This document shows, piece by piece, positions 1 through 64,000 of a stretch of 64,000 nt of DNA. The notes beneath the pieces were generated by a model, which did no database searches, was not told the DNA's origin, and saw only the letters and a program-made list of their open reading frames with translations. Location: NCBI GenBank assembly GCA_020073385.1, contig JAIQFH010000001.1, forward strand, positions 62,001 through 126,000, in the 5' to 3' direction. Made by a program: the position numbers and the translations under genes. Every line of letters begins with the position of its first letter. Positions within the stretch are counted from its first letter, which is position 1. The stretch is from Terriglobia bacterium (GTDB taxonomy: Bacteria; Acidobacteriota; Terriglobia; Terriglobales; Acidobacteriaceae).

Positions 1-1630
1 CCAGGAACTTCTTGAAGTCGGCATTCGTGACGGGGAACTTGTCGATGTAAAACGAATTTACGTGGATCGGGTGCTCGTGGAAGCGCTGGGGAGAATCCTC
101 CCAAGGATACTGAACATCGACTCCCACGTCGTTCATGCCTTCAATCTCGATGCCAGATACGCGAAAAAGAAAATCAGCCTCGGGAATCTTGATCATCCCG
201 GTAGGAGCGGCGGTCGCTGCCTTGGTGGGCTGAATGGGGACAATTTGCTGGGGCAAAACTTTCCATTCGTGCGAATGATCCGACAGGGGAGTGGCCGTGA
301 GATTCTTCATGGTCGACATCAACGAGACGATCTTTTGATCCGGTGGAGTGTTCGTGACCAGCACTGCACCGTAACCCTTGGCTTCGACTGGGAAGTCGAG
401 CACGGTTCGTCCACCCGGTCGGGCTTCAAGCTTCAGTTCCACACCGTGGTAGAGATCGAAGTAGCGGTAGCCAGGAGCGGAACGAACCTCGATCTGATCC
501 CCTTCGACTGCATATTCATTACGATTCACGATCGTCCAAACAGCTTGCTCGCCCAACGGCCAGCGGCTGGCAAAGACACCGTAACGAAGCATCGGAGCCA
601 TGGGCTCCCAGTTCTTACTCACCAGGAAAGGCGCTATGGCTCGTTCGATGGTGGCGACTCGGCGGGTCGCTTCGGCATCACGCGGAGTGATTCCGTTCCA
701 GATGCCCCAGATGTTCTCCCAACTCTCCCAGCCGACGCCGTTGAAAAAAGCAAACTGCAGATCGTCCGTCTTATCGCGCTTCCAGCGATCGGAGATGTTG
801 ACCATATGCCGGGGCTCAAGCCATTTGTATTTGTCGACCAGAGGCGTAAAGGGAAATTGATATTGCCCCCAGGTCATAACATTCCAGGCGAGCGCTTCAT
901 CGGAGGGGCCGCCCTCCGGCTCAAAGGCAAGCGGGTGACCGGCCTCGTCAGCGGCGAGTGAGAATGCCAGTGGGACGCCATCCTGCGTATCGCCATTGAT
1001 GCCGTCGGCGCCGACTTCCGCCATCAGAGTCGCAATGGCGTAGGGCCACGGCATTCCGGGATCGCGCGTTCCCTGGTCCCACATCATCATCGGGAAAAGA
1101 ACGCGCACGCCTCGCCGATGGAAATCGGCGATCATCTGTTTCACGCCGCTGCCGCCTCCGGGCATGCTGCGAATCATGTCGTGCTGGTTGCGGTTATCGA
1201 TGCCCATGTTGGGGTACGTGGGCCAGATCAACACGGCATCGATTCCGCCATAACGCTTCTCCAGATCGTCGAGATAACGGTCCACCGTGTACTTGCTCGC
1301 GATCGGATCGTAGAAATAACGGTCGTGCACCATCATTTGAGGCTGAATGAATGAGGACTGAGTCCATTGCAGCGCCGGAAGATCGTAGCGCGATCCGTTG
1401 TAGCCGATCCGGATGCGGCGCTCGTTGCGCCAATGGGTGATGTCCGCCAGCCAGGCTTCGTGCTCATTCTGTGTGCATGCCTTTGAGCCGCCTTCCCACA
1501 GGCCGCGCATACTCAGACATTCCGGCACCGGAATCTGCTGTTCTGCGGGAGGGAATTTCGAATCCTGCGCGGAGGCGATTGCGCTCAGTGTGAATATCAG
1601 CAGGGAAAGGTACACCGGATTCGTTCTCAT
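1..1630 (-). CDS. Exported glycoside-hydrolase-like barrel fused to an FGE/SUMF1-like domain (partial)
   Basis: The open frame starts with ATG at 1630 and stays open to the left edge, giving 543 residues with the C-terminus missing. Residues 1-22 are a signal peptide ending in ASAQ. Residues about 60-400 read like a TIM-barrel hydrolase, with IDAVLIWPTYPNMGID, VRVLFPMMMWDQGTRDPG and GADGINGDTQDG, followed by a beta-rich stretch. The last residues in view (NSFYIDKFPVTNADFKKFL) match the opening of formylglycine-generating-enzyme/sulfatase-modifying-factor domains. The start codon overlaps the stop of the PQQ dehydrogenase by one base (TGATG), so the two are probably translationally coupled. 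The substrate is unknown. The FGE-like part may be a structural or hydroxylase-type relative rather than a true sulfatase activator; its catalytic cysteines would lie outside the window. Confidence 0.75.
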   Translation of the reverse strand, partial: MRTNPVYLSLLIFTLSAIASAQDSKFPPAEQQIPVPECLSMRGLWEGGSKACTQNEHEAWLADITHWRNERRIRIGYNGSRYDLPALQWTQSSFIQPQMMVHDRYFYDPIASKYTVDRYLDDLEKRYGGIDAVLIWPTYPNMGIDNRNQHDMIRSMPGGGSGVKQMIADFHRRGVRVLFPMMMWDQGTRDPGMPWPYAIATLMAEVGADGINGDTQDGVPLAFSLAADEAGHPLAFEPEGGPSDEALAWNVMTWGQYQFPFTPLVDKYKWLEPRHMVNISDRWKRDKTDDLQFAFFNGVGWESWENIWGIWNGITPRDAEATRRVATIERAIAPFLVSKNWEPMAPMLRYGVFASRWPLGEQAVWTIVNRNEYAVEGDQIEVRSAPGYRYFDLYHGVELKLEARPGGRTVLDFPVEAKGYGAVLVTNTPPDQKIVSLMSTMKNLTATPLSDHSHEWKVLPQQIVPIQPTKAATAAPTGMIKIPEADFLFRVSGIEIEGMNDVGVDVQYPWEDSPQRFHEHPIHVNSFYIDKFPVTNADFKKFL

Positions 1631-3768
1631 CAATGTTTGCCCTCTTGTGGCAGCGCGAACGCGACGTAGATGCCTCCGGATCCCGATTTTGGATCTTTGC
1701 CGCCGCCGGCTGCGATGACGATGTACTGACGGCCATTCACGGAGTAGGTGATTGGAGTGGCGTTCCCGGCGAATGGAAGCGTAGTCTCCCAGAGGCCCTC
1801 TCCCGTCGATTTATCGAATGCGTGGAATTTCTTGTCGTAGTTGGTTGCGCCGATGAAGAGCAGTCCTCCCGCCGTGACGATCGGGCCACCGTAATTTTCT
1901 GATCCGGTGTTCTTCATTCCTTTGGCCGCGAGTTCGGGATGTTCACCGAAGTTGATCTTCCACTTGTACTCGCGCGTATTCAGATCGATGGCGTTGAGTG
2001 TCCCCCACGGCGGCGCGATGGCGGGATAGCCGTCGGGATCGAGGAATCGGCGGTAACCCGTGAGACGGTATTTCATGCCGGGCAGCGGCGGTCCGGAACT
2101 CGCCAGTTCTCTGTTCTCCCCTGTCAGCAGGAATTCCACTAATCCGTTGACTTGGTCTTCGGAGAGGTTAGGAAATCCCGGCATGCGGCCTTTGCCTCCG
2201 CGGATCGCCGCTGCGATGTCGGCAGGACTTCTGCGGTTGCCGATTCCGTCAAGGGCTGGAATATCAGGCGGCGCGCCACGCATGTTCTCGCCGTGGCAAA
2301 CCGCGCACTGGCTCAGGTAGATCGCCTTGGTGCCGCGCTCTCCTTTGTCTTCGAAAAGCGATGCGGTCCATGCCATCTCATTGGAATTGATGTAAATGAT
2401 GTGGGTGTCGGGGTCGACGGCGGGGCCTCCCCACTCCGCGGCACCGTCAAAGCCGGGGAACACAATCGTATCGGTACCCACGCGGAAAGGAACAAATTGG
2501 CCATCGTGAATCGACGCCCGGAATCGTTCCAAAGCCCACTGGTGTGCCTCGGGAGTGCGCGTCGTCAGCATGTCTTCGGTAAGATTTTGTCTTGCGTAAG
2601 GTGCGGGCCATGTCGGCAGACCCTGCTCGGCGGAGGCAACTTCGCCGGGAAGAATACTCGCCGGATATTTACGATATTCGATGGGGACCAAAGGCTTGCC
2701 AGTGACCCGATCGAAGATAAAGAGGAAGCCTTGCTTGCTCGTCTGAACGACCGCATCGACGGGCTTTCCGTCACGCTTCAACGTAACGAGAACTGGGGCG
2801 GAGGGAAAATCGCGATCCCACAAGTCGTGTCGGACCGCCTGGAAGTGCCAGATTCTTTCGCCGGTCTCCGCGTTCAAGGCGATCAGACAGTTTGCGAACA
2901 GATCATCGCCGACGCGATCAGCACCATAGAAATCAGACGCGGCAGAGCCTGTCGGTACGTAGACGATCCCTCGGCGAACGTCGAGCGCCATGCCGGCCCA
3001 GTTGTTGGCGGCGCCACTGGTCTTCCATGCATCTTTCGGCCAAGTATCGTAGCCGAATTCACCGGGGCGCGGAATTGTGTGGAACGACCAGCGCAGCTTG
3101 CCGGTGCGAACGTCGTACGCGCGTATGTCTCCGGGCGGAGCAGGTAAGGTTTCCGGATTGCGGCCGCCAACGATGATCAGGTCTTTGTAAACAACTCCGG
3201 GACTGGTCAGCGAGATGGATTGAAAGCGAGGCTCGCGCCCGAGATTTTCCTGCAGATCGACGCGACCGTCGGCTCCGAAAGACGGGATCGGCTTGCCTGT
3301 CTTCGCGTCGAGCGCATAGAGGAAGTTCATTACCCCGACCAGGATCCGCTTGTCATCCTTGTCAGACCAGTACGCGAGTCCGCGATCTGGTTGCAGGCCT
3401 TTGATCCCCGAGTCGAATTTCCAAAGTTCTTTTCCTGTGGCGGCATCAACCGCAATGATCTTTTGCGTCGGGCTGATTCCGTAGAGCACTCCGTCTACAA
3501 CCAGCGGACTGGTTTGCAGGCCGCCCTGCTCGCCGGTGTCATAGGTCCAGGCGACCTGCAGTTGCTTCACGTTGGAGCGATTGATCTGGGCGAGCGGCGA
3601 ATAGTGCTGGAATTCCGGGGATCCGCCATAAACGGGCCAATCTCGCGACTCGAGCGAGGAGTTGTCCGTGGGATGCGCTCGCGCTGTGTGCACAGCGAGA
3701 GCAGAAGCAAGCATGAGAGTGGTAAGAAGGGAAACAGAGAGAACCCCGGGACTCTGCATGCGCCACAA
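1630..3768 (-). CDS. PQQ-dependent dehydrogenase with inserted cytochrome c domain
   Basis: This is a 712-residue periplasmic quinoprotein, probably oxidising a sugar or alcohol and passing electrons to its own heme. A signal peptide (residues 1-31) precedes beta-propeller blades with the typical A-x-D-x-x-T-G-K-x-x-W repeats, for example AVDAATGKELWKFD, and a family-typical HDLWDRDFPSAP segment. A heme c site CAVCH lies at residues 488-492 with a candidate axial Met at 529. The cytochrome domain is inserted between propeller blades: the final blades (YKWKINFGEHPELAAKG to the end) follow it. The sequence resembles the glucose/quinate dehydrogenase branch more than methanol dehydrogenases, but the substrate cannot be read from it. 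It is the first gene of a two-gene unit with the barrel-FGE gene. An internal ATG (M4) is an alternative start. Confidence 0.88.
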   Translation of the reverse strand: MWRMQSPGVLSVSLLTTLMLASALAVHTARAHPTDNSSLESRDWPVYGGSPEFQHYSPLAQINRSNVKQLQVAWTYDTGEQGGLQTSPLVVDGVLYGISPTQKIIAVDAATGKELWKFDSGIKGLQPDRGLAYWSDKDDKRILVGVMNFLYALDAKTGKPIPSFGADGRVDLQENLGREPRFQSISLTSPGVVYKDLIIVGGRNPETLPAPPGDIRAYDVRTGKLRWSFHTIPRPGEFGYDTWPKDAWKTSGAANNWAGMALDVRRGIVYVPTGSAASDFYGADRVGDDLFANCLIALNAETGERIWHFQAVRHDLWDRDFPSAPVLVTLKRDGKPVDAVVQTSKQGFLFIFDRVTGKPLVPIEYRKYPASILPGEVASAEQGLPTWPAPYARQNLTEDMLTTRTPEAHQWALERFRASIHDGQFVPFRVGTDTIVFPGFDGAAEWGGPAVDPDTHIIYINSNEMAWTASLFEDKGERGTKAIYLSQCAVCHGENMRGAPPDIPALDGIGNRRSPADIAAAIRGGKGRMPGFPNLSEDQVNGLVEFLLTGENRELASSGPPLPGMKYRLTGYRRFLDPDGYPAIAPPWGTLNAIDLNTREYKWKINFGEHPELAAKGMKNTGSENYGGPIVTAGGLLFIGATNYDKKFHAFDKSTGEGLWETTLPFAGNATPITYSVNGRQYIVIAAGGGKDPKSGSGGIYVAFALPQEGKH

Positions 3769-3839
3769 TTTATATTGTTTGGGCGCTCAGTGCCACTCCA
3801 ACGGCGTCTCCTCGGTCCGCTTTCAAGATCATAGCCGCC

Positions 3840-3855
3840 TGTGATTTGAATCACA
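3840..3855. promoter_or_regulatory. CRP/FNR-type palindrome in a divergent promoter region
   Basis: TGTGATTTGAATCACA is a TGTGA-N6-TCACA dyad, which also reads as GTGAT-N4-ATCAC. It lies midway between the divergent PQQ dehydrogenase (start 3768) and acyl-CoA dehydrogenase (start 3918). The dyad fits a site for a CRP/FNR-family dimer; which member binds is not known. Similar dyads occur at 30842 and 31777. Confidence 0.6.
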
Positions 3856-3917
3856 GACCCTCGCTTGACCCAACGTCAGAATCGCTTCCGAGCCTTTACG
3901 GCAACAAGGAGAGGTGT

Positions 3918-6131
3918 ATGGCGACTGCGAGCCCGGTGCAACCAGAAACCTTGCGTACTTTGCCCACGGATGCGGCGCGTCAGGTGCAGTGGGGATTTGC
4001 GGATCGCTTCGACTTGCAGATGCTGGTGCAGGCGACTCGGGCGGTGGCACGCGGTCCAGTGGCGCGACTGGTAGCTAATGGCGGGCGGAATTCCCATGAG
4101 TGGACCGATGGGAAGGCCTCGCTGCTGGAAGCATTCGATGAGGCGGGAATCACGGCGGTCTTCATGAATCCGGAAGAGGGCGGACTGTTCGCCGGTCCAA
4201 AAAATCTGGCACTCGCACTTGTGGCGTTCGAACTGTCGTGGGTCGACGGCGGGGCGGCCACGGCGAGTCTGGCCGGTTGCCTGGCACTGGCGCCGATACA
4301 TGAGCGCGGCACGCCCGAGCAGCAGAGCCACTACATGAAGCTTGCGGCCCCGGCGCAGCCTGGGGAGGACCGCAAGCCTTTGCGAGGAGCATTTTGTTTG
4401 ACCGAGCCGATCCCTTATGTCGGCGTTGATACGGGCATGCTCAACGGGAAAGTGAGAATCGTGGAGTGGAAGGATGGGGAAGAACCGCTGCTGCAAGTGG
4501 AGAAGCGCGGACGGTTCATCACCAACATCGGATTCGCTAATTTCGTTACAGCTGCGGTGGATTCGGACGACGAGCGAATCAAGGGCAGCTGCATGGTCAT
4601 TTTGGAAGAAGGTGATCCGGGAGTTTTCGATCGCGGAACGCCGACCAGGAAGATGGTGCACCAGCTCTCATCGACGGGAGACCCGATCTTCAACTTGCGG
4701 GTGCCTGCCACTCGGATTATCGGCGGATACGAGATCAAAGACGGCGTTCTGATTCCCCGATTCAATCACAGCGAGATTATCGAGGCGGTGTTCCGGAGAA
4801 CGAGGGTGACCGTTGGGGTGATGACCGCGGCAAAGCTTCTGTCCGCGGTGGAACCGGTCATTCGCTATCAGCGCGGAAGATTTCGCGGCGCGGAAACCGC
4901 TAGCCCGGGATCGGTACGCTATGAGCTCGGCTTGCAGGCAAGGCAGGACTCGCTCCACCGGCTTGCCGACGTCTGGGCCACGGGTGAGGCGAGTGCTTCT
5001 CTTGGCTTTGCGGCCGCCCGGGCCTTTGATGAACTGGATCCTCTTGAAAAAGAGATGGAGACACTGTACGTGGGCCGGGGAATCGTGGGGGCAAAGGCCA
5101 AGATGAAGCTCCTGCGGGAGGCAGCGGATCGAGCCGGGGCTCTCTTGCAGTTGCCAACCGGCGACGCCCGAAGGGGCGCTCTGAAGTCCGAATTGTTGCT
5201 GCGCTTTGTTGCGCTGGATTCGTTGGCTGATGTTCTATGCCCTGCGGCGAAGTTGTGGAATACCGGGTGCGGCGCACAGATGATGCGCGAGGCCGTGAGC
5301 CTGATGGGCGGTTACGGCATCACCGAAGACTGTCCGGGATTCCTTGGCAATAAATGGATGGACGCGCAACTCGAGGCGACTTACGAAGGGCCGGAGGCAG
5401 TGCAGCGCCGTCAACTCTCAGTCACGATGACGAATCCGGTGTTCGTGGCGCAGTTCCGTAGCTGGATCCGGGAGATGCGCAGCATTGCGTCGGAACATCC
5501 GGGAACGGGAGCGTGCGCTCTCGCGACAGCGATGACGATGTGGCTCTGGACGCTCGACCACTTGCAGCATAGTAAAGATGCTGACGGTGGCAAGCTGTAT
5601 CAAAGCGCGCGCCAGGGTGTGACGTTTCCGCTCGCAGACGCTCTGTGCTGGCTGCTCGCCGCTCGTTGCCAGATTCTTGACGTGCTGCGTTTGGAGAGAG
5701 AAGGCGCAGCGGATTCATCCATCGCCGAGGGTTTGTCCGGCCTCGTCAATTTCCTCAGCGATCTCTGCCACGTGCAGTCGGCGCGGGCCAGCGGCGAGGT
5801 GGCGCGCATCTGTGCGGAGTTAGTTTTCGGATATAACCGGCATCCTGCGTGGGATGAGCAAGGTACTCGCGGATGCTGGCACGAAGATGAATTGGATTCA
5901 CTCGAAGGCATCATGCCGGGAATCAATTCCTACGGGTTTGACATCATCGGCCGAGACGGTTCACACCCGAAGAAGGCCGGCCCATGCGTGACTTGCCCGG
6001 GAGAAAGTCCGTTTCTCTCGCTGCAGACCAAGCTGGCCGGCTGCCTCACAGGATCGCGGTTGGCCAAGGATCGTGCCGCCGAAGCGATTTCGAAGATCAT
6101 GATTCCTGAGGCGCTGGATTATCCGGTATGA
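3918..6131 (+). CDS. Long acyl-CoA dehydrogenase family protein
   Basis: This is a 737-residue flavoprotein of the acyl-CoA dehydrogenase superfamily, expected to oxidise an acyl-CoA thioester and pass electrons to ETF. The core shows FCLTEPIPYVGVDTG, an FAD-domain segment LMGGYGITEDCPG and YEGPEA, where the Glu stands in the usual catalytic-base region. A C-terminal extension of about 180 residues makes it longer than the 380-600 residues common in the family. I chose ATG 3918 over the upstream ATG at 3846 because a good Shine-Dalgarno (AAGGAGAGG) precedes it and the CRP/FNR palindrome lies just before 3856. It overlaps the next gene by ATGA, so it probably feeds the quinone-reducing FixCX fusion directly. 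Confidence 0.88.
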   Translation: MATASPVQPETLRTLPTDAARQVQWGFADRFDLQMLVQATRAVARGPVARLVANGGRNSHEWTDGKASLLEAFDEAGITAVFMNPEEGGLFAGPKNLALALVAFELSWVDGGAATASLAGCLALAPIHERGTPEQQSHYMKLAAPAQPGEDRKPLRGAFCLTEPIPYVGVDTGMLNGKVRIVEWKDGEEPLLQVEKRGRFITNIGFANFVTAAVDSDDERIKGSCMVILEEGDPGVFDRGTPTRKMVHQLSSTGDPIFNLRVPATRIIGGYEIKDGVLIPRFNHSEIIEAVFRRTRVTVGVMTAAKLLSAVEPVIRYQRGRFRGAETASPGSVRYELGLQARQDSLHRLADVWATGEASASLGFAAARAFDELDPLEKEMETLYVGRGIVGAKAKMKLLREAADRAGALLQLPTGDARRGALKSELLLRFVALDSLADVLCPAAKLWNTGCGAQMMREAVSLMGGYGITEDCPGFLGNKWMDAQLEATYEGPEAVQRRQLSVTMTNPVFVAQFRSWIREMRSIASEHPGTGACALATAMTMWLWTLDHLQHSKDADGGKLYQSARQGVTFPLADALCWLLAARCQILDVLRLEREGAADSSIAEGLSGLVNFLSDLCHVQSARASGEVARICAELVFGYNRHPAWDEQGTRGCWHEDELDSLEGIMPGINSYGFDIIGRDGSHPKKAGPCVTCPGESPFLSLQTKLAGCLTGSRLAKDRAAEAISKIMIPEALDYPV

Positions 6132-7978
6132 GCGCTTCCGCTCCAACTTCATCCACCGCTGTCGAGCGGCAGCAGATGTCGGTGGACATCGCGGGGGTAG
6201 GCTTCGGACCTGCGATGGGCGGATTCTTGACCACGCTCTCCCGCAAGCTTCTGAATGACGACGGCACGCCACGATTCGAAAGCGCGGTGTCCCCAGGTCT
6301 ACCTCTGCAGGTGATCTGCTACGAGCGGGCGGATGGGCTCGGTTTCGGTGTGTCGGGAGCCGTGACGCGGGCGCGCGGAATCCGTGCGAGCTTTCCAGGG
6401 ATTGATCTCTCGCAGATCCCCATGGCCGTGCCGGTGTCACGCGAGAAACTTGTTTATCTACTGGATCCGATCGGGTCCAGCCGACGCTCCCTCGTGTTTC
6501 GGGCGAAGGATCGATTGATCCGCGGGTTCGGGTCGATTGTTGGTTTGCGCGACCACGCCGTCGAACTGCCCTTTACTCCAAAGTTCATGCGTAAAGACGA
6601 CGGCATGATCTTCTCGCTCGGCCAGTTCAATCAGTGGGTGAGTGAACAAGTGACTAGCTCCGGCGCGGTTCAACTCTGGCCGGGCATGCCGGTGAGCGAA
6701 CCGCTGATTGAGCACGATGCTGTTTGCGGTCTACGCCTGATCGATCAGGGATTAAGTGTGGATGGCGCCCCTGCTGAGGGATTCATGCCCGGCATGGACG
6801 TTCGCGCTTCTCTCACAGTCGTGGCGGATGGGCCGGTAGGCGCTGTGGGACGCAAGATCGACTCGACTTTCGGACTGCCGGAGGGTCATGAGCATCGAGA
6901 GTGGGCTCTCGGCATGAAGATGGTCGTCGAGTTGCGCGAGGACTCGGGCCTCGAACCGGGAACCGTGCTGCACACGATCGGATTCCCCGAGCCGGAGATT
7001 TTCGGATTCCTTTACGTGCATCCCGAGCGATTGGCGTCGGTGGGTATCTTCATCCCGTCTTGGTTCCAAAACCCCGTTCGCACGGCGTATCGCTACCTGC
7101 AGCATTTCATGTTGCATCCCTACTTGTGGCGGCATTTGCGAGGCGGCACTTTGAGATCCTGGGGAGCGAAATCTCTGCAGGAATCTGGCCGGTATGGGGA
7201 GCCATTTCTCGCCGGAGACGGTTACGCGCGCATCGGCGAGGGCTCGGGCAGTACTAATATCCTCGCGAACTCGGGAGTGGATGAGGCGTGGACCACCGGC
7301 GTCCAACTGGCGGAAGCCGTCATTGAGCTGTTGGAAACGAAGAGGCCATTCACGCGCGAGAACCTTGAACAAACGTACGTCCGACGCCGACGCGAGAGTT
7401 GGGTCGACAAAGAGTCTAGAGCCGCTGCGGACGCCCGCAATGGCTTTCAACACGGCGTGATCGCCGGCTTGATCGGCACCGCTCTGGCGGGATTTACGGG
7501 AGGAGCGGTTGCGCTCGGGCCACGCTCTAAGGCCACGGCTGCATCTTCGTTGAAAAAGAGCTACAGCTCACGAATCGCTCCTGCCGAATTAAAGAGATTG
7601 CAGGAGGAATGCGCGGCACAGGGAATTGCCTTGCATGATCGCATCATGGACCGCTGTGGATGGCCACAGATCCCGTTCGATGGCAAGCTACTGATTTCTC
7701 ACCAGGATGTGCTGCTAATGGGTGGTAGCGTTCAGGCCCCTCCGGGGTATGCCAATCACGTAATCTTCGTTCGCCCTGAGTTATGCCGAGAGTGCGAATC
7801 GAAGTTATGCGTCGAGATGTGCTCGGGACAAGCGATCACACGCGGCGACGACGGCGTCCCTGCCTTTGACCGCGAGAAGTGTGTCTACTGCGGAGCGTGC
7901 CTGTGGAACTGCAACAGTAGGGAAGGGAATGTGGACTTCAGAGCGGGAGCCGGCGGATTGCACTCCACGCTCAACTGA
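6128..7978 (+). CDS. ETF:quinone oxidoreductase, FixC-FixX-type fusion
   Basis: This 616-residue flavoprotein is predicted to carry electrons from ETF to the quinone pool at the membrane. An N-terminal dinucleotide-binding segment (GVGFGPAMGG, an unusual form of GxGxxG) is followed by the FixC-like body and a long ETF-QO-type middle. The C-terminus is ferredoxin-like, with CRECESKLCVEMC at about residue 553 and CVYCGACLWNC at about 585. The cysteine spacing matches FixX, so FixC and FixX appear fused in one chain. It sits between the acyl-CoA dehydrogenase (4-base overlap) and etfB. Confidence 0.87.
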   Translation: MSASAPTSSTAVERQQMSVDIAGVGFGPAMGGFLTTLSRKLLNDDGTPRFESAVSPGLPLQVICYERADGLGFGVSGAVTRARGIRASFPGIDLSQIPMAVPVSREKLVYLLDPIGSSRRSLVFRAKDRLIRGFGSIVGLRDHAVELPFTPKFMRKDDGMIFSLGQFNQWVSEQVTSSGAVQLWPGMPVSEPLIEHDAVCGLRLIDQGLSVDGAPAEGFMPGMDVRASLTVVADGPVGAVGRKIDSTFGLPEGHEHREWALGMKMVVELREDSGLEPGTVLHTIGFPEPEIFGFLYVHPERLASVGIFIPSWFQNPVRTAYRYLQHFMLHPYLWRHLRGGTLRSWGAKSLQESGRYGEPFLAGDGYARIGEGSGSTNILANSGVDEAWTTGVQLAEAVIELLETKRPFTRENLEQTYVRRRRESWVDKESRAAADARNGFQHGVIAGLIGTALAGFTGGAVALGPRSKATAASSLKKSYSSRIAPAELKRLQEECAAQGIALHDRIMDRCGWPQIPFDGKLLISHQDVLLMGGSVQAPPGYANHVIFVRPELCRECESKLCVEMCSGQAITRGDDGVPAFDREKCVYCGACLWNCNSREGNVDFRAGAGGLHSTLN

Positions 7979-8011
7979 AGGAAGGGGATTCAAGGATCCA
8001 ACTTTCAAGTT

Positions 8012-8821
8012 ATGAGTAATGTCTATCACATCGTTGTCTGCGCAGGAATTGTGCCCGATCCCCTGCAAACGCTTGAGCCGATCACCACGCCGACCGGACC
8101 GGCCCTGAAGAACGAGATGATGTTGCCGGCTGTTCTCGACCCCTGGTCCGGGCACGCGCTCTACGAGGCGACGAATCTGGCCGCACATTTTCCGGGGAGC
8201 AAGGTGTGGCTGGTCAGCGCCGCACCTAAGGCGAAGCTGCAGCAAGTGATGATGAATGTGGCGCAGAAGGCGAGCTTCGAACTGATTCCGATCGACGTCC
8301 CCGCGAACGGGTTCGCGGACGCGCACTCTGTGGCCAAGATTTTGGGCGAGGCGATTCAGACCATTGCAGGCCTCGACCGTTCACGCCTGCTTCTTTTTGG
8401 AGGGTGGGAGTCTGCTTCGCGCGGCGCGGGCGTCACCATGCAATTGGTGGGTGAGCGCCTGGGAATCCGCGATCAATTTCAGGGTGTCGATCAGCTCACA
8501 GTGCAGAACGACGGTAGTCTTGAGATCCTGGAACGTATCGAAGGCGGCCGTCACCTGGTTTCGACCTGCCAAGGTCCTCCTGCTTTGCTGGGATGGGCGA
8601 CGGGGAATTTGCCGGAACCGAAAAACAATCCGCAAGTCGGAATGGCGAATATGCGAGCCATTATGCCGGCACTGCAGAAAGCCAAGCCCGCGTCACTCTT
8701 TCAGAATGTTCGCTATGTCAGCGTGACGCCGCCGAAACAACAGCGGCAAACCCGCGTGGTGAAAGATCGGTCCGTGGATGAAATTGCGGCGGAACTCGCT
8801 GAGTGGATTGTGCAAAGCTAG
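8012..8821 (+). CDS. etfB: Electron transfer flavoprotein, beta subunit (divergent)
   Basis: This 269-residue protein is EtfB/FixA-like: an N-terminal VVCAGIVPDP strand-loop, the ALYEATNLAAHFPGSKVWLVS Rossmann-like segment, and LLFGGWESASRGAGVTMQ where ETF-beta has its nucleotide-binding loop. With EtfA it should form the soluble dimer that takes electrons from the dehydrogenase upstream and gives them to the FixCX fusion. It is more divergent than housekeeping EtfB. The spacing of 33 bases from fixCX and the etfA start just after its stop support one operon. Confidence 0.85.
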   Translation: MSNVYHIVVCAGIVPDPLQTLEPITTPTGPALKNEMMLPAVLDPWSGHALYEATNLAAHFPGSKVWLVSAAPKAKLQQVMMNVAQKASFELIPIDVPANGFADAHSVAKILGEAIQTIAGLDRSRLLLFGGWESASRGAGVTMQLVGERLGIRDQFQGVDQLTVQNDGSLEILERIEGGRHLVSTCQGPPALLGWATGNLPEPKNNPQVGMANMRAIMPALQKAKPASLFQNVRYVSVTPPKQQRQTRVVKDRSVDEIAAELAEWIVQS

Positions 8822-8841
8822 CGGTCGCGGTAAAGGAACTC

Positions 8842-9876
8842 ATGTCACAGAACATCCTGTTTCTTGCTCATGTTGACGAGTCGGGGAAGTCGCTTCCCAG
8901 AATTGCTTTTGAAGTGCTGGGTGCAGCCCTCGATCTGGCCGCCGGAAGTGGTGGCGTACTGACGATTGGTCTCATTGGCGAAAACGTTCAAGAAGCAGCG
9001 GACGGACTGGCTTCAACGGGAGCTCGCATCCTGAGCGTGTCGGGTCGGGAATTCGCGCATCCGCGATATTCGACCGACGCCGCGGCCGCTGAAGCAATCT
9101 GCCGCGCCGCTACTCCGGAGTTGGTGATTACGCCCTCCACATCGAGATTTCTTCGCGTGATTCCTGGTGTAGCGCAGCGCCTGAGCGGGCAGGTCGATAC
9201 TCACATCACATCGATCGAAATCGCCGATTCCCGGATCTCGGCGAAGCGTTGGTTTTATCGGCAACGCCTCGAAGCAGCCATCCAGAGAGATGCACGCCCC
9301 TGGTTCCTCCTTATGGATTCCGGATGCCACGAACCGTGGACGGGCGCAGCCCGAACCGCAAACATCGAACCGATCGATGTGCCAGTCTCGCCGGATCAGA
9401 CGCGCACAGTTTTTGCCGGCATCCGCACGCCGAACAGCGACGCGCAGACGATCCGCCCCGATGCGAAACTCTTGTTCGTTGCAGGAGCGGGTTGGTGCAA
9501 GAAACAGGGGGATGGCAAGAATCACGTAGCCGAAGCCGAGGTTGCGATTCTCTCGTTTCTGCAGAACTCCGGAGCGTCGCTCGGTGGCAGCAAGTCGCTG
9601 GTCGATCAGAGCGGCGAGAATCAGGCGGTGCTCGGCTTCATGACTCACCTCAACCAGGTCGGACAGACGGGATCGACGCCGCGCCATCCCAAAGGACTTT
9701 CGACGTGTTGCCACGGCGAGGAACCGCATGTAGTCGGCTGGCGGTTCATCAATGAAAGACGTGCCATAAATCTCGATCCTAACTGTGGGTGGGCCCGCGG
9801 CAAGGCTGACGTTCTCTACGTCGCCGATGCATTCCAGGTCATGGAGAGATTGAACGCGCTGCTCGCGAAGAAGTAA
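8842..9876 (+). CDS. etfA: Electron transfer flavoprotein, alpha subunit (divergent)
   Basis: This 344-residue protein is EtfA/FixB-like. It has an N-terminal domain and the FAD domain GGSKSLVDQSGENQAVLGF followed by VGQTGSTPRHPKGLSTCC, aligned with the VGQTGKTV region of EtfA. The residues after that motif differ from the classic sequence: a Cys-Cys-His stretch stands where AVGISGA-type residues are usual, so the FAD pocket may be altered. The start is placed at ATG 8842 after AAAGGAA rather than 8803, which lies inside etfB. Function is inferred from context with EtfB and FixCX. Confidence 0.82.
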   Translation: MSQNILFLAHVDESGKSLPRIAFEVLGAALDLAAGSGGVLTIGLIGENVQEAADGLASTGARILSVSGREFAHPRYSTDAAAAEAICRAATPELVITPSTSRFLRVIPGVAQRLSGQVDTHITSIEIADSRISAKRWFYRQRLEAAIQRDARPWFLLMDSGCHEPWTGAARTANIEPIDVPVSPDQTRTVFAGIRTPNSDAQTIRPDAKLLFVAGAGWCKKQGDGKNHVAEAEVAILSFLQNSGASLGGSKSLVDQSGENQAVLGFMTHLNQVGQTGSTPRHPKGLSTCCHGEEPHVVGWRFINERRAINLDPNCGWARGKADVLYVADAFQVMERLNALLAKK

Positions 9877-9937
9877 TGCCGCGAACGACTCCTGCGAAAT
9901 TCGGGTTACAATCTTGCAGACTCGCGAGTGTAGGCCT

Positions 9938-10318
9938 ATGACTGAGACCCTTTACAAAACCAAAATGCCTAAGCACGCAGCATGGGGGCAGGAGTTTTTC
10001 GAACTGACAATGGGCGAGCAAACTGTCGACGGGCAGCTTGGATACTTCGTCCGCGAAACACAGTGCTGGTGGGATGGGATGGCAAACCGCACTGTGCGTG
10101 TGCAGTACACGCTTTCACCGCGCGAGGGTTTTGTCACCATTGAGGAAGCGCACGCCCGGTATCACCTGCAAAGAATAAATCGAGCCCGGCGAGGGTTTGT
10201 CCACTCTTTCACTCCACGATACGAGTCGACCAGGAAACACAAATATGTGTTGATTGAGATTGCCCGGCAACCGGCGCAGGAATCTGACACCATTCAGAAG
10301 GCCGAGACTCAAGGCTAG
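9938..10318 (+). CDS. Conserved-looking hypothetical protein
   Basis: This is a 126-residue soluble protein of unknown function: no signal peptide, membrane segment or catalytic motif. It has several aromatic and charged stretches (AWGQEFFELTMGEQ, CWWDGMANRTVRVQYTL). A TTACAAT element about 20 bases upstream could be a -10 box, so it may be transcribed on its own even though it follows etfA by 61 bases. ATG 9938 is preferred over an upstream in-frame ATG at 9914. Its stop codon interlocks with the stop of the opposite-strand LacI pseudogene (shared CTAG). Confidence 0.6.
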   Translation: MTETLYKTKMPKHAAWGQEFFELTMGEQTVDGQLGYFVRETQCWWDGMANRTVRVQYTLSPREGFVTIEEAHARYHLQRINRARRGFVHSFTPRYESTRKHKYVLIEIARQPAQESDTIQKAETQG

Positions 10319-11393
10319 TCTTTCGCGACTGCAGCGGTCGATTTGCGGACTACCAATTCTGGTTCGATCACAATTTGGCGTGGATAGTTGTCGTCGTCGG
10401 GCCGTGCGACTCTGCGCAACAGAGCTTCGGCGGCAATCATCCCCATTTTCTTCAGTGGCTGGCGCACGGTCGTAAGCTGGTGCGATGGTAGGCTGCGTTC
10501 TGAATATCATCGAAGCCAAGAAACATCGCGCGGGATATTGAGTCCGTGACTGCGTAAGGCTTCAATGGCTCCGATCGCCGAGACGTCGTTGAACGAGAAC
10601 AGCGCGGTAAAGCGGACCTTTCTCTCCAGCAACCGCTTCGTTACCCGATAGCCCAGCTCCGGAGAGGCGCAATCGTCTTCGAGTTGGACTGTGAGTCTGG
10701 GCGAGACTTCCAATCCAAGACGCGCGGCGGCTTTATGAATGGACTCCCAGCGCGCCGCCGTATCGGAACTAAACTCCTGTCCCTTGATGAGGGCGATGCG
10801 CCGGTGACCGAGTTTCGCCAGGTGACTCGCGAGGTCAGCGGCGCGATCGTGATCCAGCACGATGCTGGTTACTCCATCTCCGCGAACCTCAACCGAAACT
10901 TTGACGATCGGGGCCGGTAAATCGCAGGGGCAGGGAGTGTCGACGGCGATGATTCCGTCGACCGACCTCGCTATCAGGAGCCGAGGGTATTCATCGATGA
11001 GATCCGGCAGATGGCGATGGCTCGCGACAAAATAGAAGTATCCTTCGCGCAGCAGATGACCCTCAATTCCGCTCAGCACAAGTGATGCGTAGCCCTCACT
11101 TACTTCCGGCACGAGCACGCCGATGGTGAAGCTGCGCGCGGTTCTCGCCCAGCGTGCCGAAAAGCTGGGACGGCAATTCAATTCGCGCGCCGCGGCGAAA
11201 ATGCGCTCCTGCGTCGCCTGCGGGATGAGTCCGCGACCGGCGCCTGATTCATGACAAGGGATATGGTTGCCGGCGAGAGGCCAACATGGTCCGCCAGAAC
11301 TTTGAGAGTAACGCGTTTCGGGCGGCTGTCTGCAAGAGGCCGCCGACGAGGTTTAGTGCCAAGAGGCAAGGGCGAAATTTCGCACCCAACCAT
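10315..11393 (-). pseudogene. LacI-family transcription regulator broken by three frameshifts
   Basis: The helix-turn-helix (VTLKVLADHVGLSPATISLV) and the sugar-binding core (FTIGVLVPEVSEGYASLVLS, LGHRRIALIKG) are clear, but three reading frames must be joined. Near 11230 the frame must shift to continue from VADS to IPQATQERIFAAARELN. Near 10516 it must shift to reach GFDDIQNAAYH. Near 10480 it must shift again to reach LTTVRQPLKKMGMIAAEALL. The C-terminus then runs to a TAG at 10315. An intact version would be about 350 residues. The neighbouring TonB receptor and GH39 gene suggest it once sensed a sugar there. Assembly error is possible, but three separate errors in one gene are less likely than decay. 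Confidence 0.75.
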
Positions 11394-11487
11394 ATTTGCC
11401 GCAAGAGCATCCGACACACGCCGCGAACCTGCGGGAGTGGGCTCAGACGTCGTTCTCTCGGAAACAGCCGTAAGGTAAGGAGGCTCC

Positions 11488-14400
11488 ATGAGGGGTCCTG
11501 GTTTCGCCATCCGCGTGGCAGGTCTGATGTTTTTTGCGGTTTGCCTCGCCACCTTCGCTCAAGCTCAGTATCGAACTTCAATTCAGGGCGTCGTAACTGA
11601 TGCTACTGGTGCAGTGGTTCCGGGCGCCACCCTCACGCTAACGAATCCCGCAACCGGCGGGAAGCAAATCCGCACTAGCGACGACGCTGGGGTGTTCAAC
11701 TTCAATGCCCTGGCCGCCGCCCGCTTCCGGTTGGAGGTGGAGAAGAACGGATTTCAGAAGAAGGTCATCGAGAATCTCGAACTGATTCCCGAACAACCGA
11801 ACGCTGTCAATGTTGCTCTCGAGGTTGGCGCTGAGACCCAGACTGTAACGGTAAATGCGGAAACGCTGCCTTTGTTGCAGACTGAGACAGCCTCGGTTAA
11901 CGGAGTCGTCTCTGATAACCAGATTCAGCACATGCCGTCGTTCGGGCGCGATGTCTTCCAAATGATCCAGTTAGCACCCGGGGTGTTCGGAGATGGTGCG
12001 CAAGGCGGTGGCGGCGGCAGTGAAAACCTTCCCGGCATGCAGGGCCCGGGGGCGAGCGGCGGCAGCACAGGTATATTTGGCACAGAGAATGGCCCGGCCG
12101 CTGTGGCTGCCGGCCAGCAGTATGAGAACAACAGCATCACCATTGACGGCATCAGCACCAGCAGCGCCGTATGGGGCGGAACGACAATCATCACACCCTC
12201 GGAAGATTCTGTGGACAACGTGAAAGTACTCTCCAATGGCTACGACGCTGAGAATGGGCGTTTCAGTGGCGCCCAGATCCAAGTCACATCCAAGAGTGGC
12301 AGCAACCACTTCCACGGTAGTGCCTTCTTTGCTGCTCATCGTCCGGGCCTGAGTGCGTACCAACGATTCAACGGCAACGGCAATAAGCCGCTGCGCGACA
12401 CCAGCTTTTTTGATCAGTTCGGCGGTAGTGTCAGCGGCCCGATTTGGAAGAATAAGGTCTTTGCCTTTTTTGCCTGGGAGACCGTTCGCAGCCCCAAGGC
12501 TCAGGTCAACATTGGCAACCAATGGGCGGAAACCCCGGATTTCGCCGCGTTGGCATCATCGAACAGCATCGCTTCGCAATATCTGAACTTCCCCGGTAAC
12601 GGAATCACTAGCCAGGGTGTAAATAATGTCACATGCCAGGATGCCGGGTTGAACGAAGGCGTCAATTGCCATGCAGTTGCCGGAGGCTTGAACCTTGGCA
12701 CACCGTTGACCGCCGCCTTGGGTTCGCAGGACCTGGGCTGGACCGGTGCGTCGAGCCCCGGCACTGGAGGTAACGGCAGTGGTGGCCCTGAGAACCTCGG
12801 CACGGTGGCCGACATAGCGAACTACGTTACATCCAGTACGAGCAACTATTCCAAGAACCAATACAACGGTCGACTTGACGCCGACGTCACTGCAAAAGAC
12901 CGCCTGGGATTTGCCATTTACTGGGTGCCGCAAAACACTACCTTCAACAATGGTGCTCGTGGGTACGATATTTTCCATCACACGCAAATCAATGAGGCCT
13001 ACTCCGCGATCTGGAACCATACTTTCTCGCCGTCGATGCTCAACGAGTTCCGTGTGAACGGCGCGGGATGGCACTGGAACGAAGTGGCCTCTAACCCTCA
13101 GTCGCCGGTTGGCCTGCCTGTCGACAACATCGACACCATCGGCAGTGTTTCGGTTAGTCACTTTGGGCCGAACGTGGGCAGCATCCTCGATCAATGGACG
13201 TACAGCTTCAAGGATGTCGCCACCAAGATTGTCGGACGTCACACGATCAAGTTTGGCGGCGAACTCACACGGCTTTTCTACCTGAACAACTGCGCTGGTT
13301 GCGGCGTTCCAAGCTACAACTTCTTCAACCTTTGGGACTTTCTCAACGATGCCCCCCATAATGAAGGCGGGGGCTTCAACCCGACCTCCGGTTTTCCCAC
13401 GACCCTTCGCCAGGACGACCGCACGGACATTTGGGGTTTCTTTGCGCAGGATGACTTCAAACTACGCAGGAACCTGACTCTGAACCTCGGACTGCGGTGG
13501 TCGTACTTCGGGCCGCTGTCGTCCAAAGAAGGCAACATGTTTGTGGCTACACCGGGCGCAGGCTCGGACTACCTGACTGGTTTGACTGTCCACAAGGGGA
13601 ATTCCTGGAACGCGCAAAAAAACAATTTCGGCCCCCAGTTGGGTTTCGCGTGGAGTCCCGAACCCTTTCACGACAAACTCGTAATTCGCGGCGGTTATGG
13701 TCTGAACTATAACCAGGAAGAAATTGCCATCTCAGCCAATGTCGGCAACAACCCCGGATTGGTGGTGTTCCCAAGTTTAACCATGTCCACTCCGACCTCG
13801 GCAAATCCAGGTATTGTTTACGCCGTTTCGTCGGGTATACACGACCTCACCGGCTACCCGCAGAACCTGGCCACCAAGAGCTGCTTCGACTCGCATGGAT
13901 TGCCTACTGCTTGCCCTGGGGGCACCCAGCCATCTCCGGTCGGCGTTAGCATTTTCCCTAACACCCTCCCAACTATGCGTGTGCATCATTATTCCCTTGA
14001 TGTTCAATACGATCTTGGCCACAAGTTCGTCGCGTCATTGGGATATCAGGGCTCTCTCTCGCGGAACATCTATTTTCACCAGAATCCGAACGCAACTCCT
14101 GCAACCTTGAGTTACACGCTGAATCCGCAGATCGGTGGCGGGGACTACTGGAGTGTTTTGGGACATGGCAACTACAATGCCCTGCTCGCGGAGGTGAAGC
14201 ACGATTTCGCGCACCAGTTCATGGCTGACGCGCAATTTACTTGGGCGAAGAGCCTGGACACCGGGTCCTCGCCCTACTCCTCGGGCTTCCCGCCGTTTAA
14301 CGAACCATTCTTCCCGTATAACCCCGACATAAACTACGGCCGATCCGACTACAACGTAGGGAAAGCCTTCAAACTCTTTGGCATGTGGCAACCGGTCTTC

Positions 14401-15018
14401 TTCCACGGCAATAAAAAATGGATTGAGAAGATCGCTGGGGGCTGGTCACTCAGCGGAATCTTCAACATTCACTCTGGATTTCCGTGGACTCCCTTCGTGA
14501 ATGTCGTCGGCGGCAGTCTCTACTGCGGAACCTGCGGCTACGGTAACCTGCCTGCTACTTATCTAGGTGCGGCAGGCACCAGTACCAGTAACGATCAATT
14601 CAAGACCGGTTCCAATTACGCCAACGGTTCGCTCGCGTATTTTGGGTTCCCGTCGTATACCGCCTACAGCTCAACTAACTTTGGAAACGCGTTGCCTCAA
14701 ATTGGGTTGCAACGCAACTCGTTCAACGGTCCGGGATACAAGGCGGTAGATATCACTGTAGCCAAAGGCTTTGGCTTGCCCGCTTTACCGGGGCTTGGCG
14801 AAAACGCCAAGTTCGAGTTCCGGATGGATATCTACAACCTCTTCAACAATTTGAATTTCAATCCGACCAGCATCTCCGCCAATATTGGATGCCAGACCGG
14901 ACCGAATTGCACTCCGATCGACCCAACCGCACCAGGAATCAGTAACTCGAACTTTGGCCAAGCAACATCCGCTCTCGGCGCCAGAGTCATCACGCTTGGC
15001 GCTCGGTTCAGCTTCTAG
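11488..15018 (+). CDS. TonB-dependent receptor, Oar-like, with N-terminal carboxypeptidase-regulatory-like domain
   Basis: This 1176-residue outer-membrane receptor is probably for oligosaccharide or another large nutrient. A signal peptide (residues 1-27, ending AQAQ) is followed by a carboxypeptidase-regulatory-like beta-sandwich (SIQGVVTDATGAVVPGA), a plug region (LPLLQTETASVNGVVSD to about residue 280) and a long beta-barrel ending in LGARFSF, the terminal Phe typical of outer-membrane proteins. A strong AAGGAGG lies 4 bases before the ATG. The broken LacI gene is divergent from it and the GH39 gene follows, which together look like a carbohydrate-use locus. The ligand cannot be named from sequence. 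Confidence 0.9.
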   Translation: MRGPGFAIRVAGLMFFAVCLATFAQAQYRTSIQGVVTDATGAVVPGATLTLTNPATGGKQIRTSDDAGVFNFNALAAARFRLEVEKNGFQKKVIENLELIPEQPNAVNVALEVGAETQTVTVNAETLPLLQTETASVNGVVSDNQIQHMPSFGRDVFQMIQLAPGVFGDGAQGGGGGSENLPGMQGPGASGGSTGIFGTENGPAAVAAGQQYENNSITIDGISTSSAVWGGTTIITPSEDSVDNVKVLSNGYDAENGRFSGAQIQVTSKSGSNHFHGSAFFAAHRPGLSAYQRFNGNGNKPLRDTSFFDQFGGSVSGPIWKNKVFAFFAWETVRSPKAQVNIGNQWAETPDFAALASSNSIASQYLNFPGNGITSQGVNNVTCQDAGLNEGVNCHAVAGGLNLGTPLTAALGSQDLGWTGASSPGTGGNGSGGPENLGTVADIANYVTSSTSNYSKNQYNGRLDADVTAKDRLGFAIYWVPQNTTFNNGARGYDIFHHTQINEAYSAIWNHTFSPSMLNEFRVNGAGWHWNEVASNPQSPVGLPVDNIDTIGSVSVSHFGPNVGSILDQWTYSFKDVATKIVGRHTIKFGGELTRLFYLNNCAGCGVPSYNFFNLWDFLNDAPHNEGGGFNPTSGFPTTLRQDDRTDIWGFFAQDDFKLRRNLTLNLGLRWSYFGPLSSKEGNMFVATPGAGSDYLTGLTVHKGNSWNAQKNNFGPQLGFAWSPEPFHDKLVIRGGYGLNYNQEEIAISANVGNNPGLVVFPSLTMSTPTSANPGIVYAVSSGIHDLTGYPQNLATKSCFDSHGLPTACPGGTQPSPVGVSIFPNTLPTMRVHHYSLDVQYDLGHKFVASLGYQGSLSRNIYFHQNPNATPATLSYTLNPQIGGGDYWSVLGHGNYNALLAEVKHDFAHQFMADAQFTWAKSLDTGSSPYSSGFPPFNEPFFPYNPDINYGRSDYNVGKAFKLFGMWQPVFFHGNKKWIEKIAGGWSLSGIFNIHSGFPWTPFVNVVGGSLYCGTCGYGNLPATYLGAAGTSTSNDQFKTGSNYANGSLAYFGFPSYTAYSSTNFGNALPQIGLQRNSFNGPGYKAVDITVAKGFGLPALPGLGENAKFEFRMDIYNLFNNLNFNPTSISANIGCQTGPNCTPIDPTAPGISNSNFGQATSALGARVITLGARFSF

Positions 15019-15033
15019 CCTTTAGCCTCCGGG

Positions 15034-15061
15034 CGGGCAGTGAGGATTTCCTCACTGCCCG
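15034..15061 (+). terminator. Terminator-like hairpin after the TonB receptor
   Basis: A perfect 12-bp stem (CGGGCAGTGAGG paired with CCTCACTGCCCG) with loop ATTT lies 15 bases after the receptor stop. The following T-run is weak (GTTTCT), so termination may be partial and allow some read-through into the GH39 gene. Confidence 0.6.
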
Positions 15062-15094
15062 TCGCAGTTTCTGATACAAATCAAGCATCTCGCT

Positions 15095-16618
15095 ATGGGC
15101 AAGCCAATTCGAACTCTTATCTCCCCCGTCGTTCTTCTCATTTTTGTTTCCATATTTCTCACATGCACGCTCTCGGCGCAATCTGCGGCTCCGGAGACGA
15201 TTGAAATCGATGCAGGCGCACGCGCGACTCCCCTTCCTCATTTTTGGGAGCACATGTTCGGTTCGGGACGGGCAATTCTTTCCTTGCGCGAGAGCTACCG
15301 GCAAGACCTGCGCGAGGTCAAGAAGATTGCCGACGTGCGGTACATCCGCTTCCACGCGATCTTTCATGATGAAGTCGGCGTCTACGACGAAGATGCACAG
15401 GGCAATTCCGTTCTCAACTTTTCTTATGTGGATCAGATTTATGACGGCCTGCTGGCGAACGGAGTGCGCCCGTTCGTCGAGCTGAGCTTTATGCCCAAGA
15501 AGTTAGCCTCGAACAAGGATGCGCTGCACGCGTTCTGGTACAAGCAGAACGTTTCACCACCCAAGGACTATGGCAAGTGGGACGATATGATCACCCAGTT
15601 CGCCAAGCATCTGGTTGAGCGCTACGGAATCGAAGAAGTTTCGCAATGGTATTTCGAAGTCTGGAACGAGCCGAACATCGATTTCTGGGCCGGCGATCCC
15701 CGTCAGGCGACCTACTTCGAGTTGTACGATCACACCGTGCGCGATCTGAAAGCGGTGAGTCCCAGACTGCGAGTGGGTGGGCCCTCGACCGCGCAGGCCG
15801 CGTGGGCGGACGCATTCATAAAGCACTGCGCCGATAACAAGATTCCGGTGGATTTCGTTTCCTCGCATGTCTATGGAAACGATAAGTCGGAGGACGTGTT
15901 CGGCACGCACGAGCAGATTCCGCGTAACCGCATGGTTTGTCGCGCGATCGGCAAGGTGCATGATCAGATTAAGTCGTCTGCGATGCCGGCGCTGCCGCTG
16001 ATCTGGTCTGAATTCAACGCCAGCTATGCGAATGAGCCGGATGTCACCGATGCCTCATACATGGGTCCATGGCTCGCAGATACGATCCGGCAATGTGATG
16101 GCCTGGTTGATGAAATGTCTTACTGGACATTCTCGGACGTATTCGAGGAACAGGGTGTTGTGAAGCAGCCATTCTATGGCGGTTTCGGCTTGCTTGCCGA
16201 AGATGGCATTCCCAAGCCTTCGTTCAATGCATTTCTGCTACTGCACCGGCTTGGTGAGCAGAGGCTTGCAGCATCTGGCGATGACGTGCTGGTCACGCGT
16301 CGAAACAACGGTTCTCTGGCGATTGCAGTATGGAATATGACTGATCCGGGAACGCGAGTGCCGGAGAAAGAGGTAGAGTTGCGATTCGCGCATGCCCGCG
16401 TTTCAAGCGTGCAGGTGACGCATCTCGACCCGGATCATGGCGATGTCCACAAAGCGTACGAAGCCATGGGATCTCCGCGATATCCGACGACGCAACAGAT
16501 CAAGAAACTTCGAGCCGCGGCGAAGCTTGATCCCTCAGAGACGCATGAAGTGAAGAATGCGTCAGTCACGCTAAGAATTCCGTCGCAGGGTCTGGTTTTG
16601 ATCGAGACTAAGCCCTGA
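15095..16618 (+). CDS. Exported glycoside hydrolase, GH39-like
   Basis: This 507-residue exported protein has an N-terminal hydrophobic signal (residues 1-29). The barrel resembles GH39 beta-xylosidase/iduronidase relatives: VRYIRFHAIFHDE in the N-terminal half, WYFEVWNEPNIDFW at about residue 190 (Glu of NEP as the expected acid/base), and PLIWSEFNAS at about residue 305 (Glu as the expected nucleophile). A beta-rich C-terminal region follows. It follows the TonB receptor, consistent with periplasmic or surface cleavage of an oligosaccharide taken up there. Xylosidase activity is only one possibility within the family. Confidence 0.82.
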   Translation: MGKPIRTLISPVVLLIFVSIFLTCTLSAQSAAPETIEIDAGARATPLPHFWEHMFGSGRAILSLRESYRQDLREVKKIADVRYIRFHAIFHDEVGVYDEDAQGNSVLNFSYVDQIYDGLLANGVRPFVELSFMPKKLASNKDALHAFWYKQNVSPPKDYGKWDDMITQFAKHLVERYGIEEVSQWYFEVWNEPNIDFWAGDPRQATYFELYDHTVRDLKAVSPRLRVGGPSTAQAAWADAFIKHCADNKIPVDFVSSHVYGNDKSEDVFGTHEQIPRNRMVCRAIGKVHDQIKSSAMPALPLIWSEFNASYANEPDVTDASYMGPWLADTIRQCDGLVDEMSYWTFSDVFEEQGVVKQPFYGGFGLLAEDGIPKPSFNAFLLLHRLGEQRLAASGDDVLVTRRNNGSLAIAVWNMTDPGTRVPEKEVELRFAHARVSSVQVTHLDPDHGDVHKAYEAMGSPRYPTTQQIKKLRAAAKLDPSETHEVKNASVTLRIPSQGLVLIETKP

Positions 16619-16673
16619 TGCTTGCTTAGTTCATTTTCCACGCCGATGTCTAGCGCTCATATCCTGCCAGGCG

Positions 16674-16892
16674 CTACCGCGTTCTATTGCGCCAGGTAAC
16701 TCCAAGCGAGTGCAGGATCAGAGAATCCCTGTAAGTCAAAGCGCAGGGGTCATTGACGATCGCATAGGCGTATTGGACCTTGGGATCGCGAATCACGCAC
16801 CAGGGTTCATGCTCGACAGTTCCCAGGCAGTGTTCGCACGGTGACGTTGCATTGGACCGGCTCTGGCTATGGATGAAGTCAGTGTTGTTCAT
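16674..16892 (-). CDS. Small Cys/His-rich protein of unknown function
   Basis: This 72-residue protein has a likely metal-binding knot, CEHCLGTVEHEPWC, followed by VQYAYAIVNDPCALTYRDSL and LILHSLGVTW. A GAAGGAGAG Shine-Dalgarno lies 7 bases before its ATG. CxxC plus HEPWC suggests a single zinc site. I recall similar short proteins in Acidobacteriota but cannot name a family or function. It stands alone, converging on the GH39 gene and about 155 bases downstream of the ccoI stop. Confidence 0.68.
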   Translation of the reverse strand: MNNTDFIHSQSRSNATSPCEHCLGTVEHEPWCVIRDPKVQYAYAIVNDPCALTYRDSLILHSLGVTWRNRTR

Positions 16893-17046
16893 AGTTTATC
16901 TCTCCTTCACTCTCTGCCAGAAGAGCGCAAAGGTTGGATGGGAGAGGCAAAGGCAGCGTCAACGCATCCAGTGCAATATACATCGGCATACTTTGAAAAA
17001 ACTTTAGCGATGCGTGATTTGATGAGTTCGGGGCCCGGTGAAACGC

Positions 17047-19557
17047 TTAGCCGACCCGGCGGACCAGGCGCAGGGAATTTGCCACCACCGACGCACTCGA
17101 GAGCAACATGGCAACTGCGGCCATAATAGGGTTCAGAATGCCTGCAACGGCCAGGCTGATTCCCAGACTGTTGTAGAAAAAGGCCCAGAATAGATTCTGG
17201 CGGACAACCCGCATGGTCTGAGTCGAGAGATCGAAAACATCGAGAACCTTAAGAAGAGACCCATTCATCAGCGTGACGGCAGCGGCCTTCATGGCAACGT
17301 CTGTACCTGACGCCATTGCGATGCCAAGATCCGCTTGAGCCAACGCGGGCGCGTCGTTGATCCCATCTCCGACCATTGCTACGACCGCTCCGCTTTCTTG
17401 AAGACGACGCACGACATCGGCCTTCTGGTCGGGAAGAATCTCGGATTCGAAAGAGTCAATTCCTACCGCCGAGGCAGTCCATCGCGTCGTCGCGGGAGCA
17501 TCGCCAGAGATCAGGCGAACGTCAATTCCACGCCTCTGGAGTTCGGCTACCAAAGAGACAGCCTCGGCTTTCACTTGATCCCCAAATATGGCCAAAGCAC
17601 GAAGTTCGCCGTCCCAGCCAACAAAAGAGACGGTCTTGCCCGCCGTTTCTGATTCGCGGGCTTGCTTTTCCGTGTCGGGATCAATCTGAATTCCAAGCTC
17701 CGCGATGAACCGCCGGTTTCCGGCGAAAACCGATTTCGCGGTCACGATTGCCGTGATACCGCGGCCTTTGTGTATCTCAACAGAGGTGGCATCGTGCACC
17801 GCGCATCGCCTGGCACGCGCGAGTTCGGTGACCGCCTGACTGAGCGGGTGCTCGGAATACTGTTCGACAGAAGCTAGCAGCGACAACGCGTCATCGTTTT
17901 CAATGGAATCGCCGTTAAGTGACGACCATGCCTCAACGGGACTACCATTCTGTCCTCCGGCAAGGACAACTTCGGAATGCGGTTGCTCACAGGAAACCAG
18001 ATCGATGAGGGAGAATTTTCCTTCCGTCACCGTACCGGTCTTGTCGAGGATTACGGTGTCGACTCTGCGCACGGCTTCCAGGACGCGGCTGTCTCTAACG
18101 AGGATTCCGCGGCGGCATGCTGCGCCAAAGGCAGCGGTGATGGTCAAAGGAGTTGCGAGTCCCAGAGCGCACGGGCACGCGATGACCAGAACCGTGATCC
18201 CCCGCATTATGGCCTGTCCCAGGTTTGCGGAACCCGCGAGCCAGGTAAAGAGAAACGTGAGAATCGCGATCAGTACGACGCAAGGGACGAAGACCCGTGA
18301 GACCCGATCAACGGTGCGTTCGAGGTCGCAGCGGCTACTGAGCGCCTGTTCGACCTGCTTGATAATCCGTGACAACGTTGAATCTGCCGCAGAGCGTGTG
18401 GTTTGCACGTGCAACACGCCATCCACATTGACGCTTCCGGCTGCCACCGTATCTCCTCGATGTTTCCCGATCGGAGTGGACTCGCCCGTGAGCAGCGATT
18501 CGTCCACGTGAGACTCGCCATCGGTGACCAAACCATCGGCGGGAATGTGCTCCCCGGCCTTTACTACGAAGACTTGCCCTGGCTCCAGGGCCTGAACGCT
18601 GACAAATCGCTCTTCGCCTTTCGCCAGCAACCGGGCCTTGTTCGGCATCATGCGGTGAAGGGCGGCGATCCATTGCGAGACGCGCTCTTTGGCCCCGCGC
18701 TCGATCAGTTTGCCCGCGAGAACCAGGGTGACAATTATGGTCGCAGTATCGAAATACAAATGGATCTCGCCGCGAAACGCCTGTGCAACGCTGTAACCAT
18801 AAGCCGCGAGGATGCCAATCGCGAGCAGCAATTCCATGCGAATGGCGCGATTCAACATCCCTCGCCACGCCAGTCGCAGAATTGGCTGTGCACAATAGAA
18901 GACCACCGGAGTGGCCATTGCCATCAGCACAAACGGGAGTCCTCGACGCACGCTGCCCGAGATCTGTTCGAAGTAGCCGGCATAAAGCACGAGGCTGAAA
19001 CTCATCACGTTGACCCAAAGAAATGCGGCAAGACCAGTGCGGATGAGTAGGTCGCGACGTTCTGCGTCGGCGGTTTCGGAGTCTGCCGTAAAACGTTCCG
19101 CGCGGTAACCTAGTGCCGTGATGCGCCCGATAATCCGATCCGGCGGCAAGTCCTGAGGACGGTAACGAACCTTCACCAGATCGGTGGCAAAAGACGCTTC
19201 CGCCTGCACGATGCCGGGCAACGACGTTAAAGCATGTTCGATGAGCCACGCGCATGAGGTGCACCACATGCCCTTCACATGCAGAAGCAATTCTTCACCG
19301 GGCGCCGCGCCGGCGGGAGGGTTCGTGGCTTGTTCGGAAGGCCGGTTGGAAATCAATCCTAAGCGGAGACTGCGGCGAAACAATTCCGTTTCGCGAATAT
19401 CCTGACCGCCCTGGATAGCGCCACTCTCCCAAAGGATGAGATAGACATTCATGCACCCCAGGCAGCAGAAGAAGCGCTCTGCTTCGCCGACGTGTTGCTG
19501 CACCGGATATTTGCCGCATCCGAGGCCGCACAGGTCGCATTCTCGGGTTGTTGCCAT
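17047..19557 (-). CDS. ccoI: Copper-translocating P-type ATPase, CcoI/FixI type
   Basis: This 836-residue inner-membrane P1B ATPase is needed in known systems to supply copper to cbb3 oxidase. It begins with a Cys-rich metal-binding segment (ECDLCGLGCGKY then FFCCLGC), then an HMA domain (GMWCTSCAWLIEHAL). The ATPase core has the CPC motif (VIACPCALGLATPL), the phosphorylation site DKTGTVTEGKF, the EHPLSQA motif and GDGINDAPALAQADLGIA. I chose the start at 19557, not the upstream ATG at 19602, because the preceding small gene stops one base before it (TGA-G-ATG). It is the last gene of the respiratory operon. Confidence 0.92.
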   Translation of the reverse strand: MATTRECDLCGLGCGKYPVQQHVGEAERFFCCLGCMNVYLILWESGAIQGGQDIRETELFRRSLRLGLISNRPSEQATNPPAGAAPGEELLLHVKGMWCTSCAWLIEHALTSLPGIVQAEASFATDLVKVRYRPQDLPPDRIIGRITALGYRAERFTADSETADAERRDLLIRTGLAAFLWVNVMSFSLVLYAGYFEQISGSVRRGLPFVLMAMATPVVFYCAQPILRLAWRGMLNRAIRMELLLAIGILAAYGYSVAQAFRGEIHLYFDTATIIVTLVLAGKLIERGAKERVSQWIAALHRMMPNKARLLAKGEERFVSVQALEPGQVFVVKAGEHIPADGLVTDGESHVDESLLTGESTPIGKHRGDTVAAGSVNVDGVLHVQTTRSAADSTLSRIIKQVEQALSSRCDLERTVDRVSRVFVPCVVLIAILTFLFTWLAGSANLGQAIMRGITVLVIACPCALGLATPLTITAAFGAACRRGILVRDSRVLEAVRRVDTVILDKTGTVTEGKFSLIDLVSCEQPHSEVVLAGGQNGSPVEAWSSLNGDSIENDDALSLLASVEQYSEHPLSQAVTELARARRCAVHDATSVEIHKGRGITAIVTAKSVFAGNRRFIAELGIQIDPDTEKQARESETAGKTVSFVGWDGELRALAIFGDQVKAEAVSLVAELQRRGIDVRLISGDAPATTRWTASAVGIDSFESEILPDQKADVVRRLQESGAVVAMVGDGINDAPALAQADLGIAMASGTDVAMKAAAVTLMNGSLLKVLDVFDLSTQTMRVVRQNLFWAFFYNSLGISLAVAGILNPIMAAVAMLLSSASVVANSLRLVRRVG

Positions 19558-19558
19558 C

Positions 19559-19771
19559 TCAGTGGTGCAAACTTTCAGAGCTCTGTGTGACCGGTTTCCC
19601 ATTCGGGTCGAGAAGCACCGGGTTCGCCTGCCTGGTGACGACGTAACAGAAGATTAGGATTCCGATGAAGAGCACGAACACGAGTCCAAGCACGTAGACC
19701 AGCGGCGAGCCCTGTTTGGGTGTCTTGCCGGCGGCCGGAGAGGAAGAGTTCCATTCTGTAAGCGCGCTCAT
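19559..19771 (-). CDS. Small single-span membrane protein of the oxidase operon
   Basis: A 70-residue peptide with one membrane helix (LVYVLGLVFVLFIGILIFCY), a short cytoplasmic N-terminus and a polar C-terminus ending SSESLHH. GGAGG lies 12 bases upstream. It is placed between ccoG and ccoI with almost no spacing to ccoI. Position suggests a role in oxidase assembly, as with other small Cco proteins, but no homologous motif was recognised. Confidence 0.65.
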   Translation of the reverse strand: MSALTEWNSSSPAAGKTPKQGSPLVYVLGLVFVLFIGILIFCYVVTRQANPVLLDPNGKPVTQSSESLHH

Positions 19772-19821
19772 CGTTATTTCGATCCTCCGAAATGCTCGGC
19801 TTCGTTAGCTTTGACTAAGTG

Positions 19822-21174
19822 TCAACGCGAGTCGGTGCTCGGCGTGATGAAGGTTTCCTCGAATACGTCGCTCTCGTTGCCGACTCGACTGATCAAGCGA
19901 AAGTAATTCACGCCGGGCGCAACTCCTGCCGAGGGAGCAGCCTGAATTTCAAATTCCGTTTGAAGCGTCTGGCCACCCGATACGACCACCGCATTTTCGA
20001 AATTCATGAAAGTCGCGCCCGCCAATCCTTCGATCGATAATTGGACGATAGCCTGCTCGCGCCCGCGATTGGCGACCTGCAATCGAAAGCGGTTGTAGAC
20101 TGTTCCGTCTTTGCCCAGCCGATACATGGTGGTCCGATCAGGCGCAATACGGACCAGAACCGCGCGTCGCATCGAGAGTGCTGTGAACAGGCCGGCACCG
20201 TAAAACAGAATGACCAACAGAACGACTACCCGTTTGGCATTGCGCAAACCAATGCGCTGGTACCAGGACTTGTCGCCCGTCCCCAGTTTTTCGCCTTGCT
20301 CGCCCCAGACATAGTGAATCAATCCCTGCTTGCCGAGGCGGCTGAGCACGTCGACGCAAGCATCGATACACTCGCCGCAGTGTATGCATTCGATCTGGTA
20401 CGGCGAGGTTCGAATGTCGATGCCCATGTGGCAAACCCGGACACACTTCTTGCACTCGATGCATTCGCGATCCTCATCACGGTAATGGACAATGAGCGTG
20501 TCGCCATCGCCGAGCATGCCCTGCAAATAACCGTAGGGACACACGGTGGTACAAAAGCGCTGCCGTAAAAACAGAAAGTCGAGCAAGGTTAGCAGGGTGG
20601 TGGTGGCGCCTGCGATGCCGCCGGCGGTCTTGATATCGAATCTCAGCAGGCGGTGAATCAAATCCCGGGGCTCGACGAAATATGAGATGAAGGCAAACGC
20701 CAGAACGACCGACGCCATGACTGCGATCAGATAAAACAGCGTTCGGCTCAGCAATGTCCTTCGCTTTGCGTTCCAGCGCACGTACTTGTTTACGGTCCGC
20801 GTCAACTTGCTCTCGAGCGTAATCGAGGCCTCACTGAAGATCATCTGCGGGCACAGATAACCGCAGTACACGCGCCCGTAGAGCATTGCCATGGCGGCGA
20901 CGATGAACATCAGGAACATGAGCGAGAAGAAAATGATGGAGAATTCGCTGATCCAGAGTTCGTAGCCAAAGAAGTAAAAGCGCTGCCGCGGTATGTCGAA
21001 GCGCATCAAGTTCAAGAAGGGAAGTGCGAAGAAGATGGCGACGCAAATCAGGTGGATGAGCTTGCGAAAACGATGGAACGAGAACGACTGCGGCGGTTTG
21101 CGGTCGCACACCGGCAGCGGCTTCGTAGAAACCGTGATGTTCGGATTCCCCGGCTTGGCTTCAGTGGTGGGCAT
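19822..21174 (-). CDS. ccoG: Cytochrome c oxidase accessory protein CcoG (FixG/RdxA)
   Basis: This 450-residue polytopic ferredoxin-like protein is thought to help copper handling or redox steps in cbb3 assembly. Visible features are the membrane segments with RVYCGYLCPQMIFSEA, the RQRFCTTVCPYGYLQGML cysteine motif, and two [4Fe-4S] sites, CIECKKCVRVCHMGIDI and CIHCGECIDACVDVL. The C-terminal beta-sandwich (about residues 330-450) matches the FixG family. It overlaps the TauE/SafE-like gene by 14 bases. Confidence 0.92.
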   Translation of the reverse strand: MPTTEAKPGNPNITVSTKPLPVCDRKPPQSFSFHRFRKLIHLICVAIFFALPFLNLMRFDIPRQRFYFFGYELWISEFSIIFFSLMFLMFIVAAMAMLYGRVYCGYLCPQMIFSEASITLESKLTRTVNKYVRWNAKRRTLLSRTLFYLIAVMASVVLAFAFISYFVEPRDLIHRLLRFDIKTAGGIAGATTTLLTLLDFLFLRQRFCTTVCPYGYLQGMLGDGDTLIVHYRDEDRECIECKKCVRVCHMGIDIRTSPYQIECIHCGECIDACVDVLSRLGKQGLIHYVWGEQGEKLGTGDKSWYQRIGLRNAKRVVVLLVILFYGAGLFTALSMRRAVLVRIAPDRTTMYRLGKDGTVYNRFRLQVANRGREQAIVQLSIEGLAGATFMNFENAVVVSGGQTLQTEFEIQAAPSAGVAPGVNYFRLISRVGNESDVFEETFITPSTDSR

Positions 21175-21889
21175 GCATGTGGTGCTCCATCATTTGCATT
21201 CCAGGCATGGTGCCGCGCCACACGAGCAGGACTCCCATGAGCATTATGCCGATGGCTGCCAGTTGGCTGCCCCATCGGTTCAGCCTCATCCGGAGCGCCG
21301 ACGAAAAGATACCGAGCGCTAAGAGAGCTCCAGCCGTGCCTAATCCGAAAGCGAACATCGTTGCGGCGCCGCCGACCGGAGAACCAGTCGCCATGGCTTT
21401 CAGCAGCGCGGCATAAATCAGTCCGCAGGGAAGGAGTCCGAGGGTCAGGCCCAGAAGAAAGCGATTCACGGCCGCGCGGCCTGAGAGCAACCGCCCAGCT
21501 TTTCGAAGCAGAGACGACGGAATTCGAATGAGCCCGCTTCCTGCGAGGCGTGACGGGATCACGCCGAGCATGACGATCCCCACCAGGATCATCGATGTCC
21601 CGGTAATCAGTGCAAGAGCATGGCTGAACCCGGTGAGATGAGCGATCAACCCCATGGTTTGACCCGCCACTCCGGCCAGCGCGCCCAGTGCAGAGTAGGT
21701 GATGATGCGTCCGGCATTGTAGGCAAGGTGATTGTGCAATAGAGAAGAGATAGAGGACGTTTGAGAGTCGGTCTTTAGCGATTCCAGGCTGACGCTGTAG
21801 GAGAGGACGATAGGGCCGCACATCTGCACGCAGTGGAGGCTGCCGACCAGCCCCAACATCAACATGACCCCAAACTCCACTGAGGTCAC
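21161..21889 (-). CDS. Sulfite exporter TauE/SafE-like (DsbD-type) membrane protein with His-rich tail
   Basis: This is a 242-residue protein with about six membrane helices and the conserved opening GLVGSLHCVQMCGPIV. Related proteins occur in cbb3 gene clusters and are linked to copper delivery or thiol redox work. The C-terminus is Met/His-rich (MPGMQMMEHHMHAHH), a plausible copper-binding tail. It starts inside the end of the flavoprotein gene (ATGA) and its own end overlaps ccoG, so the three are translated together. Sulfite export itself is not supported by context. Confidence 0.8.
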   Translation of the reverse strand: MTSVEFGVMLMLGLVGSLHCVQMCGPIVLSYSVSLESLKTDSQTSSISSLLHNHLAYNAGRIITYSALGALAGVAGQTMGLIAHLTGFSHALALITGTSMILVGIVMLGVIPSRLAGSGLIRIPSSLLRKAGRLLSGRAAVNRFLLGLTLGLLPCGLIYAALLKAMATGSPVGGAATMFAFGLGTAGALLALGIFSSALRMRLNRWGSQLAAIGIMLMGVLLVWRGTMPGMQMMEHHMHAHH

Positions 21890-23850
21890 GGCATCACCTG
21901 TCGTGTGGTCTCAGTCACCGTCCCGTGGTACTGGATCTTGGAGTTGGGCGTCGGAACAGTCACGCACTCCCAGTAGAACTCGAACTTTTTCATGGTCACG
22001 GCATGCGTCGGGCAGCGTGAGGCGCAAAGCCCGCAGCGAATGCACGACGTTTCGTCTTTCAGCATGACGCCGCCGAGAGCGTCGAGTTCCCGCGGATCCA
22101 TCGAGCGGAGTTCCTCTCGGCTGATTCCGAGAGTGCCGGTGACCATATCATGCCATTTCTCGTCCTGACAAAGCTGGCTGAGACCCACAAGGCGAATGAG
22201 GTTTTTCGGGCAAACGTCGACGCAGCCGTTGCAGGCGATGCAGGTCGAAGTATCGAAAACAGTGTTGATGTTGCAACGCAGGCAGCGCGACGCCTGGCGG
22301 TGGGCCTCTTCAGCCGAGAAATCTTCTTCGATAATTTCCAGTGAAGCCGAACGCTTGCTGGCGTCGAGCACTGGCGGGGTAGCGCGCGGCAGGCGTTCCC
22401 ACCCTTCAGCCATGGTGTAGACCGCGGGAGCCCAGTGGCTGCGAACAACAATGTCGGTGCGAGTGCCGCGTAAGAAGTCATGCATCGAGCGCGCTGCGAT
22501 CTGAGCTGAGGCAATGGCGTCGATGAATAGACGCGGACCGTGCGCAATGTCGCCACAGGCGAAGACATCGGGAGCCGTGGTCTGGTAGGTTTCGCGGTTG
22601 ACCTTGATGAGTCCGCGGTCGCTCTCGACGCCGTCTTCCGGTTTCAAGAACGAGAGGTCGGACGTCTGCCCGATGGCGTAGATGACGGTATCGACGGGGA
22701 TGTCTTCCACATCGGTTTCATCGAAGCTGGGATTGAACCGGCCCGTAGTGTCGAATACCGAAGTGCAGCGGATCGTGCGCAAGGCCGTCACCGTTCCGTT
22801 ATTCCCGAAGACTGCCTTGGGGCCGCGCGAACTGTGTAGTTTTATCCCTTCTTCTTCACCCTCGATGATCTCGACCTCGTCGGCGGGCATCTCCTCCCGC
22901 GATTCAAGACAGACGACGTGTACTTCTTTGTCGCCGCTGAGGCGCAGAGCCGAACGGGCCACGTCGTAGGCTACCTGCTCTCCGCGTTCCATGTCGGCCA
23001 TGGCTTCGCTGCGCGTTGTTTCTCCGGCAGGACGCACCGCTGAGCGCGCGACATCGTAAGCGACGTTCCCACCTCCGATCACAACGACTCGACGGCCGAG
23101 CGGTAGAGGGTTGCCTTCGTTGAAGGCCCGCAGGAAGTCCATGCCGTCGTACACCATTTCACGGTCGGACCCGGGCAGTGGCAGCGTGCGCCCCTTCGGA
23201 AGCCCGATGCCCAGGAAGATCGCCTTGTACCCTTGCCGGCGAAGATCGGCGATGGTGAAATCGCGACCGAGGCGCATGTTGCATTTCAGTTCGACCCCCA
23301 GCGCGAGTATGGCTTGAATCTCCTGCTTAACCAATTCACGGGGAAGACGAAAGACCGGAACACCGACCGTGAGCATTCCGCCCGGTTCCGAGTATGCTTC
23401 GAAAACGGTGACCTTGTAGCCAATCTGTGTCAGATCGTGCGCGACCGTTAAGCCAGAGACGCCGGCTCCAACGACTGCGATCTTCTCGTAATCGCCGCGA
23501 TTGGAAGGAAGCATGCGCTGGTCGCAGCCGGCGCGATGAGGAGCGAAGTCTCCCGACTCAGGACCGAGTTGCGTGGTCACGTAGCGTTTGAGAGAGCGAA
23601 TGGAAACCGGCGCGTCCACATCGCCGCGGCGGCAGTTGATTTCGCATGGAGCCCCGCACACCCGGCCGCAAATCGAAGCGAAAGGATTCGTAGCCCTGGC
23701 AATGCTGTACGCCTCTTCGTAATGTCCTTCACCGATGGCGGTCACATACCCGCACGCGTTGGTGTGCACCGGGCAGGCGTGCTGGCACTTCACCATCTTG
23801 ATCCAGTAGTCCGCCCCTTCAATCGCTTCGAATTGTGCCCATTCGCTCAT
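21886..23850 (-). CDS. FAD-dependent Fe-S oxidoreductase, GltD-like, with ferredoxin domains
   Basis: This 654-residue soluble protein resembles the small subunit of glutamate synthase and related NAD(P)H oxidoreductases. The N-terminus has an Fe-S domain (CQHACPVHTNACGY, then CGRVCGAPCEINC), followed by FAD site VVGAGVSGLTVAHDL and a nucleotide site VVVIGGGNVAYDVARSA. The C-terminus has cysteine-rich ferredoxin motifs (CIACNGCVDVCPKNLI, CIRCGLCASRCPTHAV). The stretch VAYDVARSAVR recurs 30 residues later as VAYDVARSALR. Lying in the middle of a bc/cbb3 operon, it may bring NAD(P)H or ferredoxin electrons to the chain. There is no partner GltB here, so glutamate synthesis is unlikely. Confidence 0.85.
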   Translation of the reverse strand: MSEWAQFEAIEGADYWIKMVKCQHACPVHTNACGYVTAIGEGHYEEAYSIARATNPFASICGRVCGAPCEINCRRGDVDAPVSIRSLKRYVTTQLGPESGDFAPHRAGCDQRMLPSNRGDYEKIAVVGAGVSGLTVAHDLTQIGYKVTVFEAYSEPGGMLTVGVPVFRLPRELVKQEIQAILALGVELKCNMRLGRDFTIADLRRQGYKAIFLGIGLPKGRTLPLPGSDREMVYDGMDFLRAFNEGNPLPLGRRVVVIGGGNVAYDVARSAVRPAGETTRSEAMADMERGEQVAYDVARSALRLSGDKEVHVVCLESREEMPADEVEIIEGEEEGIKLHSSRGPKAVFGNNGTVTALRTIRCTSVFDTTGRFNPSFDETDVEDIPVDTVIYAIGQTSDLSFLKPEDGVESDRGLIKVNRETYQTTAPDVFACGDIAHGPRLFIDAIASAQIAARSMHDFLRGTRTDIVVRSHWAPAVYTMAEGWERLPRATPPVLDASKRSASLEIIEEDFSAEEAHRQASRCLRCNINTVFDTSTCIACNGCVDVCPKNLIRLVGLSQLCQDEKWHDMVTGTLGISREELRSMDPRELDALGGVMLKDETSCIRCGLCASRCPTHAVTMKKFEFYWECVTVPTPNSKIQYHGTVTETTRQVMP

Positions 23851-23856
23851 CGATTG

Positions 23857-24180
23857 CTATTCATCCTTGTGGACGGCCTTGAATGCGAATGCGATCACGA
23901 TGATCGCGTACACAACCACCATCGCAATGACGGTGTACATGAAGCCTGGGGAGGACTGTGTCGCCTGATTGAACTGGCGGACCAACGCACCGCGATCGGA
24001 GTGATTTACTTCGCCGAACATATATAGGAAGAAATACCCGATCACACATGCCATGATCACGATGTAGGCGAACTTCAGAAATGTCGGGACGCCCGTGCCC
24101 TTGCGCTCGCTGATCCAGCCGTCGGCGTATTCGTGGATGTCGTTCTCAGATTGCTTTTCCGGAGCCGTTACTGTTGGCAT
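23857..24180 (-). CDS. CcoP N-terminal-like membrane protein without hemes
   Basis: This 107-residue protein has two membrane helices (FLKFAYIVIMACVIGYFFLY and MYTVIAMVVVYAIIVIAFAF). Its N-terminal part (NDIHEYADGWISERKGTGVP) resembles the cytoplasmic start and first helix of CcoP, but there is no CxxCH anywhere. The usual di-heme C-terminal half of CcoP is therefore absent from this gene. It probably anchors the oxidase, with heme work done by the heptaheme cytochrome upstream. It overlaps the preceding small gene by 13 bases. Confidence 0.68.
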   Translation of the reverse strand: MPTVTAPEKQSENDIHEYADGWISERKGTGVPTFLKFAYIVIMACVIGYFFLYMFGEVNHSDRGALVRQFNQATQSSPGFMYTVIAMVVVYAIIVIAFAFKAVHKDE

Positions 24181-24383
24181 TGTGATTCGCCTCCACTGTT
24201 CTTGACATCACGGTCGCCTAGCTCATCGAGGCCGTCGTGAAGCATCTGGTACTTCGGATCTTCGCTTTGGCTTCCCCAGTACCCGTCTTTGCGGGAGCGG
24301 ATCAGAAAGAAAATCGCTCCCGCGACAAATAGAAAGAACATCAGGTACGCGAGAAAAATGCTCGGATAAACGTAGTCGTGCAC
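24168..24383 (-). CDS. Small CcoS/CcoQ-like membrane protein
   Basis: A 71-residue protein with one N-terminal membrane helix (FLAYLMFFLFVAGAIFFLI) followed by SRKDGYWGSQSEDPKYQML. The layout (helix, then aromatic-acidic tail with D-P-K-Y) recalls the CcoS/FixS assembly peptides or CcoQ. It lies directly after ccoO and overlaps the CcoP-like gene. A second, better CcoS-like peptide is encoded at 30037-30246. Confidence 0.6.
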   Translation of the reverse strand: MHDYVYPSIFLAYLMFFLFVAGAIFFLIRSRKDGYWGSQSEDPKYQMLHDGLDELGDRDVKNSGGESQCQQ

Positions 24384-24392
24384 GTCGCGTCC

Positions 24393-24962
24393 TCACTTCT
24401 CGTAATCGTGATCCGGGCGCCAATCCTTGGCCCGGCCCAGCGTCTGAATGTAGGCGACGAGCGCGTTGAAGTCGTCGTCGTTGTTGGCGATCCACGGGAA
24501 TGGAGGCATGACCGAACCTGGAACCAGGTCGCGCGGATTTCGGAAGTGCGTCCGGTGCCACTGCCGGTCATACTTGCCGCCGACACGGGAGAGATCCGGC
24601 CCGGTGCGCTTGGTTCCGAACATGTGCGGACTGTCGTAGACGAACTCGTCAGGCGTGGAGACTGGTGAGTCTACGCCTTTCCAGCCGGATCGCTTGGTAT
24701 CGGCAAGTAAGGTGCGGGTCTGTTGCGTGTGACAATACCAACAACCCTCGCGCACATAAATCGCGCGCCCCTTCAGTTCGACGTCCGTGTATGGACGCAA
24801 CTTGCCCGTCGGCCCCTTCGAGGGATCAGTGTTCTCGAACGGCTTGGACCAACTCTTGTCGACCAGTGGTGGTACGACGGTTGTCAGCAGACCTCCGATG
24901 AAGAAGAACACCAGTGCAGCGATTACGAACCCGATAGCGCTTTTGTCAGTCTTCTGTAGCAT
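24393..24962 (-). CDS. ccoO: cbb3-type cytochrome c oxidase subunit II (CcoO/FixO)
   Basis: This 189-residue membrane-anchored mono-heme cytochrome has an N-terminal helix (residues 8-30) and the heme motif CWYCH at residues 74-78, in the CcoO-typical context REGCWYCHTQQ. GPDLSRVGGKY, HFRNPRDLVPGSVMPPFPW (with the likely axial Met) and a C-terminal helix DFNALVAYIQTLG follow. It donates electrons to the CcoN heme b centre. It lies 10 bases after ccoN. Confidence 0.93.
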   Translation of the reverse strand: MLQKTDKSAIGFVIAALVFFFIGGLLTTVVPPLVDKSWSKPFENTDPSKGPTGKLRPYTDVELKGRAIYVREGCWYCHTQQTRTLLADTKRSGWKGVDSPVSTPDEFVYDSPHMFGTKRTGPDLSRVGGKYDRQWHRTHFRNPRDLVPGSVMPPFPWIANNDDDFNALVAYIQTLGRAKDWRPDHDYEK

Positions 24963-24972
24963 GGCATTCTCC

Positions 24973-26381
<1,409 letters not shown>

Positions 26382-26400
<19 letters not shown>

Positions 26401-28235
26401 AACACCTCCTGTTTCACCTGGGACGTGAGCGTCGGGGCCTTCTCACTGGGAGGTGAAACCTTTTGCGGATTCATACTGCGAACGAAATTGATGAGATCGC
26501 CGACGTCGTTCTGCGTGAGTCCGTAATCGATCCATGACGGCATCGCCGTTCCCTGAACGCCATAAAGGATGGAATCGAAGAAGCGCTTGTCCGGTACGCT
26601 GTTGACGAAAAACGAATTGCGCAGATTGCGTGGACGCGGGCTGATATCGAGCGAGTTCGGCCCTTTGCCGTCGGCTTTGCGGCCGTGACAGCCCGTGCAC
26701 CGCTGCAGAAATATCTGTTCACCGCGATGGACCGAATCTCCGCTGAAAGCGACCGGATTCTGTTCGGGAACCCTGTGCGCCTTCAATTCGGGCCTCGGTT
26801 CCTTGACGAATGTCTGGAAAACGAACGTGAGCACTGCCCTCCGTTGTTCCTCGGTCAGCACGCGTTCCCACGGAGGCATAGACGTTCCCGAGACACCGGT
26901 TTTCAACGCCTGCGAGAAGCGGTCTTCGGGCTTGCTGTTCATGAAGGCAACTTTCGCAAGATCGCGCGGCGCAGGATCGAGATAGAGATACGTCACGCCC
27001 TTGCCGTCGCCTTTTTCACCGTGGCAGCGGGCGCACAGATTCTTGTAGATCTCCTCTCCTGTCTTGAATGAGGCAGGGGTACTGCGGGTCTTCAGGTACG
27101 ACGAGATCGAATGGAAATCCGCCTCGGCGAAGCCGAATACCGGCATGATCGAATCTGGAATTCTCGACTTCGGCTCGCGGAAGTGCGCCATCATCCAGTC
27201 TTCATCGCGAATCAATCCCTCGTACGAGAGATCTGGCGCAATGTGCCCGTCGCGGTCGCCGAGCTTGTGGCACGCTGTGCAGGAGCGCTCTGAGATGAGC
27301 TGTTCTCCACGAACTGCGGAAGGTGTACTGCTCTGCGTCTTCGATGTCTCTTCCGCCTTGGTGTGCTGCAGCCGTGCGCGATATTGTCCAAGCGAGGTCT
27401 CTGCGAAGTTGATGCCGCGCCGGCTCTTCAGGAATACGGTCAGGGCCTTGATCTCATCGTCAGTGAGATCGAACTTAGGCATGAAGGATGTCGGCTGGAA
27501 GGAGCGAGGATTTACCGTGTGCTCCCAGAGATAGTTGACCTTGAATTTCTTTCCAACTTCGCTGAGATCCGGTCCAAGCGTGCCATTCGACAAGCCCTCG
27601 ATGCGATGACAGCCATAGCATGCCTTCTCGAAGAAGAGCTGTCGCCCGCGTTGCACCAACGGAGCTCCCGCAAAGTTGTCTTCCGTGTGGCATTGGGCGC
27701 AGTTCGCTTGCATGTACTCTTTGCCGGTCAGCTTTGCCTTGAACTCGGCATGCCAGTTCGCCTGCGTCACATAACCCAGCATCGGATCCGGCCAGAAAGC
27801 GTCTTCGCCGTGGGCGTAGAAGGTCTCGAGTCCGCGGCCTTGTCCGTCGTGGCAAATCGTGCAGCCGAAGTCGGTGAACTTGTGGCGGCGCTCCCAATGC
27901 CCATTGCGCTCGACATCCCCCAAAGCGGCAGAATAGGGATGCGTGCGCAGCGGATCGGCATGTCCCTGGAAGCGGGGATCATCGCTCGCGATGTGACACG
28001 TGGCGCAGCGGTCTACGCGGGATTCCCCGAATTGCGTGACGATGATCTGCTCAATGCGTGGCCCGCGTTCGTCGAGAGCATGCTTCTCCGCATCAGTTTT
28101 CGCCAGGCTGCGGGCCTGCTCGAAGTACGCTGTCTGATGCTTCTCCCACCGGTTGAAGAACTGATCGTAGAAGACAATCCCATGCACGATCAGCACCACG
28201 AAACTTACCACTGCCAGTGTTACACGCGTGCTCAC
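26382..28235 (-). CDS. Membrane-anchored heptaheme cytochrome c
   Basis: This 617-residue protein has one N-terminal helix (residues 5-24) and seven CxxCH sites, starting at residues 77, 125, 179, 206, 319, 401 and 513. The first three look like a compact multiheme unit. The last four each sit in a class I cytochrome-like domain with a later Met (for example [26 protein letters not shown]). It lies between cytochrome b and ccoN, where cytochrome c1 or a c-type carrier would be expected, so it probably wires the bc module to the oxidase. The start is GTG after GAGGAGA. The last 19 bases overlap ccoN. Confidence 0.85.
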
Positions 28236-28254
28236 AGAGATCTCCTCGCGCCTG

Positions 28255-29583
28255 TCACCAAGGCGAAACGAACTCCCAGTTCGGCCCTCGGAAGAATGTG
28301 CCGACGATGATGAGAATGACGTTGACGATCACGAACGTCAGGAACAGGAAATTGGCCAGCAGACGTTCCTGAGCGAACCAGCGGCCGACGCCGACGATCT
28401 TGCGATCGATGTAGGGGACGATTAAAAGCAAAAGCACCTCGATCGTAGGGATGCCAACTCCTCCCCAGAAAGCGGAGTAGCTGACCTGCTCCTGCAACCC
28501 GAGGAAGTACCACGGAGCCTTTGCCGGGTTCGGGGGATGCATCACATTGACTGGTTCTTCCAGCGGGGCGTTAAACAGGAGCGAGACCAGCAGGACTCCT
28601 GCGACGGTAATGAGGAAGACCACCAGTTCGGCCATGAACAGGTTCGGCCAGGCAAAGACCGAACGGTCAGGAACGTTGCCAACCTTGGTAAACGGACCGC
28701 GCACCAACCCTTGAATTCCGTATTGCCGCTTCTGCAAGACGGGCTGGGCGGCCGCCGCCGCAGCGGCGGAGGTGGCCATAACAACGGCCGGGCCTGAAAT
28801 GACTTCCACTGGAGCGGGAGCATCGGCAGGCAACGCATCTTCCTCTGCAGGGCGCGACAGGCCGCCGTCTTTCCGGATTCTCCAGAAATGAATTGCCACC
28901 AGCAGCGAAAGTACGGCAGGCAACACTGCCACATGCAGCACGTAGAAGCGCAGTAAAGCCTCCTGTCCGACAGTGGAATCTCCGAGCAGGATGAATTTCA
29001 CGTCCTTGCCGACCAGCGGCGCATAGCTTGCGATCGAAGTGCCCACCGTGATCGCCCAGAATGCAAGCTGATCCCAGGGCAGCAGATAGCCGGTGAAGCT
29101 CATGAACAGAGTCACAAGCAGCAACAGCATGCCCAGAACCCAATTGAATTCCCGCGGTGGCTTGTAAGACCCGGTCAGAAACACACGGCACATGTGCAGA
29201 AAAACGGCCGCTACCATCCCATGCGCTGCCCAGCGATGCATGTTCCGCAGGAAAATTCCGAACGCCACCGTCCCGCGTAAATCGAGCATTCGGTCATACG
29301 CCTGCGTGGTCGAGGGCACGTAATAAAACATCAGCAGGATCCCAGTCACCACCAGAATGAAGAACAAGAAGAACGAGATCAGTCCAAGCCCCAGCGTGAA
29401 CGTTGCTTTCAAGCTATTCCGGTGAACCTTGACCGGGTGCAGGTGTAAGAAGAAATTCGTGAAGCTGGTCGAGGCCCGTCCCAGATCCGAAGAGGGAAGC
29501 GGGTTGCGAAAGATCGAGCGCCAGATGTTCTCCGGCAACGCGACCAGCGTCTTCCAGGGAGAGGTTGTCGTTTGGTTGCTCAT
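28255..29583 (-). CDS. petB: Cytochrome b of a bc-type quinol oxidase complex
   Basis: This 442-residue cytochrome b has the N- and C-terminal halves in one chain. The N-terminal helices carry heme-ligand histidines in [20 protein letters not shown] and [20 protein letters not shown]. The second half has the quinol-site region [14 protein letters not shown], a variant of the PEWY motif. An Ala-rich linker at about residue 265 joins the halves. It overlaps the Rieske gene by ATGA. It would oxidise quinol and pass one electron to the Rieske protein. Confidence 0.9.
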
Positions 29584-30065
29584 ACGCGCAAATAGTTCCC
29601 CGCTTCGATTTCGGTGTCTTTGTCGACCTCGATTTCGCCATTAGGCGCGAGGCTGACCTGGAACCACGGAAGGGCTCGAGGCGCTGGTCCTCCAGTAACG
29701 TTGCCGTCCTGGTCGTACCGCGATCCGTGGCATGGGCAGGAGAAGCCAGTCTCGGAGACCGAGATAATGCAGCCCAGATGGGTGCACGTGGTCGAGATGG
29801 CAGCGACCTTGTCACCGTCGCGCACAATACAGACCCGGCGTGTGTCGAGCGAAACGCGCGCGCCGGGCGGGAAGTCCTCCGGCTTACCGATCGAGAAGCG
29901 ATTGGGCTGTCCGTAGGTGGCGCGCGGCTTTATGAAAATGAGGTTGGAGAGCGCTGTAATAATGAGCGAGCCGAACAGGCCGAAGCCACTGAGCCACGAC
30001 AAGACTCGACGCCGCGTCATCGCGTCGCCGCTTTCCTCAAGCGCGGGTTTGACTGGAGTCTTCAT
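29580..30065 (-). CDS. petA: Rieske 2Fe-2S protein
   Basis: This 161-residue Rieske protein has a twin-arginine-like membrane anchor ([16 protein letters not shown]) and the two cluster boxes CTHLGC (residues 94-99) and CPCHGS (residues 110-115), complete with the ligand Cys/His pairs and the disulfide cysteines. It accepts electrons from quinol at cytochrome b and passes them to a c-type cytochrome, here probably the heptaheme protein. A GGAGAA Shine-Dalgarno lies just upstream. Its first 29 bases overlap the CcoS-like gene. Confidence 0.93.
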
Positions 30066-30246
30066 TCTTTTTCTCCTGTGGCGGAGACTCGACCAATTCC
30101 TCCACGTCCGACCAGAACACCTGGTATTTTGCGTCTTCCAGGTCCCGGAAATAGTTCCTCTTCACGGCGAACACAAACACGAGCACCGCTCCAATTCCCA
30201 TGAAGAGGCTTGCGGCGATCGTGATCCACGTCAGTTCCATTGCCAT
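30037..30246 (-). CDS. CcoS/FixS-like oxidase assembly peptide
   Basis: This 69-residue peptide has one helix ([20 protein letters not shown]) followed by [19 protein letters not shown], very close in layout to the CcoS pattern (helix, then W-A-x-x-x-G-Q-F-D-D-L-E). In known cbb3 systems CcoS is needed to insert cofactors into CcoN. Its place before the Rieske gene, far from ccoN, is unusual. It lies 12 bases after the Rrf2 regulator. Confidence 0.75.
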
Positions 30247-30258
30247 CCCAAGCGAGAC

Positions 30259-30750
30259 TCAATTTGTCCGGCCCCGTTTCTTCTTGAGTTTCTTAGGAAC
30301 GCCGGAAATCCAAACCGTCTTTTCGTGCAGTTCGTAACTCATTCCTTTTGCTCGAGCCGCCAGGCTAGCCATTGAGGCCGCTCCAAGAACATTGGTAATT
30401 GCCGCTTGCGCCTCGGCCCACACTTGATGTGCCGGGCACCAGGATTTGCGGTCGCACGAGGGGCCTTCCTCAATACATTGGTTCAGGCGCACCGGCCCTT
30501 CCATAGCCTCCAGCACATCCAGCAGAGAGATACCTGCGGCCGAGGCAGCAAGAGCATATCCACCGCCTGCACCCCTCTGGGACCGGATCAGACGGGCACG
30601 CACGAGTTGCTGTAGAACTTTCGACAAGAAATGCCCTGAAACCTCGGTCGCTTTCGATAGTTCCGACTGGCGAACCGTGGAGCTTGGCGGCAAACTCGCC
30701 AGATGGATCATGACCCGTACGGCATAGTCCGAAGCGCGGGTAATCTGCAT
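30259..30750 (-). CDS. Rrf2-family transcription regulator with a three-Cys cluster
   Basis: This 163-residue regulator has the family start MQITRASDYAVRVMIHLA, a winged helix (VSGHFLSKVLQQLVRARLIR, then QRGAGGGYALA) and cysteines at 92, 99 and 105 in LNQCIEEGPSCDRKSWC. The three-Cys layout is that of Fe-S sensing members such as NsrR and IscR, so it may sense NO, oxygen or Fe-S status. It is the first gene of the bc/cbb3 operon and probably controls it. A palindrome just upstream may be its own operator. Confidence 0.88.
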   Translation of the reverse strand: MQITRASDYAVRVMIHLASLPPSSTVRQSELSKATEVSGHFLSKVLQQLVRARLIRSQRGAGGGYALAASAAGISLLDVLEAMEGPVRLNQCIEEGPSCDRKSWCPAHQVWAEAQAAITNVLGAASMASLAARAKGMSYELHEKTVWISGVPKKLKKKRGRTN

Positions 30751-30760
30751 GAATTCCCAA

Positions 30761-30781
30761 ATTGGACTGGGTTGGTCCGAT
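30761..30781. promoter_or_regulatory. Near-palindrome before the Rrf2 gene
   Basis: ATTGGAC and GTCCGAT form an inverted repeat with a 7-base spacer, starting 11 bases upstream of the Rrf2 start codon. Six of seven pairs match. Its position fits an autoregulatory operator, but it does not follow a motif I know for NsrR or IscR. Confidence 0.35.
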
Positions 30782-30841
30782 TCAAACTAAAAAATCTATG
30801 ACTCACCGGGCTGGTCGTCTGTGATCGTCGCTACTAATCAG

Positions 30842-30857
30842 TGTGACGCTTGTCACG
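30842..30857. promoter_or_regulatory. CRP/FNR-type palindrome between the respiratory operon and a LuxR-type regulator
   Basis: TGTGACGCTTGTCACG fits TGTGA-N6-TCAC(A). It lies 92 bases upstream of the Rrf2 start (minus strand) and 172 bases before the NarL-type gene (plus strand). It could place the bc/cbb3 operon under a CRP/FNR-type activator. Confidence 0.55.
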
Positions 30858-31028
30858 AGAATCGTTGGCTTTAGAACTACTGGAGGCTGGTAGGGGGATT
30901 AGCGCCTGTGGGAATTCGTCGATTTTTCGCGGCAACTTTTTCCCCACAAAGCGCGTTCTAATGTGAAATCAAGCAAGGGCGCCCAGAGGGAGCGACCATG
31001 CTGCAACCGCGATCCGCAGAGGTTAATC

Positions 31029-31703
31029 ATGAGTTCGCCGCCGATCGTGGACGTTTTCGTCCTCGCAGAGAATCGTCTTTTGCGCGAAGCACTTCTGCGC
31101 GTCTTCGCTAAGAAAAACGAAATCCGAGTGGTAGGATCCAATTCCTATTCTCCCGACATCCACGAGCAAATCATGGCCACGGCGCCGGTCATCATTGTGC
31201 TGGATTCAAGTGGACTCTCCCACTCCAGTGCCCAACTCATTTCCATCCTCAGGTCGACCATTCCAGATGTGAAGCTCGTGATGGTGGACATGGATGCCGA
31301 CGAGGCGACATTCTTGCGAGCGATTCGCGAAGGAGTCGTCGGGTACGTGCTCAAAGATGCTTCCGCGATCGAACTGGTGACCACCATTCGCTCCGTTGCT
31401 GCGGGAGAAGCAGTCTGTCCATCATCCTTAACCGCGACTTTGTTCCGCTACGCCTCCCGCCCGCCTGGCACCGTGTCCTCGATCGCGTGGGGCGCAGAAC
31501 TCGGGCTCAGTCGCAGGGAACAGCAGTTGATGATGCTGCTGCGCGACGGTCTTACCAATAAAGAGATTGCCAGCGAACTGAACATCTCGGAGCAGACGGT
31601 AAAAAACCACGTTCATAACATCATGCGCAAACTCGGTGCGCGCGATCGCTTGGCTGCCGTGCGGCGCTGCGAAGTCTTCCGCCTCGAGGCCACAGGTACC
31701 TAG
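31029..31703 (+). CDS. NarL/FixJ-type response regulator
   Basis: This 224-residue regulator has an N-terminal receiver domain (VDVFVLAENRLLREALLRVF; candidate phospho-Asp in VIIVLDSSG; the conserved Lys in GYVLKDAS) and a C-terminal LuxR-type helix-turn-helix (GLTNKEIASELNISEQTVKN, then HVHNIMRKLGARDRLAAV). The receiver acidic pair is weak (LAENRL instead of DD), so phosphorylation is uncertain. The start is placed at ATG 31029; an upstream in-frame ATG at 30963 would add a basic tail without a clear Shine-Dalgarno. No histidine kinase is adjacent. It diverges from the bc/cbb3 operon and may control it. Confidence 0.85.
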   Translation: MSSPPIVDVFVLAENRLLREALLRVFAKKNEIRVVGSNSYSPDIHEQIMATAPVIIVLDSSGLSHSSAQLISILRSTIPDVKLVMVDMDADEATFLRAIREGVVGYVLKDASAIELVTTIRSVAAGEAVCPSSLTATLFRYASRPPGTVSSIAWGAELGLSRREQQLMMLLRDGLTNKEIASELNISEQTVKNHVHNIMRKLGARDRLAAVRRCEVFRLEATGT

Positions 31704-31776
31704 CAAAGAACTTTCATTCTCTTTGACCGCACAATGTTGCAGCAGACACTCATGTGTGCGCGCCGTCCCGCTGATG

Positions 31777-31792
31777 CGTGATCGAAATCACA
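31777..31792. promoter_or_regulatory. CRP/FNR-type palindrome upstream of the DAHP synthase/propeller operon
   Basis: CGTGATCGAAATCACA is a (T)GTGA-N6-TCACA dyad, also GTGAT-CGAA-ATCAC, close to FNR's TTGAT-N4-ATCAA. It lies about 105-145 bases before the candidate starts of the DAHP synthase, a usual activator distance. Confidence 0.55.
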
Positions 31793-31895
31793 AAGCCCTC
31801 CTTTCCTCCTGCAAAAAAAGAACTTAACTCCGATGCGAAATCGACTGAGGCGCTGAAAACCCGCTGTTTTCGCGTGTTCTAGCGGTTTCTTACTA

Positions 31896-32816
31896 GTGAT
31901 CGTGCATTCGCAGCTTATTAAAATGGCTGCGCTCATGAATCCGAAGTGGAATGGACAATTCTCCTGCTTCGATCTCGTCGCCAAGACCGACGAACGTCAT
32001 CGCAGTGTGGTTCAAGTCCGCGACATCGAGATCGGTGGCAGCGACTTCGTGGTCATGGCTGGGCCCTGCGCTGTGGAGTCCGAGACGCAATTACTCCAGA
32101 CAGCGGAAGCCGTGGCTGCGGCTGGCGCGCGCGTCCTGCGTGGCGGCGCGTATAAGCCGCGATCTTCTCCCTACGCGTTCCAGGGACTGGGGGTGGAAGG
32201 ACTCAAGATCCTCCGTAAAGCGCGGGAGGAAACTGGCTTGGCAATCATCACCGAGGTGATGAGTGAAGAGGACGTCGATGTCATCGCCGAATACGCTGAC
32301 ATCATGCAGGTGGGCACGCGGAGTATGGAGAATTACGCACTGCTCGAGGCTTTGGGCAAATGTGAGAGACCGGTTCTACTGAAGCGCGGTATGACTGCGA
32401 CGCTGGAAGAACTTCTGCGGTCGGCGCAGATCATCGCCATGGCGGGCAATTCGCAGATCATTCTGTGCGAGCGCGGCATTCGCACCTTCGAGACCGCGAC
32501 GCGGAACACGCTCGATATCGCTGCCGTACCGGTCTTAAAGGCCGTGTCGCATCTTCCCGTCATTGTCGATCCCAGCCACGCTGCCGGCGTTCGCAGTTTG
32601 GTGCCGGTGCTCTCGCGTGCAGCCGCAGTTGTCGGTGCGGATGGACTGTTGGTCGAGGTGCATCCTGCGCCAGAGAAAGCCATGAGCGACGGCGATCAGT
32701 CGCTTGATTTCGCTGAGTTTCGCCGCATGATGACAGACCTGCAACCCTACATTGAACTGCAGCAGGAATCCCGCCAACTCCGCCCGCAACTCCTCGTTGC
32801 AGGAGGAACTGATTAG
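31896..32816 (+). CDS. aroF: 3-deoxy-7-phosphoheptulonate (DAHP) synthase, AroF-like
   Basis: This protein of up to 306 residues is of the KDPG/KDO8P-related DAHP synthase type, catalysing the first step of aromatic amino acid and chorismate synthesis. Motifs: [49 protein letters not shown] and [15 protein letters not shown] with the conserved Asp-Pro-Ser-His. The N-terminal ferredoxin-like regulatory domain of many relatives is missing or very short. The start is uncertain: 31896, 31923 and 31935 are all possible, and none has a strong Shine-Dalgarno. It overlaps the next gene by one base (TAGTG), which ties it to the exported propeller proteins. Confidence 0.88.
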
Positions 32817-34162
32817 TGCTGCGTTCCCTCCTAGCTTCTGCCCTCCTGCTAATTGCCACTGGACCGGCAACGCCAGCGACTGAAGACACGGCCAATGTGG
32901 GTCCTTTTCTGTACACCGTAGCAAAAGTCTTCGAGCCGATGGCTTGGGTCCACGGCGCAGACCGGTTTCCCTCCGGCGCACAGATCTTTGTAAGTGATGA
33001 CAGCGGGCGGCGTCCTCTGGTTCGGGGTTTTTCCGTTTCGGCCGATCCGTCTATTTCCTTCGACGGAGAGAAGGTGCTCTTCGCGGGAAAAGCGCGTGCG
33101 AGCGGTCCCTGGCAGATCTGGGAACTCGATCTTGCCGCAGGAATTCCCCGCCCGATTACCTCGGGTCCCGAGGATTGTATCCGGCCCTTCTATCTTCCCG
33201 ATGATCGCGTGGTGTACGCGCGCAAGATCGCCGGAAGATTCGTCATCGAGACCAAGGAACTAGCGAGCAATAAAACTCTCGATCTGACTTACATCCCTTC
33301 AAACGCAGTGCCAACGGACGTGCTACGTGACGGCCGCATCCTGTTTGAATCCTCGTACCCGCTGGGCGCCGAAGGTAATCCTGAAATCTACACGGTTTAC
33401 TCCGATGGCAGTGGAATCGAGTCCTATCGCTGCGACCACGGACCGCTTCGTTACGCGGCTAAGCAGCACAGTTCCGGCGACACGGTGTTCGCGACATCAC
33501 GTGGATTGGCGAGATTCACGTCAGCACGGGCCCAGCAAGTCAGTATTTCGGGCCCCGGAGGCGAATACGCCGGAGACATCGCTGAAACCGCTACTGGGGA
33601 ATGGCTGATGGCATGGCGGCCCGATGCGAAGGTGTCGTACCAACTCATGCGTTGGAGCCCGGGAGCCGACGACTTGAAACCCGTGATGGTCGAACAAGGC
33701 GCCAATATTGTGGAGCCGGTTCTGCTTGCCTCACGCCCAGTTCCGAACCGGCATCCCTCTGGCTTACACGACTGGTCGAATGCAAACCTGCTCTGCCTGA
33801 ACGCCTACACCTCGAAACTCCAAATTCCTGCAGGTTCGATTCACTCCGTTCGCCTATACACGCGAGACGACTCAGGACATCCACGGCTACTCGGAGCCGC
33901 CCCGGTCGAGCGCGACGGATCATTCTTTGTTCAGGTTCCGAGCGAACAGCCTTTGCAATTCGAATTGCTTGATGCTTCCGGCAAGAGCTTGAAACGCGAG
34001 GCTGGATATTTCTGGATGCGCCGCGGCGAACAGCGTGTCTGCGTGGGATGCCATGCCGGCCCGGAGACAGCCCCGGAGAATGCCGTTCCCCAAATTCTAT
34101 TGAAGACTACAACGCCCGCGGACTTGACTGGATCTGGCGCGGCGAGCGCGGGAGGACACTAG
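32816..34162 (+). CDS. Exported TolB-like propeller with a C-terminal heme site (hydrazine-synthase-alpha-like)
   Basis: This 448-residue protein has a signal peptide (residues 1-21) and propeller repeats (SADPSISFDGEKVLFAGK, WQIWELDLAAGIPRPIT, GNPEIYTVYSDGSGIESY). The C-terminus has a small beta domain and a single heme c site CVGCH at residues 409-413, followed by GPETAPENAVP. The combination, and RRGEQRVCVGCHAGPE in particular, recalls the middle region of hydrazine synthase alpha-type proteins, which are widespread in non-anammox bacteria with unknown roles. Start codon is GTG, overlapping the aroF stop. Hydrazine synthesis is not implied. Confidence 0.7.
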   Translation: MLRSLLASALLLIATGPATPATEDTANVGPFLYTVAKVFEPMAWVHGADRFPSGAQIFVSDDSGRRPLVRGFSVSADPSISFDGEKVLFAGKARASGPWQIWELDLAAGIPRPITSGPEDCIRPFYLPDDRVVYARKIAGRFVIETKELASNKTLDLTYIPSNAVPTDVLRDGRILFESSYPLGAEGNPEIYTVYSDGSGIESYRCDHGPLRYAAKQHSSGDTVFATSRGLARFTSARAQQVSISGPGGEYAGDIAETATGEWLMAWRPDAKVSYQLMRWSPGADDLKPVMVEQGANIVEPVLLASRPVPNRHPSGLHDWSNANLLCLNAYTSKLQIPAGSIHSVRLYTRDDSGHPRLLGAAPVERDGSFFVQVPSEQPLQFELLDASGKSLKREAGYFWMRRGEQRVCVGCHAGPETAPENAVPQILLKTTTPADLTGSGAASAGGH

Positions 34163-34163
34163 A

Positions 34164-35789
34164 TTGAAATTGCTCTCAGTACTTCTCCTCTCGTCCGCGC
34201 TTTTCGCGCAAACGCATCAGGCCAGCGTGCCGGCGCCGATTCGATTCGAAGACGCTACCGCAAAATCGGGCATTCAGTTCACCCACAATTTTGGTTCGCA
34301 AAAACTGGGATCACTCCTCGAAAGCACCGGCGCCGGCTGCGTCTGGTTCGATTACAACAACGACGGGTTCCCCGATCTCTATGTTGCCAGCGGCAAGCCG
34401 CTCGAAGACGGCATTCACCCCTATCCCCTGAAGCAGAAACCGGCAGTTCCACCCCACAATCACTTGTACCGAAACAACGGCGACGGCACATTCATGGATG
34501 TCACCGACAAGGCCGGAGTAGCAGCGAACATCTATGGCATGGCCGCGATTGCCGCTGACTATGACAACGACGGCTTTGTTGATCTCTTCGTCACCGGCTA
34601 CGGTAAAGCGATTCTCTATCACAACAATGGCGACGGAACCTTCACGGATGTGACTTCGAAAGCCGGTATACAGGTCGAGGGCTGGTCGATCAGTTCCGCT
34701 TGGCTCGACTACGACCGCGACGGTTGTGTGGATCTGTTCGTCGGCCGCTACGTAAAGTTCGATCCTAAGTATCGAAACTTCTACTCTGCCGACAACTATC
34801 CCGGGCCACTCGATTATGCTGGCGACACCAATCGTCTCTTTCACAACAACTGCAACGGCACGTTCACTGACGTGACGGACAAGTCGGGAATCGGCGCCTA
34901 CAAAGGCCGCACGATGGGCGTTACGGCTGCAGACTACGACGGTGATGGCTATCCCGATATCTACGTCGCCAACGACAAGACCGAAAATTTCCTATTTCAC
35001 AACAAGCGCGACGGAACATTCGAAGAAGTCGCGAGCGACGTCGGCGTTGCCTACGGCCAGAACGGCGAGAGCACCTCGGCGATGGGCCCAGAATTCGCCG
35101 ACGTTGATGGAGACGGTCGTATCGACCTACTGGTCACGGATTCCAAATACAACCGGCTGATGCGCAACGCGGGAACAAACGGATTCGAAGATATCGGCCC
35201 CAGTTCCGGAATTTCGCAGGCCACCGCGCAGTACACCAGTTGGGGAAGCGGCATCTACGATTTCGACAATGACGGGTGGCTCGACATCATGATTTTCCAT
35301 GGCGGGCTGATCCACCTCGTTCCGCAGGAACAGTCGCTTTTCCGCGGCTTGGGCAATGGCAAGTTTGCTGATATCTCCCGCGATGCCGGACCTGTCCTCG
35401 ATGTCAAGACCGTTTCTCGCGGCGCCTGCTTCGCCGACTACGACAACGACGGCAAAGTGGATGCATTCGTCGTAAATCTCGGGGCCGCCGCGACACTGCT
35501 ACACAACGTGAGCCAGAACAGCAATCACTGGCTCACCGTGAAGTTGAAAGGGAAGAAGAGCAACCGCGACGGGATCGGCGCGCACCTGGAACTGCAGGCC
35601 GGAGGCCGCAAGCAGATCGCCGAGCGCTTCGCCGGTTCTGGATATCTTTCGCAGGACGACGGCCGCATTCACTTCGGACTCGGCACAGCCACGAAAGCAG
35701 ACAAACTCACGATTCATTGGCCCAGCGGACAGGAGCAGGTTCTTGAGAATCTTGCCGTAGACCGTGTGCTGACGGTGGAGGAGCCGTAA
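34164..35789 (+). CDS. Exported CRTAC1-like protein with FG-GAP/VCBS repeats and ASPIC/UnbV domain
   Basis: This 541-residue protein has a short signal peptide (residues 1-15) and at least six FG-GAP/VCBS-type repeats with calcium-binding D-x-D-x-D-G loops (for example DYNNDGFPDLYVA, DYDGDGYPDIYVAND, DVDGDGRIDLLVTD). The C-terminal ASPIC/UnbV domain is visible as HWLTVKLKGKKSNRDGIGAH and HFGLGTATKADKLTIHWPSG. Proteins of this family are probably extracellular or periplasmic binding scaffolds; the ligand is unknown. The start is TTG with GGGAGG about 10 bases upstream, one base after the preceding stop. It shares the A of its TAA stop with the next ATG. Confidence 0.85.
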   Translation: MKLLSVLLLSSALFAQTHQASVPAPIRFEDATAKSGIQFTHNFGSQKLGSLLESTGAGCVWFDYNNDGFPDLYVASGKPLEDGIHPYPLKQKPAVPPHNHLYRNNGDGTFMDVTDKAGVAANIYGMAAIAADYDNDGFVDLFVTGYGKAILYHNNGDGTFTDVTSKAGIQVEGWSISSAWLDYDRDGCVDLFVGRYVKFDPKYRNFYSADNYPGPLDYAGDTNRLFHNNCNGTFTDVTDKSGIGAYKGRTMGVTAADYDGDGYPDIYVANDKTENFLFHNKRDGTFEEVASDVGVAYGQNGESTSAMGPEFADVDGDGRIDLLVTDSKYNRLMRNAGTNGFEDIGPSSGISQATAQYTSWGSGIYDFDNDGWLDIMIFHGGLIHLVPQEQSLFRGLGNGKFADISRDAGPVLDVKTVSRGACFADYDNDGKVDAFVVNLGAAATLLHNVSQNSNHWLTVKLKGKKSNRDGIGAHLELQAGGRKQIAERFAGSGYLSQDDGRIHFGLGTATKADKLTIHWPSGQEQVLENLAVDRVLTVEEP

Positions 35790-37693
35790 TGGCGGCGCGT
35801 ACGCCCAACTTCGAGATCTCCCACGCTGCCTTCCGGCAGCTACCGAAGCTTGTGGGCGTCCTGGCGGTCACTCTGCTCGCCATCGCGGCCAGGCCCGCTT
35901 CCAAGCAGTCCGGCGCACTTTTAAAAGAGCACTACCTATCGCCCATCGAGATGGCGTTTTCCCCGGCCGGGCATGTGCTCTACGTGGTGTGTCAGGACAG
36001 CGATGAAGTGCGCGTTGTCGACGCGGACTCCGCTAAGGTCGTCGGCAGCATCCACGTGGGCCACGTTCCGCGCGGCATCGCTCTCTCGCCCGATGCCCGC
36101 CGGCTCTACGTGACGAACGCCTGGTCGGACACGGTCTCTGTCATCGACACCACCTCTCGAGAAGTCGTGCAAACTCTGCCCACAGGATTTGAACCAACGG
36201 GAGTGGTCGCGGACAAATCCGGAGCAACTCTATACGTCGCGAACCGTCTCAGCAGCGACATCTCCGTGATCGATCTCACGAGCGGCCAGGAGATCAAGCG
36301 TCTGCTGGCCGGACGCGGCGCCAGCTATCTTGCTCTCTCGCCGGATGGCAAATGGATCTATTGCACACACATCTATCCGAATCCGGGAGCGATTCGCAGC
36401 GAGCCGGACTCGGAGATCACGGTCATCGATACTTCCACGCGCAGAGTGGTCGACCGCAAGCCTCTTCATAATGTGGCAGGGTTGTTTCATGTAGCGTCCT
36501 CGGCCGACGGCAAACTTGTTGCGGTTGCGCAACTCAGACCGAAGAACCTCATTCCTCTTGCCCACGTGGAACACGGAGCAGTCTTCGGCGATTCGCTGAC
36601 GTTATTCGGAGACGACGTCGGCAGCCCTGTCCAGATTCCGGTCGATGAGCTTGATCGTTACTACGCCTTGCCCTGGGGCGTAGCGATCACGCCGGACAAG
36701 TCGAAGATCTTTCTGACCACGGCTGGGTCTCAGAGCGTGACGGCCATTGATGTACCTCAATTGCTCAAGACCGTCCGCGCGCGCCGCCAACCTTTCGCGA
36801 ACGATCTATCCGCCTCAGCCGAATACGTGACCGCAAGAATCCCCGTCGGCCACAACCCTCGCGGTCTTGCTCTCTCGCCCGATGGCAAGCGTCTATACGT
36901 TGCCAATCGACTCGACGACACCCTCAGCGTGATCGATGCCCGCACCGAGAAAGTGACATCCACCATTGACCTCGGCGGGCCGAAGAATGTCGACGCACTC
37001 CGCCGTGGCGAGCGCCTCTTCTATACCGCGGATTTCTCCTTCCAGGGACAATTCGGCTGCGCTAACTGCCATCTCGATGCCACGATCGACGGCTTGGAGT
37101 GGGATCTTGAGCCTGATGGCTTCGGAAAAGATATCGTCGACAACCGCTCGCTCGAGAACCTTGCCGGGACCGAGCCGTTCAAGTGGAACGGCGGCAACCC
37201 TGATATGCCGACTGAGTGCGGCCCGCGCACCGAGAAGTTCTTCTTCCGCTCGCAGAGTTTCACCCAGCAGCAACTCACTGATCTTGTGACCTTCGTCTAT
37301 TCGCTCCCCTATCGCCCGAACCGTTATCGATTGGCAAATGGGGAACTGACGCCGGCCCAGGAGCGCGGCAAGTCGATCTTCGAGAGAACAGCGACGAAGA
37401 GAGGTGCTGCAATTTCGGAAGCCAATCAGTGCACGTACTGTCACAGCGGACCGAAATACACCAACCAAAAGGAGATCGATGCCGGTACTGGCAAACTAAC
37501 CGACCGTTCTCCGGTGATCGACGTGCCCCAGTTGCCCAACGTCGCGTATTCAGCCCCATATCTCCACGATGGTTCTGCGAAGTCTCTGGAAGAAATCTGG
37601 ACCGTCTACAACCCCAAAGACACTCACGGCGTCACCAATGATCTGACCAAAGATGAATTGAACGATCTCATCGAGTATCTGAAAACGTTATGA
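35789..37693 (+). CDS. YVTN beta-propeller fused to a di-heme cytochrome c peroxidase-like module
   Basis: This 634-residue exported protein has an N-terminal YVTN/YncE-type propeller with repeats such as GIALSPDARRLYVTNAWSDT and LALSPDGKRLYVANRLDDT, up to about residue 400. A MauG/peroxidase-like module follows, with CANCH at about 424 and CTYCH at 548-552, and the family-typical LPNVAYSAPYLHDGS. A likely signal segment covers residues 20-36. It may take electrons from a substrate or partner protein and pass them to the respiratory chain. It overlaps the preceding stop (TAATG) and the next gene (ATGA). Confidence 0.83.
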   Translation: MAARTPNFEISHAAFRQLPKLVGVLAVTLLAIAARPASKQSGALLKEHYLSPIEMAFSPAGHVLYVVCQDSDEVRVVDADSAKVVGSIHVGHVPRGIALSPDARRLYVTNAWSDTVSVIDTTSREVVQTLPTGFEPTGVVADKSGATLYVANRLSSDISVIDLTSGQEIKRLLAGRGASYLALSPDGKWIYCTHIYPNPGAIRSEPDSEITVIDTSTRRVVDRKPLHNVAGLFHVASSADGKLVAVAQLRPKNLIPLAHVEHGAVFGDSLTLFGDDVGSPVQIPVDELDRYYALPWGVAITPDKSKIFLTTAGSQSVTAIDVPQLLKTVRARRQPFANDLSASAEYVTARIPVGHNPRGLALSPDGKRLYVANRLDDTLSVIDARTEKVTSTIDLGGPKNVDALRRGERLFYTADFSFQGQFGCANCHLDATIDGLEWDLEPDGFGKDIVDNRSLENLAGTEPFKWNGGNPDMPTECGPRTEKFFFRSQSFTQQQLTDLVTFVYSLPYRPNRYRLANGELTPAQERGKSIFERTATKRGAAISEANQCTYCHSGPKYTNQKEIDAGTGKLTDRSPVIDVPQLPNVAYSAPYLHDGSAKSLEEIWTVYNPKDTHGVTNDLTKDELNDLIEYLKTL

Positions 37694-38805
37694 AGACGAA
37701 ATCGTGGTTCGCACTGGCGCTGTTGGTTACCGCATCCTTGGCGGCTGCCCAGGACATGCCAATGTTCCGCTGGGAGAACTTCACCACTGCCAATGGCCTT
37801 CCCGACAATCACGTCTACTCCGTCCTGGTGGATGGCAATCGCATATGGGTGGGCACCGACAACGGGCTGGGTGTCTACGAGAACGGCATGTGGAAGACCT
37901 TCCGCCCGAACCCGGACTTAAAGGAACACAGCTTGGCTCATCAGGCCGTGCTCTCACTGGCGCTCGACAAAAATACTGGCGATGTCTGGGCGGGAACCAT
38001 GGGCGGCCTGAGCCGCATCTCGGCAGGCCGCATTGATACCTACACCCAGCTGAACTCCGGATTGAGCAACGACATCGTTTACGGAGTCGGAGTGCAGGGT
38101 GACTACGTATGGACCGCGACCGCGGCCGGGGCAAGCCGTCTGAACACCCACACCGGTCAGTGGTCCTTGTATAACGCCTTCAACACGCCCATGTACGAGA
38201 TCTGGACTTACTCCGTTAGCCCCGCCGAAGACAAGGTCTACTACGCAGTTTGGGGTGGCGGTGTTCTCGAGTATGACCAGAAGACCGAGCGCTGGAAAGA
38301 CTACAACGATCCTGACGGCGAAACTGAAATGGTCGTGATGAAAGACCAGGGACTGATTCATGAAATCACGACGTCGGTCAGCTACGTTGACAAGATCCTC
38401 TGGGTCGCGACGTACTTCGGTGCGAGCCGATACGACGGCCGCTATTGGCACAACTTCCTGCAGAAGGACAGCGGCCTGCCCAGCAATTTTCTAAACCAGA
38501 TCAAGGGCATCGACGCCGACCGCGCCTGGTTCTCTACCGACAAAGGCCTTGCGTATTACGACGGCACGAATTGGGCGGTATACCGTCCCGCTCTCGACAC
38601 GCATAAGCCCGAGATGCTGGTGCGTGACGCGACAGGAAACGAAAAGAAGATCGCAGTCCAGTCAGCCCCGTCGCACAACTACATCCTCGGCGTTGATTTT
38701 CAGGGAGACGATCTCTGGGTGGCGACAGCCCACGGCTTGAGTCACGGCATTCGCCAGAAGAGTTCAGCAGCAGTAGCTAAGGTTGTGAGCAGTGGAAAGA
38801 AGTGA
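37690..38805 (+). CDS. Exported two-component-regulator-type beta-propeller protein
   Basis: This 371-residue protein has a signal peptide (residues 1-20) and propeller repeats of the kind found in sensor-kinase periplasmic regions (WENFTTANGLPDNHVYSVLV, RIWVGTDNGLGVYENG, WFSTDKGLAYYDGTNWAVY). There is no kinase or DNA-binding domain, so it is a free-standing propeller. It overlaps the di-heme gene by ATGA. Its role is unknown; it could be a partner or binding platform for the heme proteins. Confidence 0.78.
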   Translation: MKTKSWFALALLVTASLAAAQDMPMFRWENFTTANGLPDNHVYSVLVDGNRIWVGTDNGLGVYENGMWKTFRPNPDLKEHSLAHQAVLSLALDKNTGDVWAGTMGGLSRISAGRIDTYTQLNSGLSNDIVYGVGVQGDYVWTATAAGASRLNTHTGQWSLYNAFNTPMYEIWTYSVSPAEDKVYYAVWGGGVLEYDQKTERWKDYNDPDGETEMVVMKDQGLIHEITTSVSYVDKILWVATYFGASRYDGRYWHNFLQKDSGLPSNFLNQIKGIDADRAWFSTDKGLAYYDGTNWAVYRPALDTHKPEMLVRDATGNEKKIAVQSAPSHNYILGVDFQGDDLWVATAHGLSHGIRQKSSAAVAKVVSSGKK

Positions 38806-38812
38806 ACATAGC

Positions 38813-38854
38813 GCCGGCGTCCCGCCGGCTGTCGTGAGGGCGTCTCGCCCTCAC
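38813..38854. repeat. Tandem palindromic intergenic element
   Basis: Two adjacent hairpins: GCCGGC-gtccc-GCCGGC (38813-38829) and GTGAGGGCG-tct-CGCCCTCAC (38834-38854). They lie just after the propeller stop, before the RidA-like gene. The form resembles REP-like units between genes and could also attenuate read-through. Confidence 0.6.
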
Positions 38855-38895
38855 ACTCGGCGGCGACCACGGCGACTGCAAGTTATCCAGGAGCC

Positions 38896-39384
38896 ATGAT
38901 TATGAATGTTCAGGAACTACTCGCAGAAGTAACCACCGCCCCAGTCGTAAAGCGGGCAATCACCAATCACTCCGCGCTGAACGAAGCCTACGACTACGGA
39001 AGCGCTTTCTCCCGCGGCATGCGGATCGATCTGAATGGGTTGACCATTCTCCTGATCTCGGGCACAGCGAGCATTGACGACCAAGGCTGCACCGTGCACG
39101 TCGGCGATCTGCGCGCGCAGATCCGCCGCACCTACCACAACATCACCCAGTTGCTGGCGTCCGAAGGCGCAACCTGGCACGACATCGTACGCACAACATG
39201 CTATCTGCGCGACATCGAGCGCGATTATGAGGCGTTTAACGAAGAGCGCACGGTGTTCTATAAGCAGCAAGGGTTGGATCCGTTACCGGCATCCACGGGC
39301 ATTCAGGCGATTCTCTGCCGCCCCGATCTGCTGGTCGAGATCGAAGCCATTGCTATGTTCCGTCGCGAATCGCCCGCGGAGTAA
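38896..39384 (+). CDS. RidA/YjgF-family protein
   Basis: This 162-residue protein of the RidA/chorismate-mutase-like fold has GTASIDDQGCTVHVGDLRAQ, RRTYHNITQLLASEGATWHD and a C-terminal CRPDLLVEIEAIAMF, where the Arg and Glu match the conserved carboxylate-binding pair. Members remove reactive enamines or act on small keto acids; some relatives act on chorismate. It follows the propeller operon after the hairpin element and has AGGAGCC before its ATG. Association with aroF upstream may be meaningful or chance. Confidence 0.8.
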   Translation: MIMNVQELLAEVTTAPVVKRAITNHSALNEAYDYGSAFSRGMRIDLNGLTILLISGTASIDDQGCTVHVGDLRAQIRRTYHNITQLLASEGATWHDIVRTTCYLRDIERDYEAFNEERTVFYKQQGLDPLPASTGIQAILCRPDLLVEIEAIAMFRRESPAE

Positions 39385-39401
39385 GACTCAGGAGAAGCGC
39401 C

Positions 39402-41300
39402 ATGCGCCTCGCATCCGTTGCCGTGATCGCTGCCGTGCTCGTGTGTGCAGGTTGGTCGCAGACCAGCGCACCCTGTGCGTGCGGCAAGAATCCTCCCGGT
39501 CCACCGCCAACGCGGTCACTGAAGCCCTACGCCGGCGCTGCTGAGGATCTGCGTCCATTTTCGAAGTTCACGACTCCTTACTACGAGTTCTATCAGGATC
39601 TGATCGAGTACAACGGGGCAGCTCGTGAGACTCCTGACGCCGATCTTAAGAACCTCAGCGAGGTTCGAATCGGTTTCCTGGCTCCGCTTTATGACCATCC
39701 CGATCAGGTGCTGGGCAACCGCATGCTAAATGGCGCGAAAATGGCAATCGACGAGGCGAATACCGCCGGTGGCTATGGCGGCAAGCCCTTTCGCCTCATC
39801 AGCCACAACGACTACGACAACTGGCAGATCAGTAGCGCCGGCACCGGCGTATCGAAAGATTCCGCCATTTGGGGCGCCGCGTCGAACGATGCCGTCCGCA
39901 TGATCTATGACGACAAGGTCTGGGCGATGTTCGGCTCGATCAGTTCAGAATCCACTCACATTGCTCTGCGCCTGACCTTGAAGGCCGAGACACCACTGGT
40001 GAACAGCGCGTCTACCGACCCCACCATTCCCGAAACCATCATCCCGTGGTATCACACTGTTCTTCAAGACGATCGCGTCCAAGGCTATACAATCGCCCGG
40101 CATATCTACACGGAACTCGGTCTCAAACGAGTTGCGATTCTACGGGTCAACGATCGTTACGGCCGCTTTGGAGTTCTGAAGTTTAAGGATGCCTCCCGCC
40201 GCCTCGGCCATCCGGTGGTGATCGAGCAGAAATTCATGCGGGGTGATGTCGATTTTCGTCACCAGCTTCAGGTGATTCAGGACTCCCGCGTCGATGCCGT
40301 CCTTCTGTGGACGGATATCGAACCCACTGCCATGATCCTGCAGCAGATGCAGGAACTCGGGATGAAGCAGCGGGTATTCGGCAGTCATCGTACGATTGGA
40401 GACGAACTTATCAAACTTGCAGGGGCTGCTGCCGAAGGCTTCGAAGCCGTTTTCCCCTACGATCCGACTCGCACCGACCCGCGCTGGCTCGAATTCAATG
40501 CCCAATACGAGGCCCGCTATCACGAGAAGCCTGACCATTTTGCGGCGCTGGCCTACGACCAGATGCGAATCCTATTGGACGCCATCTGTCGCGCCGGCTT
40601 GAACAAGGGTCGCATCCGCGACGCGCTCACTGGCCTGACCAGTTTCAAGGGCGTAACCGGCGACATGGTGTTCGACCCGAACTGCAAGAACGTTGCGCCA
40701 TTGTTTTTGGGGCAGGTACACAATGGACAGATCACTTATCGCCGCATCATGATGGAGAAACCCTACGCCCAGGTCGGAGAAGCCGGCGTTCAGTACGTTG
40801 GCCCATCTACGCCGGACCAGAGTGCAAGCGATTTGCGACTTGCCATCTTCGGCCCACGCGCGGACGAGGTGGTAAGATCGCCTGAAATTGCCAAGCTCCT
40901 CAGCGCTCTGAACGCAAACGGCCAAAAGTTTTCGCTCGTGTCGGTTTCTTCCGAGGCTGCATGGGGCAAGGCTTCCAATGACTTGGTGAATGCCGTATAT
41001 CAGGATCATGTGCTGGCTTTGATTGCGCTCGACCGAGCCTCCAGCCATCTGGCTGAGCAGATCGCGGTGAAGTCGTTCGTGCCAGTCGTCGCCATTTCTT
41101 CTGACCATGCGCTCACGACCACCAATATTCCCTGGATCTTTCGTCTTCCGGAGGGCACTTCGCTCGAGCAAGCGGTGAAAAGTCTTTCCGCTGCAATTGC
41201 TCAGGCGGGTCCGAACCGTTCCAGCGTTCGCGAGATTCTTGCTTCCGGAAAGTCCTTGGCAGGGGTTCGATTCGCATCGACCGGCGAACTCAAGGAATAG
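39402..41300 (+). CDS. Orphan exported solute-binding protein with a repeated type I lobe
   Basis: This 632-residue protein has a signal peptide (residues 1-20) and a LivJ-like periplasmic binding domain (VRIGFLAPLYDHPD, VWAMFGSISSESTHIAL, RVAILRVNDRYGRFGVLKF). A second half-copy of the first lobe lies near residues 530-590: YQDHVLALIALDRASSH and NIPWIFRLPEG mirror YDDKVWAMFGSISSES and IIPWYHTV of the main domain. No permease or ATPase gene is nearby, so ABC import is doubtful. YVTN propellers and stray binding proteins of this type have been noted near PQQ alcohol dehydrogenase systems. The ligand is unknown. Confidence 0.8.
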   Translation: MRLASVAVIAAVLVCAGWSQTSAPCACGKNPPGPPPTRSLKPYAGAAEDLRPFSKFTTPYYEFYQDLIEYNGAARETPDADLKNLSEVRIGFLAPLYDHPDQVLGNRMLNGAKMAIDEANTAGGYGGKPFRLISHNDYDNWQISSAGTGVSKDSAIWGAASNDAVRMIYDDKVWAMFGSISSESTHIALRLTLKAETPLVNSASTDPTIPETIIPWYHTVLQDDRVQGYTIARHIYTELGLKRVAILRVNDRYGRFGVLKFKDASRRLGHPVVIEQKFMRGDVDFRHQLQVIQDSRVDAVLLWTDIEPTAMILQQMQELGMKQRVFGSHRTIGDELIKLAGAAAEGFEAVFPYDPTRTDPRWLEFNAQYEARYHEKPDHFAALAYDQMRILLDAICRAGLNKGRIRDALTGLTSFKGVTGDMVFDPNCKNVAPLFLGQVHNGQITYRRIMMEKPYAQVGEAGVQYVGPSTPDQSASDLRLAIFGPRADEVVRSPEIAKLLSALNANGQKFSLVSVSSEAAWGKASNDLVNAVYQDHVLALIALDRASSHLAEQIAVKSFVPVVAISSDHALTTTNIPWIFRLPEGTSLEQAVKSLSAAIAQAGPNRSSVREILASGKSLAGVRFASTGELKE

Positions 41301-41441
41301 TCAGCCGTCACGTAAATATCGTTTTTGTTTCTCACGCTCCTGACTTAAGGATCGCCTGCCTTATCTAACAAACCGCTGCATCCTGCGTGGACTTAGTACA
41401 ATCTACATCCCGCGACGACTTTATTTGGACTGAGGAAAGCA

Positions 41442-41981
41442 ATGGGATTCGACCTGCAACCAACCACCGCCCTTCTCTCGCGCACGCCTTCCGCCCTTAA
41501 TGCCCTTTTACGGGATCTGCCGCAGACTTGGACGCTCGGCAACGAAGGCGGCAAAACGTGGAGCCCGTTCGACATTGTCGGCCATCTCATTCACGGAGAA
41601 CGTACCGACTGGATGCCGCGTGCACGAATCATCCTGCAGCATGGCGAGAACCGCGCGTTCGATCCGTTTGACCGGCTAGCCCAGGAACGAGAAAGTCAGG
41701 GCAAGTCGCTGGGAGAGTTGTTGGACGAGTTTGCTCGCCTGCGTTCCGAGAATCTTGAGGCCCTCCGCGCGATGAACCTGCAGCCAGAAGACTTCGATCG
41801 CCGCGGACGCCATCCTGCCCTTGGAGTCGTCACTCTTTCACAACTGCTGGCGACGTGGGCCGTTCATGACATGACCCATTTGCATCAACTATCAAGGGTG
41901 ATGGCCTATCAGTATCGAGAGGCGGTGGGCCCGTGGAGAGCCTACTTGGGAGTACTGCACTGCCAAGGCGACGGCGGCTGA
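41442..41981 (+). CDS. DinB/YfiT-like putative metalloenzyme
   Basis: This 179-residue helical protein of the DinB superfamily has the usual metal-binding histidines: HLIHGERTDW (first His) and WAVHDMTHLHQLSRVM (second and third). DinB-like proteins are often thiol transferases (bacillithiol or mycothiol type) or have no known function. It is a single gene, 141 bases after the solute-binding protein. Confidence 0.83.
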   Translation: MGFDLQPTTALLSRTPSALNALLRDLPQTWTLGNEGGKTWSPFDIVGHLIHGERTDWMPRARIILQHGENRAFDPFDRLAQERESQGKSLGELLDEFARLRSENLEALRAMNLQPEDFDRRGRHPALGVVTLSQLLATWAVHDMTHLHQLSRVMAYQYREAVGPWRAYLGVLHCQGDGG

Positions 41982-42045
41982 TCACAGTTCCTTCGCAAAT
42001 TCCCTCAGGGTCAATGCCCCCACGCTCTACGGGGATTTTGAAGAA

Positions 42046-42220
42046 TTTTGTGGAGACAGCCGCCTTCGGCTGTCCGGCCGCGCGAGCGGCCATCTTGCCA
42101 CTTGCGCAGAAATTCAATGCTGAGATGACGGATGGACTGAACGGGGAAGGGGCGTGCAGCGCAGGCCAAGAGAGTCGCCCTTCAGGCGAGGGACAGCCGA
42201 AGGCGGCTGTCCCCACAAAA
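42046..42220. repeat. Inverted pair of palindromic elements
   Basis: A 30-base unit at 42046-42075 recurs in inverted orientation at 42191-42220 with one mismatch (29 of 30). Each unit contains its own hairpin ACAGCCG-cctt-CGGCTGT next to a TTTTGTGG end. The 115 bases between them hold nothing recognisable. The arrangement is that of a BIME-like pair between the converging DinB and argA genes. Confidence 0.7.
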
Positions 42221-42224
42221 ATCT

Positions 42225-42773
42225 TTAGCTCGACCTCGTCGGCTCGCCGACATTCGGCGCCCATCCCTGCAGCTTCACCAGCCAGTTCGCCGGTTCCGGA
42301 AGGATGGCGAACTTGGGAAGATTTCCGCGCACCATCGCGACTTCGTCGCAGCAATGGAACCGCGGACACGCATGGCAGTCCTTATAAATCTTGTCTGGCA
42401 AATCTTCGCGCTGTGCGACTGAGAATCCCTGGCCTGCGAAGAAGTCCGGCTTGCGCGTGAACAGACAGATGCAATCTACCTGATGGCGTTTTGCCTCCGC
42501 CATCAGGGCCTTCACCAGGCGGCCGCCGCCCCCTTTTCCCTGAGCCCACGGCGCGACCGTAATCGAACGAATCTCGGCCAGATGCGTCCCGTAAAGGTGC
42601 AGCGCCCCGCAACCGATGATGCGCACGTCGTCATCTTCAAGAACGACAAAGTCGCGGACGTTCTCGCATATCTCCGGTAACGTGCGCGGCAGTAAAGTTC
42701 CATCACCCGAGTAGGCGCAGATCAGTTCGTGAATACTTTCAGCATCCGGCAAGATTGCTTTACGCGTGCGCAT
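42225..42773 (-). CDS. argA: Short N-acetylglutamate synthase-like GNAT acetyltransferase
   Basis: This 182-residue GNAT protein has IRSITVAPWAQGKGGGGRL (acetyl-CoA loop Q-G-K-G-G-G) and a Cys-rich end YKDCHACPRFHCCDE, which matches the short NAGS class seen alone or fused to argininosuccinate lyase. It probably makes N-acetylglutamate, the first step of arginine synthesis, for the argB and argC products of the same operon. The start at 42773 overlaps argH by 14 bases; a longer frame to 42914 lies wholly inside argH and is rejected. Confidence 0.8.
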   Translation of the reverse strand: MRTRKAILPDAESIHELICAYSGDGTLLPRTLPEICENVRDFVVLEDDDVRIIGCGALHLYGTHLAEIRSITVAPWAQGKGGGGRLVKALMAEAKRHQVDCICLFTRKPDFFAGQGFSVAQREDLPDKIYKDCHACPRFHCCDEVAMVRGNLPKFAILPEPANWLVKLQGWAPNVGEPTRSS

Positions 42774-44163
42774 GGACCTCCTCGCGAAGACACTCGATTT
42801 TCTTCCTGGCGGCCCCAATTGCCTGCCGCACCCGAGCTGGTGCTGTCCCGCCCGCAACATCATGAGCCGCCAGCACCGCGGGGAGTGTGATTGATTGCTT
42901 GAAGTCCTCGCCAAACGCCGGACTCAGTGATTGCAACTCCTGAAGGGACAAGTCCTTCAATTCGCAATTCCGCTCCAGGCACATCTGTACCGCTTTGCCA
43001 ATTCGTTCGTGCGCCAGCCGCGACGGCACGCCGCGCTCCACCAGATAAGTAGCCGCAGCCCAGGCGTTCATAAATCCGGATTGCGCGGCCTGTTGCATGA
43101 TCTCTGAATGGAATTCCACCGACTTTACCCATCCGGTAACGAGCGGGAGCATCTGCAGCAGCGTGTCCGCCGAATCGAATAACGATTCCTGCGTTTCCTG
43201 TAGATCCTTGTTATAGGCAAGCGGCAGCCCTTTTACCGCGATCATCAACGCTGTGGCATTTCCGACCACGCGTCCGCTCTTGCCTCGCACCAACTCCAGC
43301 AAATCCGGATTCTTCTTCTGCGGCATGGCGCTGCTGCCCGTGGAATAAGCTTCGGGCAGTTCCACAAAGGAGTACTCCTGCGACGAGAAAACGATCATCT
43401 CCTCCGCCCAGCGACTCAGATGCAATGCCAGCACAGACGACCCCTGCACAAACTCGATTGCGAAATCGCGATCACTCGTGGCGTCGATGCTGTTTTCCGT
43501 GGGAGCGTCAAACGCAAGCTTATTCGCCATCAAGCCGCGATCAAGGGGCAAAGTCGCTCCTGCGACTGCGCCTGATCCCAGCGGACAAACATTCAGCCGG
43601 CGGCGGCAATCCGCTAACCGGCCGGCGTCGCGAAGAAACATCTCGACGTAAGCCAGCAGCCAATGTCCGACGAGCACCGGCTCCGCCCGCTGGAGATGTG
43701 TGTACGCCGGCATTGCCGCATCCCCAGCCTGTTCTGCGCGGTCGACGAATGCGCTGCACATCTTGGCGATTTCTTCCTGCAGTTGATCGATGGCAGCGCG
43801 GACAAAGAGCCGCAGATCGGTAGCGATCTGCTCGTTCCGGCTGCGCCCGCTGTGCAGTTTGTATCCCACCTCGCCGATCATGGCGACCAGTTGCTTCTCG
43901 ACAAAGTGGTGGACGTCCTCCGCCTCATCGTCCTCGAAGAACGCCAGGGAGCCCAAAGCCTGTTTCCCAATCTGCTCCAGTCCCTGCAGAATGCTGATGA
44001 GTTCGTTGGCGGACAAAACTCCGGCATTTTTCAATGCCGTGGCATGAGCGCTGCTGGCCGCAACCTCGTACTTCAGCAGCCGCCGGTCAAAGCCGAAAGA
44101 CCGCTGCCAGCGCTCGAATTCGGAATTCAGCGGCTGCCGGAACCGCCCCGACCACATCTTCAT
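42760..44163 (-). CDS. argH: Argininosuccinate lyase
   Basis: This 467-residue cytosolic enzyme splits argininosuccinate into arginine and fumarate. It has the family signature GSSAMPQKKNPDLLEL, the N-terminal MWSGRFRQPLNSEFERW and SGRSRNEQIATDLRLF. Length is normal for ArgH. It overlaps argG by ATGA upstream and the short argA by 14 bases downstream, an order that resembles the natural ArgH-ArgA fusions of other bacteria. Confidence 0.95.
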   Translation of the reverse strand: MKMWSGRFRQPLNSEFERWQRSFGFDRRLLKYEVAASSAHATALKNAGVLSANELISILQGLEQIGKQALGSLAFFEDDEAEDVHHFVEKQLVAMIGEVGYKLHSGRSRNEQIATDLRLFVRAAIDQLQEEIAKMCSAFVDRAEQAGDAAMPAYTHLQRAEPVLVGHWLLAYVEMFLRDAGRLADCRRRLNVCPLGSGAVAGATLPLDRGLMANKLAFDAPTENSIDATSDRDFAIEFVQGSSVLALHLSRWAEEMIVFSSQEYSFVELPEAYSTGSSAMPQKKNPDLLELVRGKSGRVVGNATALMIAVKGLPLAYNKDLQETQESLFDSADTLLQMLPLVTGWVKSVEFHSEIMQQAAQSGFMNAWAAATYLVERGVPSRLAHERIGKAVQMCLERNCELKDLSLQELQSLSPAFGEDFKQSITLPAVLAAHDVAGGTAPARVRQAIGAARKKIECLREEVHAHA

Positions 44164-45365
44164 TGCGCAACCTCAACTCGAGCACGGGCCCGCGACCGCG
44201 ACGGCAGCCCCAGAATGCGGATGAATCCCTCCGCATCTTTCTGGTCGTACTCGGCTCCCATCGTGAACGACGACAGATCGGTGCGATACAGCGAATGCTC
44301 GGATTGACGGCTCGCGACGGAAACATTTCCCTTGTACAAGGACAGGGTTACGGATCCCGTCATGTAGCCCTGTGTCTTTTCGACAAACGCGTCCAGAGCC
44401 TCGCGCAAGGGCGTAAACCACAGACCGAAGTACACTAGTTCGGCGTACTTGAGTCCGATATGTTGTTTGAAATGCGCGACGTCGCGCTCCAGGCACAGCG
44501 CCTCGAGTTCGCGATGCGCGGCAATCAGCAACGTCCCTCCCGGAGTCTCATAGCAACCACGCGACTTGATCCCCACAAAGCGGTTCTCCACCAGATCGAC
44601 CCGCCCCACCGCATTGCGTGCGCCGATTTCATTCAGAAATTCAACCAACGACACAGGATCCATCTCCATTCCGTTCACTGATACTGGTACTCCTTTCACG
44701 AATCCAATGCTGACTTTCTCTTCCTTGTCGGGCGCCTCTTGGGGGGACTTCGTGATCTGCCACGTCGTTGGCAAAGGCGCGTTGCCCGCGTCCTCCAACT
44801 CACCGCCCTCATGGCTGATGTGCCACAGATTGCGGTCGCGGCTGTGAATCTTCTCGCGGCTCGCCGCAACCGGGATGCCGTGCGCCTCGGCGTAATCGAG
44901 ACAGTCCTCGCGCGACTTCAATGTCCACTCCCGCCAGGGAGCAATGATCTTTAGTTCCGGAGCCAGAGCCTGATAGGTCAACTCAAACCGCACCTGATCG
45001 TTGCCCTTGCCCGTGCATCCGTGTGCCACCGCCGTCGCTCCTTCACGCAGAGCTACTTCGACCTGGTGCTTCGCGATCACCGGGCGCGCGAGAGAGGTCC
45101 CTAACAGATATTTATGTTCATAAACGGCCCCAGCCTTCAAAGCGGGGAAGACATAACCCGTCAAAAACTCCTCCCGCAGATCCTCGACGATCACCTTGCT
45201 AGCGCCAGTTCTGTACGCCTTGTCGACAACGGCTTCGATGTCGTCCCCTTGTCCGACATCGCCCACCATGGCGATGACATCGTAGGAGTAGTTTTCTTTC
45301 AACCAGGGAATGATGATGGACGTGTCGAGACCACCGGAATAAGCGAGGACGACTTTTTCAGGCAT
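44160..45365 (-). CDS. argG: Argininosuccinate synthase
   Basis: This 401-residue ATP-dependent enzyme joins citrulline and aspartate. Motifs: VVLAYSGGLDTSIIIPWLKE (P-loop-like ATP site) and AHGCTGKGNDQVRFEL. The start is set at ATG 45365, which gives the normal MPEKVVLAYSGG opening; the frame is open further upstream, but that part lies inside argF. The ATG overlaps the argF stop by eight bases (ATGCCTGA). Confidence 0.95.
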   Translation of the reverse strand: MPEKVVLAYSGGLDTSIIIPWLKENYSYDVIAMVGDVGQGDDIEAVVDKAYRTGASKVIVEDLREEFLTGYVFPALKAGAVYEHKYLLGTSLARPVIAKHQVEVALREGATAVAHGCTGKGNDQVRFELTYQALAPELKIIAPWREWTLKSREDCLDYAEAHGIPVAASREKIHSRDRNLWHISHEGGELEDAGNAPLPTTWQITKSPQEAPDKEEKVSIGFVKGVPVSVNGMEMDPVSLVEFLNEIGARNAVGRVDLVENRFVGIKSRGCYETPGGTLLIAAHRELEALCLERDVAHFKQHIGLKYAELVYFGLWFTPLREALDAFVEKTQGYMTGSVTLSLYKGNVSVASRQSEHSLYRTDLSSFTMGAEYDQKDAEGFIRILGLPSRSRARARVEVAQ

Positions 45366-46380
45366 GAGCGCTCCTTGCGGGCAGTCGAACCGCACCGCCC
45401 AACAGCAAATAAAGAATGGCTTTCTGAACATGCATGCGGTTTTCCGCCTGCTCGAAGATGACGGATTGTTCCGAATCCATGACTTCATCCGTTACTTCTT
45501 CACCGCGATGCGCCGGCAGGCAGTGCATGAACACCGCGTGCGGCGCAGCTTCCGCCATCAGGTTGCGATTCACCTGGTACGACTGGAAGATCTCTGCGCG
45601 CTCGGCTGCTTCATGCTCCTGCCCCATGCTGGCCCAGGCGTCGGTGTAAACTGCATCGACGCCCGCGGCCGCAGCATGAGGGTCCGTGAGAAACTCAATC
45701 CGCGCACCCGTCTGCCTCGCAATCTTCCTCGCATCCGCGACGATCTGCACATTGCACGAGTAGCCCTTCGGAGTCGCAATTCGAATCGACGATCCCACAC
45801 AGGCGCAAGTCAGCAACAGCGAATGCGCCACATTGTTTCCATCTCCCACGTAGGCGAGTGTGATGTCCTTCAAACTTCCGAAGCGCTCGACTAGCGTGAA
45901 ATAGTCCGCCAGCGCCTGGCAAGGATGCTCCAGATCACTCAGCGCATTAATCACAGGAATGGATGCGTGCTGGGCCATCCCGGTGATGGTTTCCTGCGCA
46001 AAGGTTCGGAGCACGATCACGTCTACCCAGCGCTCTAGGTTATGCGCGATGTCGCTCAGCGTCTCCCGCGCATCCAGCCGGCTCTTGGACTGGTCGACAA
46101 ACATCGTCGTCCCGCCCAGGCTTGCCATCCCGGCTTCAAACGTTAGCCGCGTTCTGAGCGAGGGCTTCTCGAAGAACATCACCATCTGTTTCCCGGCGAG
46201 AGCCCGCGCGAACACCGATGGTCGGGACTTCATCAATTCCGCCAGATGCAGTACGGCCTCGACGCCTTGCGATCCAAGATCGCGCGTCGAAACCAAATCC
46301 GGGCACCAGAAGATCCCGGGAAACGTCTCCGGCACCACCGGCGTTTTGCCGGGTAATTGTGTGTTCAACTTAGGTTCCAA
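45358..46380 (-). CDS. argF: Ornithine carbamoyltransferase
   Basis: This 340-residue enzyme makes citrulline from ornithine and carbamoyl phosphate. Motifs: FEKPSLRTRLTFEAGM (carbamoyl-phosphate site), DLEHPCQALADYFTL and HCLPAHRGEEV, the ornithine-loop Cys-Leu-Pro. The last two favour ornithine over N-acetylornithine as substrate. It lies 47 bases after argB. Length is slightly above the usual 305-320 owing to an N-terminal extension of about 35 residues. Confidence 0.94.
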   Translation of the reverse strand: MEPKLNTQLPGKTPVVPETFPGIFWCPDLVSTRDLGSQGVEAVLHLAELMKSRPSVFARALAGKQMVMFFEKPSLRTRLTFEAGMASLGGTTMFVDQSKSRLDARETLSDIAHNLERWVDVIVLRTFAQETITGMAQHASIPVINALSDLEHPCQALADYFTLVERFGSLKDITLAYVGDGNNVAHSLLLTCACVGSSIRIATPKGYSCNVQIVADARKIARQTGARIEFLTDPHAAAAGVDAVYTDAWASMGQEHEAAERAEIFQSYQVNRNLMAEAAPHAVFMHCLPAHRGEEVTDEVMDSEQSVIFEQAENRMHVQKAILYLLLGGAVRLPARSAHA

Positions 46381-46427
46381 TTCTTATGTCCCTCTGTTTC
46401 TTTCGCTTTCAGCGCTAACGGCGCTGC

Positions 46428-47213
46428 TTAGGCATACGTAACTTCCGTCCCACAATTCAGCTTCGTCAGATAAAACTGGGGCAACGCGTCCGCCTCTGCC
46501 GCTGGCAGAATGCGCACTCGCCCTACGCCTTGCTTCAATGCCTGGGTGCAGGCCGCGAGCTTCGGCAGCATCCCGCCGCTGATTACCGATCCTGCCGCCA
46601 GATCCTGCGCCTGCTTTGTGCTCAGCCACGGAATTACGGTGCCTTGAGCATCCTTTACGCCTGGTACGTCCGTCAGGAAAATCAGCGCATTCGCATGGCA
46701 TGCCGCAGCGCACGCCGCAGCCATCTCGTCGGCATTGACGTTGTAGTATTCGCCGTCGGCTCCCAATGCCAGCGACGCCAGAACCGGAATCCCTCCCTGC
46801 TGCCACAGCGCTTCAATCCAGCACGGCTCCGCAAAACAAATCTCACCGACGAATCCCAGATCGTTTCCGTTCATGTGCTTCCGTCGAGCGCGGAACGTCA
46901 TTCCGTCTCCACCGCAAAATCCAACTGCAGGCATACCGGCAGACTGGATCGCGGCAACCAGCTTCTTGTTCACCATGCCGCCGAGCACCATCAGAGCTAC
47001 ATCGCGAGTCTCCGCGTCGGTGATGCGCAGCCCGCTGACGAATTCGCTCTGCTTACCCAGTTGCTTCAGAACCCGCGTCAGAGCGCTGCCGCCGCCGTGC
47101 ACCACGGCGACGCGGTGCCCATCCTGGGCCAGTTCTGCGACGGCGCGAGCGCACTTGCGCAACGTAGCTACGTCTTCCAGCGCCGTTCCCCCAATTTTCA
47201 CTACGATAATCAT
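46428..47213 (-). CDS. argB: N-acetylglutamate kinase
   Basis: This 261-residue amino acid kinase phosphorylates N-acetylglutamate. The N-terminus IIVVKIGGTALED and HGGGSALTRVLKQLG carry the nucleotide-binding Lys and Gly-rich loop; NVNADEMAAACAAA is the usual family segment. It is short and lacks the N-terminal helix linked to hexamer formation and arginine feedback in some ArgB, so it may be insensitive to arginine. It overlaps argC by ATGA. Confidence 0.93.
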   Translation of the reverse strand: MIIVVKIGGTALEDVATLRKCARAVAELAQDGHRVAVVHGGGSALTRVLKQLGKQSEFVSGLRITDAETRDVALMVLGGMVNKKLVAAIQSAGMPAVGFCGGDGMTFRARRKHMNGNDLGFVGEICFAEPCWIEALWQQGGIPVLASLALGADGEYYNVNADEMAAACAAACHANALIFLTDVPGVKDAQGTVIPWLSTKQAQDLAAGSVISGGMLPKLAACTQALKQGVGRVRILPAAEADALPQFYLTKLNCGTEVTYA

Positions 47214-48256
47214 TGCAGTCCTTCTTCCTCACCCCACCCATACATCACATTCATGTTCTGTACTGCCTGGCCGGCCGCGCCCTTGAGCAGATTGTCAATG
47301 CAAGAGATCAGCACTAGGCGCCGGCCGTCTTCTGCGAGGCAAAATCCGAGATCACAATAGTTGCTGTGCAGAGAGAATTGCACCTGTGGGAGTTTTGGCG
47401 TTTGAAAAATTCGCACCCAGCGCTTGCCCAAATAAAAATTCTGCAAGCACGACTCCACTTCGAGAGCCGTCATCGCGCGATTCAGGTGGACGTAGATCGT
47501 CGACAGGATTCCGCGAGGGATGGGCAGTAGATGCGGTGTGAAGATCAACTCCTCATCGCCCAGCGCAAGTTGCTCGACCATCTCTCCCAGGTGCCGGTGA
47601 TTGAATACCGAATACGCGGAGAGATTGTCAGCCACCGACACGAAATGTGTTTTCGCTGTCGGTTCTTTGCCGGCTCCCGAGACCCCAGATTTTGAATCCG
47701 AAATAATCCCGCGACTCCGGTCGACTACTCCAGCCTTCAGAAGCGGCGCCAGCGCCAGGATCACCGACGTCGCATAGCAGCCTGGGTTCGCCACCAGCGC
47801 GGCGCCGGCGATGCGGTCGCTGTTCAGTTCCGGCAACCCGTACACGGCTCGCTCCGTCAATTCCGCAGCACTGACCGCATCTGAATCCTCAAACCCGTAA
47901 ACGCCCCGGTGCCCCTCCTGCTTGAGTCGCCAAGCTCCGCTCAGATCGATGACGCGCAGTCCCTGCGCGATCGCCTCCGGAACCAGGGAGCGCGAGACCT
48001 CGTGCGGCGTAGCCAGGAAAAGCAGTTGCACTCCCTGCTGTTTTAGTGCCGGCCAGGAAAGCGAATGCAGCGGATATCCGCCGTTGCCGGAAAGGGCCGG
48101 GAACACATCGGCGAGATCCGCTGCGCTGCCATTGTCTGCGCCGCGTCGGAGAAGAACCGATTTTTCGAGCCGCGGATGACGCAGCAGGATCCGCGTCAAT
48201 TCCAGGCCGGAATATCCGGTCGCGCCCAGCACCGCCGATTTGAGTTTGCCCGCCAT
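47210..48256 (-). CDS. argC: N-acetyl-gamma-glutamyl-phosphate reductase
   Basis: This 348-residue NADPH enzyme follows ArgB in the pathway. The N-terminus has AVLGATGYSGLELTRILLRH (nucleotide fold), the active-site Cys in NPGCYATSVILALAPLL, and KSGVSGAGKEPTAKTHF. It starts one base after the argR stop and overlaps argB by four bases. Confidence 0.95.
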   Translation of the reverse strand: MAGKLKSAVLGATGYSGLELTRILLRHPRLEKSVLLRRGADNGSAADLADVFPALSGNGGYPLHSLSWPALKQQGVQLLFLATPHEVSRSLVPEAIAQGLRVIDLSGAWRLKQEGHRGVYGFEDSDAVSAAELTERAVYGLPELNSDRIAGAALVANPGCYATSVILALAPLLKAGVVDRSRGIISDSKSGVSGAGKEPTAKTHFVSVADNLSAYSVFNHRHLGEMVEQLALGDEELIFTPHLLPIPRGILSTIYVHLNRAMTALEVESCLQNFYLGKRWVRIFQTPKLPQVQFSLHSNYCDLGFCLAEDGRRLVLISCIDNLLKGAAGQAVQNMNVMYGWGEEEGLQ

Positions 48257-48700
48257 CTATCCCAGCATTTCCTCAATTCGCGCCGCCAGCGTCCGCGCCT
48301 CTTCCTTATCCGGACACACAATAAGGATGGTGTCGTCACCCGCGATGGTCCCAACCACTTCGGTCCAGTCGGTCTCATCCAACGCTGCGGCGACAGGTTG
48401 CGCGCTGCCAACGATCGTCTTCACCACGAGCAGGTTCTGCGCCGACCGAATGTCCAGGACAAACTCCTTCACCAGTCGCGATACTGGCGGCAGGGCAACC
48501 CCCACGCCGCCTTCTCCATGCTGCAGGGAATAGCCGTGCGCGGTCTTGCTCAGATTCAGGTCGCGGATGTCCCGCGAAAGCGTTGCCTGTCCCACCTTGA
48601 AGCCGCGCCGCCGCAGATGCCGCTGCAGGTCCTCCTGGCTGGCGATGGATCCGTGCTTCAGCACGTCGAGTACAGCCCGTTGGCGCAAGGTTTTATTCAT
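48257..48700 (-). CDS. argR: Arginine repressor ArgR
   Basis: This 147-residue repressor has an N-terminal winged helix (RQRAVLDVLKHGSIASQEDL, and SRDIRDLNLSKTAHGYSL in the recognition region) and a C-terminal arginine-binding oligomer domain (VGTIAGDDTILIVCPDKEEA with the paired Asp residues). It represses arginine genes when arginine is bound. It heads the operon. ARG boxes lie directly against the ATG, which leaves no room for a Shine-Dalgarno; the mRNA may be leaderless. Confidence 0.93.
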   Translation of the reverse strand: MNKTLRQRAVLDVLKHGSIASQEDLQRHLRRRGFKVGQATLSRDIRDLNLSKTAHGYSLQHGEGGVGVALPPVSRLVKEFVLDIRSAQNLLVVKTIVGSAQPVAAALDETDWTEVVGTIAGDDTILIVCPDKEEARTLAARIEEMLG

Positions 48701-48738
48701 TATGAATATATATTCAGTAAGGTGAATAAATATTTTTC
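48701..48738. promoter_or_regulatory. Tandem ARG boxes
   Basis: The first box at 48701-48718 (TATGAATATATATTCAGT) fits the ArgR consensus TNTGAATWWWWATTCANW in its core. A weaker second box at 48721-48738 (GGTGAATAAATATTTTTC) follows after two bases. Two boxes with a short gap are the usual ArgR hexamer target. The TATATT inside the first box could also act as a -10 element for argR on the minus strand. Confidence 0.8.
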
Positions 48739-48945
48739 TATCTTATGGGACTGAATCGAAATGTCAAGAAAAAATATCCCTCGCGTGTAACTCCGGCGAG
48801 CCGTAGCGCTGCTGTCCCGGCACCGGCGCGAAGCACACACTCTGGAGATCCCAGGCCTAAGCAGTTGAGGAAAAATAGGCGCGTTCCGCCGCCCCTTGGT
48901 AGACTACTTCGCGGCTCAGTTGCGGTGTCTCGCCCGGGAGATGCG

Positions 48946-49722
48946 ATGACCTCAAAACCTGGTTTGACCGCGGAACTCCTAGCCGAGTTCCTCGGAACGT
49001 TTGTCCTCATCCTGTTCGGCGCCGGCGTGGTCGCCATGGTCGTGCTGTTTCCGACGAAAAATCCCGGAGAAATCATTCACGGAGGTTTCACCAACATCAC
49101 ACTGGGCTGGGGACTAGGCGTCACCATGGGCATCTACATCGCGGGCAAAATTTCCGGTGCACATCTGAATCCCGCGGTGACGCTCGCCCTTGCCGTGTTC
49201 CGCAAATTCCCGTGGTCGAAAGTTGTGCCGTATTCGATCGCCCAAACGGCAGGTGCTTTCGCCGCCGCTGCTCTCGTGTATTGGAACTATTCGCCGGCTT
49301 TCCGTCAGGTAGACCCCCAGTTGGAAACCACGGCTGGCGTTTTTACGACATTCCCCGCTTTCCCGGGGATGCCGCAGGCGGGATTTCTCGATCAATTGAT
49401 CGGTACCGGATTGCTCGTGCTCCTGATCTTCGCCATCACCGATGAATTCAACATGCCTCCGGGAGCGAACCTCGCGCCCTTGCTGATCGGTTTGGTCGTC
49501 GTCGCGATCGGCATAAGCTTCGGCGGCATGCACGGGTACGCCATCAATCCCGCGAGGGATTTCGGCCCGCGCCTCTTCACCGTAGTTGCAGGTTTCCGAA
49601 ATAACGGCCTGACTGATGGATCGCGCGTCTGGTGGGTTCCCGTAGCAGCTCCGTTGCTCGGCGGCCTGATCGGCGCCGCCCTCTACGATTTCGGAATCCG
49701 CCGGTTCTTAAGGCCGTCGTAG
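48946..49722 (+). CDS. glpF: Aquaglyceroporin (glycerol facilitator)
   Basis: This 258-residue membrane channel has both pore motifs, [13 protein letters not shown] and [13 protein letters not shown]. The Asp after the second NPA-R marks the glycerol-conducting group. Six hydrophobic helices are visible. The start is set at ATG 48946 with GGGAG upstream; the frame is open back to 48745, but that part reads as a basic, non-membrane tail and is unlikely to be translated. glpK follows after 52 bases. Confidence 0.92.
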
Positions 49723-49774
49723 AGATGTTGCTTGCGACGTCTCTGCCTGTGCCACCTACACTGCAGGAGGTACC

Positions 49775-51265
49775 GTGAAGTACGTTCTAGCACTCGATCA
49801 GGGCACAACCAGCTCAAGAGCGCTTTTGTTCGATGAAGAAGGTTCCATCCGCGCAGTTGCGCAACAGGAGTTCGATCAAATCTTTCCCTGTCCCGGTTGG
49901 GTCGAACACAATCCTGAGCAAATCGTTTCATCTCAAATCGCGGTCGCAACGCAGGCTCTTGCTAAGGCCGGAGCTAGCGCGGCCGACGTCGCAGCCATCG
50001 GCATTGCCAACCAGCGTGAAACCACGATCGTCTGGAATCGTGAAACTGGCCGACCCGTCCACAACGCGATCGTCTGGCAAGACCGCCGCACGGCCGATTT
50101 CTGCGAACAATTACGGAAGGACGGTCACGCTCCCCTGATCCAGCAGCGCACGGGCTTGCTGATCGACGCCTATTTCTCCGGGAGCAAGGTCGCTTGGATT
50201 CTAGATAACGTCCCCGGTGCTCGCAGCCTGGCCGAGGCCGGGAAGCTGGCCTTCGGCACCGTTGACACCTGGCTAGTGTGGAAGCTTACGCAAGGGAGGG
50301 TTCACGCCACCGATGTCAGCAATGCCTCGCGCACCATGGTATTCAACATTCACACCGGCGAGTGGGACCGCGAACTGCTCGAGCTTCTTCGAATTCCCCT
50401 CGCGATCATGCCGGATGTTCGCTCATCGAGTGAGATATACGGCGACGCGCGCGGAGTACCAAGGCTCGAGAAGATTCCAATCGCCGGCATCGCCGGAGAT
50501 CAGCAGGCCGCACTTTTCGGCCAACAATGCTGCCAGCCAGGCATGACCAAGAACACCTACGGGACTGGCTGCTTCATGCTGCAGAATACCGGCAAGCGAG
50601 CAGTGCCCTCCTCTAATCAGTTGGTCACCACGGTCGCCTGGAAGATCAAAGACGCGACTGAATATGCGCTGGAAGGCAGCGTCTTCGTCGGAGGGGCGGT
50701 GGTGCAGTGGCTGCGAGACGGTCTGGGAGTGATTCGCAACTCACAAGAAGTTGAGCCCCTCGCCAAATCCGTGCCCGACAACGGCGGCGTGTATTTCGTC
50801 CCGGCTTTCGTCGGCCTAGGCGCACCACACTGGGATTCTTACGCCCGTGGATCAATTTTTGGAATCACCCGCGGCACCACCGCCGGTCACATTGCGCGCG
50901 CAGCGGTAGAGAGCATTGCATACCAGGTCGCCGACTTGCTCGACGCTATGCGCCGCGACTCGGGCGACGCCGTAAAAGAACTCCGCGTGGATGGTGGCGC
51001 TGCCGCCAACGACAGCCTCATGCAATTCCAGGCCGATATTCTTGGCATTCCTGTGGTCCGTCCGGCTGTGACGGAGACAACAGCGATGGGCGCCGCCTAC
51101 CTGGCGGGCCTCGCCGTCGGTTTCTGGCGCTCAGGTCTCGATTCGCTCACCGCTGGGAAAAGCCGCCGCTTTGACCCGCAGATGCCGTCATCGCAAGCTC
51201 AATCACTGCGTGACCGCTGGAACGAGGCTGTCTCGCGTTCGAAAGCCTGGGATCGAAGTACGTAG
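49775..51265 (+). CDS. glpK: Glycerol kinase
   Basis: This 496-residue FGGY-family kinase phosphorylates glycerol that enters by GlpF. Motifs: [20 protein letters not shown] (ATP site), [33 protein letters not shown] and [19 protein letters not shown]. The start is GTG with a strong AGGAGG 5 bases before. A hairpin about 40 bases after the stop probably ends the unit. Confidence 0.95.
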
Positions 51266-51304
51266 TCGGCATCCCGCTGGCAAGCGATGAAAACCTCGAG
51301 GCTG

Positions 51305-51346
51305 CCCCATCCTTGGCGCGTTTTGTGCGACAGGGTGGGGATTTTG
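51305..51346 (+). terminator. Probable factor-independent terminator after glpK
   Basis: CCCCATCCT pairs with AGGGTGGGG (nine pairs including one G-T) around a central GCGC-rich loop, and is followed by ATTTTGACTTT on the plus strand. It lies 40 bases after the glpK stop. The same unit could belong to a genome-wide repeat family. Confidence 0.5.
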
Positions 51347-51425
51347 ACTTTCGCGGTGTGATAGCGATTTTCCGGGGAGCAAGGCTGGCGCGGCTCGCCA
51401 CCAGATCTGATAGTGTTAGGACTTC

Positions 51426-53312
51426 TTAAGGTTCAAACCAAAACACCGCCCCCCGCGAGATCGTAGGCAGAGTGAATCGAATCGATTCTCCGCTGCGCTC
51501 TCCCTTTACCGCCTGCACCTGCCCGAGAAACGGAAGAAAGAACCCCTTCCCCTCGGCTTTTGCCTGCACCGTGACCTCCACTCCGTCTTGCGGCGTCTGC
51601 ACCGGGTTTGACCCTCCGCGCAATCCTGCGAAGTTGGCAAGAAAGACGCTGATGTGCCCATCACTGGTGCGAGCAATCGACGTCGCAATCTGCGGCGACG
51701 CATGGATCCGCACCGCATCAGCACCTCGCACGCTGGCGAAGAACTCCCGCGCGGAATCCGGTGAGCTGTGTTCAAAGTCTTTCTCAATTGCCACGTTGTA
51801 GGCCTTCCCGGGACACTCCCGAACTCGCACGATATTCGACATGTCGCCCAACTCTGTAGCGTCTGTTCCCGTCACAACGAGTTTTTTTGTCGCGGCGAAC
51901 TTCTTTAACCACTCTTTCTCGCTCCGTCCAAGCACGCGAACATCCGGCAGCACCAGCGTCTCTCCATGAAACTCAGCCAGCGTCCGCGGCGTCACAATCT
52001 GAAACTCAAGATGCTTCTGCATCAGCAGAATCAATATCCCTCGATAGGACGCAAGGAAATCCTCAGCATAGAGGTTTCTTGTCTCCGGTGAAAAATAGAC
52101 TCCGATTGGATCAATCGGCGCCCGAGGCAAATAAAACGTCTTCTCATGCTCACCGATCCAGTCAAAAATCTTCTTGCGCGTCAGCAGATCATTCGATCCC
52201 GCCATTGAGTGCCCCGGCGCATCCCAGAAGTTCGCGCCCACCATGATCTGAGACATCGCGAGATTCATCATCGCTTCGCGCTTATCGACGACCTTGTCGC
52301 CATCCCACGAATAATTCAAAATCCACGTCGCCTTCCCCTGCGCGAATGCACGAAATGAATGCATCCCAACCTGATAGCGGAACCAATCCAGCGGCTTGCG
52401 CGATGACGCCATGTGATCCCCACTGCCAAACTCATATTCATGGGCAATCGCATCGACCACCGGGTAGAGGCTGTACACGTCCGCTCCGACCCGCACTGCC
52501 TCCTCCTCGATGCCGGGATAAATCTCCGGAATCGTCTTGATCTCCGGATTCACAGCTTTTGCCGTGTGATCGATCTCCGCCATAAAATCTGTGAACGTCT
52601 GAATCCGAAACTCCACCCACTTCCGAAACCCCGCATCAGAAAAGTCCCCGATCCTTACGTCGTGCTTCGCATCTAGCCCGGTCTTCTGCTTGAATTCCGC
52701 GACGGTGTAATCATCAAAGCTGGCCCAGGTGTTTTCCCAGCCCTCGAAGTGCGTCATCCAATACGGAATATCGACGTAGATCCCGTCAATCCCCGTCCCC
52801 GCGATCTCGCGTACACGCTCCATGTAGATCTTGCGCCACTCCGTCGCGTAAGGACTGACCCACACGTCCTCATCGCCGGGCGCGATCCAAAACGCGGTCC
52901 CTCCACCGAAAATCGCCGGTTCGCCCGTGATCTTCCGTTGCAGCCAATCGGGATGGTCCTTCGCCATCGTATGCTCTACCTTGTCTCCATGCGCGGTGAT
53001 GCATTCCGTGCCGGCGATGTAAACGAACGCGTGATTCCCAACTTTGTGCGCCGCCACAGCCACATCGCGGATCGCCTTCAGCTTCGCCTCGGGATGAAGA
53101 AAACTCTCATACCGCCCGGGGATATCGTTATCGACCTCGATCCCCGAGACGCCGCTCTCCTGCGCCCGGCGCACGATCTCCGCCGCATCGCCGCCCTTCA
53201 ACCCATAAGCCCCGATGCGAACGTAGTTAGTCCAGTCCTGCTTTTCGGCAGGAGCCGCGATCAACCCGTAAGCAAACAACACGAGAATTGCAAATAAAGC
53301 TTTTGGTTTCAT
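51426..53312 (-). CDS. Exported TIM-barrel protein, unclassified glycoside-hydrolase-like
   Basis: This 628-residue protein has a signal peptide (residues 1-20). The N-terminal barrel (about 25-390) shows GIEVDNDIPGRYESFLHPEA, GIDGIYVDIPYWMTHFEGW, an acidic PEIKTIPEIYPGIEEEA and a Trp/His-rich region NFWDAPGHSMAGSND. A Rossmann-like glutamine-amidotransferase-type region (about 410-510) and a C-terminal beta domain follow, similar in layout to GH42-related proteins with a trimerisation domain. I could not assign it to a family. It lies downstream of the second TonB receptor on the same strand but beyond its terminator, so co-regulation is possible but not shown. Confidence 0.6.
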   Translation of the reverse strand: MKPKALFAILVLFAYGLIAAPAEKQDWTNYVRIGAYGLKGGDAAEIVRRAQESGVSGIEVDNDIPGRYESFLHPEAKLKAIRDVAVAAHKVGNHAFVYIAGTECITAHGDKVEHTMAKDHPDWLQRKITGEPAIFGGGTAFWIAPGDEDVWVSPYATEWRKIYMERVREIAGTGIDGIYVDIPYWMTHFEGWENTWASFDDYTVAEFKQKTGLDAKHDVRIGDFSDAGFRKWVEFRIQTFTDFMAEIDHTAKAVNPEIKTIPEIYPGIEEEAVRVGADVYSLYPVVDAIAHEYEFGSGDHMASSRKPLDWFRYQVGMHSFRAFAQGKATWILNYSWDGDKVVDKREAMMNLAMSQIMVGANFWDAPGHSMAGSNDLLTRKKIFDWIGEHEKTFYLPRAPIDPIGVYFSPETRNLYAEDFLASYRGILILLMQKHLEFQIVTPRTLAEFHGETLVLPDVRVLGRSEKEWLKKFAATKKLVVTGTDATELGDMSNIVRVRECPGKAYNVAIEKDFEHSSPDSAREFFASVRGADAVRIHASPQIATSIARTSDGHISVFLANFAGLRGGSNPVQTPQDGVEVTVQAKAEGKGFFLPFLGQVQAVKGERSGESIRFTLPTISRGAVFWFEP

Positions 53313-53390
53313 GTTTTGTTCCCGATTATCCCGCTGGCCTTCAGGAAGGATCGTCGTTCCATGTTCAGCTCCTCAGAGCCGTCGACAGCC

Positions 53391-53430
53391 ACAGAAGAAA
53401 AGGGCCTGATCCCGCTCGCGCGAGATCAGG
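53391..53430 (-). terminator. Factor-independent terminator after the second TonB receptor
   Basis: On the minus strand CCTGATC and GATCAGG close a hairpin (53405-53430) with an inner CTCGCGCGAG, followed by CCCTTTTCTTCT (53391-53404). It lies 11 bases after the receptor stop codon. Confidence 0.7.
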
Positions 53431-53440
53431 CAGTGAGGAG

Positions 53441-56400
53441 CTAGAACTGGTACCGCGCCCCAAACTGCATTCTGCGGAAGTTGTTGGTTGTGGAAGTGAC
53501 CTGGCCTAAAGCGCCGTCTCCTGATCCAACATCGGGGAAGGCAAAGCGCTGGTGATTGAACGCGTTGAACATTTCGGCGCGCACCTGGAGAAGTTGCCCC
53601 TCGTGGATCTTGAATTCTTTGGAGAGCGAGGTGTCCAGGTTGCGGATGCCGTCACCGCGCAAGTTGGAGAAGTGTCTGGGCGCATTGCCCGGAACGTTGT
53701 CGCCAGGATCGCCAAAACAATCCTGATTCAGGACACTCTCGCCTAACTTTGCCGCATCGTGATAACTCAGGCCGGTCGAAAGTTGAGAGCAGATCACGTT
53801 CGGTCGTTGATTGCCGTCCGCCAGGAGTCCGGCATCGTTGAAGAGAGCCAGGGGATTGCCGGATTGCACGGTGACCACCGTGTTCAATGCCCACCCACCC
53901 ACGATGCCATCTAGCACGCGGTTCATGCCGCGTCCGATCCAGCGGTCTCTCCCGAAAGGAAGATCGAGAATGATAGCGGCAGTCAAACGGTGGGGAGCGT
54001 CGTTGGAGCCGATCCCGTGTTCGACTCTGAGATTGTCGAGGACCTGTGGATTATCCAGGCCCAGATTTCCAATCCACGCATTGCGACCGGCAGAGGAATC
54101 ATCGGTCGCCTTCGAAAAAGTGTAGTTTCCCTCAAAGCTGATGTAATGGCTGGCACGCTTTTGGAAACGAATTTGTAACGAGTGGTACCAGGAGTTGGCA
54201 TTCAGCGTCGGCAATCCCTCGAACCCACCATCAAACTGGGGGTAAGGTTCGAGCAGCAGTTGCTGCGGAATCGCATCATCCGCGTACCGGGAATCCACCA
54301 CATCAGCGGCGTTGAAAATTGGGCTCGCCGGACACCATGGCCCCGTCATCGCTGCAGACGCCGTGAAGAAGCACTGGAACGGGTTTGGCACGTTAGTATT
54401 GAGATAATCCGTTACCCAGGAGTCGTCATGGTTGGGATCTGGTGCCGGCGGGTTGATCGCAGGATCGTTGGCCGCAGCCACGAGTTGCTGCCGAATCGAC
54501 GATGGCAGGAAGTTGCGATTGCGAGTGGAAATCCCACCTGCTCCAGCCCAGGGCAGATGAGTGCTGCGGTTGGCGGAGTAATCCACCCCCACCACGATCT
54601 GCCCCGGAAACATGTGCTGAATGCCCAGATTCCATTGGTAGATCTCTGCATTACGAGCCGTGCCAGTGTCCAGGTCGCTCGAGTTCCCGAAGCCCCACTG
54701 TGCCAGTTTGCCGTAGACGGTTCCTTGCGGAGGTGCGAGGCCGTCAGGAAACGGGCTGATACAACTGGGCTGGATGGTGGGCGAAGGTCCAAGACACGCG
54801 TCCTGGTTCGCGAAATTGTTCTTGGTGAAAAACATAGAGGCGGTCTTGGCAAATGCCGGGCCCGCATACTGGTAGTTGGTGGCGACGTTCATCCCGTAGA
54901 AGACTCCCGCACCGCCCCGCAACACAGTATTGGACGTGAGTTGATATGCGAACCCTAAACGCGGAGCCCAATTGTTTCTGTCCACCGGTGAGTTGCGGCG
55001 TCCGGAAGTTGCAAACACTGAGGTTCCCCTGATTGATCCAATCTGTCCGAAATCGAGTTCGGGGAAATCTGAATTCTGATTGCGGCTAACCGGAATGCTG
55101 ATTCCTGTGTCTGCTGTGAAATCGCTGAACTGGAGCCGGTTGAGGCGCTCGGTGTAAGGAGTGCTCCATTCATACCGTAGCCCGAGATTTACCGTCAGTT
55201 TGGGAGTAACTTTCCAGTCATCCTGCACGTAGAAAGCAGTCTCTTTCGATTTATCCGCAACTGCAGGAACGATATGAAGTGAGGCGTCGTGCGGATATCC
55301 GACCAAAATCGTGGCAAACGGGTTCCCCTGTCGATGATCGTCGTCTCCCAGGCTGCCGTTGGGTTGAGAAGTCGTCACATCGCGCGAGAAGTTGAAGATG
55401 CCCGTGGGATTGTCGGGTTGCCAGAAGTTGTTGAAGAATACGCGCTGCTCGCCTCCGAACTTGATGGAATGCCGTCCCTTCACCCATTGCAGACCGGAAG
55501 AATAACTAAAAAGGGTGTGGGCAAAGTGGGTGTCCACACAGCATTGGGTAAAAATCGACAGGAAGGGGTCATCGACACCGATAGTGGGCATGCGCGTGAG
55601 CCCATTGGCCGCAAGGTCCGGCGACAGGCCTACATCGCTGAGCGTTGGGTAATTGTTACTAATGCCGGGAGCATGCACGCGGTCAACGCTGAACCGGCTT
55701 GTCAAAAGTGCAGTCGGAGTGACGGACCAGTTGTACTCCACACCACCGTTCTGGACACTCGCCGGGTAAATGATGCCGTCACCCTGATCGCTCCCGATGA
55801 TCGTCGGCGCGGTCTCTTTGTCGTGATGAAGACTGTAACGTCCGCCAATTCTGTGATTGGCAGTGAACTGGTGATCCAACTTGACGTCAAACTGCCATGC
55901 GGGGTGGGTATCGATAATGATTTGGCGCCAGTTGGGATCCGGGTAAACCGCGTCCGGTATGTTGGCGTGCGGGTACAGATTCAGAATCGCCTGCCCGATG
56001 GGGTCGATCTGGCTTTGGGGAATAACGTTGCCGGGAAATTGGTTGTGCTGACAAGGCGGGGCGGGTACTTGGTTCCCCGCACATGGGTCATAGATTCCAG
56101 CGTTCACGGACAAGCCATCGGGGTCATCCGCGGGGTCCTTAGGCAGGTTCGCCGGACTCTGAGAGAAGTCGCCTGTGCGTTCCAAGTCGGTTGGAACGAC
56201 GCCACTGAGATTGACCGGATTCTGCTGCCGAACCTTCTCAAAATCGACGAAAAAGAATGTCTTGTTTTTCTGAATCGGCCCGCCAAGCGAGAATCCGTAC
56301 TGATCACGCACGTGATCCGGCCGCGGGCCGCTATTGAAGAAGTCTCGGGCATCCGTTGCTGACCGCTGGAAATACCACCAACCGCTGCCGTGAAATGCAT

Positions 56401-57181
56401 TGCCCCCCTGTTTTAGCACCATGTTCACAAGGGTGCCGCCGTTGTTCCCGAACTCTGCTGAAAAACTATTGTTCTGAACCTTGAACTCCTGCACGATCTC
56501 GACGGATGGCTGGTAGTAGACGTTGGAGTTGCCACCCTCGCCTTGTTCCGGCGAGCTGATCGGACTACCGTCAAGAGTTACTTGTGCTGTGGCGTTACGT
56601 TGGCCGTTCGAGACGAAGTTGGTGCCGGTTGGATAGTTGTCATTGATCCCGGAACCGGTAGTTTCGGTTACTCCGCCCGCCAAGAAGACCAGTCCAAACA
56701 TGCTGCGGCCGTAAAGCGGGATATCGCGCACGTATTCATTGGTCACGTCCGTGCCGATCGCCGCGCTCTCCGTGTCCAGCAAAGGAGCAGCTTGTGTCAC
56801 CTCCACCGTCGTGATGACGCCCAACGGGTGCAACTCGAAGTCGATCGACGTCTGCTGATCGACCTGCAGCACTACATTCTTTTGTTCGGCGGAGCGAAAC
56901 CCTTCTTTATCGGCTTTGATCGTGTATACCGCCGGACGTAGTCCTGTGAGAATGTAGAGCCCATTCCCATCACTATGCGCCGTGGTCGGGATGCCGGTCG
57001 CGTCGTTGGTGATTGTGACCGTCGCGCCGGTCACCATCGCGCCGCTCTGGTCCTTCACCACGCCTCGCACCTGCGCTGTATAGCTAGCCTGGCCGAACGC
57101 GCCAGCGGTTACAGCCAGAACGATGGCGCACCATAATGAGGACGCAACCAACCTGCGGCAGACACGCATAGCAGCCTCCAT
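53441..57181 (-). CDS. TonB-dependent receptor, Oar-like, with N-terminal carboxypeptidase-regulatory-like domain
   Basis: This 1246-residue outer-membrane receptor has a signal peptide (about residues 1-30), then the regulatory-like domain (AQVRGVVKDQSGAMVTGA), a plug (APLLDTESAAIGTDVTNEY to about 300) and a barrel ending in MQFGARYQF. It is different in detail from the receptor at 11488, so they probably bind different ligands. An internal ATG four codons in is an alternative start. Two palindromes directly upstream suggest control by a dedicated repressor. Confidence 0.9.
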   Translation of the reverse strand: MEAAMRVCRRLVASSLWCAIVLAVTAGAFGQASYTAQVRGVVKDQSGAMVTGATVTITNDATGIPTTAHSDGNGLYILTGLRPAVYTIKADKEGFRSAEQKNVVLQVDQQTSIDFELHPLGVITTVEVTQAAPLLDTESAAIGTDVTNEYVRDIPLYGRSMFGLVFLAGGVTETTGSGINDNYPTGTNFVSNGQRNATAQVTLDGSPISSPEQGEGGNSNVYYQPSVEIVQEFKVQNNSFSAEFGNNGGTLVNMVLKQGGNAFHGSGWWYFQRSATDARDFFNSGPRPDHVRDQYGFSLGGPIQKNKTFFFVDFEKVRQQNPVNLSGVVPTDLERTGDFSQSPANLPKDPADDPDGLSVNAGIYDPCAGNQVPAPPCQHNQFPGNVIPQSQIDPIGQAILNLYPHANIPDAVYPDPNWRQIIIDTHPAWQFDVKLDHQFTANHRIGGRYSLHHDKETAPTIIGSDQGDGIIYPASVQNGGVEYNWSVTPTALLTSRFSVDRVHAPGISNNYPTLSDVGLSPDLAANGLTRMPTIGVDDPFLSIFTQCCVDTHFAHTLFSYSSGLQWVKGRHSIKFGGEQRVFFNNFWQPDNPTGIFNFSRDVTTSQPNGSLGDDDHRQGNPFATILVGYPHDASLHIVPAVADKSKETAFYVQDDWKVTPKLTVNLGLRYEWSTPYTERLNRLQFSDFTADTGISIPVSRNQNSDFPELDFGQIGSIRGTSVFATSGRRNSPVDRNNWAPRLGFAYQLTSNTVLRGGAGVFYGMNVATNYQYAGPAFAKTASMFFTKNNFANQDACLGPSPTIQPSCISPFPDGLAPPQGTVYGKLAQWGFGNSSDLDTGTARNAEIYQWNLGIQHMFPGQIVVGVDYSANRSTHLPWAGAGGISTRNRNFLPSSIRQQLVAAANDPAINPPAPDPNHDDSWVTDYLNTNVPNPFQCFFTASAAMTGPWCPASPIFNAADVVDSRYADDAIPQQLLLEPYPQFDGGFEGLPTLNANSWYHSLQIRFQKRASHYISFEGNYTFSKATDDSSAGRNAWIGNLGLDNPQVLDNLRVEHGIGSNDAPHRLTAAIILDLPFGRDRWIGRGMNRVLDGIVGGWALNTVVTVQSGNPLALFNDAGLLADGNQRPNVICSQLSTGLSYHDAAKLGESVLNQDCFGDPGDNVPGNAPRHFSNLRGDGIRNLDTSLSKEFKIHEGQLLQVRAEMFNAFNHQRFAFPDVGSGDGALGQVTSTTNNFRRMQFGARYQF

Positions 57182-57184
57182 CTT

Positions 57185-57231
57185 TCGTATTATTACGAGT
57201 CAACACTATTACTTTCGTTTATCTCGAAAGT
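57185..57231. promoter_or_regulatory. Two palindromes upstream of the second TonB receptor
   Basis: TCGTA-ttat-TACGA (57185-57198) and ACTTTCG-tttatct-CGAAAGT (57211-57231) are both perfect inverted repeats in an AT-rich stretch next to the receptor start codon. They look like operator half-sites for a dimeric repressor, which is not encoded nearby. Confidence 0.5.
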
Positions 57232-57624
57232 CAAGACAAATCGCAGCGAAAAACTACCCTTCGCCCGCATCCACAAGCATATGAAGATCAACGTCATTAG
57301 GCCGTAGTTCACGGCAGGAACCAGCGCTCCCATCGAATCCGGAGGACGAAATCGGCCAAAGGGAGTGGGTTGCGAAGATTGCTTGGTGGGTCGGGATATC
57401 GATTAGCTGTGCAGTCCCGAACCGAGCAGAGTGTCAATTCGATTCCGATATACACAATCAACAAAGATGGCACGCTCACCGTCGCTGGGATGGCACCAAC
57501 GGGAATCGACACACTCTCTAAGAGCTTGGCCGCGCCCACAAGGTGGCCCGAGTGCTGATGATGTTTTTTTGCTGTATCGGCCTTTGGAAAGGGAGGGTTA
57601 ACTGAACTGCGCGACGCTTCGCCT
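57232..57624. other. Intergenic stretch with a possible lactonase-propeller relic
   Basis: No intact gene is supported. A plus-strand segment near 57440-57530 reads SIPIYTINKDGTLTVAG, similar to one blade of a beta-propeller lactonase, with no start and an early stop. The remainder is not recognisable. The reading may be chance. Confidence 0.3.
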
Positions 57625-57744
57625 TTAGGCAGACTTCTTGGTAGGCAGGCAGAACTCGATTACTTTTCCTCGTTCGTGCACCGGAATCCATTTCGCACGC
57701 CACCGGAAATTAGTCGGTATGTAAAACTCAATTACTCTCGCCAC
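57625..57744 (-). CDS. 39-residue peptide with repeated VIEF motif
   Basis: A GTG-started frame of 39 codons reads VARVIEFYIPTNFRWRAKW to the middle and GKVIEFCLPTKKSA at the end. The two VIEF(Y/C)-x-P segments are 24 residues apart and the rest is basic. GGAG lies just before the start and the frame has a TAG 20 codons further up. I recall similar 35-45 residue proteins in Acidobacteriota but no function. It is the only convincing coding signal in the gene-poor region 57182-58244. Confidence 0.5.
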   Translation of the reverse strand: MARVIEFYIPTNFRWRAKWIPVHERGKVIEFCLPTKKSA

Positions 57745-58244
57745 GGCTCCGTACTTCCTATCGTCTGCCTCTCGGCAAATACAATTACTGCCTCGTTTCC
57801 TCTACGGGTGGCCTAGCCACTCCCACCCGCAGTCGCAGCGGGTGGAATCGCTCAGCCTGAGCTTCCTCAGAAGCGCTTTACACAACGCACATGATCGCAT
57901 CCACATCGTTTTGCTCCATTCCTCGAACACAACATTCGACTCCGCGATCGCTATACCGGATGCAGCCCAGATGTCATTTGATTGTCAAACGAATCCCTTC
58001 CACCTCTCCGATATACAGCTGTCGGAAGGTGTGCTCTTTGCTTCCCGGCGTCCGCGAACACGAGCGTCCCAGTTTCGCCCACACTTCATTGTGTCAATCG
58101 AAGCCAAACCGTTTCGCCGATTCGCTTCAGGGAATGCCGTTTCTTGCCGCCTCGGCTGTGTTTCAATGCACGGCGGTATGCATACCGACAGGGCTAGAAC
58201 AGTTGTAGTAAGTCTGGCATCATGAAGCGGAAAGTCTCCTCCCC
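57745..58244. other. Intergenic stretch, nothing recognised
   Basis: About 500 bases with several overlapping open frames that have no start signals, motifs or consistent codon use. A small inverted repeat, CCACCCGC with GCGGGTGG, lies near 57822-57844. No promoter, RNA gene or repeat could be supported. Confidence 0.4.
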
Positions 58245-59237
58245 ATGAAAGCCGCAATTCTTGCCGCGCCCGCAGCAATTTCAGAACGTCCTCTCCAGAT
58301 TGTTGATGTTGCAGATCCGCGAGTGCGATCAGGGCACGTGCTGCTGCGCGTGCGGGCGTGCGGAGTGTGTCGCACGGATCTGCACATTGTGGAAGGGGAA
58401 TTGCCGCCCAAACAGCTGCGGATCATTCCTGGCCACCAGATCGTGGGCGAGGTCATCGATGGGGCCTCGGCAGACATTCCCCTTGGCACACGCGTGGGCG
58501 TCTCCTGGGTTGGGGGCACCGATGGCACTTGTCCGTATTGCCTCAAGGGTCTCGAAAACCTTTGCGACTCACCCACGTTCACCGGTTACACCGTAGCAGG
58601 CGGCTATGCGGAGTGCGCTTTTGCGCGTGCTGACTTTGTCTTTCCTCTACCGAATTCGCTCGACGATCTGCACGCGGCGCCACTGCTCTGTGCCGGCATC
58701 ATTGGCTTTCGCAGCTTGCGCGTGGCTGGAGTCGAACGGGGTGAACGTGTGGGTTTGTTTGGCTTCGGTGCGTCGGCTCACCTGGCGATTGCAGTTCTGC
58801 TCGGGTGGAAGTGCGAAGTGTATGTCTCCACGCGCGGCAAGTCTCATCGCGAACTTGCCGAGTCGTTGGGAGCTACGTGGGTGGGAAGCGAAACAGAGAA
58901 GCCGCCTGTGGAACTGGATCGTGCGATCACCTTTGCGCCAAGTGGTGACGTGGTGATCGCAGCGCTCTCCAGTTTGCGTAAGGGCGGCGTGGTGGCGATC
59001 AATGCGATCCATCTTGATCGCGTGCCGCAGTTCGACTATGACACGCTGCTGTGGGGCGAGCGGCAGATTCGCAGCGTGGCGAACATGACGCGCGCCGACG
59101 CACGTGACTTCCTTGCGCTGGCCGCGAAGATCGGGCTGCGGCCTAAGGTGACTGTGTTTTCGCTCAATCAAGCTAACGAAGCGCTCATGGCTGTGAAACA
59201 TGACGCGGTGGACGGCGCTGCGGTGATCGTGCCGTAA
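58245..59237 (+). CDS. Zinc-dependent alcohol dehydrogenase
   Basis: This 330-residue medium-chain dehydrogenase has the catalytic zinc site VRACGVCRTDLHIVEGELP and PGHQIVGEVIDG, the structural-zinc region GTCPYCLKGLENLCDSP, and a nucleotide fold with GLFGFGASAHLAIAVLL. It oxidises an alcohol or reduces an aldehyde with NAD(P). Length is typical of the smaller group of the family. It is a single gene facing the YwiC-like gene (tail to tail, 2 bases apart). Confidence 0.9.
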   Translation: MKAAILAAPAAISERPLQIVDVADPRVRSGHVLLRVRACGVCRTDLHIVEGELPPKQLRIIPGHQIVGEVIDGASADIPLGTRVGVSWVGGTDGTCPYCLKGLENLCDSPTFTGYTVAGGYAECAFARADFVFPLPNSLDDLHAAPLLCAGIIGFRSLRVAGVERGERVGLFGFGASAHLAIAVLLGWKCEVYVSTRGKSHRELAESLGATWVGSETEKPPVELDRAITFAPSGDVVIAALSSLRKGGVVAINAIHLDRVPQFDYDTLLWGERQIRSVANMTRADARDFLALAAKIGLRPKVTVFSLNQANEALMAVKHDAVDGAAVIVP

Positions 59238-59239
59238 CG

Positions 59240-60148
59240 TTATCGCGGCCTTGCCAGGATGAAGGTCGCGATCAGCAGCAGGCAGAATGCGGTGGCGTGC
59301 TTCAGTTCACTCCAGCCCAGACGACGGACGACTAATGGAGTCGGTTCCTGAACGAAGTAGAACCATCCGCGGAACAGGAGCGGGGCGAAGGCTAGTGACG
59401 CGATAGGGGGCATCAGGCGCGCCAGGCAAGCCAGGGTGATGATCGCGGTCATGAGTGCCTGCCCAAGCGCGAATACCCACCCATTGGCGAACTTCGCGCG
59501 GAATCCCTGGATCTTTGCCGTGTGAATGCGGAGTTGGACGTAGTGAATCTGGTCGCCGGCGAACAGGATATTTGCGAGCCACAACATCCATGCCGTCGCG
59601 TTGAATTCTCCGGTGATGACGTAATAGGCGGCGGGTGCGGAGGCAGTCAGGCCGATTGTTCCCACCATCTCGGAGAGCATGCGCGTTCGCCGCCCCATTT
59701 TCTTCAGAACGGCCTGCGCAATGAAAGCCGCCGCCACCGCCGCGCCAAGCGGCCACAGGCCGACATTTCTTCCCGCCCACAGCAGCGCCGCCAGCGTGAC
59801 AGCGGCAATGCCTGCCAATAGGACGATGATCGAGCGGAGCGTATGAGACTCATCCAGGGTTTGAGCGCGCATGGCGGAAGTGCCCAGTAGGCTTTCGAGA
59901 GGAGTTCTCAGCCAAAATAAGGCAAGAGCGGCAGTCAACAACAGAATCAGGGGAAAGATGTGACTCGCCTGATGGAATGCCACGCCGGCTCCGGTGACCA
60001 TCGGAACCAGCAGCAGACCCCACGCGCCGTGTTCGCGAGGAAGGATCAGAGCGCGGCGGCGTTCGCGGCGGGCTTTGTCGGTGACTGTGTCTACCGTTGA
60101 GTTGAACGAGTTTATGTTATGAGTTTCGGAGATGTTCAAGACTGCCAA
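59240..60148 (-). CDS. YwiC-like membrane protein
   Basis: This 302-residue protein has about eight to nine hydrophobic helices and the family start PREHGAWGLLLVPMVTGAG. A conserved DQIHYVQLRIHTAKIQG segment is in the C-terminal half, and the helices LFWLRTPLESLLG are typical. YwiC-like proteins have no established function. An N-terminal cytoplasmic tail of about 35 residues with RRERRRA precedes the first helix. Confidence 0.8.
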   Translation of the reverse strand: MAVLNISETHNINSFNSTVDTVTDKARRERRRALILPREHGAWGLLLVPMVTGAGVAFHQASHIFPLILLLTAALALFWLRTPLESLLGTSAMRAQTLDESHTLRSIIVLLAGIAAVTLAALLWAGRNVGLWPLGAAVAAAFIAQAVLKKMGRRTRMLSEMVGTIGLTASAPAAYYVITGEFNATAWMLWLANILFAGDQIHYVQLRIHTAKIQGFRAKFANGWVFALGQALMTAIITLACLARLMPPIASLAFAPLLFRGWFYFVQEPTPLVVRRLGWSELKHATAFCLLLIATFILARPR

Positions 60149-60161
60149 GATTGCACCCTAG

Positions 60162-60215
60162 GGGCTAAAAGCCCAATTCTCGATCTGGCCCGTGCGGCGC
60201 GGCTGAAGCCGCGCC
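60162..60215. repeat. Palindromic intergenic repeat cluster
   Basis: Two hairpins in the 166-base gap: GGGCT-aaa-AGCCC (60162-60174) and GGCGCGGC-tgaa-GCCGCGCC (60196-60215). The remaining bases to 60314 are GC-rich and hold no gene. The pair resembles REP-like units. Confidence 0.55.
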
Positions 60216-60314
60216 CCTTCAAACCCAATCCGCTTTGCGCCGTGCCCGCACGCTGCTCACGGAGTGCGAGGGCAAGATACCCTCGTCTCGGCCGGCGAGC
60301 CAGCGCTACATTTT

Positions 60315-61331
60315 TCAACGCCATCCCGCCATGTGGATGTGGGTCATACCTTTTACAGCGCGCATGTACTGGGCACGCTCGAAAGCGGCGGGATCGGGGC
60401 AGCGAATCTGGCTCATGCTGCCTTGCATCTGCTGCACGGATTCGTACTCATGTTCTTCCATCCACTCGCGCACTTCGCGCTCCACGTGCCGCAGATGGTT
60501 TATGCCGTGGCGCATCAGCGACGAACAAAGCATCGTCACGTTAGCGCCCACCATCAGCAACTTGACCACGTCTTCGGCGGTGTGGACTCCACTTGTGGCT
60601 GCCAGACTTGCTTTGAGCTTTCCGTAAAGGATTCCGATCCAGGTGAGCGGCAGACGCAGAGCTTGTTGCGAGCTCAGCAGGACATTGGGACGAATTTCCA
60701 GTTCCTCGAGATCGATGTCCGGCTGATAGAAGCGGTTGAAGAGCACCAGTCCGTCGGCACCGGCATCATCGAGGCGGTGGGCCATGTTGGTGAAATTACT
60801 GAAGAACGGGCTGAGTTTGACCGCAACCGGAATCGTGACTGTCCCCTTCACAGCGCTCACGATGTCCAAATAAGTCTTCTCGACATCGGCCGCGGTGAGC
60901 TTCGGATCTGTCGGAATGTAGTAGATATTACATTCGATAGCGTCGGCGCCAGCGCGCTCGATCTCGCCAGCGAACTTGGTCCATCCGCCAAGGGTTGAGC
61001 CGTTGAGGCTCGCGATGATCGGCATGCCAACGGAGGCTTTCGCCTTGCGGATGTGATTGAGATATCCCTCGGGACCGGTGTGGAATTCGCTTGGCTGCGG
61101 GAAGTAGGTGAGGGACTCGGCGAAGCTCTCAGTTCCCGCGGAAAGATGGTATTGCAGGTCGATCTCTTCTTGGCGCAACTGCTCTTCGAACAGGGAATAG
61201 AGCACCACGGCGGCCGCGCCGGCGTCTTCCAGGCGGCAGATGCCATCGATGTCGCGGGAGAGTGGGGAGGCTGAGACCACCAACGGGGAGGGCAGCTTCA
61301 GGCCGAGATAAGTCGTGGTCAGGTCGATCAT
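60315..61331 (-). CDS. Dihydroorotate dehydrogenase-like flavoprotein
   Basis: This 338-residue FMN barrel protein has [41 protein letters not shown] and [17 protein letters not shown] in the usual order. It resembles PyrD/PreA but has its own branch and is commonly next to pyruvate:ferredoxin oxidoreductase. Whether it acts on dihydroorotate is unknown. An AAGGAGA Shine-Dalgarno precedes the ATG, and it lies 86 bases after nifJ, beyond a terminator-like hairpin. Confidence 0.85.
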
Positions 61332-61368
61332 CAGGTTCTCCTTACTTCATCGTTCGAGTTCTGGAAGT

Positions 61369-61408
61369 CAAAACCCCCCACCCTCTCGCAAAACCCGCGA
61401 GAAGGTGG
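61369..61408 (-). terminator. Terminator-like hairpin between nifJ and the DHOD-like gene
   Basis: CCACC-C-TCTCGC pairs with GCGAGA-A-GGTGG (12 positions, one mismatch) around loop AAAACCC. On the minus strand it is followed by GGGGTTTTGACTT. It should reduce read-through from nifJ into the DHOD-like gene, although that gene lies on the same strand. Confidence 0.6.
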
Positions 61409-61417
61409 AGCACCCTC

Positions 61418-64000
<2,583 letters not shown>

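Follow-up and report, generated by a model that had tools for sequence, protein, structure and literature searches.

How does a cbb3-type oxidase receive its electrons when the genes around it encode neither the cytochrome c1 of a quinol-oxidizing complex nor the diheme subunit CcoP? The question is raised by the window (the whole stretch of DNA analyzed here, 64,000 nucleotides), in which a gene for a c-type cytochrome with seven CxxCH sites lies between the genes of a Rieske/cytochrome b unit and those of the oxidase subunits CcoN and CcoO. Our reading, which we consider probable, is that this heptaheme protein replaces the function of both cytochrome c1 and CcoP and wires Rieske/cytochrome b to CcoNO within one composite module. 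The genes lie on the minus strand in the following order:

30259-30750, minus strand: Rrf2-family regulator (profile match; in part of the loci only)
30037-30258, minus strand: FixS/CcoS, cbb3 maturation protein (PF03597, 25.4 bits; cut-off, 23.1)
29580-30065, minus strand: Rieske iron-sulfur protein, CTHLGC...CPCHGSRYD (profile match)
28255-29583, minus strand: cytochrome b, b6-like, 442 amino acids (aa) (heme His 116, 130, 217, and 232; invariant His47)
26382-28235, minus strand: heptaheme c-type cytochrome, 617 aa (ORF with GTG start)
24973-26400, minus strand: CcoN, C-family heme-copper oxidase (His73, 212, 262, 263, 350, and 352 and Tyr256 kept)
24393-24962, minus strand: CcoO with one CxxCH (profile match)
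24168-24383, minus strand: small conserved protein, 71 aa, one hydrophobic segment (conservation)
23857-24180, minus strand: two-TM protein, 107 aa, no heme site (weakly like the CcoP N terminus)
21886-23850, minus strand: GltD/NfnB-like FAD-NAD(P) oxidoreductase, 654 aa (motifs; Cys residues for a putative four 4Fe-4S clusters)
21161-21889, minus strand: DsbD_2 membrane protein, probable cytochrome/cbb3 biogenesis (in 24/37 testable loci)
19822-21174, minus strand: CcoG-like assembly protein (TIGR02745, 249.4 bits, under the cut-off of 316.7; FixG_C over cut-off)
17047-19602, minus strand: copper-translocating P-type ATPase, CcoI-like by position (TIGR01511, 500.5 bits; cut-off, 397)

From 30258 down to 19822 the gaps between genes range from -26 to +19 bases; the heptaheme gene shares 19 bases with ccoN and is separated from the cytochrome b gene by another 19, and a 219-base gap separates the end of the CcoG gene from the copper ATPase gene. 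A first-pass annotation of this DNA did not include the genes for FixS/CcoS, the 71-aa protein, or the GltD/NfnB-like protein, which carries FAD and NAD(P) motifs. Because FixS, a cbb3 maturation protein, is encoded ahead of the Rieske protein, the genes of the two complexes are interleaved, which goes beyond mere adjacency. The quinol-side unit consists of a 2Fe-2S Rieske protein and a cytochrome b with four heme His residues. On the oxidase side, the listed CcoN residues, which we take to be the CuB and heme b/b3 ligands and the active-site Tyr, align with those of solved CcoN and are 98 to 100% conserved in 46 sequences, placing the protein in the C family. This CcoN scored 327.7 against TIGR00780, under the cut-off of 583.15. 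The 71-aa protein had no Pfam match.

A scan of genome contigs found 38 loci, all in records with Acidobacteriota-type titles; because such a scan reaches close relatives only, we do not take the operon to be confined to the phylum. A phylum search found eight full-length copies besides that of the window, with one locus common to the two sets. With four partial or frame-broken copies (L090, L093, L094, and L095) excluded, the complete copies make up 43 rows, 42 of them distinct because L046 and L076 are one locus; the 46 loci likewise become 45. Seventeen further copies from a larger phylum search bring the complete set to 60 rows and 54 distinct copies, all 54 of which have seven CxxCH sites. 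The ORFs of G005, G051, G063, and G230 are 589 to 606 aa long with seven sites each despite in-frame stops in the matches, which must therefore fall where the matches end on the C-terminal side. The window itself matches Sulfotelmatobacter records at 85 to 86%.

The neighborhood is equally constant. Operon order and strand are kept in 45/46 loci, the exception being a cross-hit in an incomplete contig. CcoO was seen in 44/46 loci (the matches in L074 and L094 were read as cross-hits within the heptaheme gene), and Rieske, cytochrome b, CcoN, and CcoO genes fall within one 8.7- to 11-kb stretch in all 17 further loci. The smaller genes accompany them: FixS in 40/40 testable and 16/17 further loci, the 71-aa gene in 42/42 and 15/17, and the 107-aa gene in 16/17 further loci. 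The GltD-like gene is present in 40/41 testable loci (the miss, L091, was read as a contig ending early) and 16/17 further loci. Across 33 loci, distances between heptaheme proteins track those of CcoN (r = 0.89), cytochrome b (r = 0.91), and the GltD-like protein (r = 0.92), although any genes inherited together would be expected to correlate in this way. At the level of gene content and sequence, these comparisons show that the Rieske/cytochrome b unit, the heptaheme protein, CcoNO, and the FAD/4Fe-4S oxidoreductase are encoded and inherited together.

The first-pass annotation had stated that no cytochrome c1 gene and no diheme CcoP are present, and a genome-wide search for a complete copy of either elsewhere agrees with it: nothing scored over cut-off with PF02167, TIGR00782, or FixP_N. 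The cytochrome c1 profile PF02167 had no matches in the 8.23-Mb genome; the CcoP profile TIGR00782 had 21, none over cut-off and two of them within the heptaheme protein; and FixP_N (PF14715) had none in this genome. The heptaheme protein itself scored 21.4 bits against PF02167 (cut-off, 22.8), over residues 497 to 518 only, around the CxxCH of heme 7, and by these family tests it is neither a cytochrome c1 nor a CcoP. The gene at 23857-24180 had been called CcoP-like but without a heme site. Its lack of a heme site stands, and its likeness to CcoP is weak: the 107-aa protein matches FixP_N at an E value of 0.4, 2/17 members match, and an hhalign profile comparison gave P = 0.015 with a probability of 2.9%. 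Heme domains and a possible CcoP N terminus sit in separate proteins in the window operon, and the 107-aa protein may be a remnant of CcoP.

The pairing of the heptaheme protein with its oxidase is exact among 396 phylum genomes, which were assigned to Acidobacteriota on the strength of the Sulfotelmatobacter match and of six searched copies that agree completely with named records over 400 residues. The heptaheme protein is full length in 26 of these genomes and split in one (G062), and CcoN is found in 81. CcoN scores >700 bits in 26 genomes, and these coincide one for one with the 26 that have the full-length heptaheme protein; CcoN of the split genome scores 582, and all other genomes score <=363. 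By identity, too, the window CcoN belongs to a distinct type, with 70 to 85% to its own type, 59% to that of G062, and 32 to 41% to other CcoN proteins of the phylum. FixP_N occurs in 32/396 genomes, all with CcoN: 0/26 of those with the full-length heptaheme protein versus 32/55 of the other CcoN genomes (Fisher P = 6e-8, a value that ignores kinship and is indicative only). Because FixP_N is also absent from 23 of these 55, a missing CcoP is by itself not special. As an aside, the FixP_N-bearing ORFs of ten other phylum genomes (L098 to L107) have one CxxCH each, which suggests that canonical CcoP in Acidobacteriota may often be monoheme.

Re-reading of the 617-aa ORF placed the CxxCH sites at residues 77, 125, 179, 206, 319, 401, and 513, exactly as first annotated, and the single N-terminal anchor of the earlier description was likewise found, as a hydrophobic stretch. 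In 5,000 composition shuffles of the protein, CxxCH occurred 0.016 times on average and once at most. The chain divides into the following parts:

28161-28223, minus strand: N-terminal hydrophobic anchor, about residues 5 to 25 (sequence; long helix 2 to 43 in the model)
27678-28007, minus strand: compact heme sites 77, 125, and 179 with His 99, 118, and 142 (alignment)
27411-27656, minus strand: heme 4 class-I domain, Met 252 (Pfam Cytochrom_C best at 194 to 271; alignment)
27075-27329, minus strand: heme 5 class-I domain with FixO/CcoO-like motif, Met 364 (FixO 332 to 378; fold; alignment)
26448-27083, minus strand: heme 6-7 class-I domain pair, Met 453 and 565 (model; fold; split gene in G062)

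All seven CxxCH motifs are invariant in 29 aligned heptaheme sequences, the other 28 of which are 57 to 85% identical to the window copy. Outside the motifs, His 99, 118, and 142 and Met 252, 364, 453, and 565 are invariant in 60/60 rows, as is His351 in domain 5. Three invariant His and four invariant Met residues suggest three bis-His and four His/Met hemes; hemes 1 to 3 are likely bis-His, with His 99, 118, and 142 as distal ligands, and hemes 4 to 7 likely His/Met. The FixO profile PF02433 matches two stretches of the protein, and domains 4 and 5 have the CcoO/FixO-like motif. A C-terminal CQGCK (residue 613) was considered as an eighth heme site; it is confined to the window copy among 43 and is therefore unlikely to bind heme.

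The whole-chain AlphaFold model has a mean pLDDT of 63.9, with <50 in the heme 1-2 region and about 60 at heme 3, and the low values at hemes 1 to 3 make it useless for heme-heme distances. The heme 6-7 pair is modeled with a pLDDT of 86.5. Its best fold match is 6h5l_B (Z, 16.8; rmsd, 3.5 A; 192 aligned residues), the diheme chain (Kustc0457) of the Kuenenia Kustc0457/0458 complex. Against CcoP (3mk7_C) the pair gave a Z of 10.7 and an rmsd of 2.5 A over 89 aligned residues, level with unrelated class-I cytochromes, and CcoP was not among the best 50 fold matches of the whole heptaheme model. With hemes 6 and 7 nearest the Kuenenia diheme chain, "CcoP-like" is used here for the probable role of this region and makes no claim about its descent.

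The split genome suggests how the long chain may have been put together. G062 (L049) encodes a 379-aa pentaheme protein, 38% identical to heptaheme residues 4 to 383, and a separate 269-aa diheme protein with a signal-peptide-like start, 33% identical to residues 385 to 586; both genes adjoin those of CcoN and CcoO. The split point falls between hemes 5 and 6, from which we infer that the heptaheme protein is modular. No other observation speaks as clearly for an origin of the long chain by fusion, with one part from complex III and the other from the oxidase side. A second CcoN is encoded in G062 with a FixP_N match next to it, and only a shorter, one-TM counterpart of the 107-aa protein was seen there.

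The N-terminal part also has relatives in operons of the phylum that contain no oxidase: beside genes for an FAD/Fe-S protein, Rieske, and cytochrome b, these encode a multiheme protein that aligns at its N-terminal end with heptaheme residues ~7 to 270. The source genome itself has two such operons, with six heme sites on contig C51 and eight on contig C16. The first (L053, 7849-18435) encodes an FAD/Fe-S protein, a Rieske protein, cytochrome b, and a hexaheme c, followed by a molybdopterin oxidoreductase, an Fe-S protein, an ethylbenzene-dehydrogenase-type subunit, and a nitrate-reductase-delta chaperone, so that its Rieske/cytochrome b unit apparently serves a molybdenum enzyme. Near it, at 4493-6133, is a gene for an NnrS-like protein of 547 aa, the source of a weak COX1 match. 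The second (L054, 6328-15255) has a third Rieske/cytochrome b unit with an octaheme protein and a cytochrome b matched in two pieces, flanked by one or more proteins with a plastocyanin-type domain and by a CxxCH protein. We read all of these operons as forms of one quinol-oxidizing unit in which the multiheme subunit has been fitted to one terminal enzyme or another, in the window operon a cbb3 oxidase. Multiple Rieske/cytochrome b complexes have reportedly been described by ten Brink et al.

A multiheme protein in place of cytochrome c1 is already known from anammox Rieske/cytochrome b complexes, according to the passages of PMC12954380 that describe them. The Kuenenia stuttgartiensis complexes Kustd1480-1485 and Kuste4569-4574 resemble the window module in having a b6-like cytochrome b, a multiheme c replacing c1/f, a putative NAD(P) oxidoreductase with four Fe-S clusters, a Ser-tuned Rieske protein, and menaquinone; they differ in their hexa- or octaheme c and in having no oxidase in the unit as described there (PMC12954380). 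Compared with Kuenenia as known by this description, the window likewise has an FAD/NAD(P) protein with Cys residues for four clusters beside Rieske/cytochrome b and a multiheme c. However, Kuenenia has a separate subunit IV, whereas one 442-aa cytochrome b spans both parts in the window, and Kuenenia has heme cN, whereas the sole Cys of the window cytochrome b is Cys132, beside the heme ligand His130 (PMC12954380, in its account of these subunits). Lacking both of these features, the window module is not filed as a Kuenenia-type member. Multiheme acceptors for Rieske/cytochrome b units are also discussed for Caldithrix in part of PMC5317091.

Other known systems share the joining of complexes III and IV. 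The engineered c1-CcoP and c1-CcoP-cy fusions of Rhodobacter capsulatus bc1-cbb3 also join the c1 and CcoP roles in one polypeptide; as outlined in PMC7876108, these were made in the laboratory from canonical subunits, with fewer hemes (three or four by our count) and the anchors of both, whereas the heptaheme protein is natural, with seven heme sites and one anchor. In the actinobacterial bcc-aa3 supercomplex, which uses menaquinol, the multiheme c of complex III (QcrC) similarly reaches complex IV directly, but QcrC has two hemes and the oxidase is A-type, as summarized in PMC8361435; the fold likeness of QcrC to hemes 6 and 7 is loose (rmsd, 8 to 11 A over the pair). Canonical cbb3 CcoNO(Q)P shares the CcoN and CcoO cofactor residues, FixS, CcoG, and the copper ATPase with the window module but has a CcoP, which the module lacks. 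Within the same phylum, bc1-caa3 and ACIII-caa3 superoperons likewise unite the genes of complexes III and IV but contain caa3 oxidases; PMC8407424, which describes them, gives the contents of cbb3 operons as no more than CcoN, CcoO, and a single unknown cco gene.

The first-pass proposal that a fused wire replaces c1 and CcoP is partly supported. Co-occurrence, operon order, and the split relative favor it; the fold comparison does not establish homology of hemes 6 and 7 to CcoP, the absence of CcoP alone is not special, and the use of a multiheme protein instead of c1 is already known. In the reading we prefer, menaquinol would be oxidized at cytochrome b, and the high-potential electron would pass from the Rieske protein through the heptaheme protein to CcoO, CcoN, and O2. 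The N-terminal part, with three likely bis-His hemes and heme 4, would fill the place of c1, in keeping with its being the portion common to the oxidase-free Rieske/cytochrome b operons, and hemes 5 to 7 would bridge to the oxidase, standing in for the missing CcoP hemes and free cytochrome c. Menaquinone is the likely quinone because MqnC of the futalosine pathway scored over cut-off in the genome and neither menD nor ubiA did. The constancy of sites, candidate ligands, and gene order (54/54, 60/60, and 45/46), the match between the 26 genomes and one CcoN type with FixP_N in none, the absence of c1 and CcoP over cut-off, the split in G062, and the kept oxidase active-site residues all argue for this wire, yet an operon and co-occurrence show partnership, neither a physical complex nor an order of electron transfer. 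Bis-His hemes are usually of low potential, and three of them fit poorly into a route on which electrons run straight downhill from Rieske to oxidase; the fold relationship of hemes 6 and 7 to Kuenenia instead of CcoP also counts against it. On the other side, a laboratory c1-CcoP fusion gave active bc1-cbb3 supercomplexes, as reported in PMC7876108. Class-I cytochrome-like matches elsewhere in the genome could be shuttles, and they are equally what a looser partnership would need, in which the heptaheme protein is the c subunit of Rieske/cytochrome b only and a soluble cytochrome c feeds CcoNO. Hexa- and octaheme proteins in oxidase-free operons fit that arrangement, as does the description of CcoNO alone as a minimal functional core (PMC8407424, in its treatment of cbb3), but the exact co-occurrence with one CcoN type, the 0/26 for FixP_N, and the order FixS-Rieske-cytochrome b-heptaheme-CcoN make it rather unlikely. 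Less likely by far is that the heptaheme protein is an entry port through which outside electrons, from Fe(II) or other donors, reach the oxidase, with Rieske/cytochrome b running in reverse to reduce quinone and NAD(P). The compact bis-His-type hemes, the relatedness of cytochrome b to ExtP/ExtQ from selenite/tellurite operons, and the molybdopterin enzyme next to a sister operon of the same genome (L053) would suit it; the genes of the window operon include none resembling an outer-membrane conduit or donor enzyme, however, and the anchor puts the heptaheme protein at the inner membrane.

One further reading extends the heptaheme wire and does not exclude it. The low-potential electron could leave the b hemes for the GltD/NfnB-like protein, on the cytoplasmic side, and there reduce NAD(P)+, with the pull of O2 driving NAD(P)H formation; we regard this as possible but tentative. 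In the two Kuenenia complexes, the b6-like cytochrome b and multiheme c are accompanied by the putative oxidoreductase for NAD(P) and its four Fe-S clusters; PMC12954380, where it treats them, endorses an earlier proposal that electrons are bifurcated to NAD(P)H and gives measured Rieske potentials of >+300 mV. The GltD-like gene of the window operon is nearly universal among the loci, 17 Cys residues are 100% conserved in the 38/38 operon copies compared, and its best PDB relatives are 9bov/9bp5, the latter reported to be structurally homologous to the NAD(P) subunit of Kuenenia (PMC12954380). The same account links a Rieske Ser to high potential, names a Tyr as second tuning residue, and notes that Kustd1480 also has Phe (PMC12954380). 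The Ser is kept in 43/43 operon copies, which together with a menaquinone-making genome favors bifurcation; cytochrome b His47, also kept in 43/43, may match, by position only, a Kuenenia His proposed in PMC12954380 to bind an extra heme. Against this, the second residue is Tyr in 14 copies and Phe in 29 of the 43, and the Ser is not peculiar to the operon, as it is also found in all seven split or oxidase-free copies looked at. The mechanism is still a proposal even for Kuenenia, and the GltD-like protein could instead feed electrons from NAD(P)H in. A slightly bolder and correspondingly more doubtful combination would make the module a single natural respirasome, in which menaquinol is bifurcated, the seven-heme wire leads to cbb3, and the FAD/4Fe-4S protein leads to NAD(P)H, all driven by O2. 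If true, it would exhibit the kind of favorable partner half-reaction that, according to PMC12954380, nobody has yet proposed for Kustd1480-1485.

In the open-licence literature, searched by titles and the starts of abstracts, no paper on this operon or its biochemistry was found. A natural fusion doing what engineering did in Rhodobacter would offer a defined, testable path of electrons from complex III to complex IV, and should the NAD(P) subunit act in the way suggested for anammox bacteria, the module would use bifurcation, driven by oxygen, to supply NAD(P)H. Acidobacteriota are called abundant soil bacteria in PMC8407424, which, in the sections concerned, reports that cbb3 expression went undetected in two strains when O2 was under 10 umol per litre and calls for work on when cbb3 is used. 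Oxygen-driven NAD(P)H formation would be testable in a named isolate, Occallatibacter savannae AB23, in which the operon is present.

Two smaller features of the operon are recorded here. The window copy of the GltD-like protein has a near-repeat, VAYDVARSA(V/L)R, occurring twice a few dozen residues apart in the NAD(P)-binding region, and the G062 homologue has only the first of these motifs. The window Rrf2 regulator has three Cys residues, QCIEEGPSCDRKSWC, reminiscent of the Fe-S-binding IscR/NsrR types.
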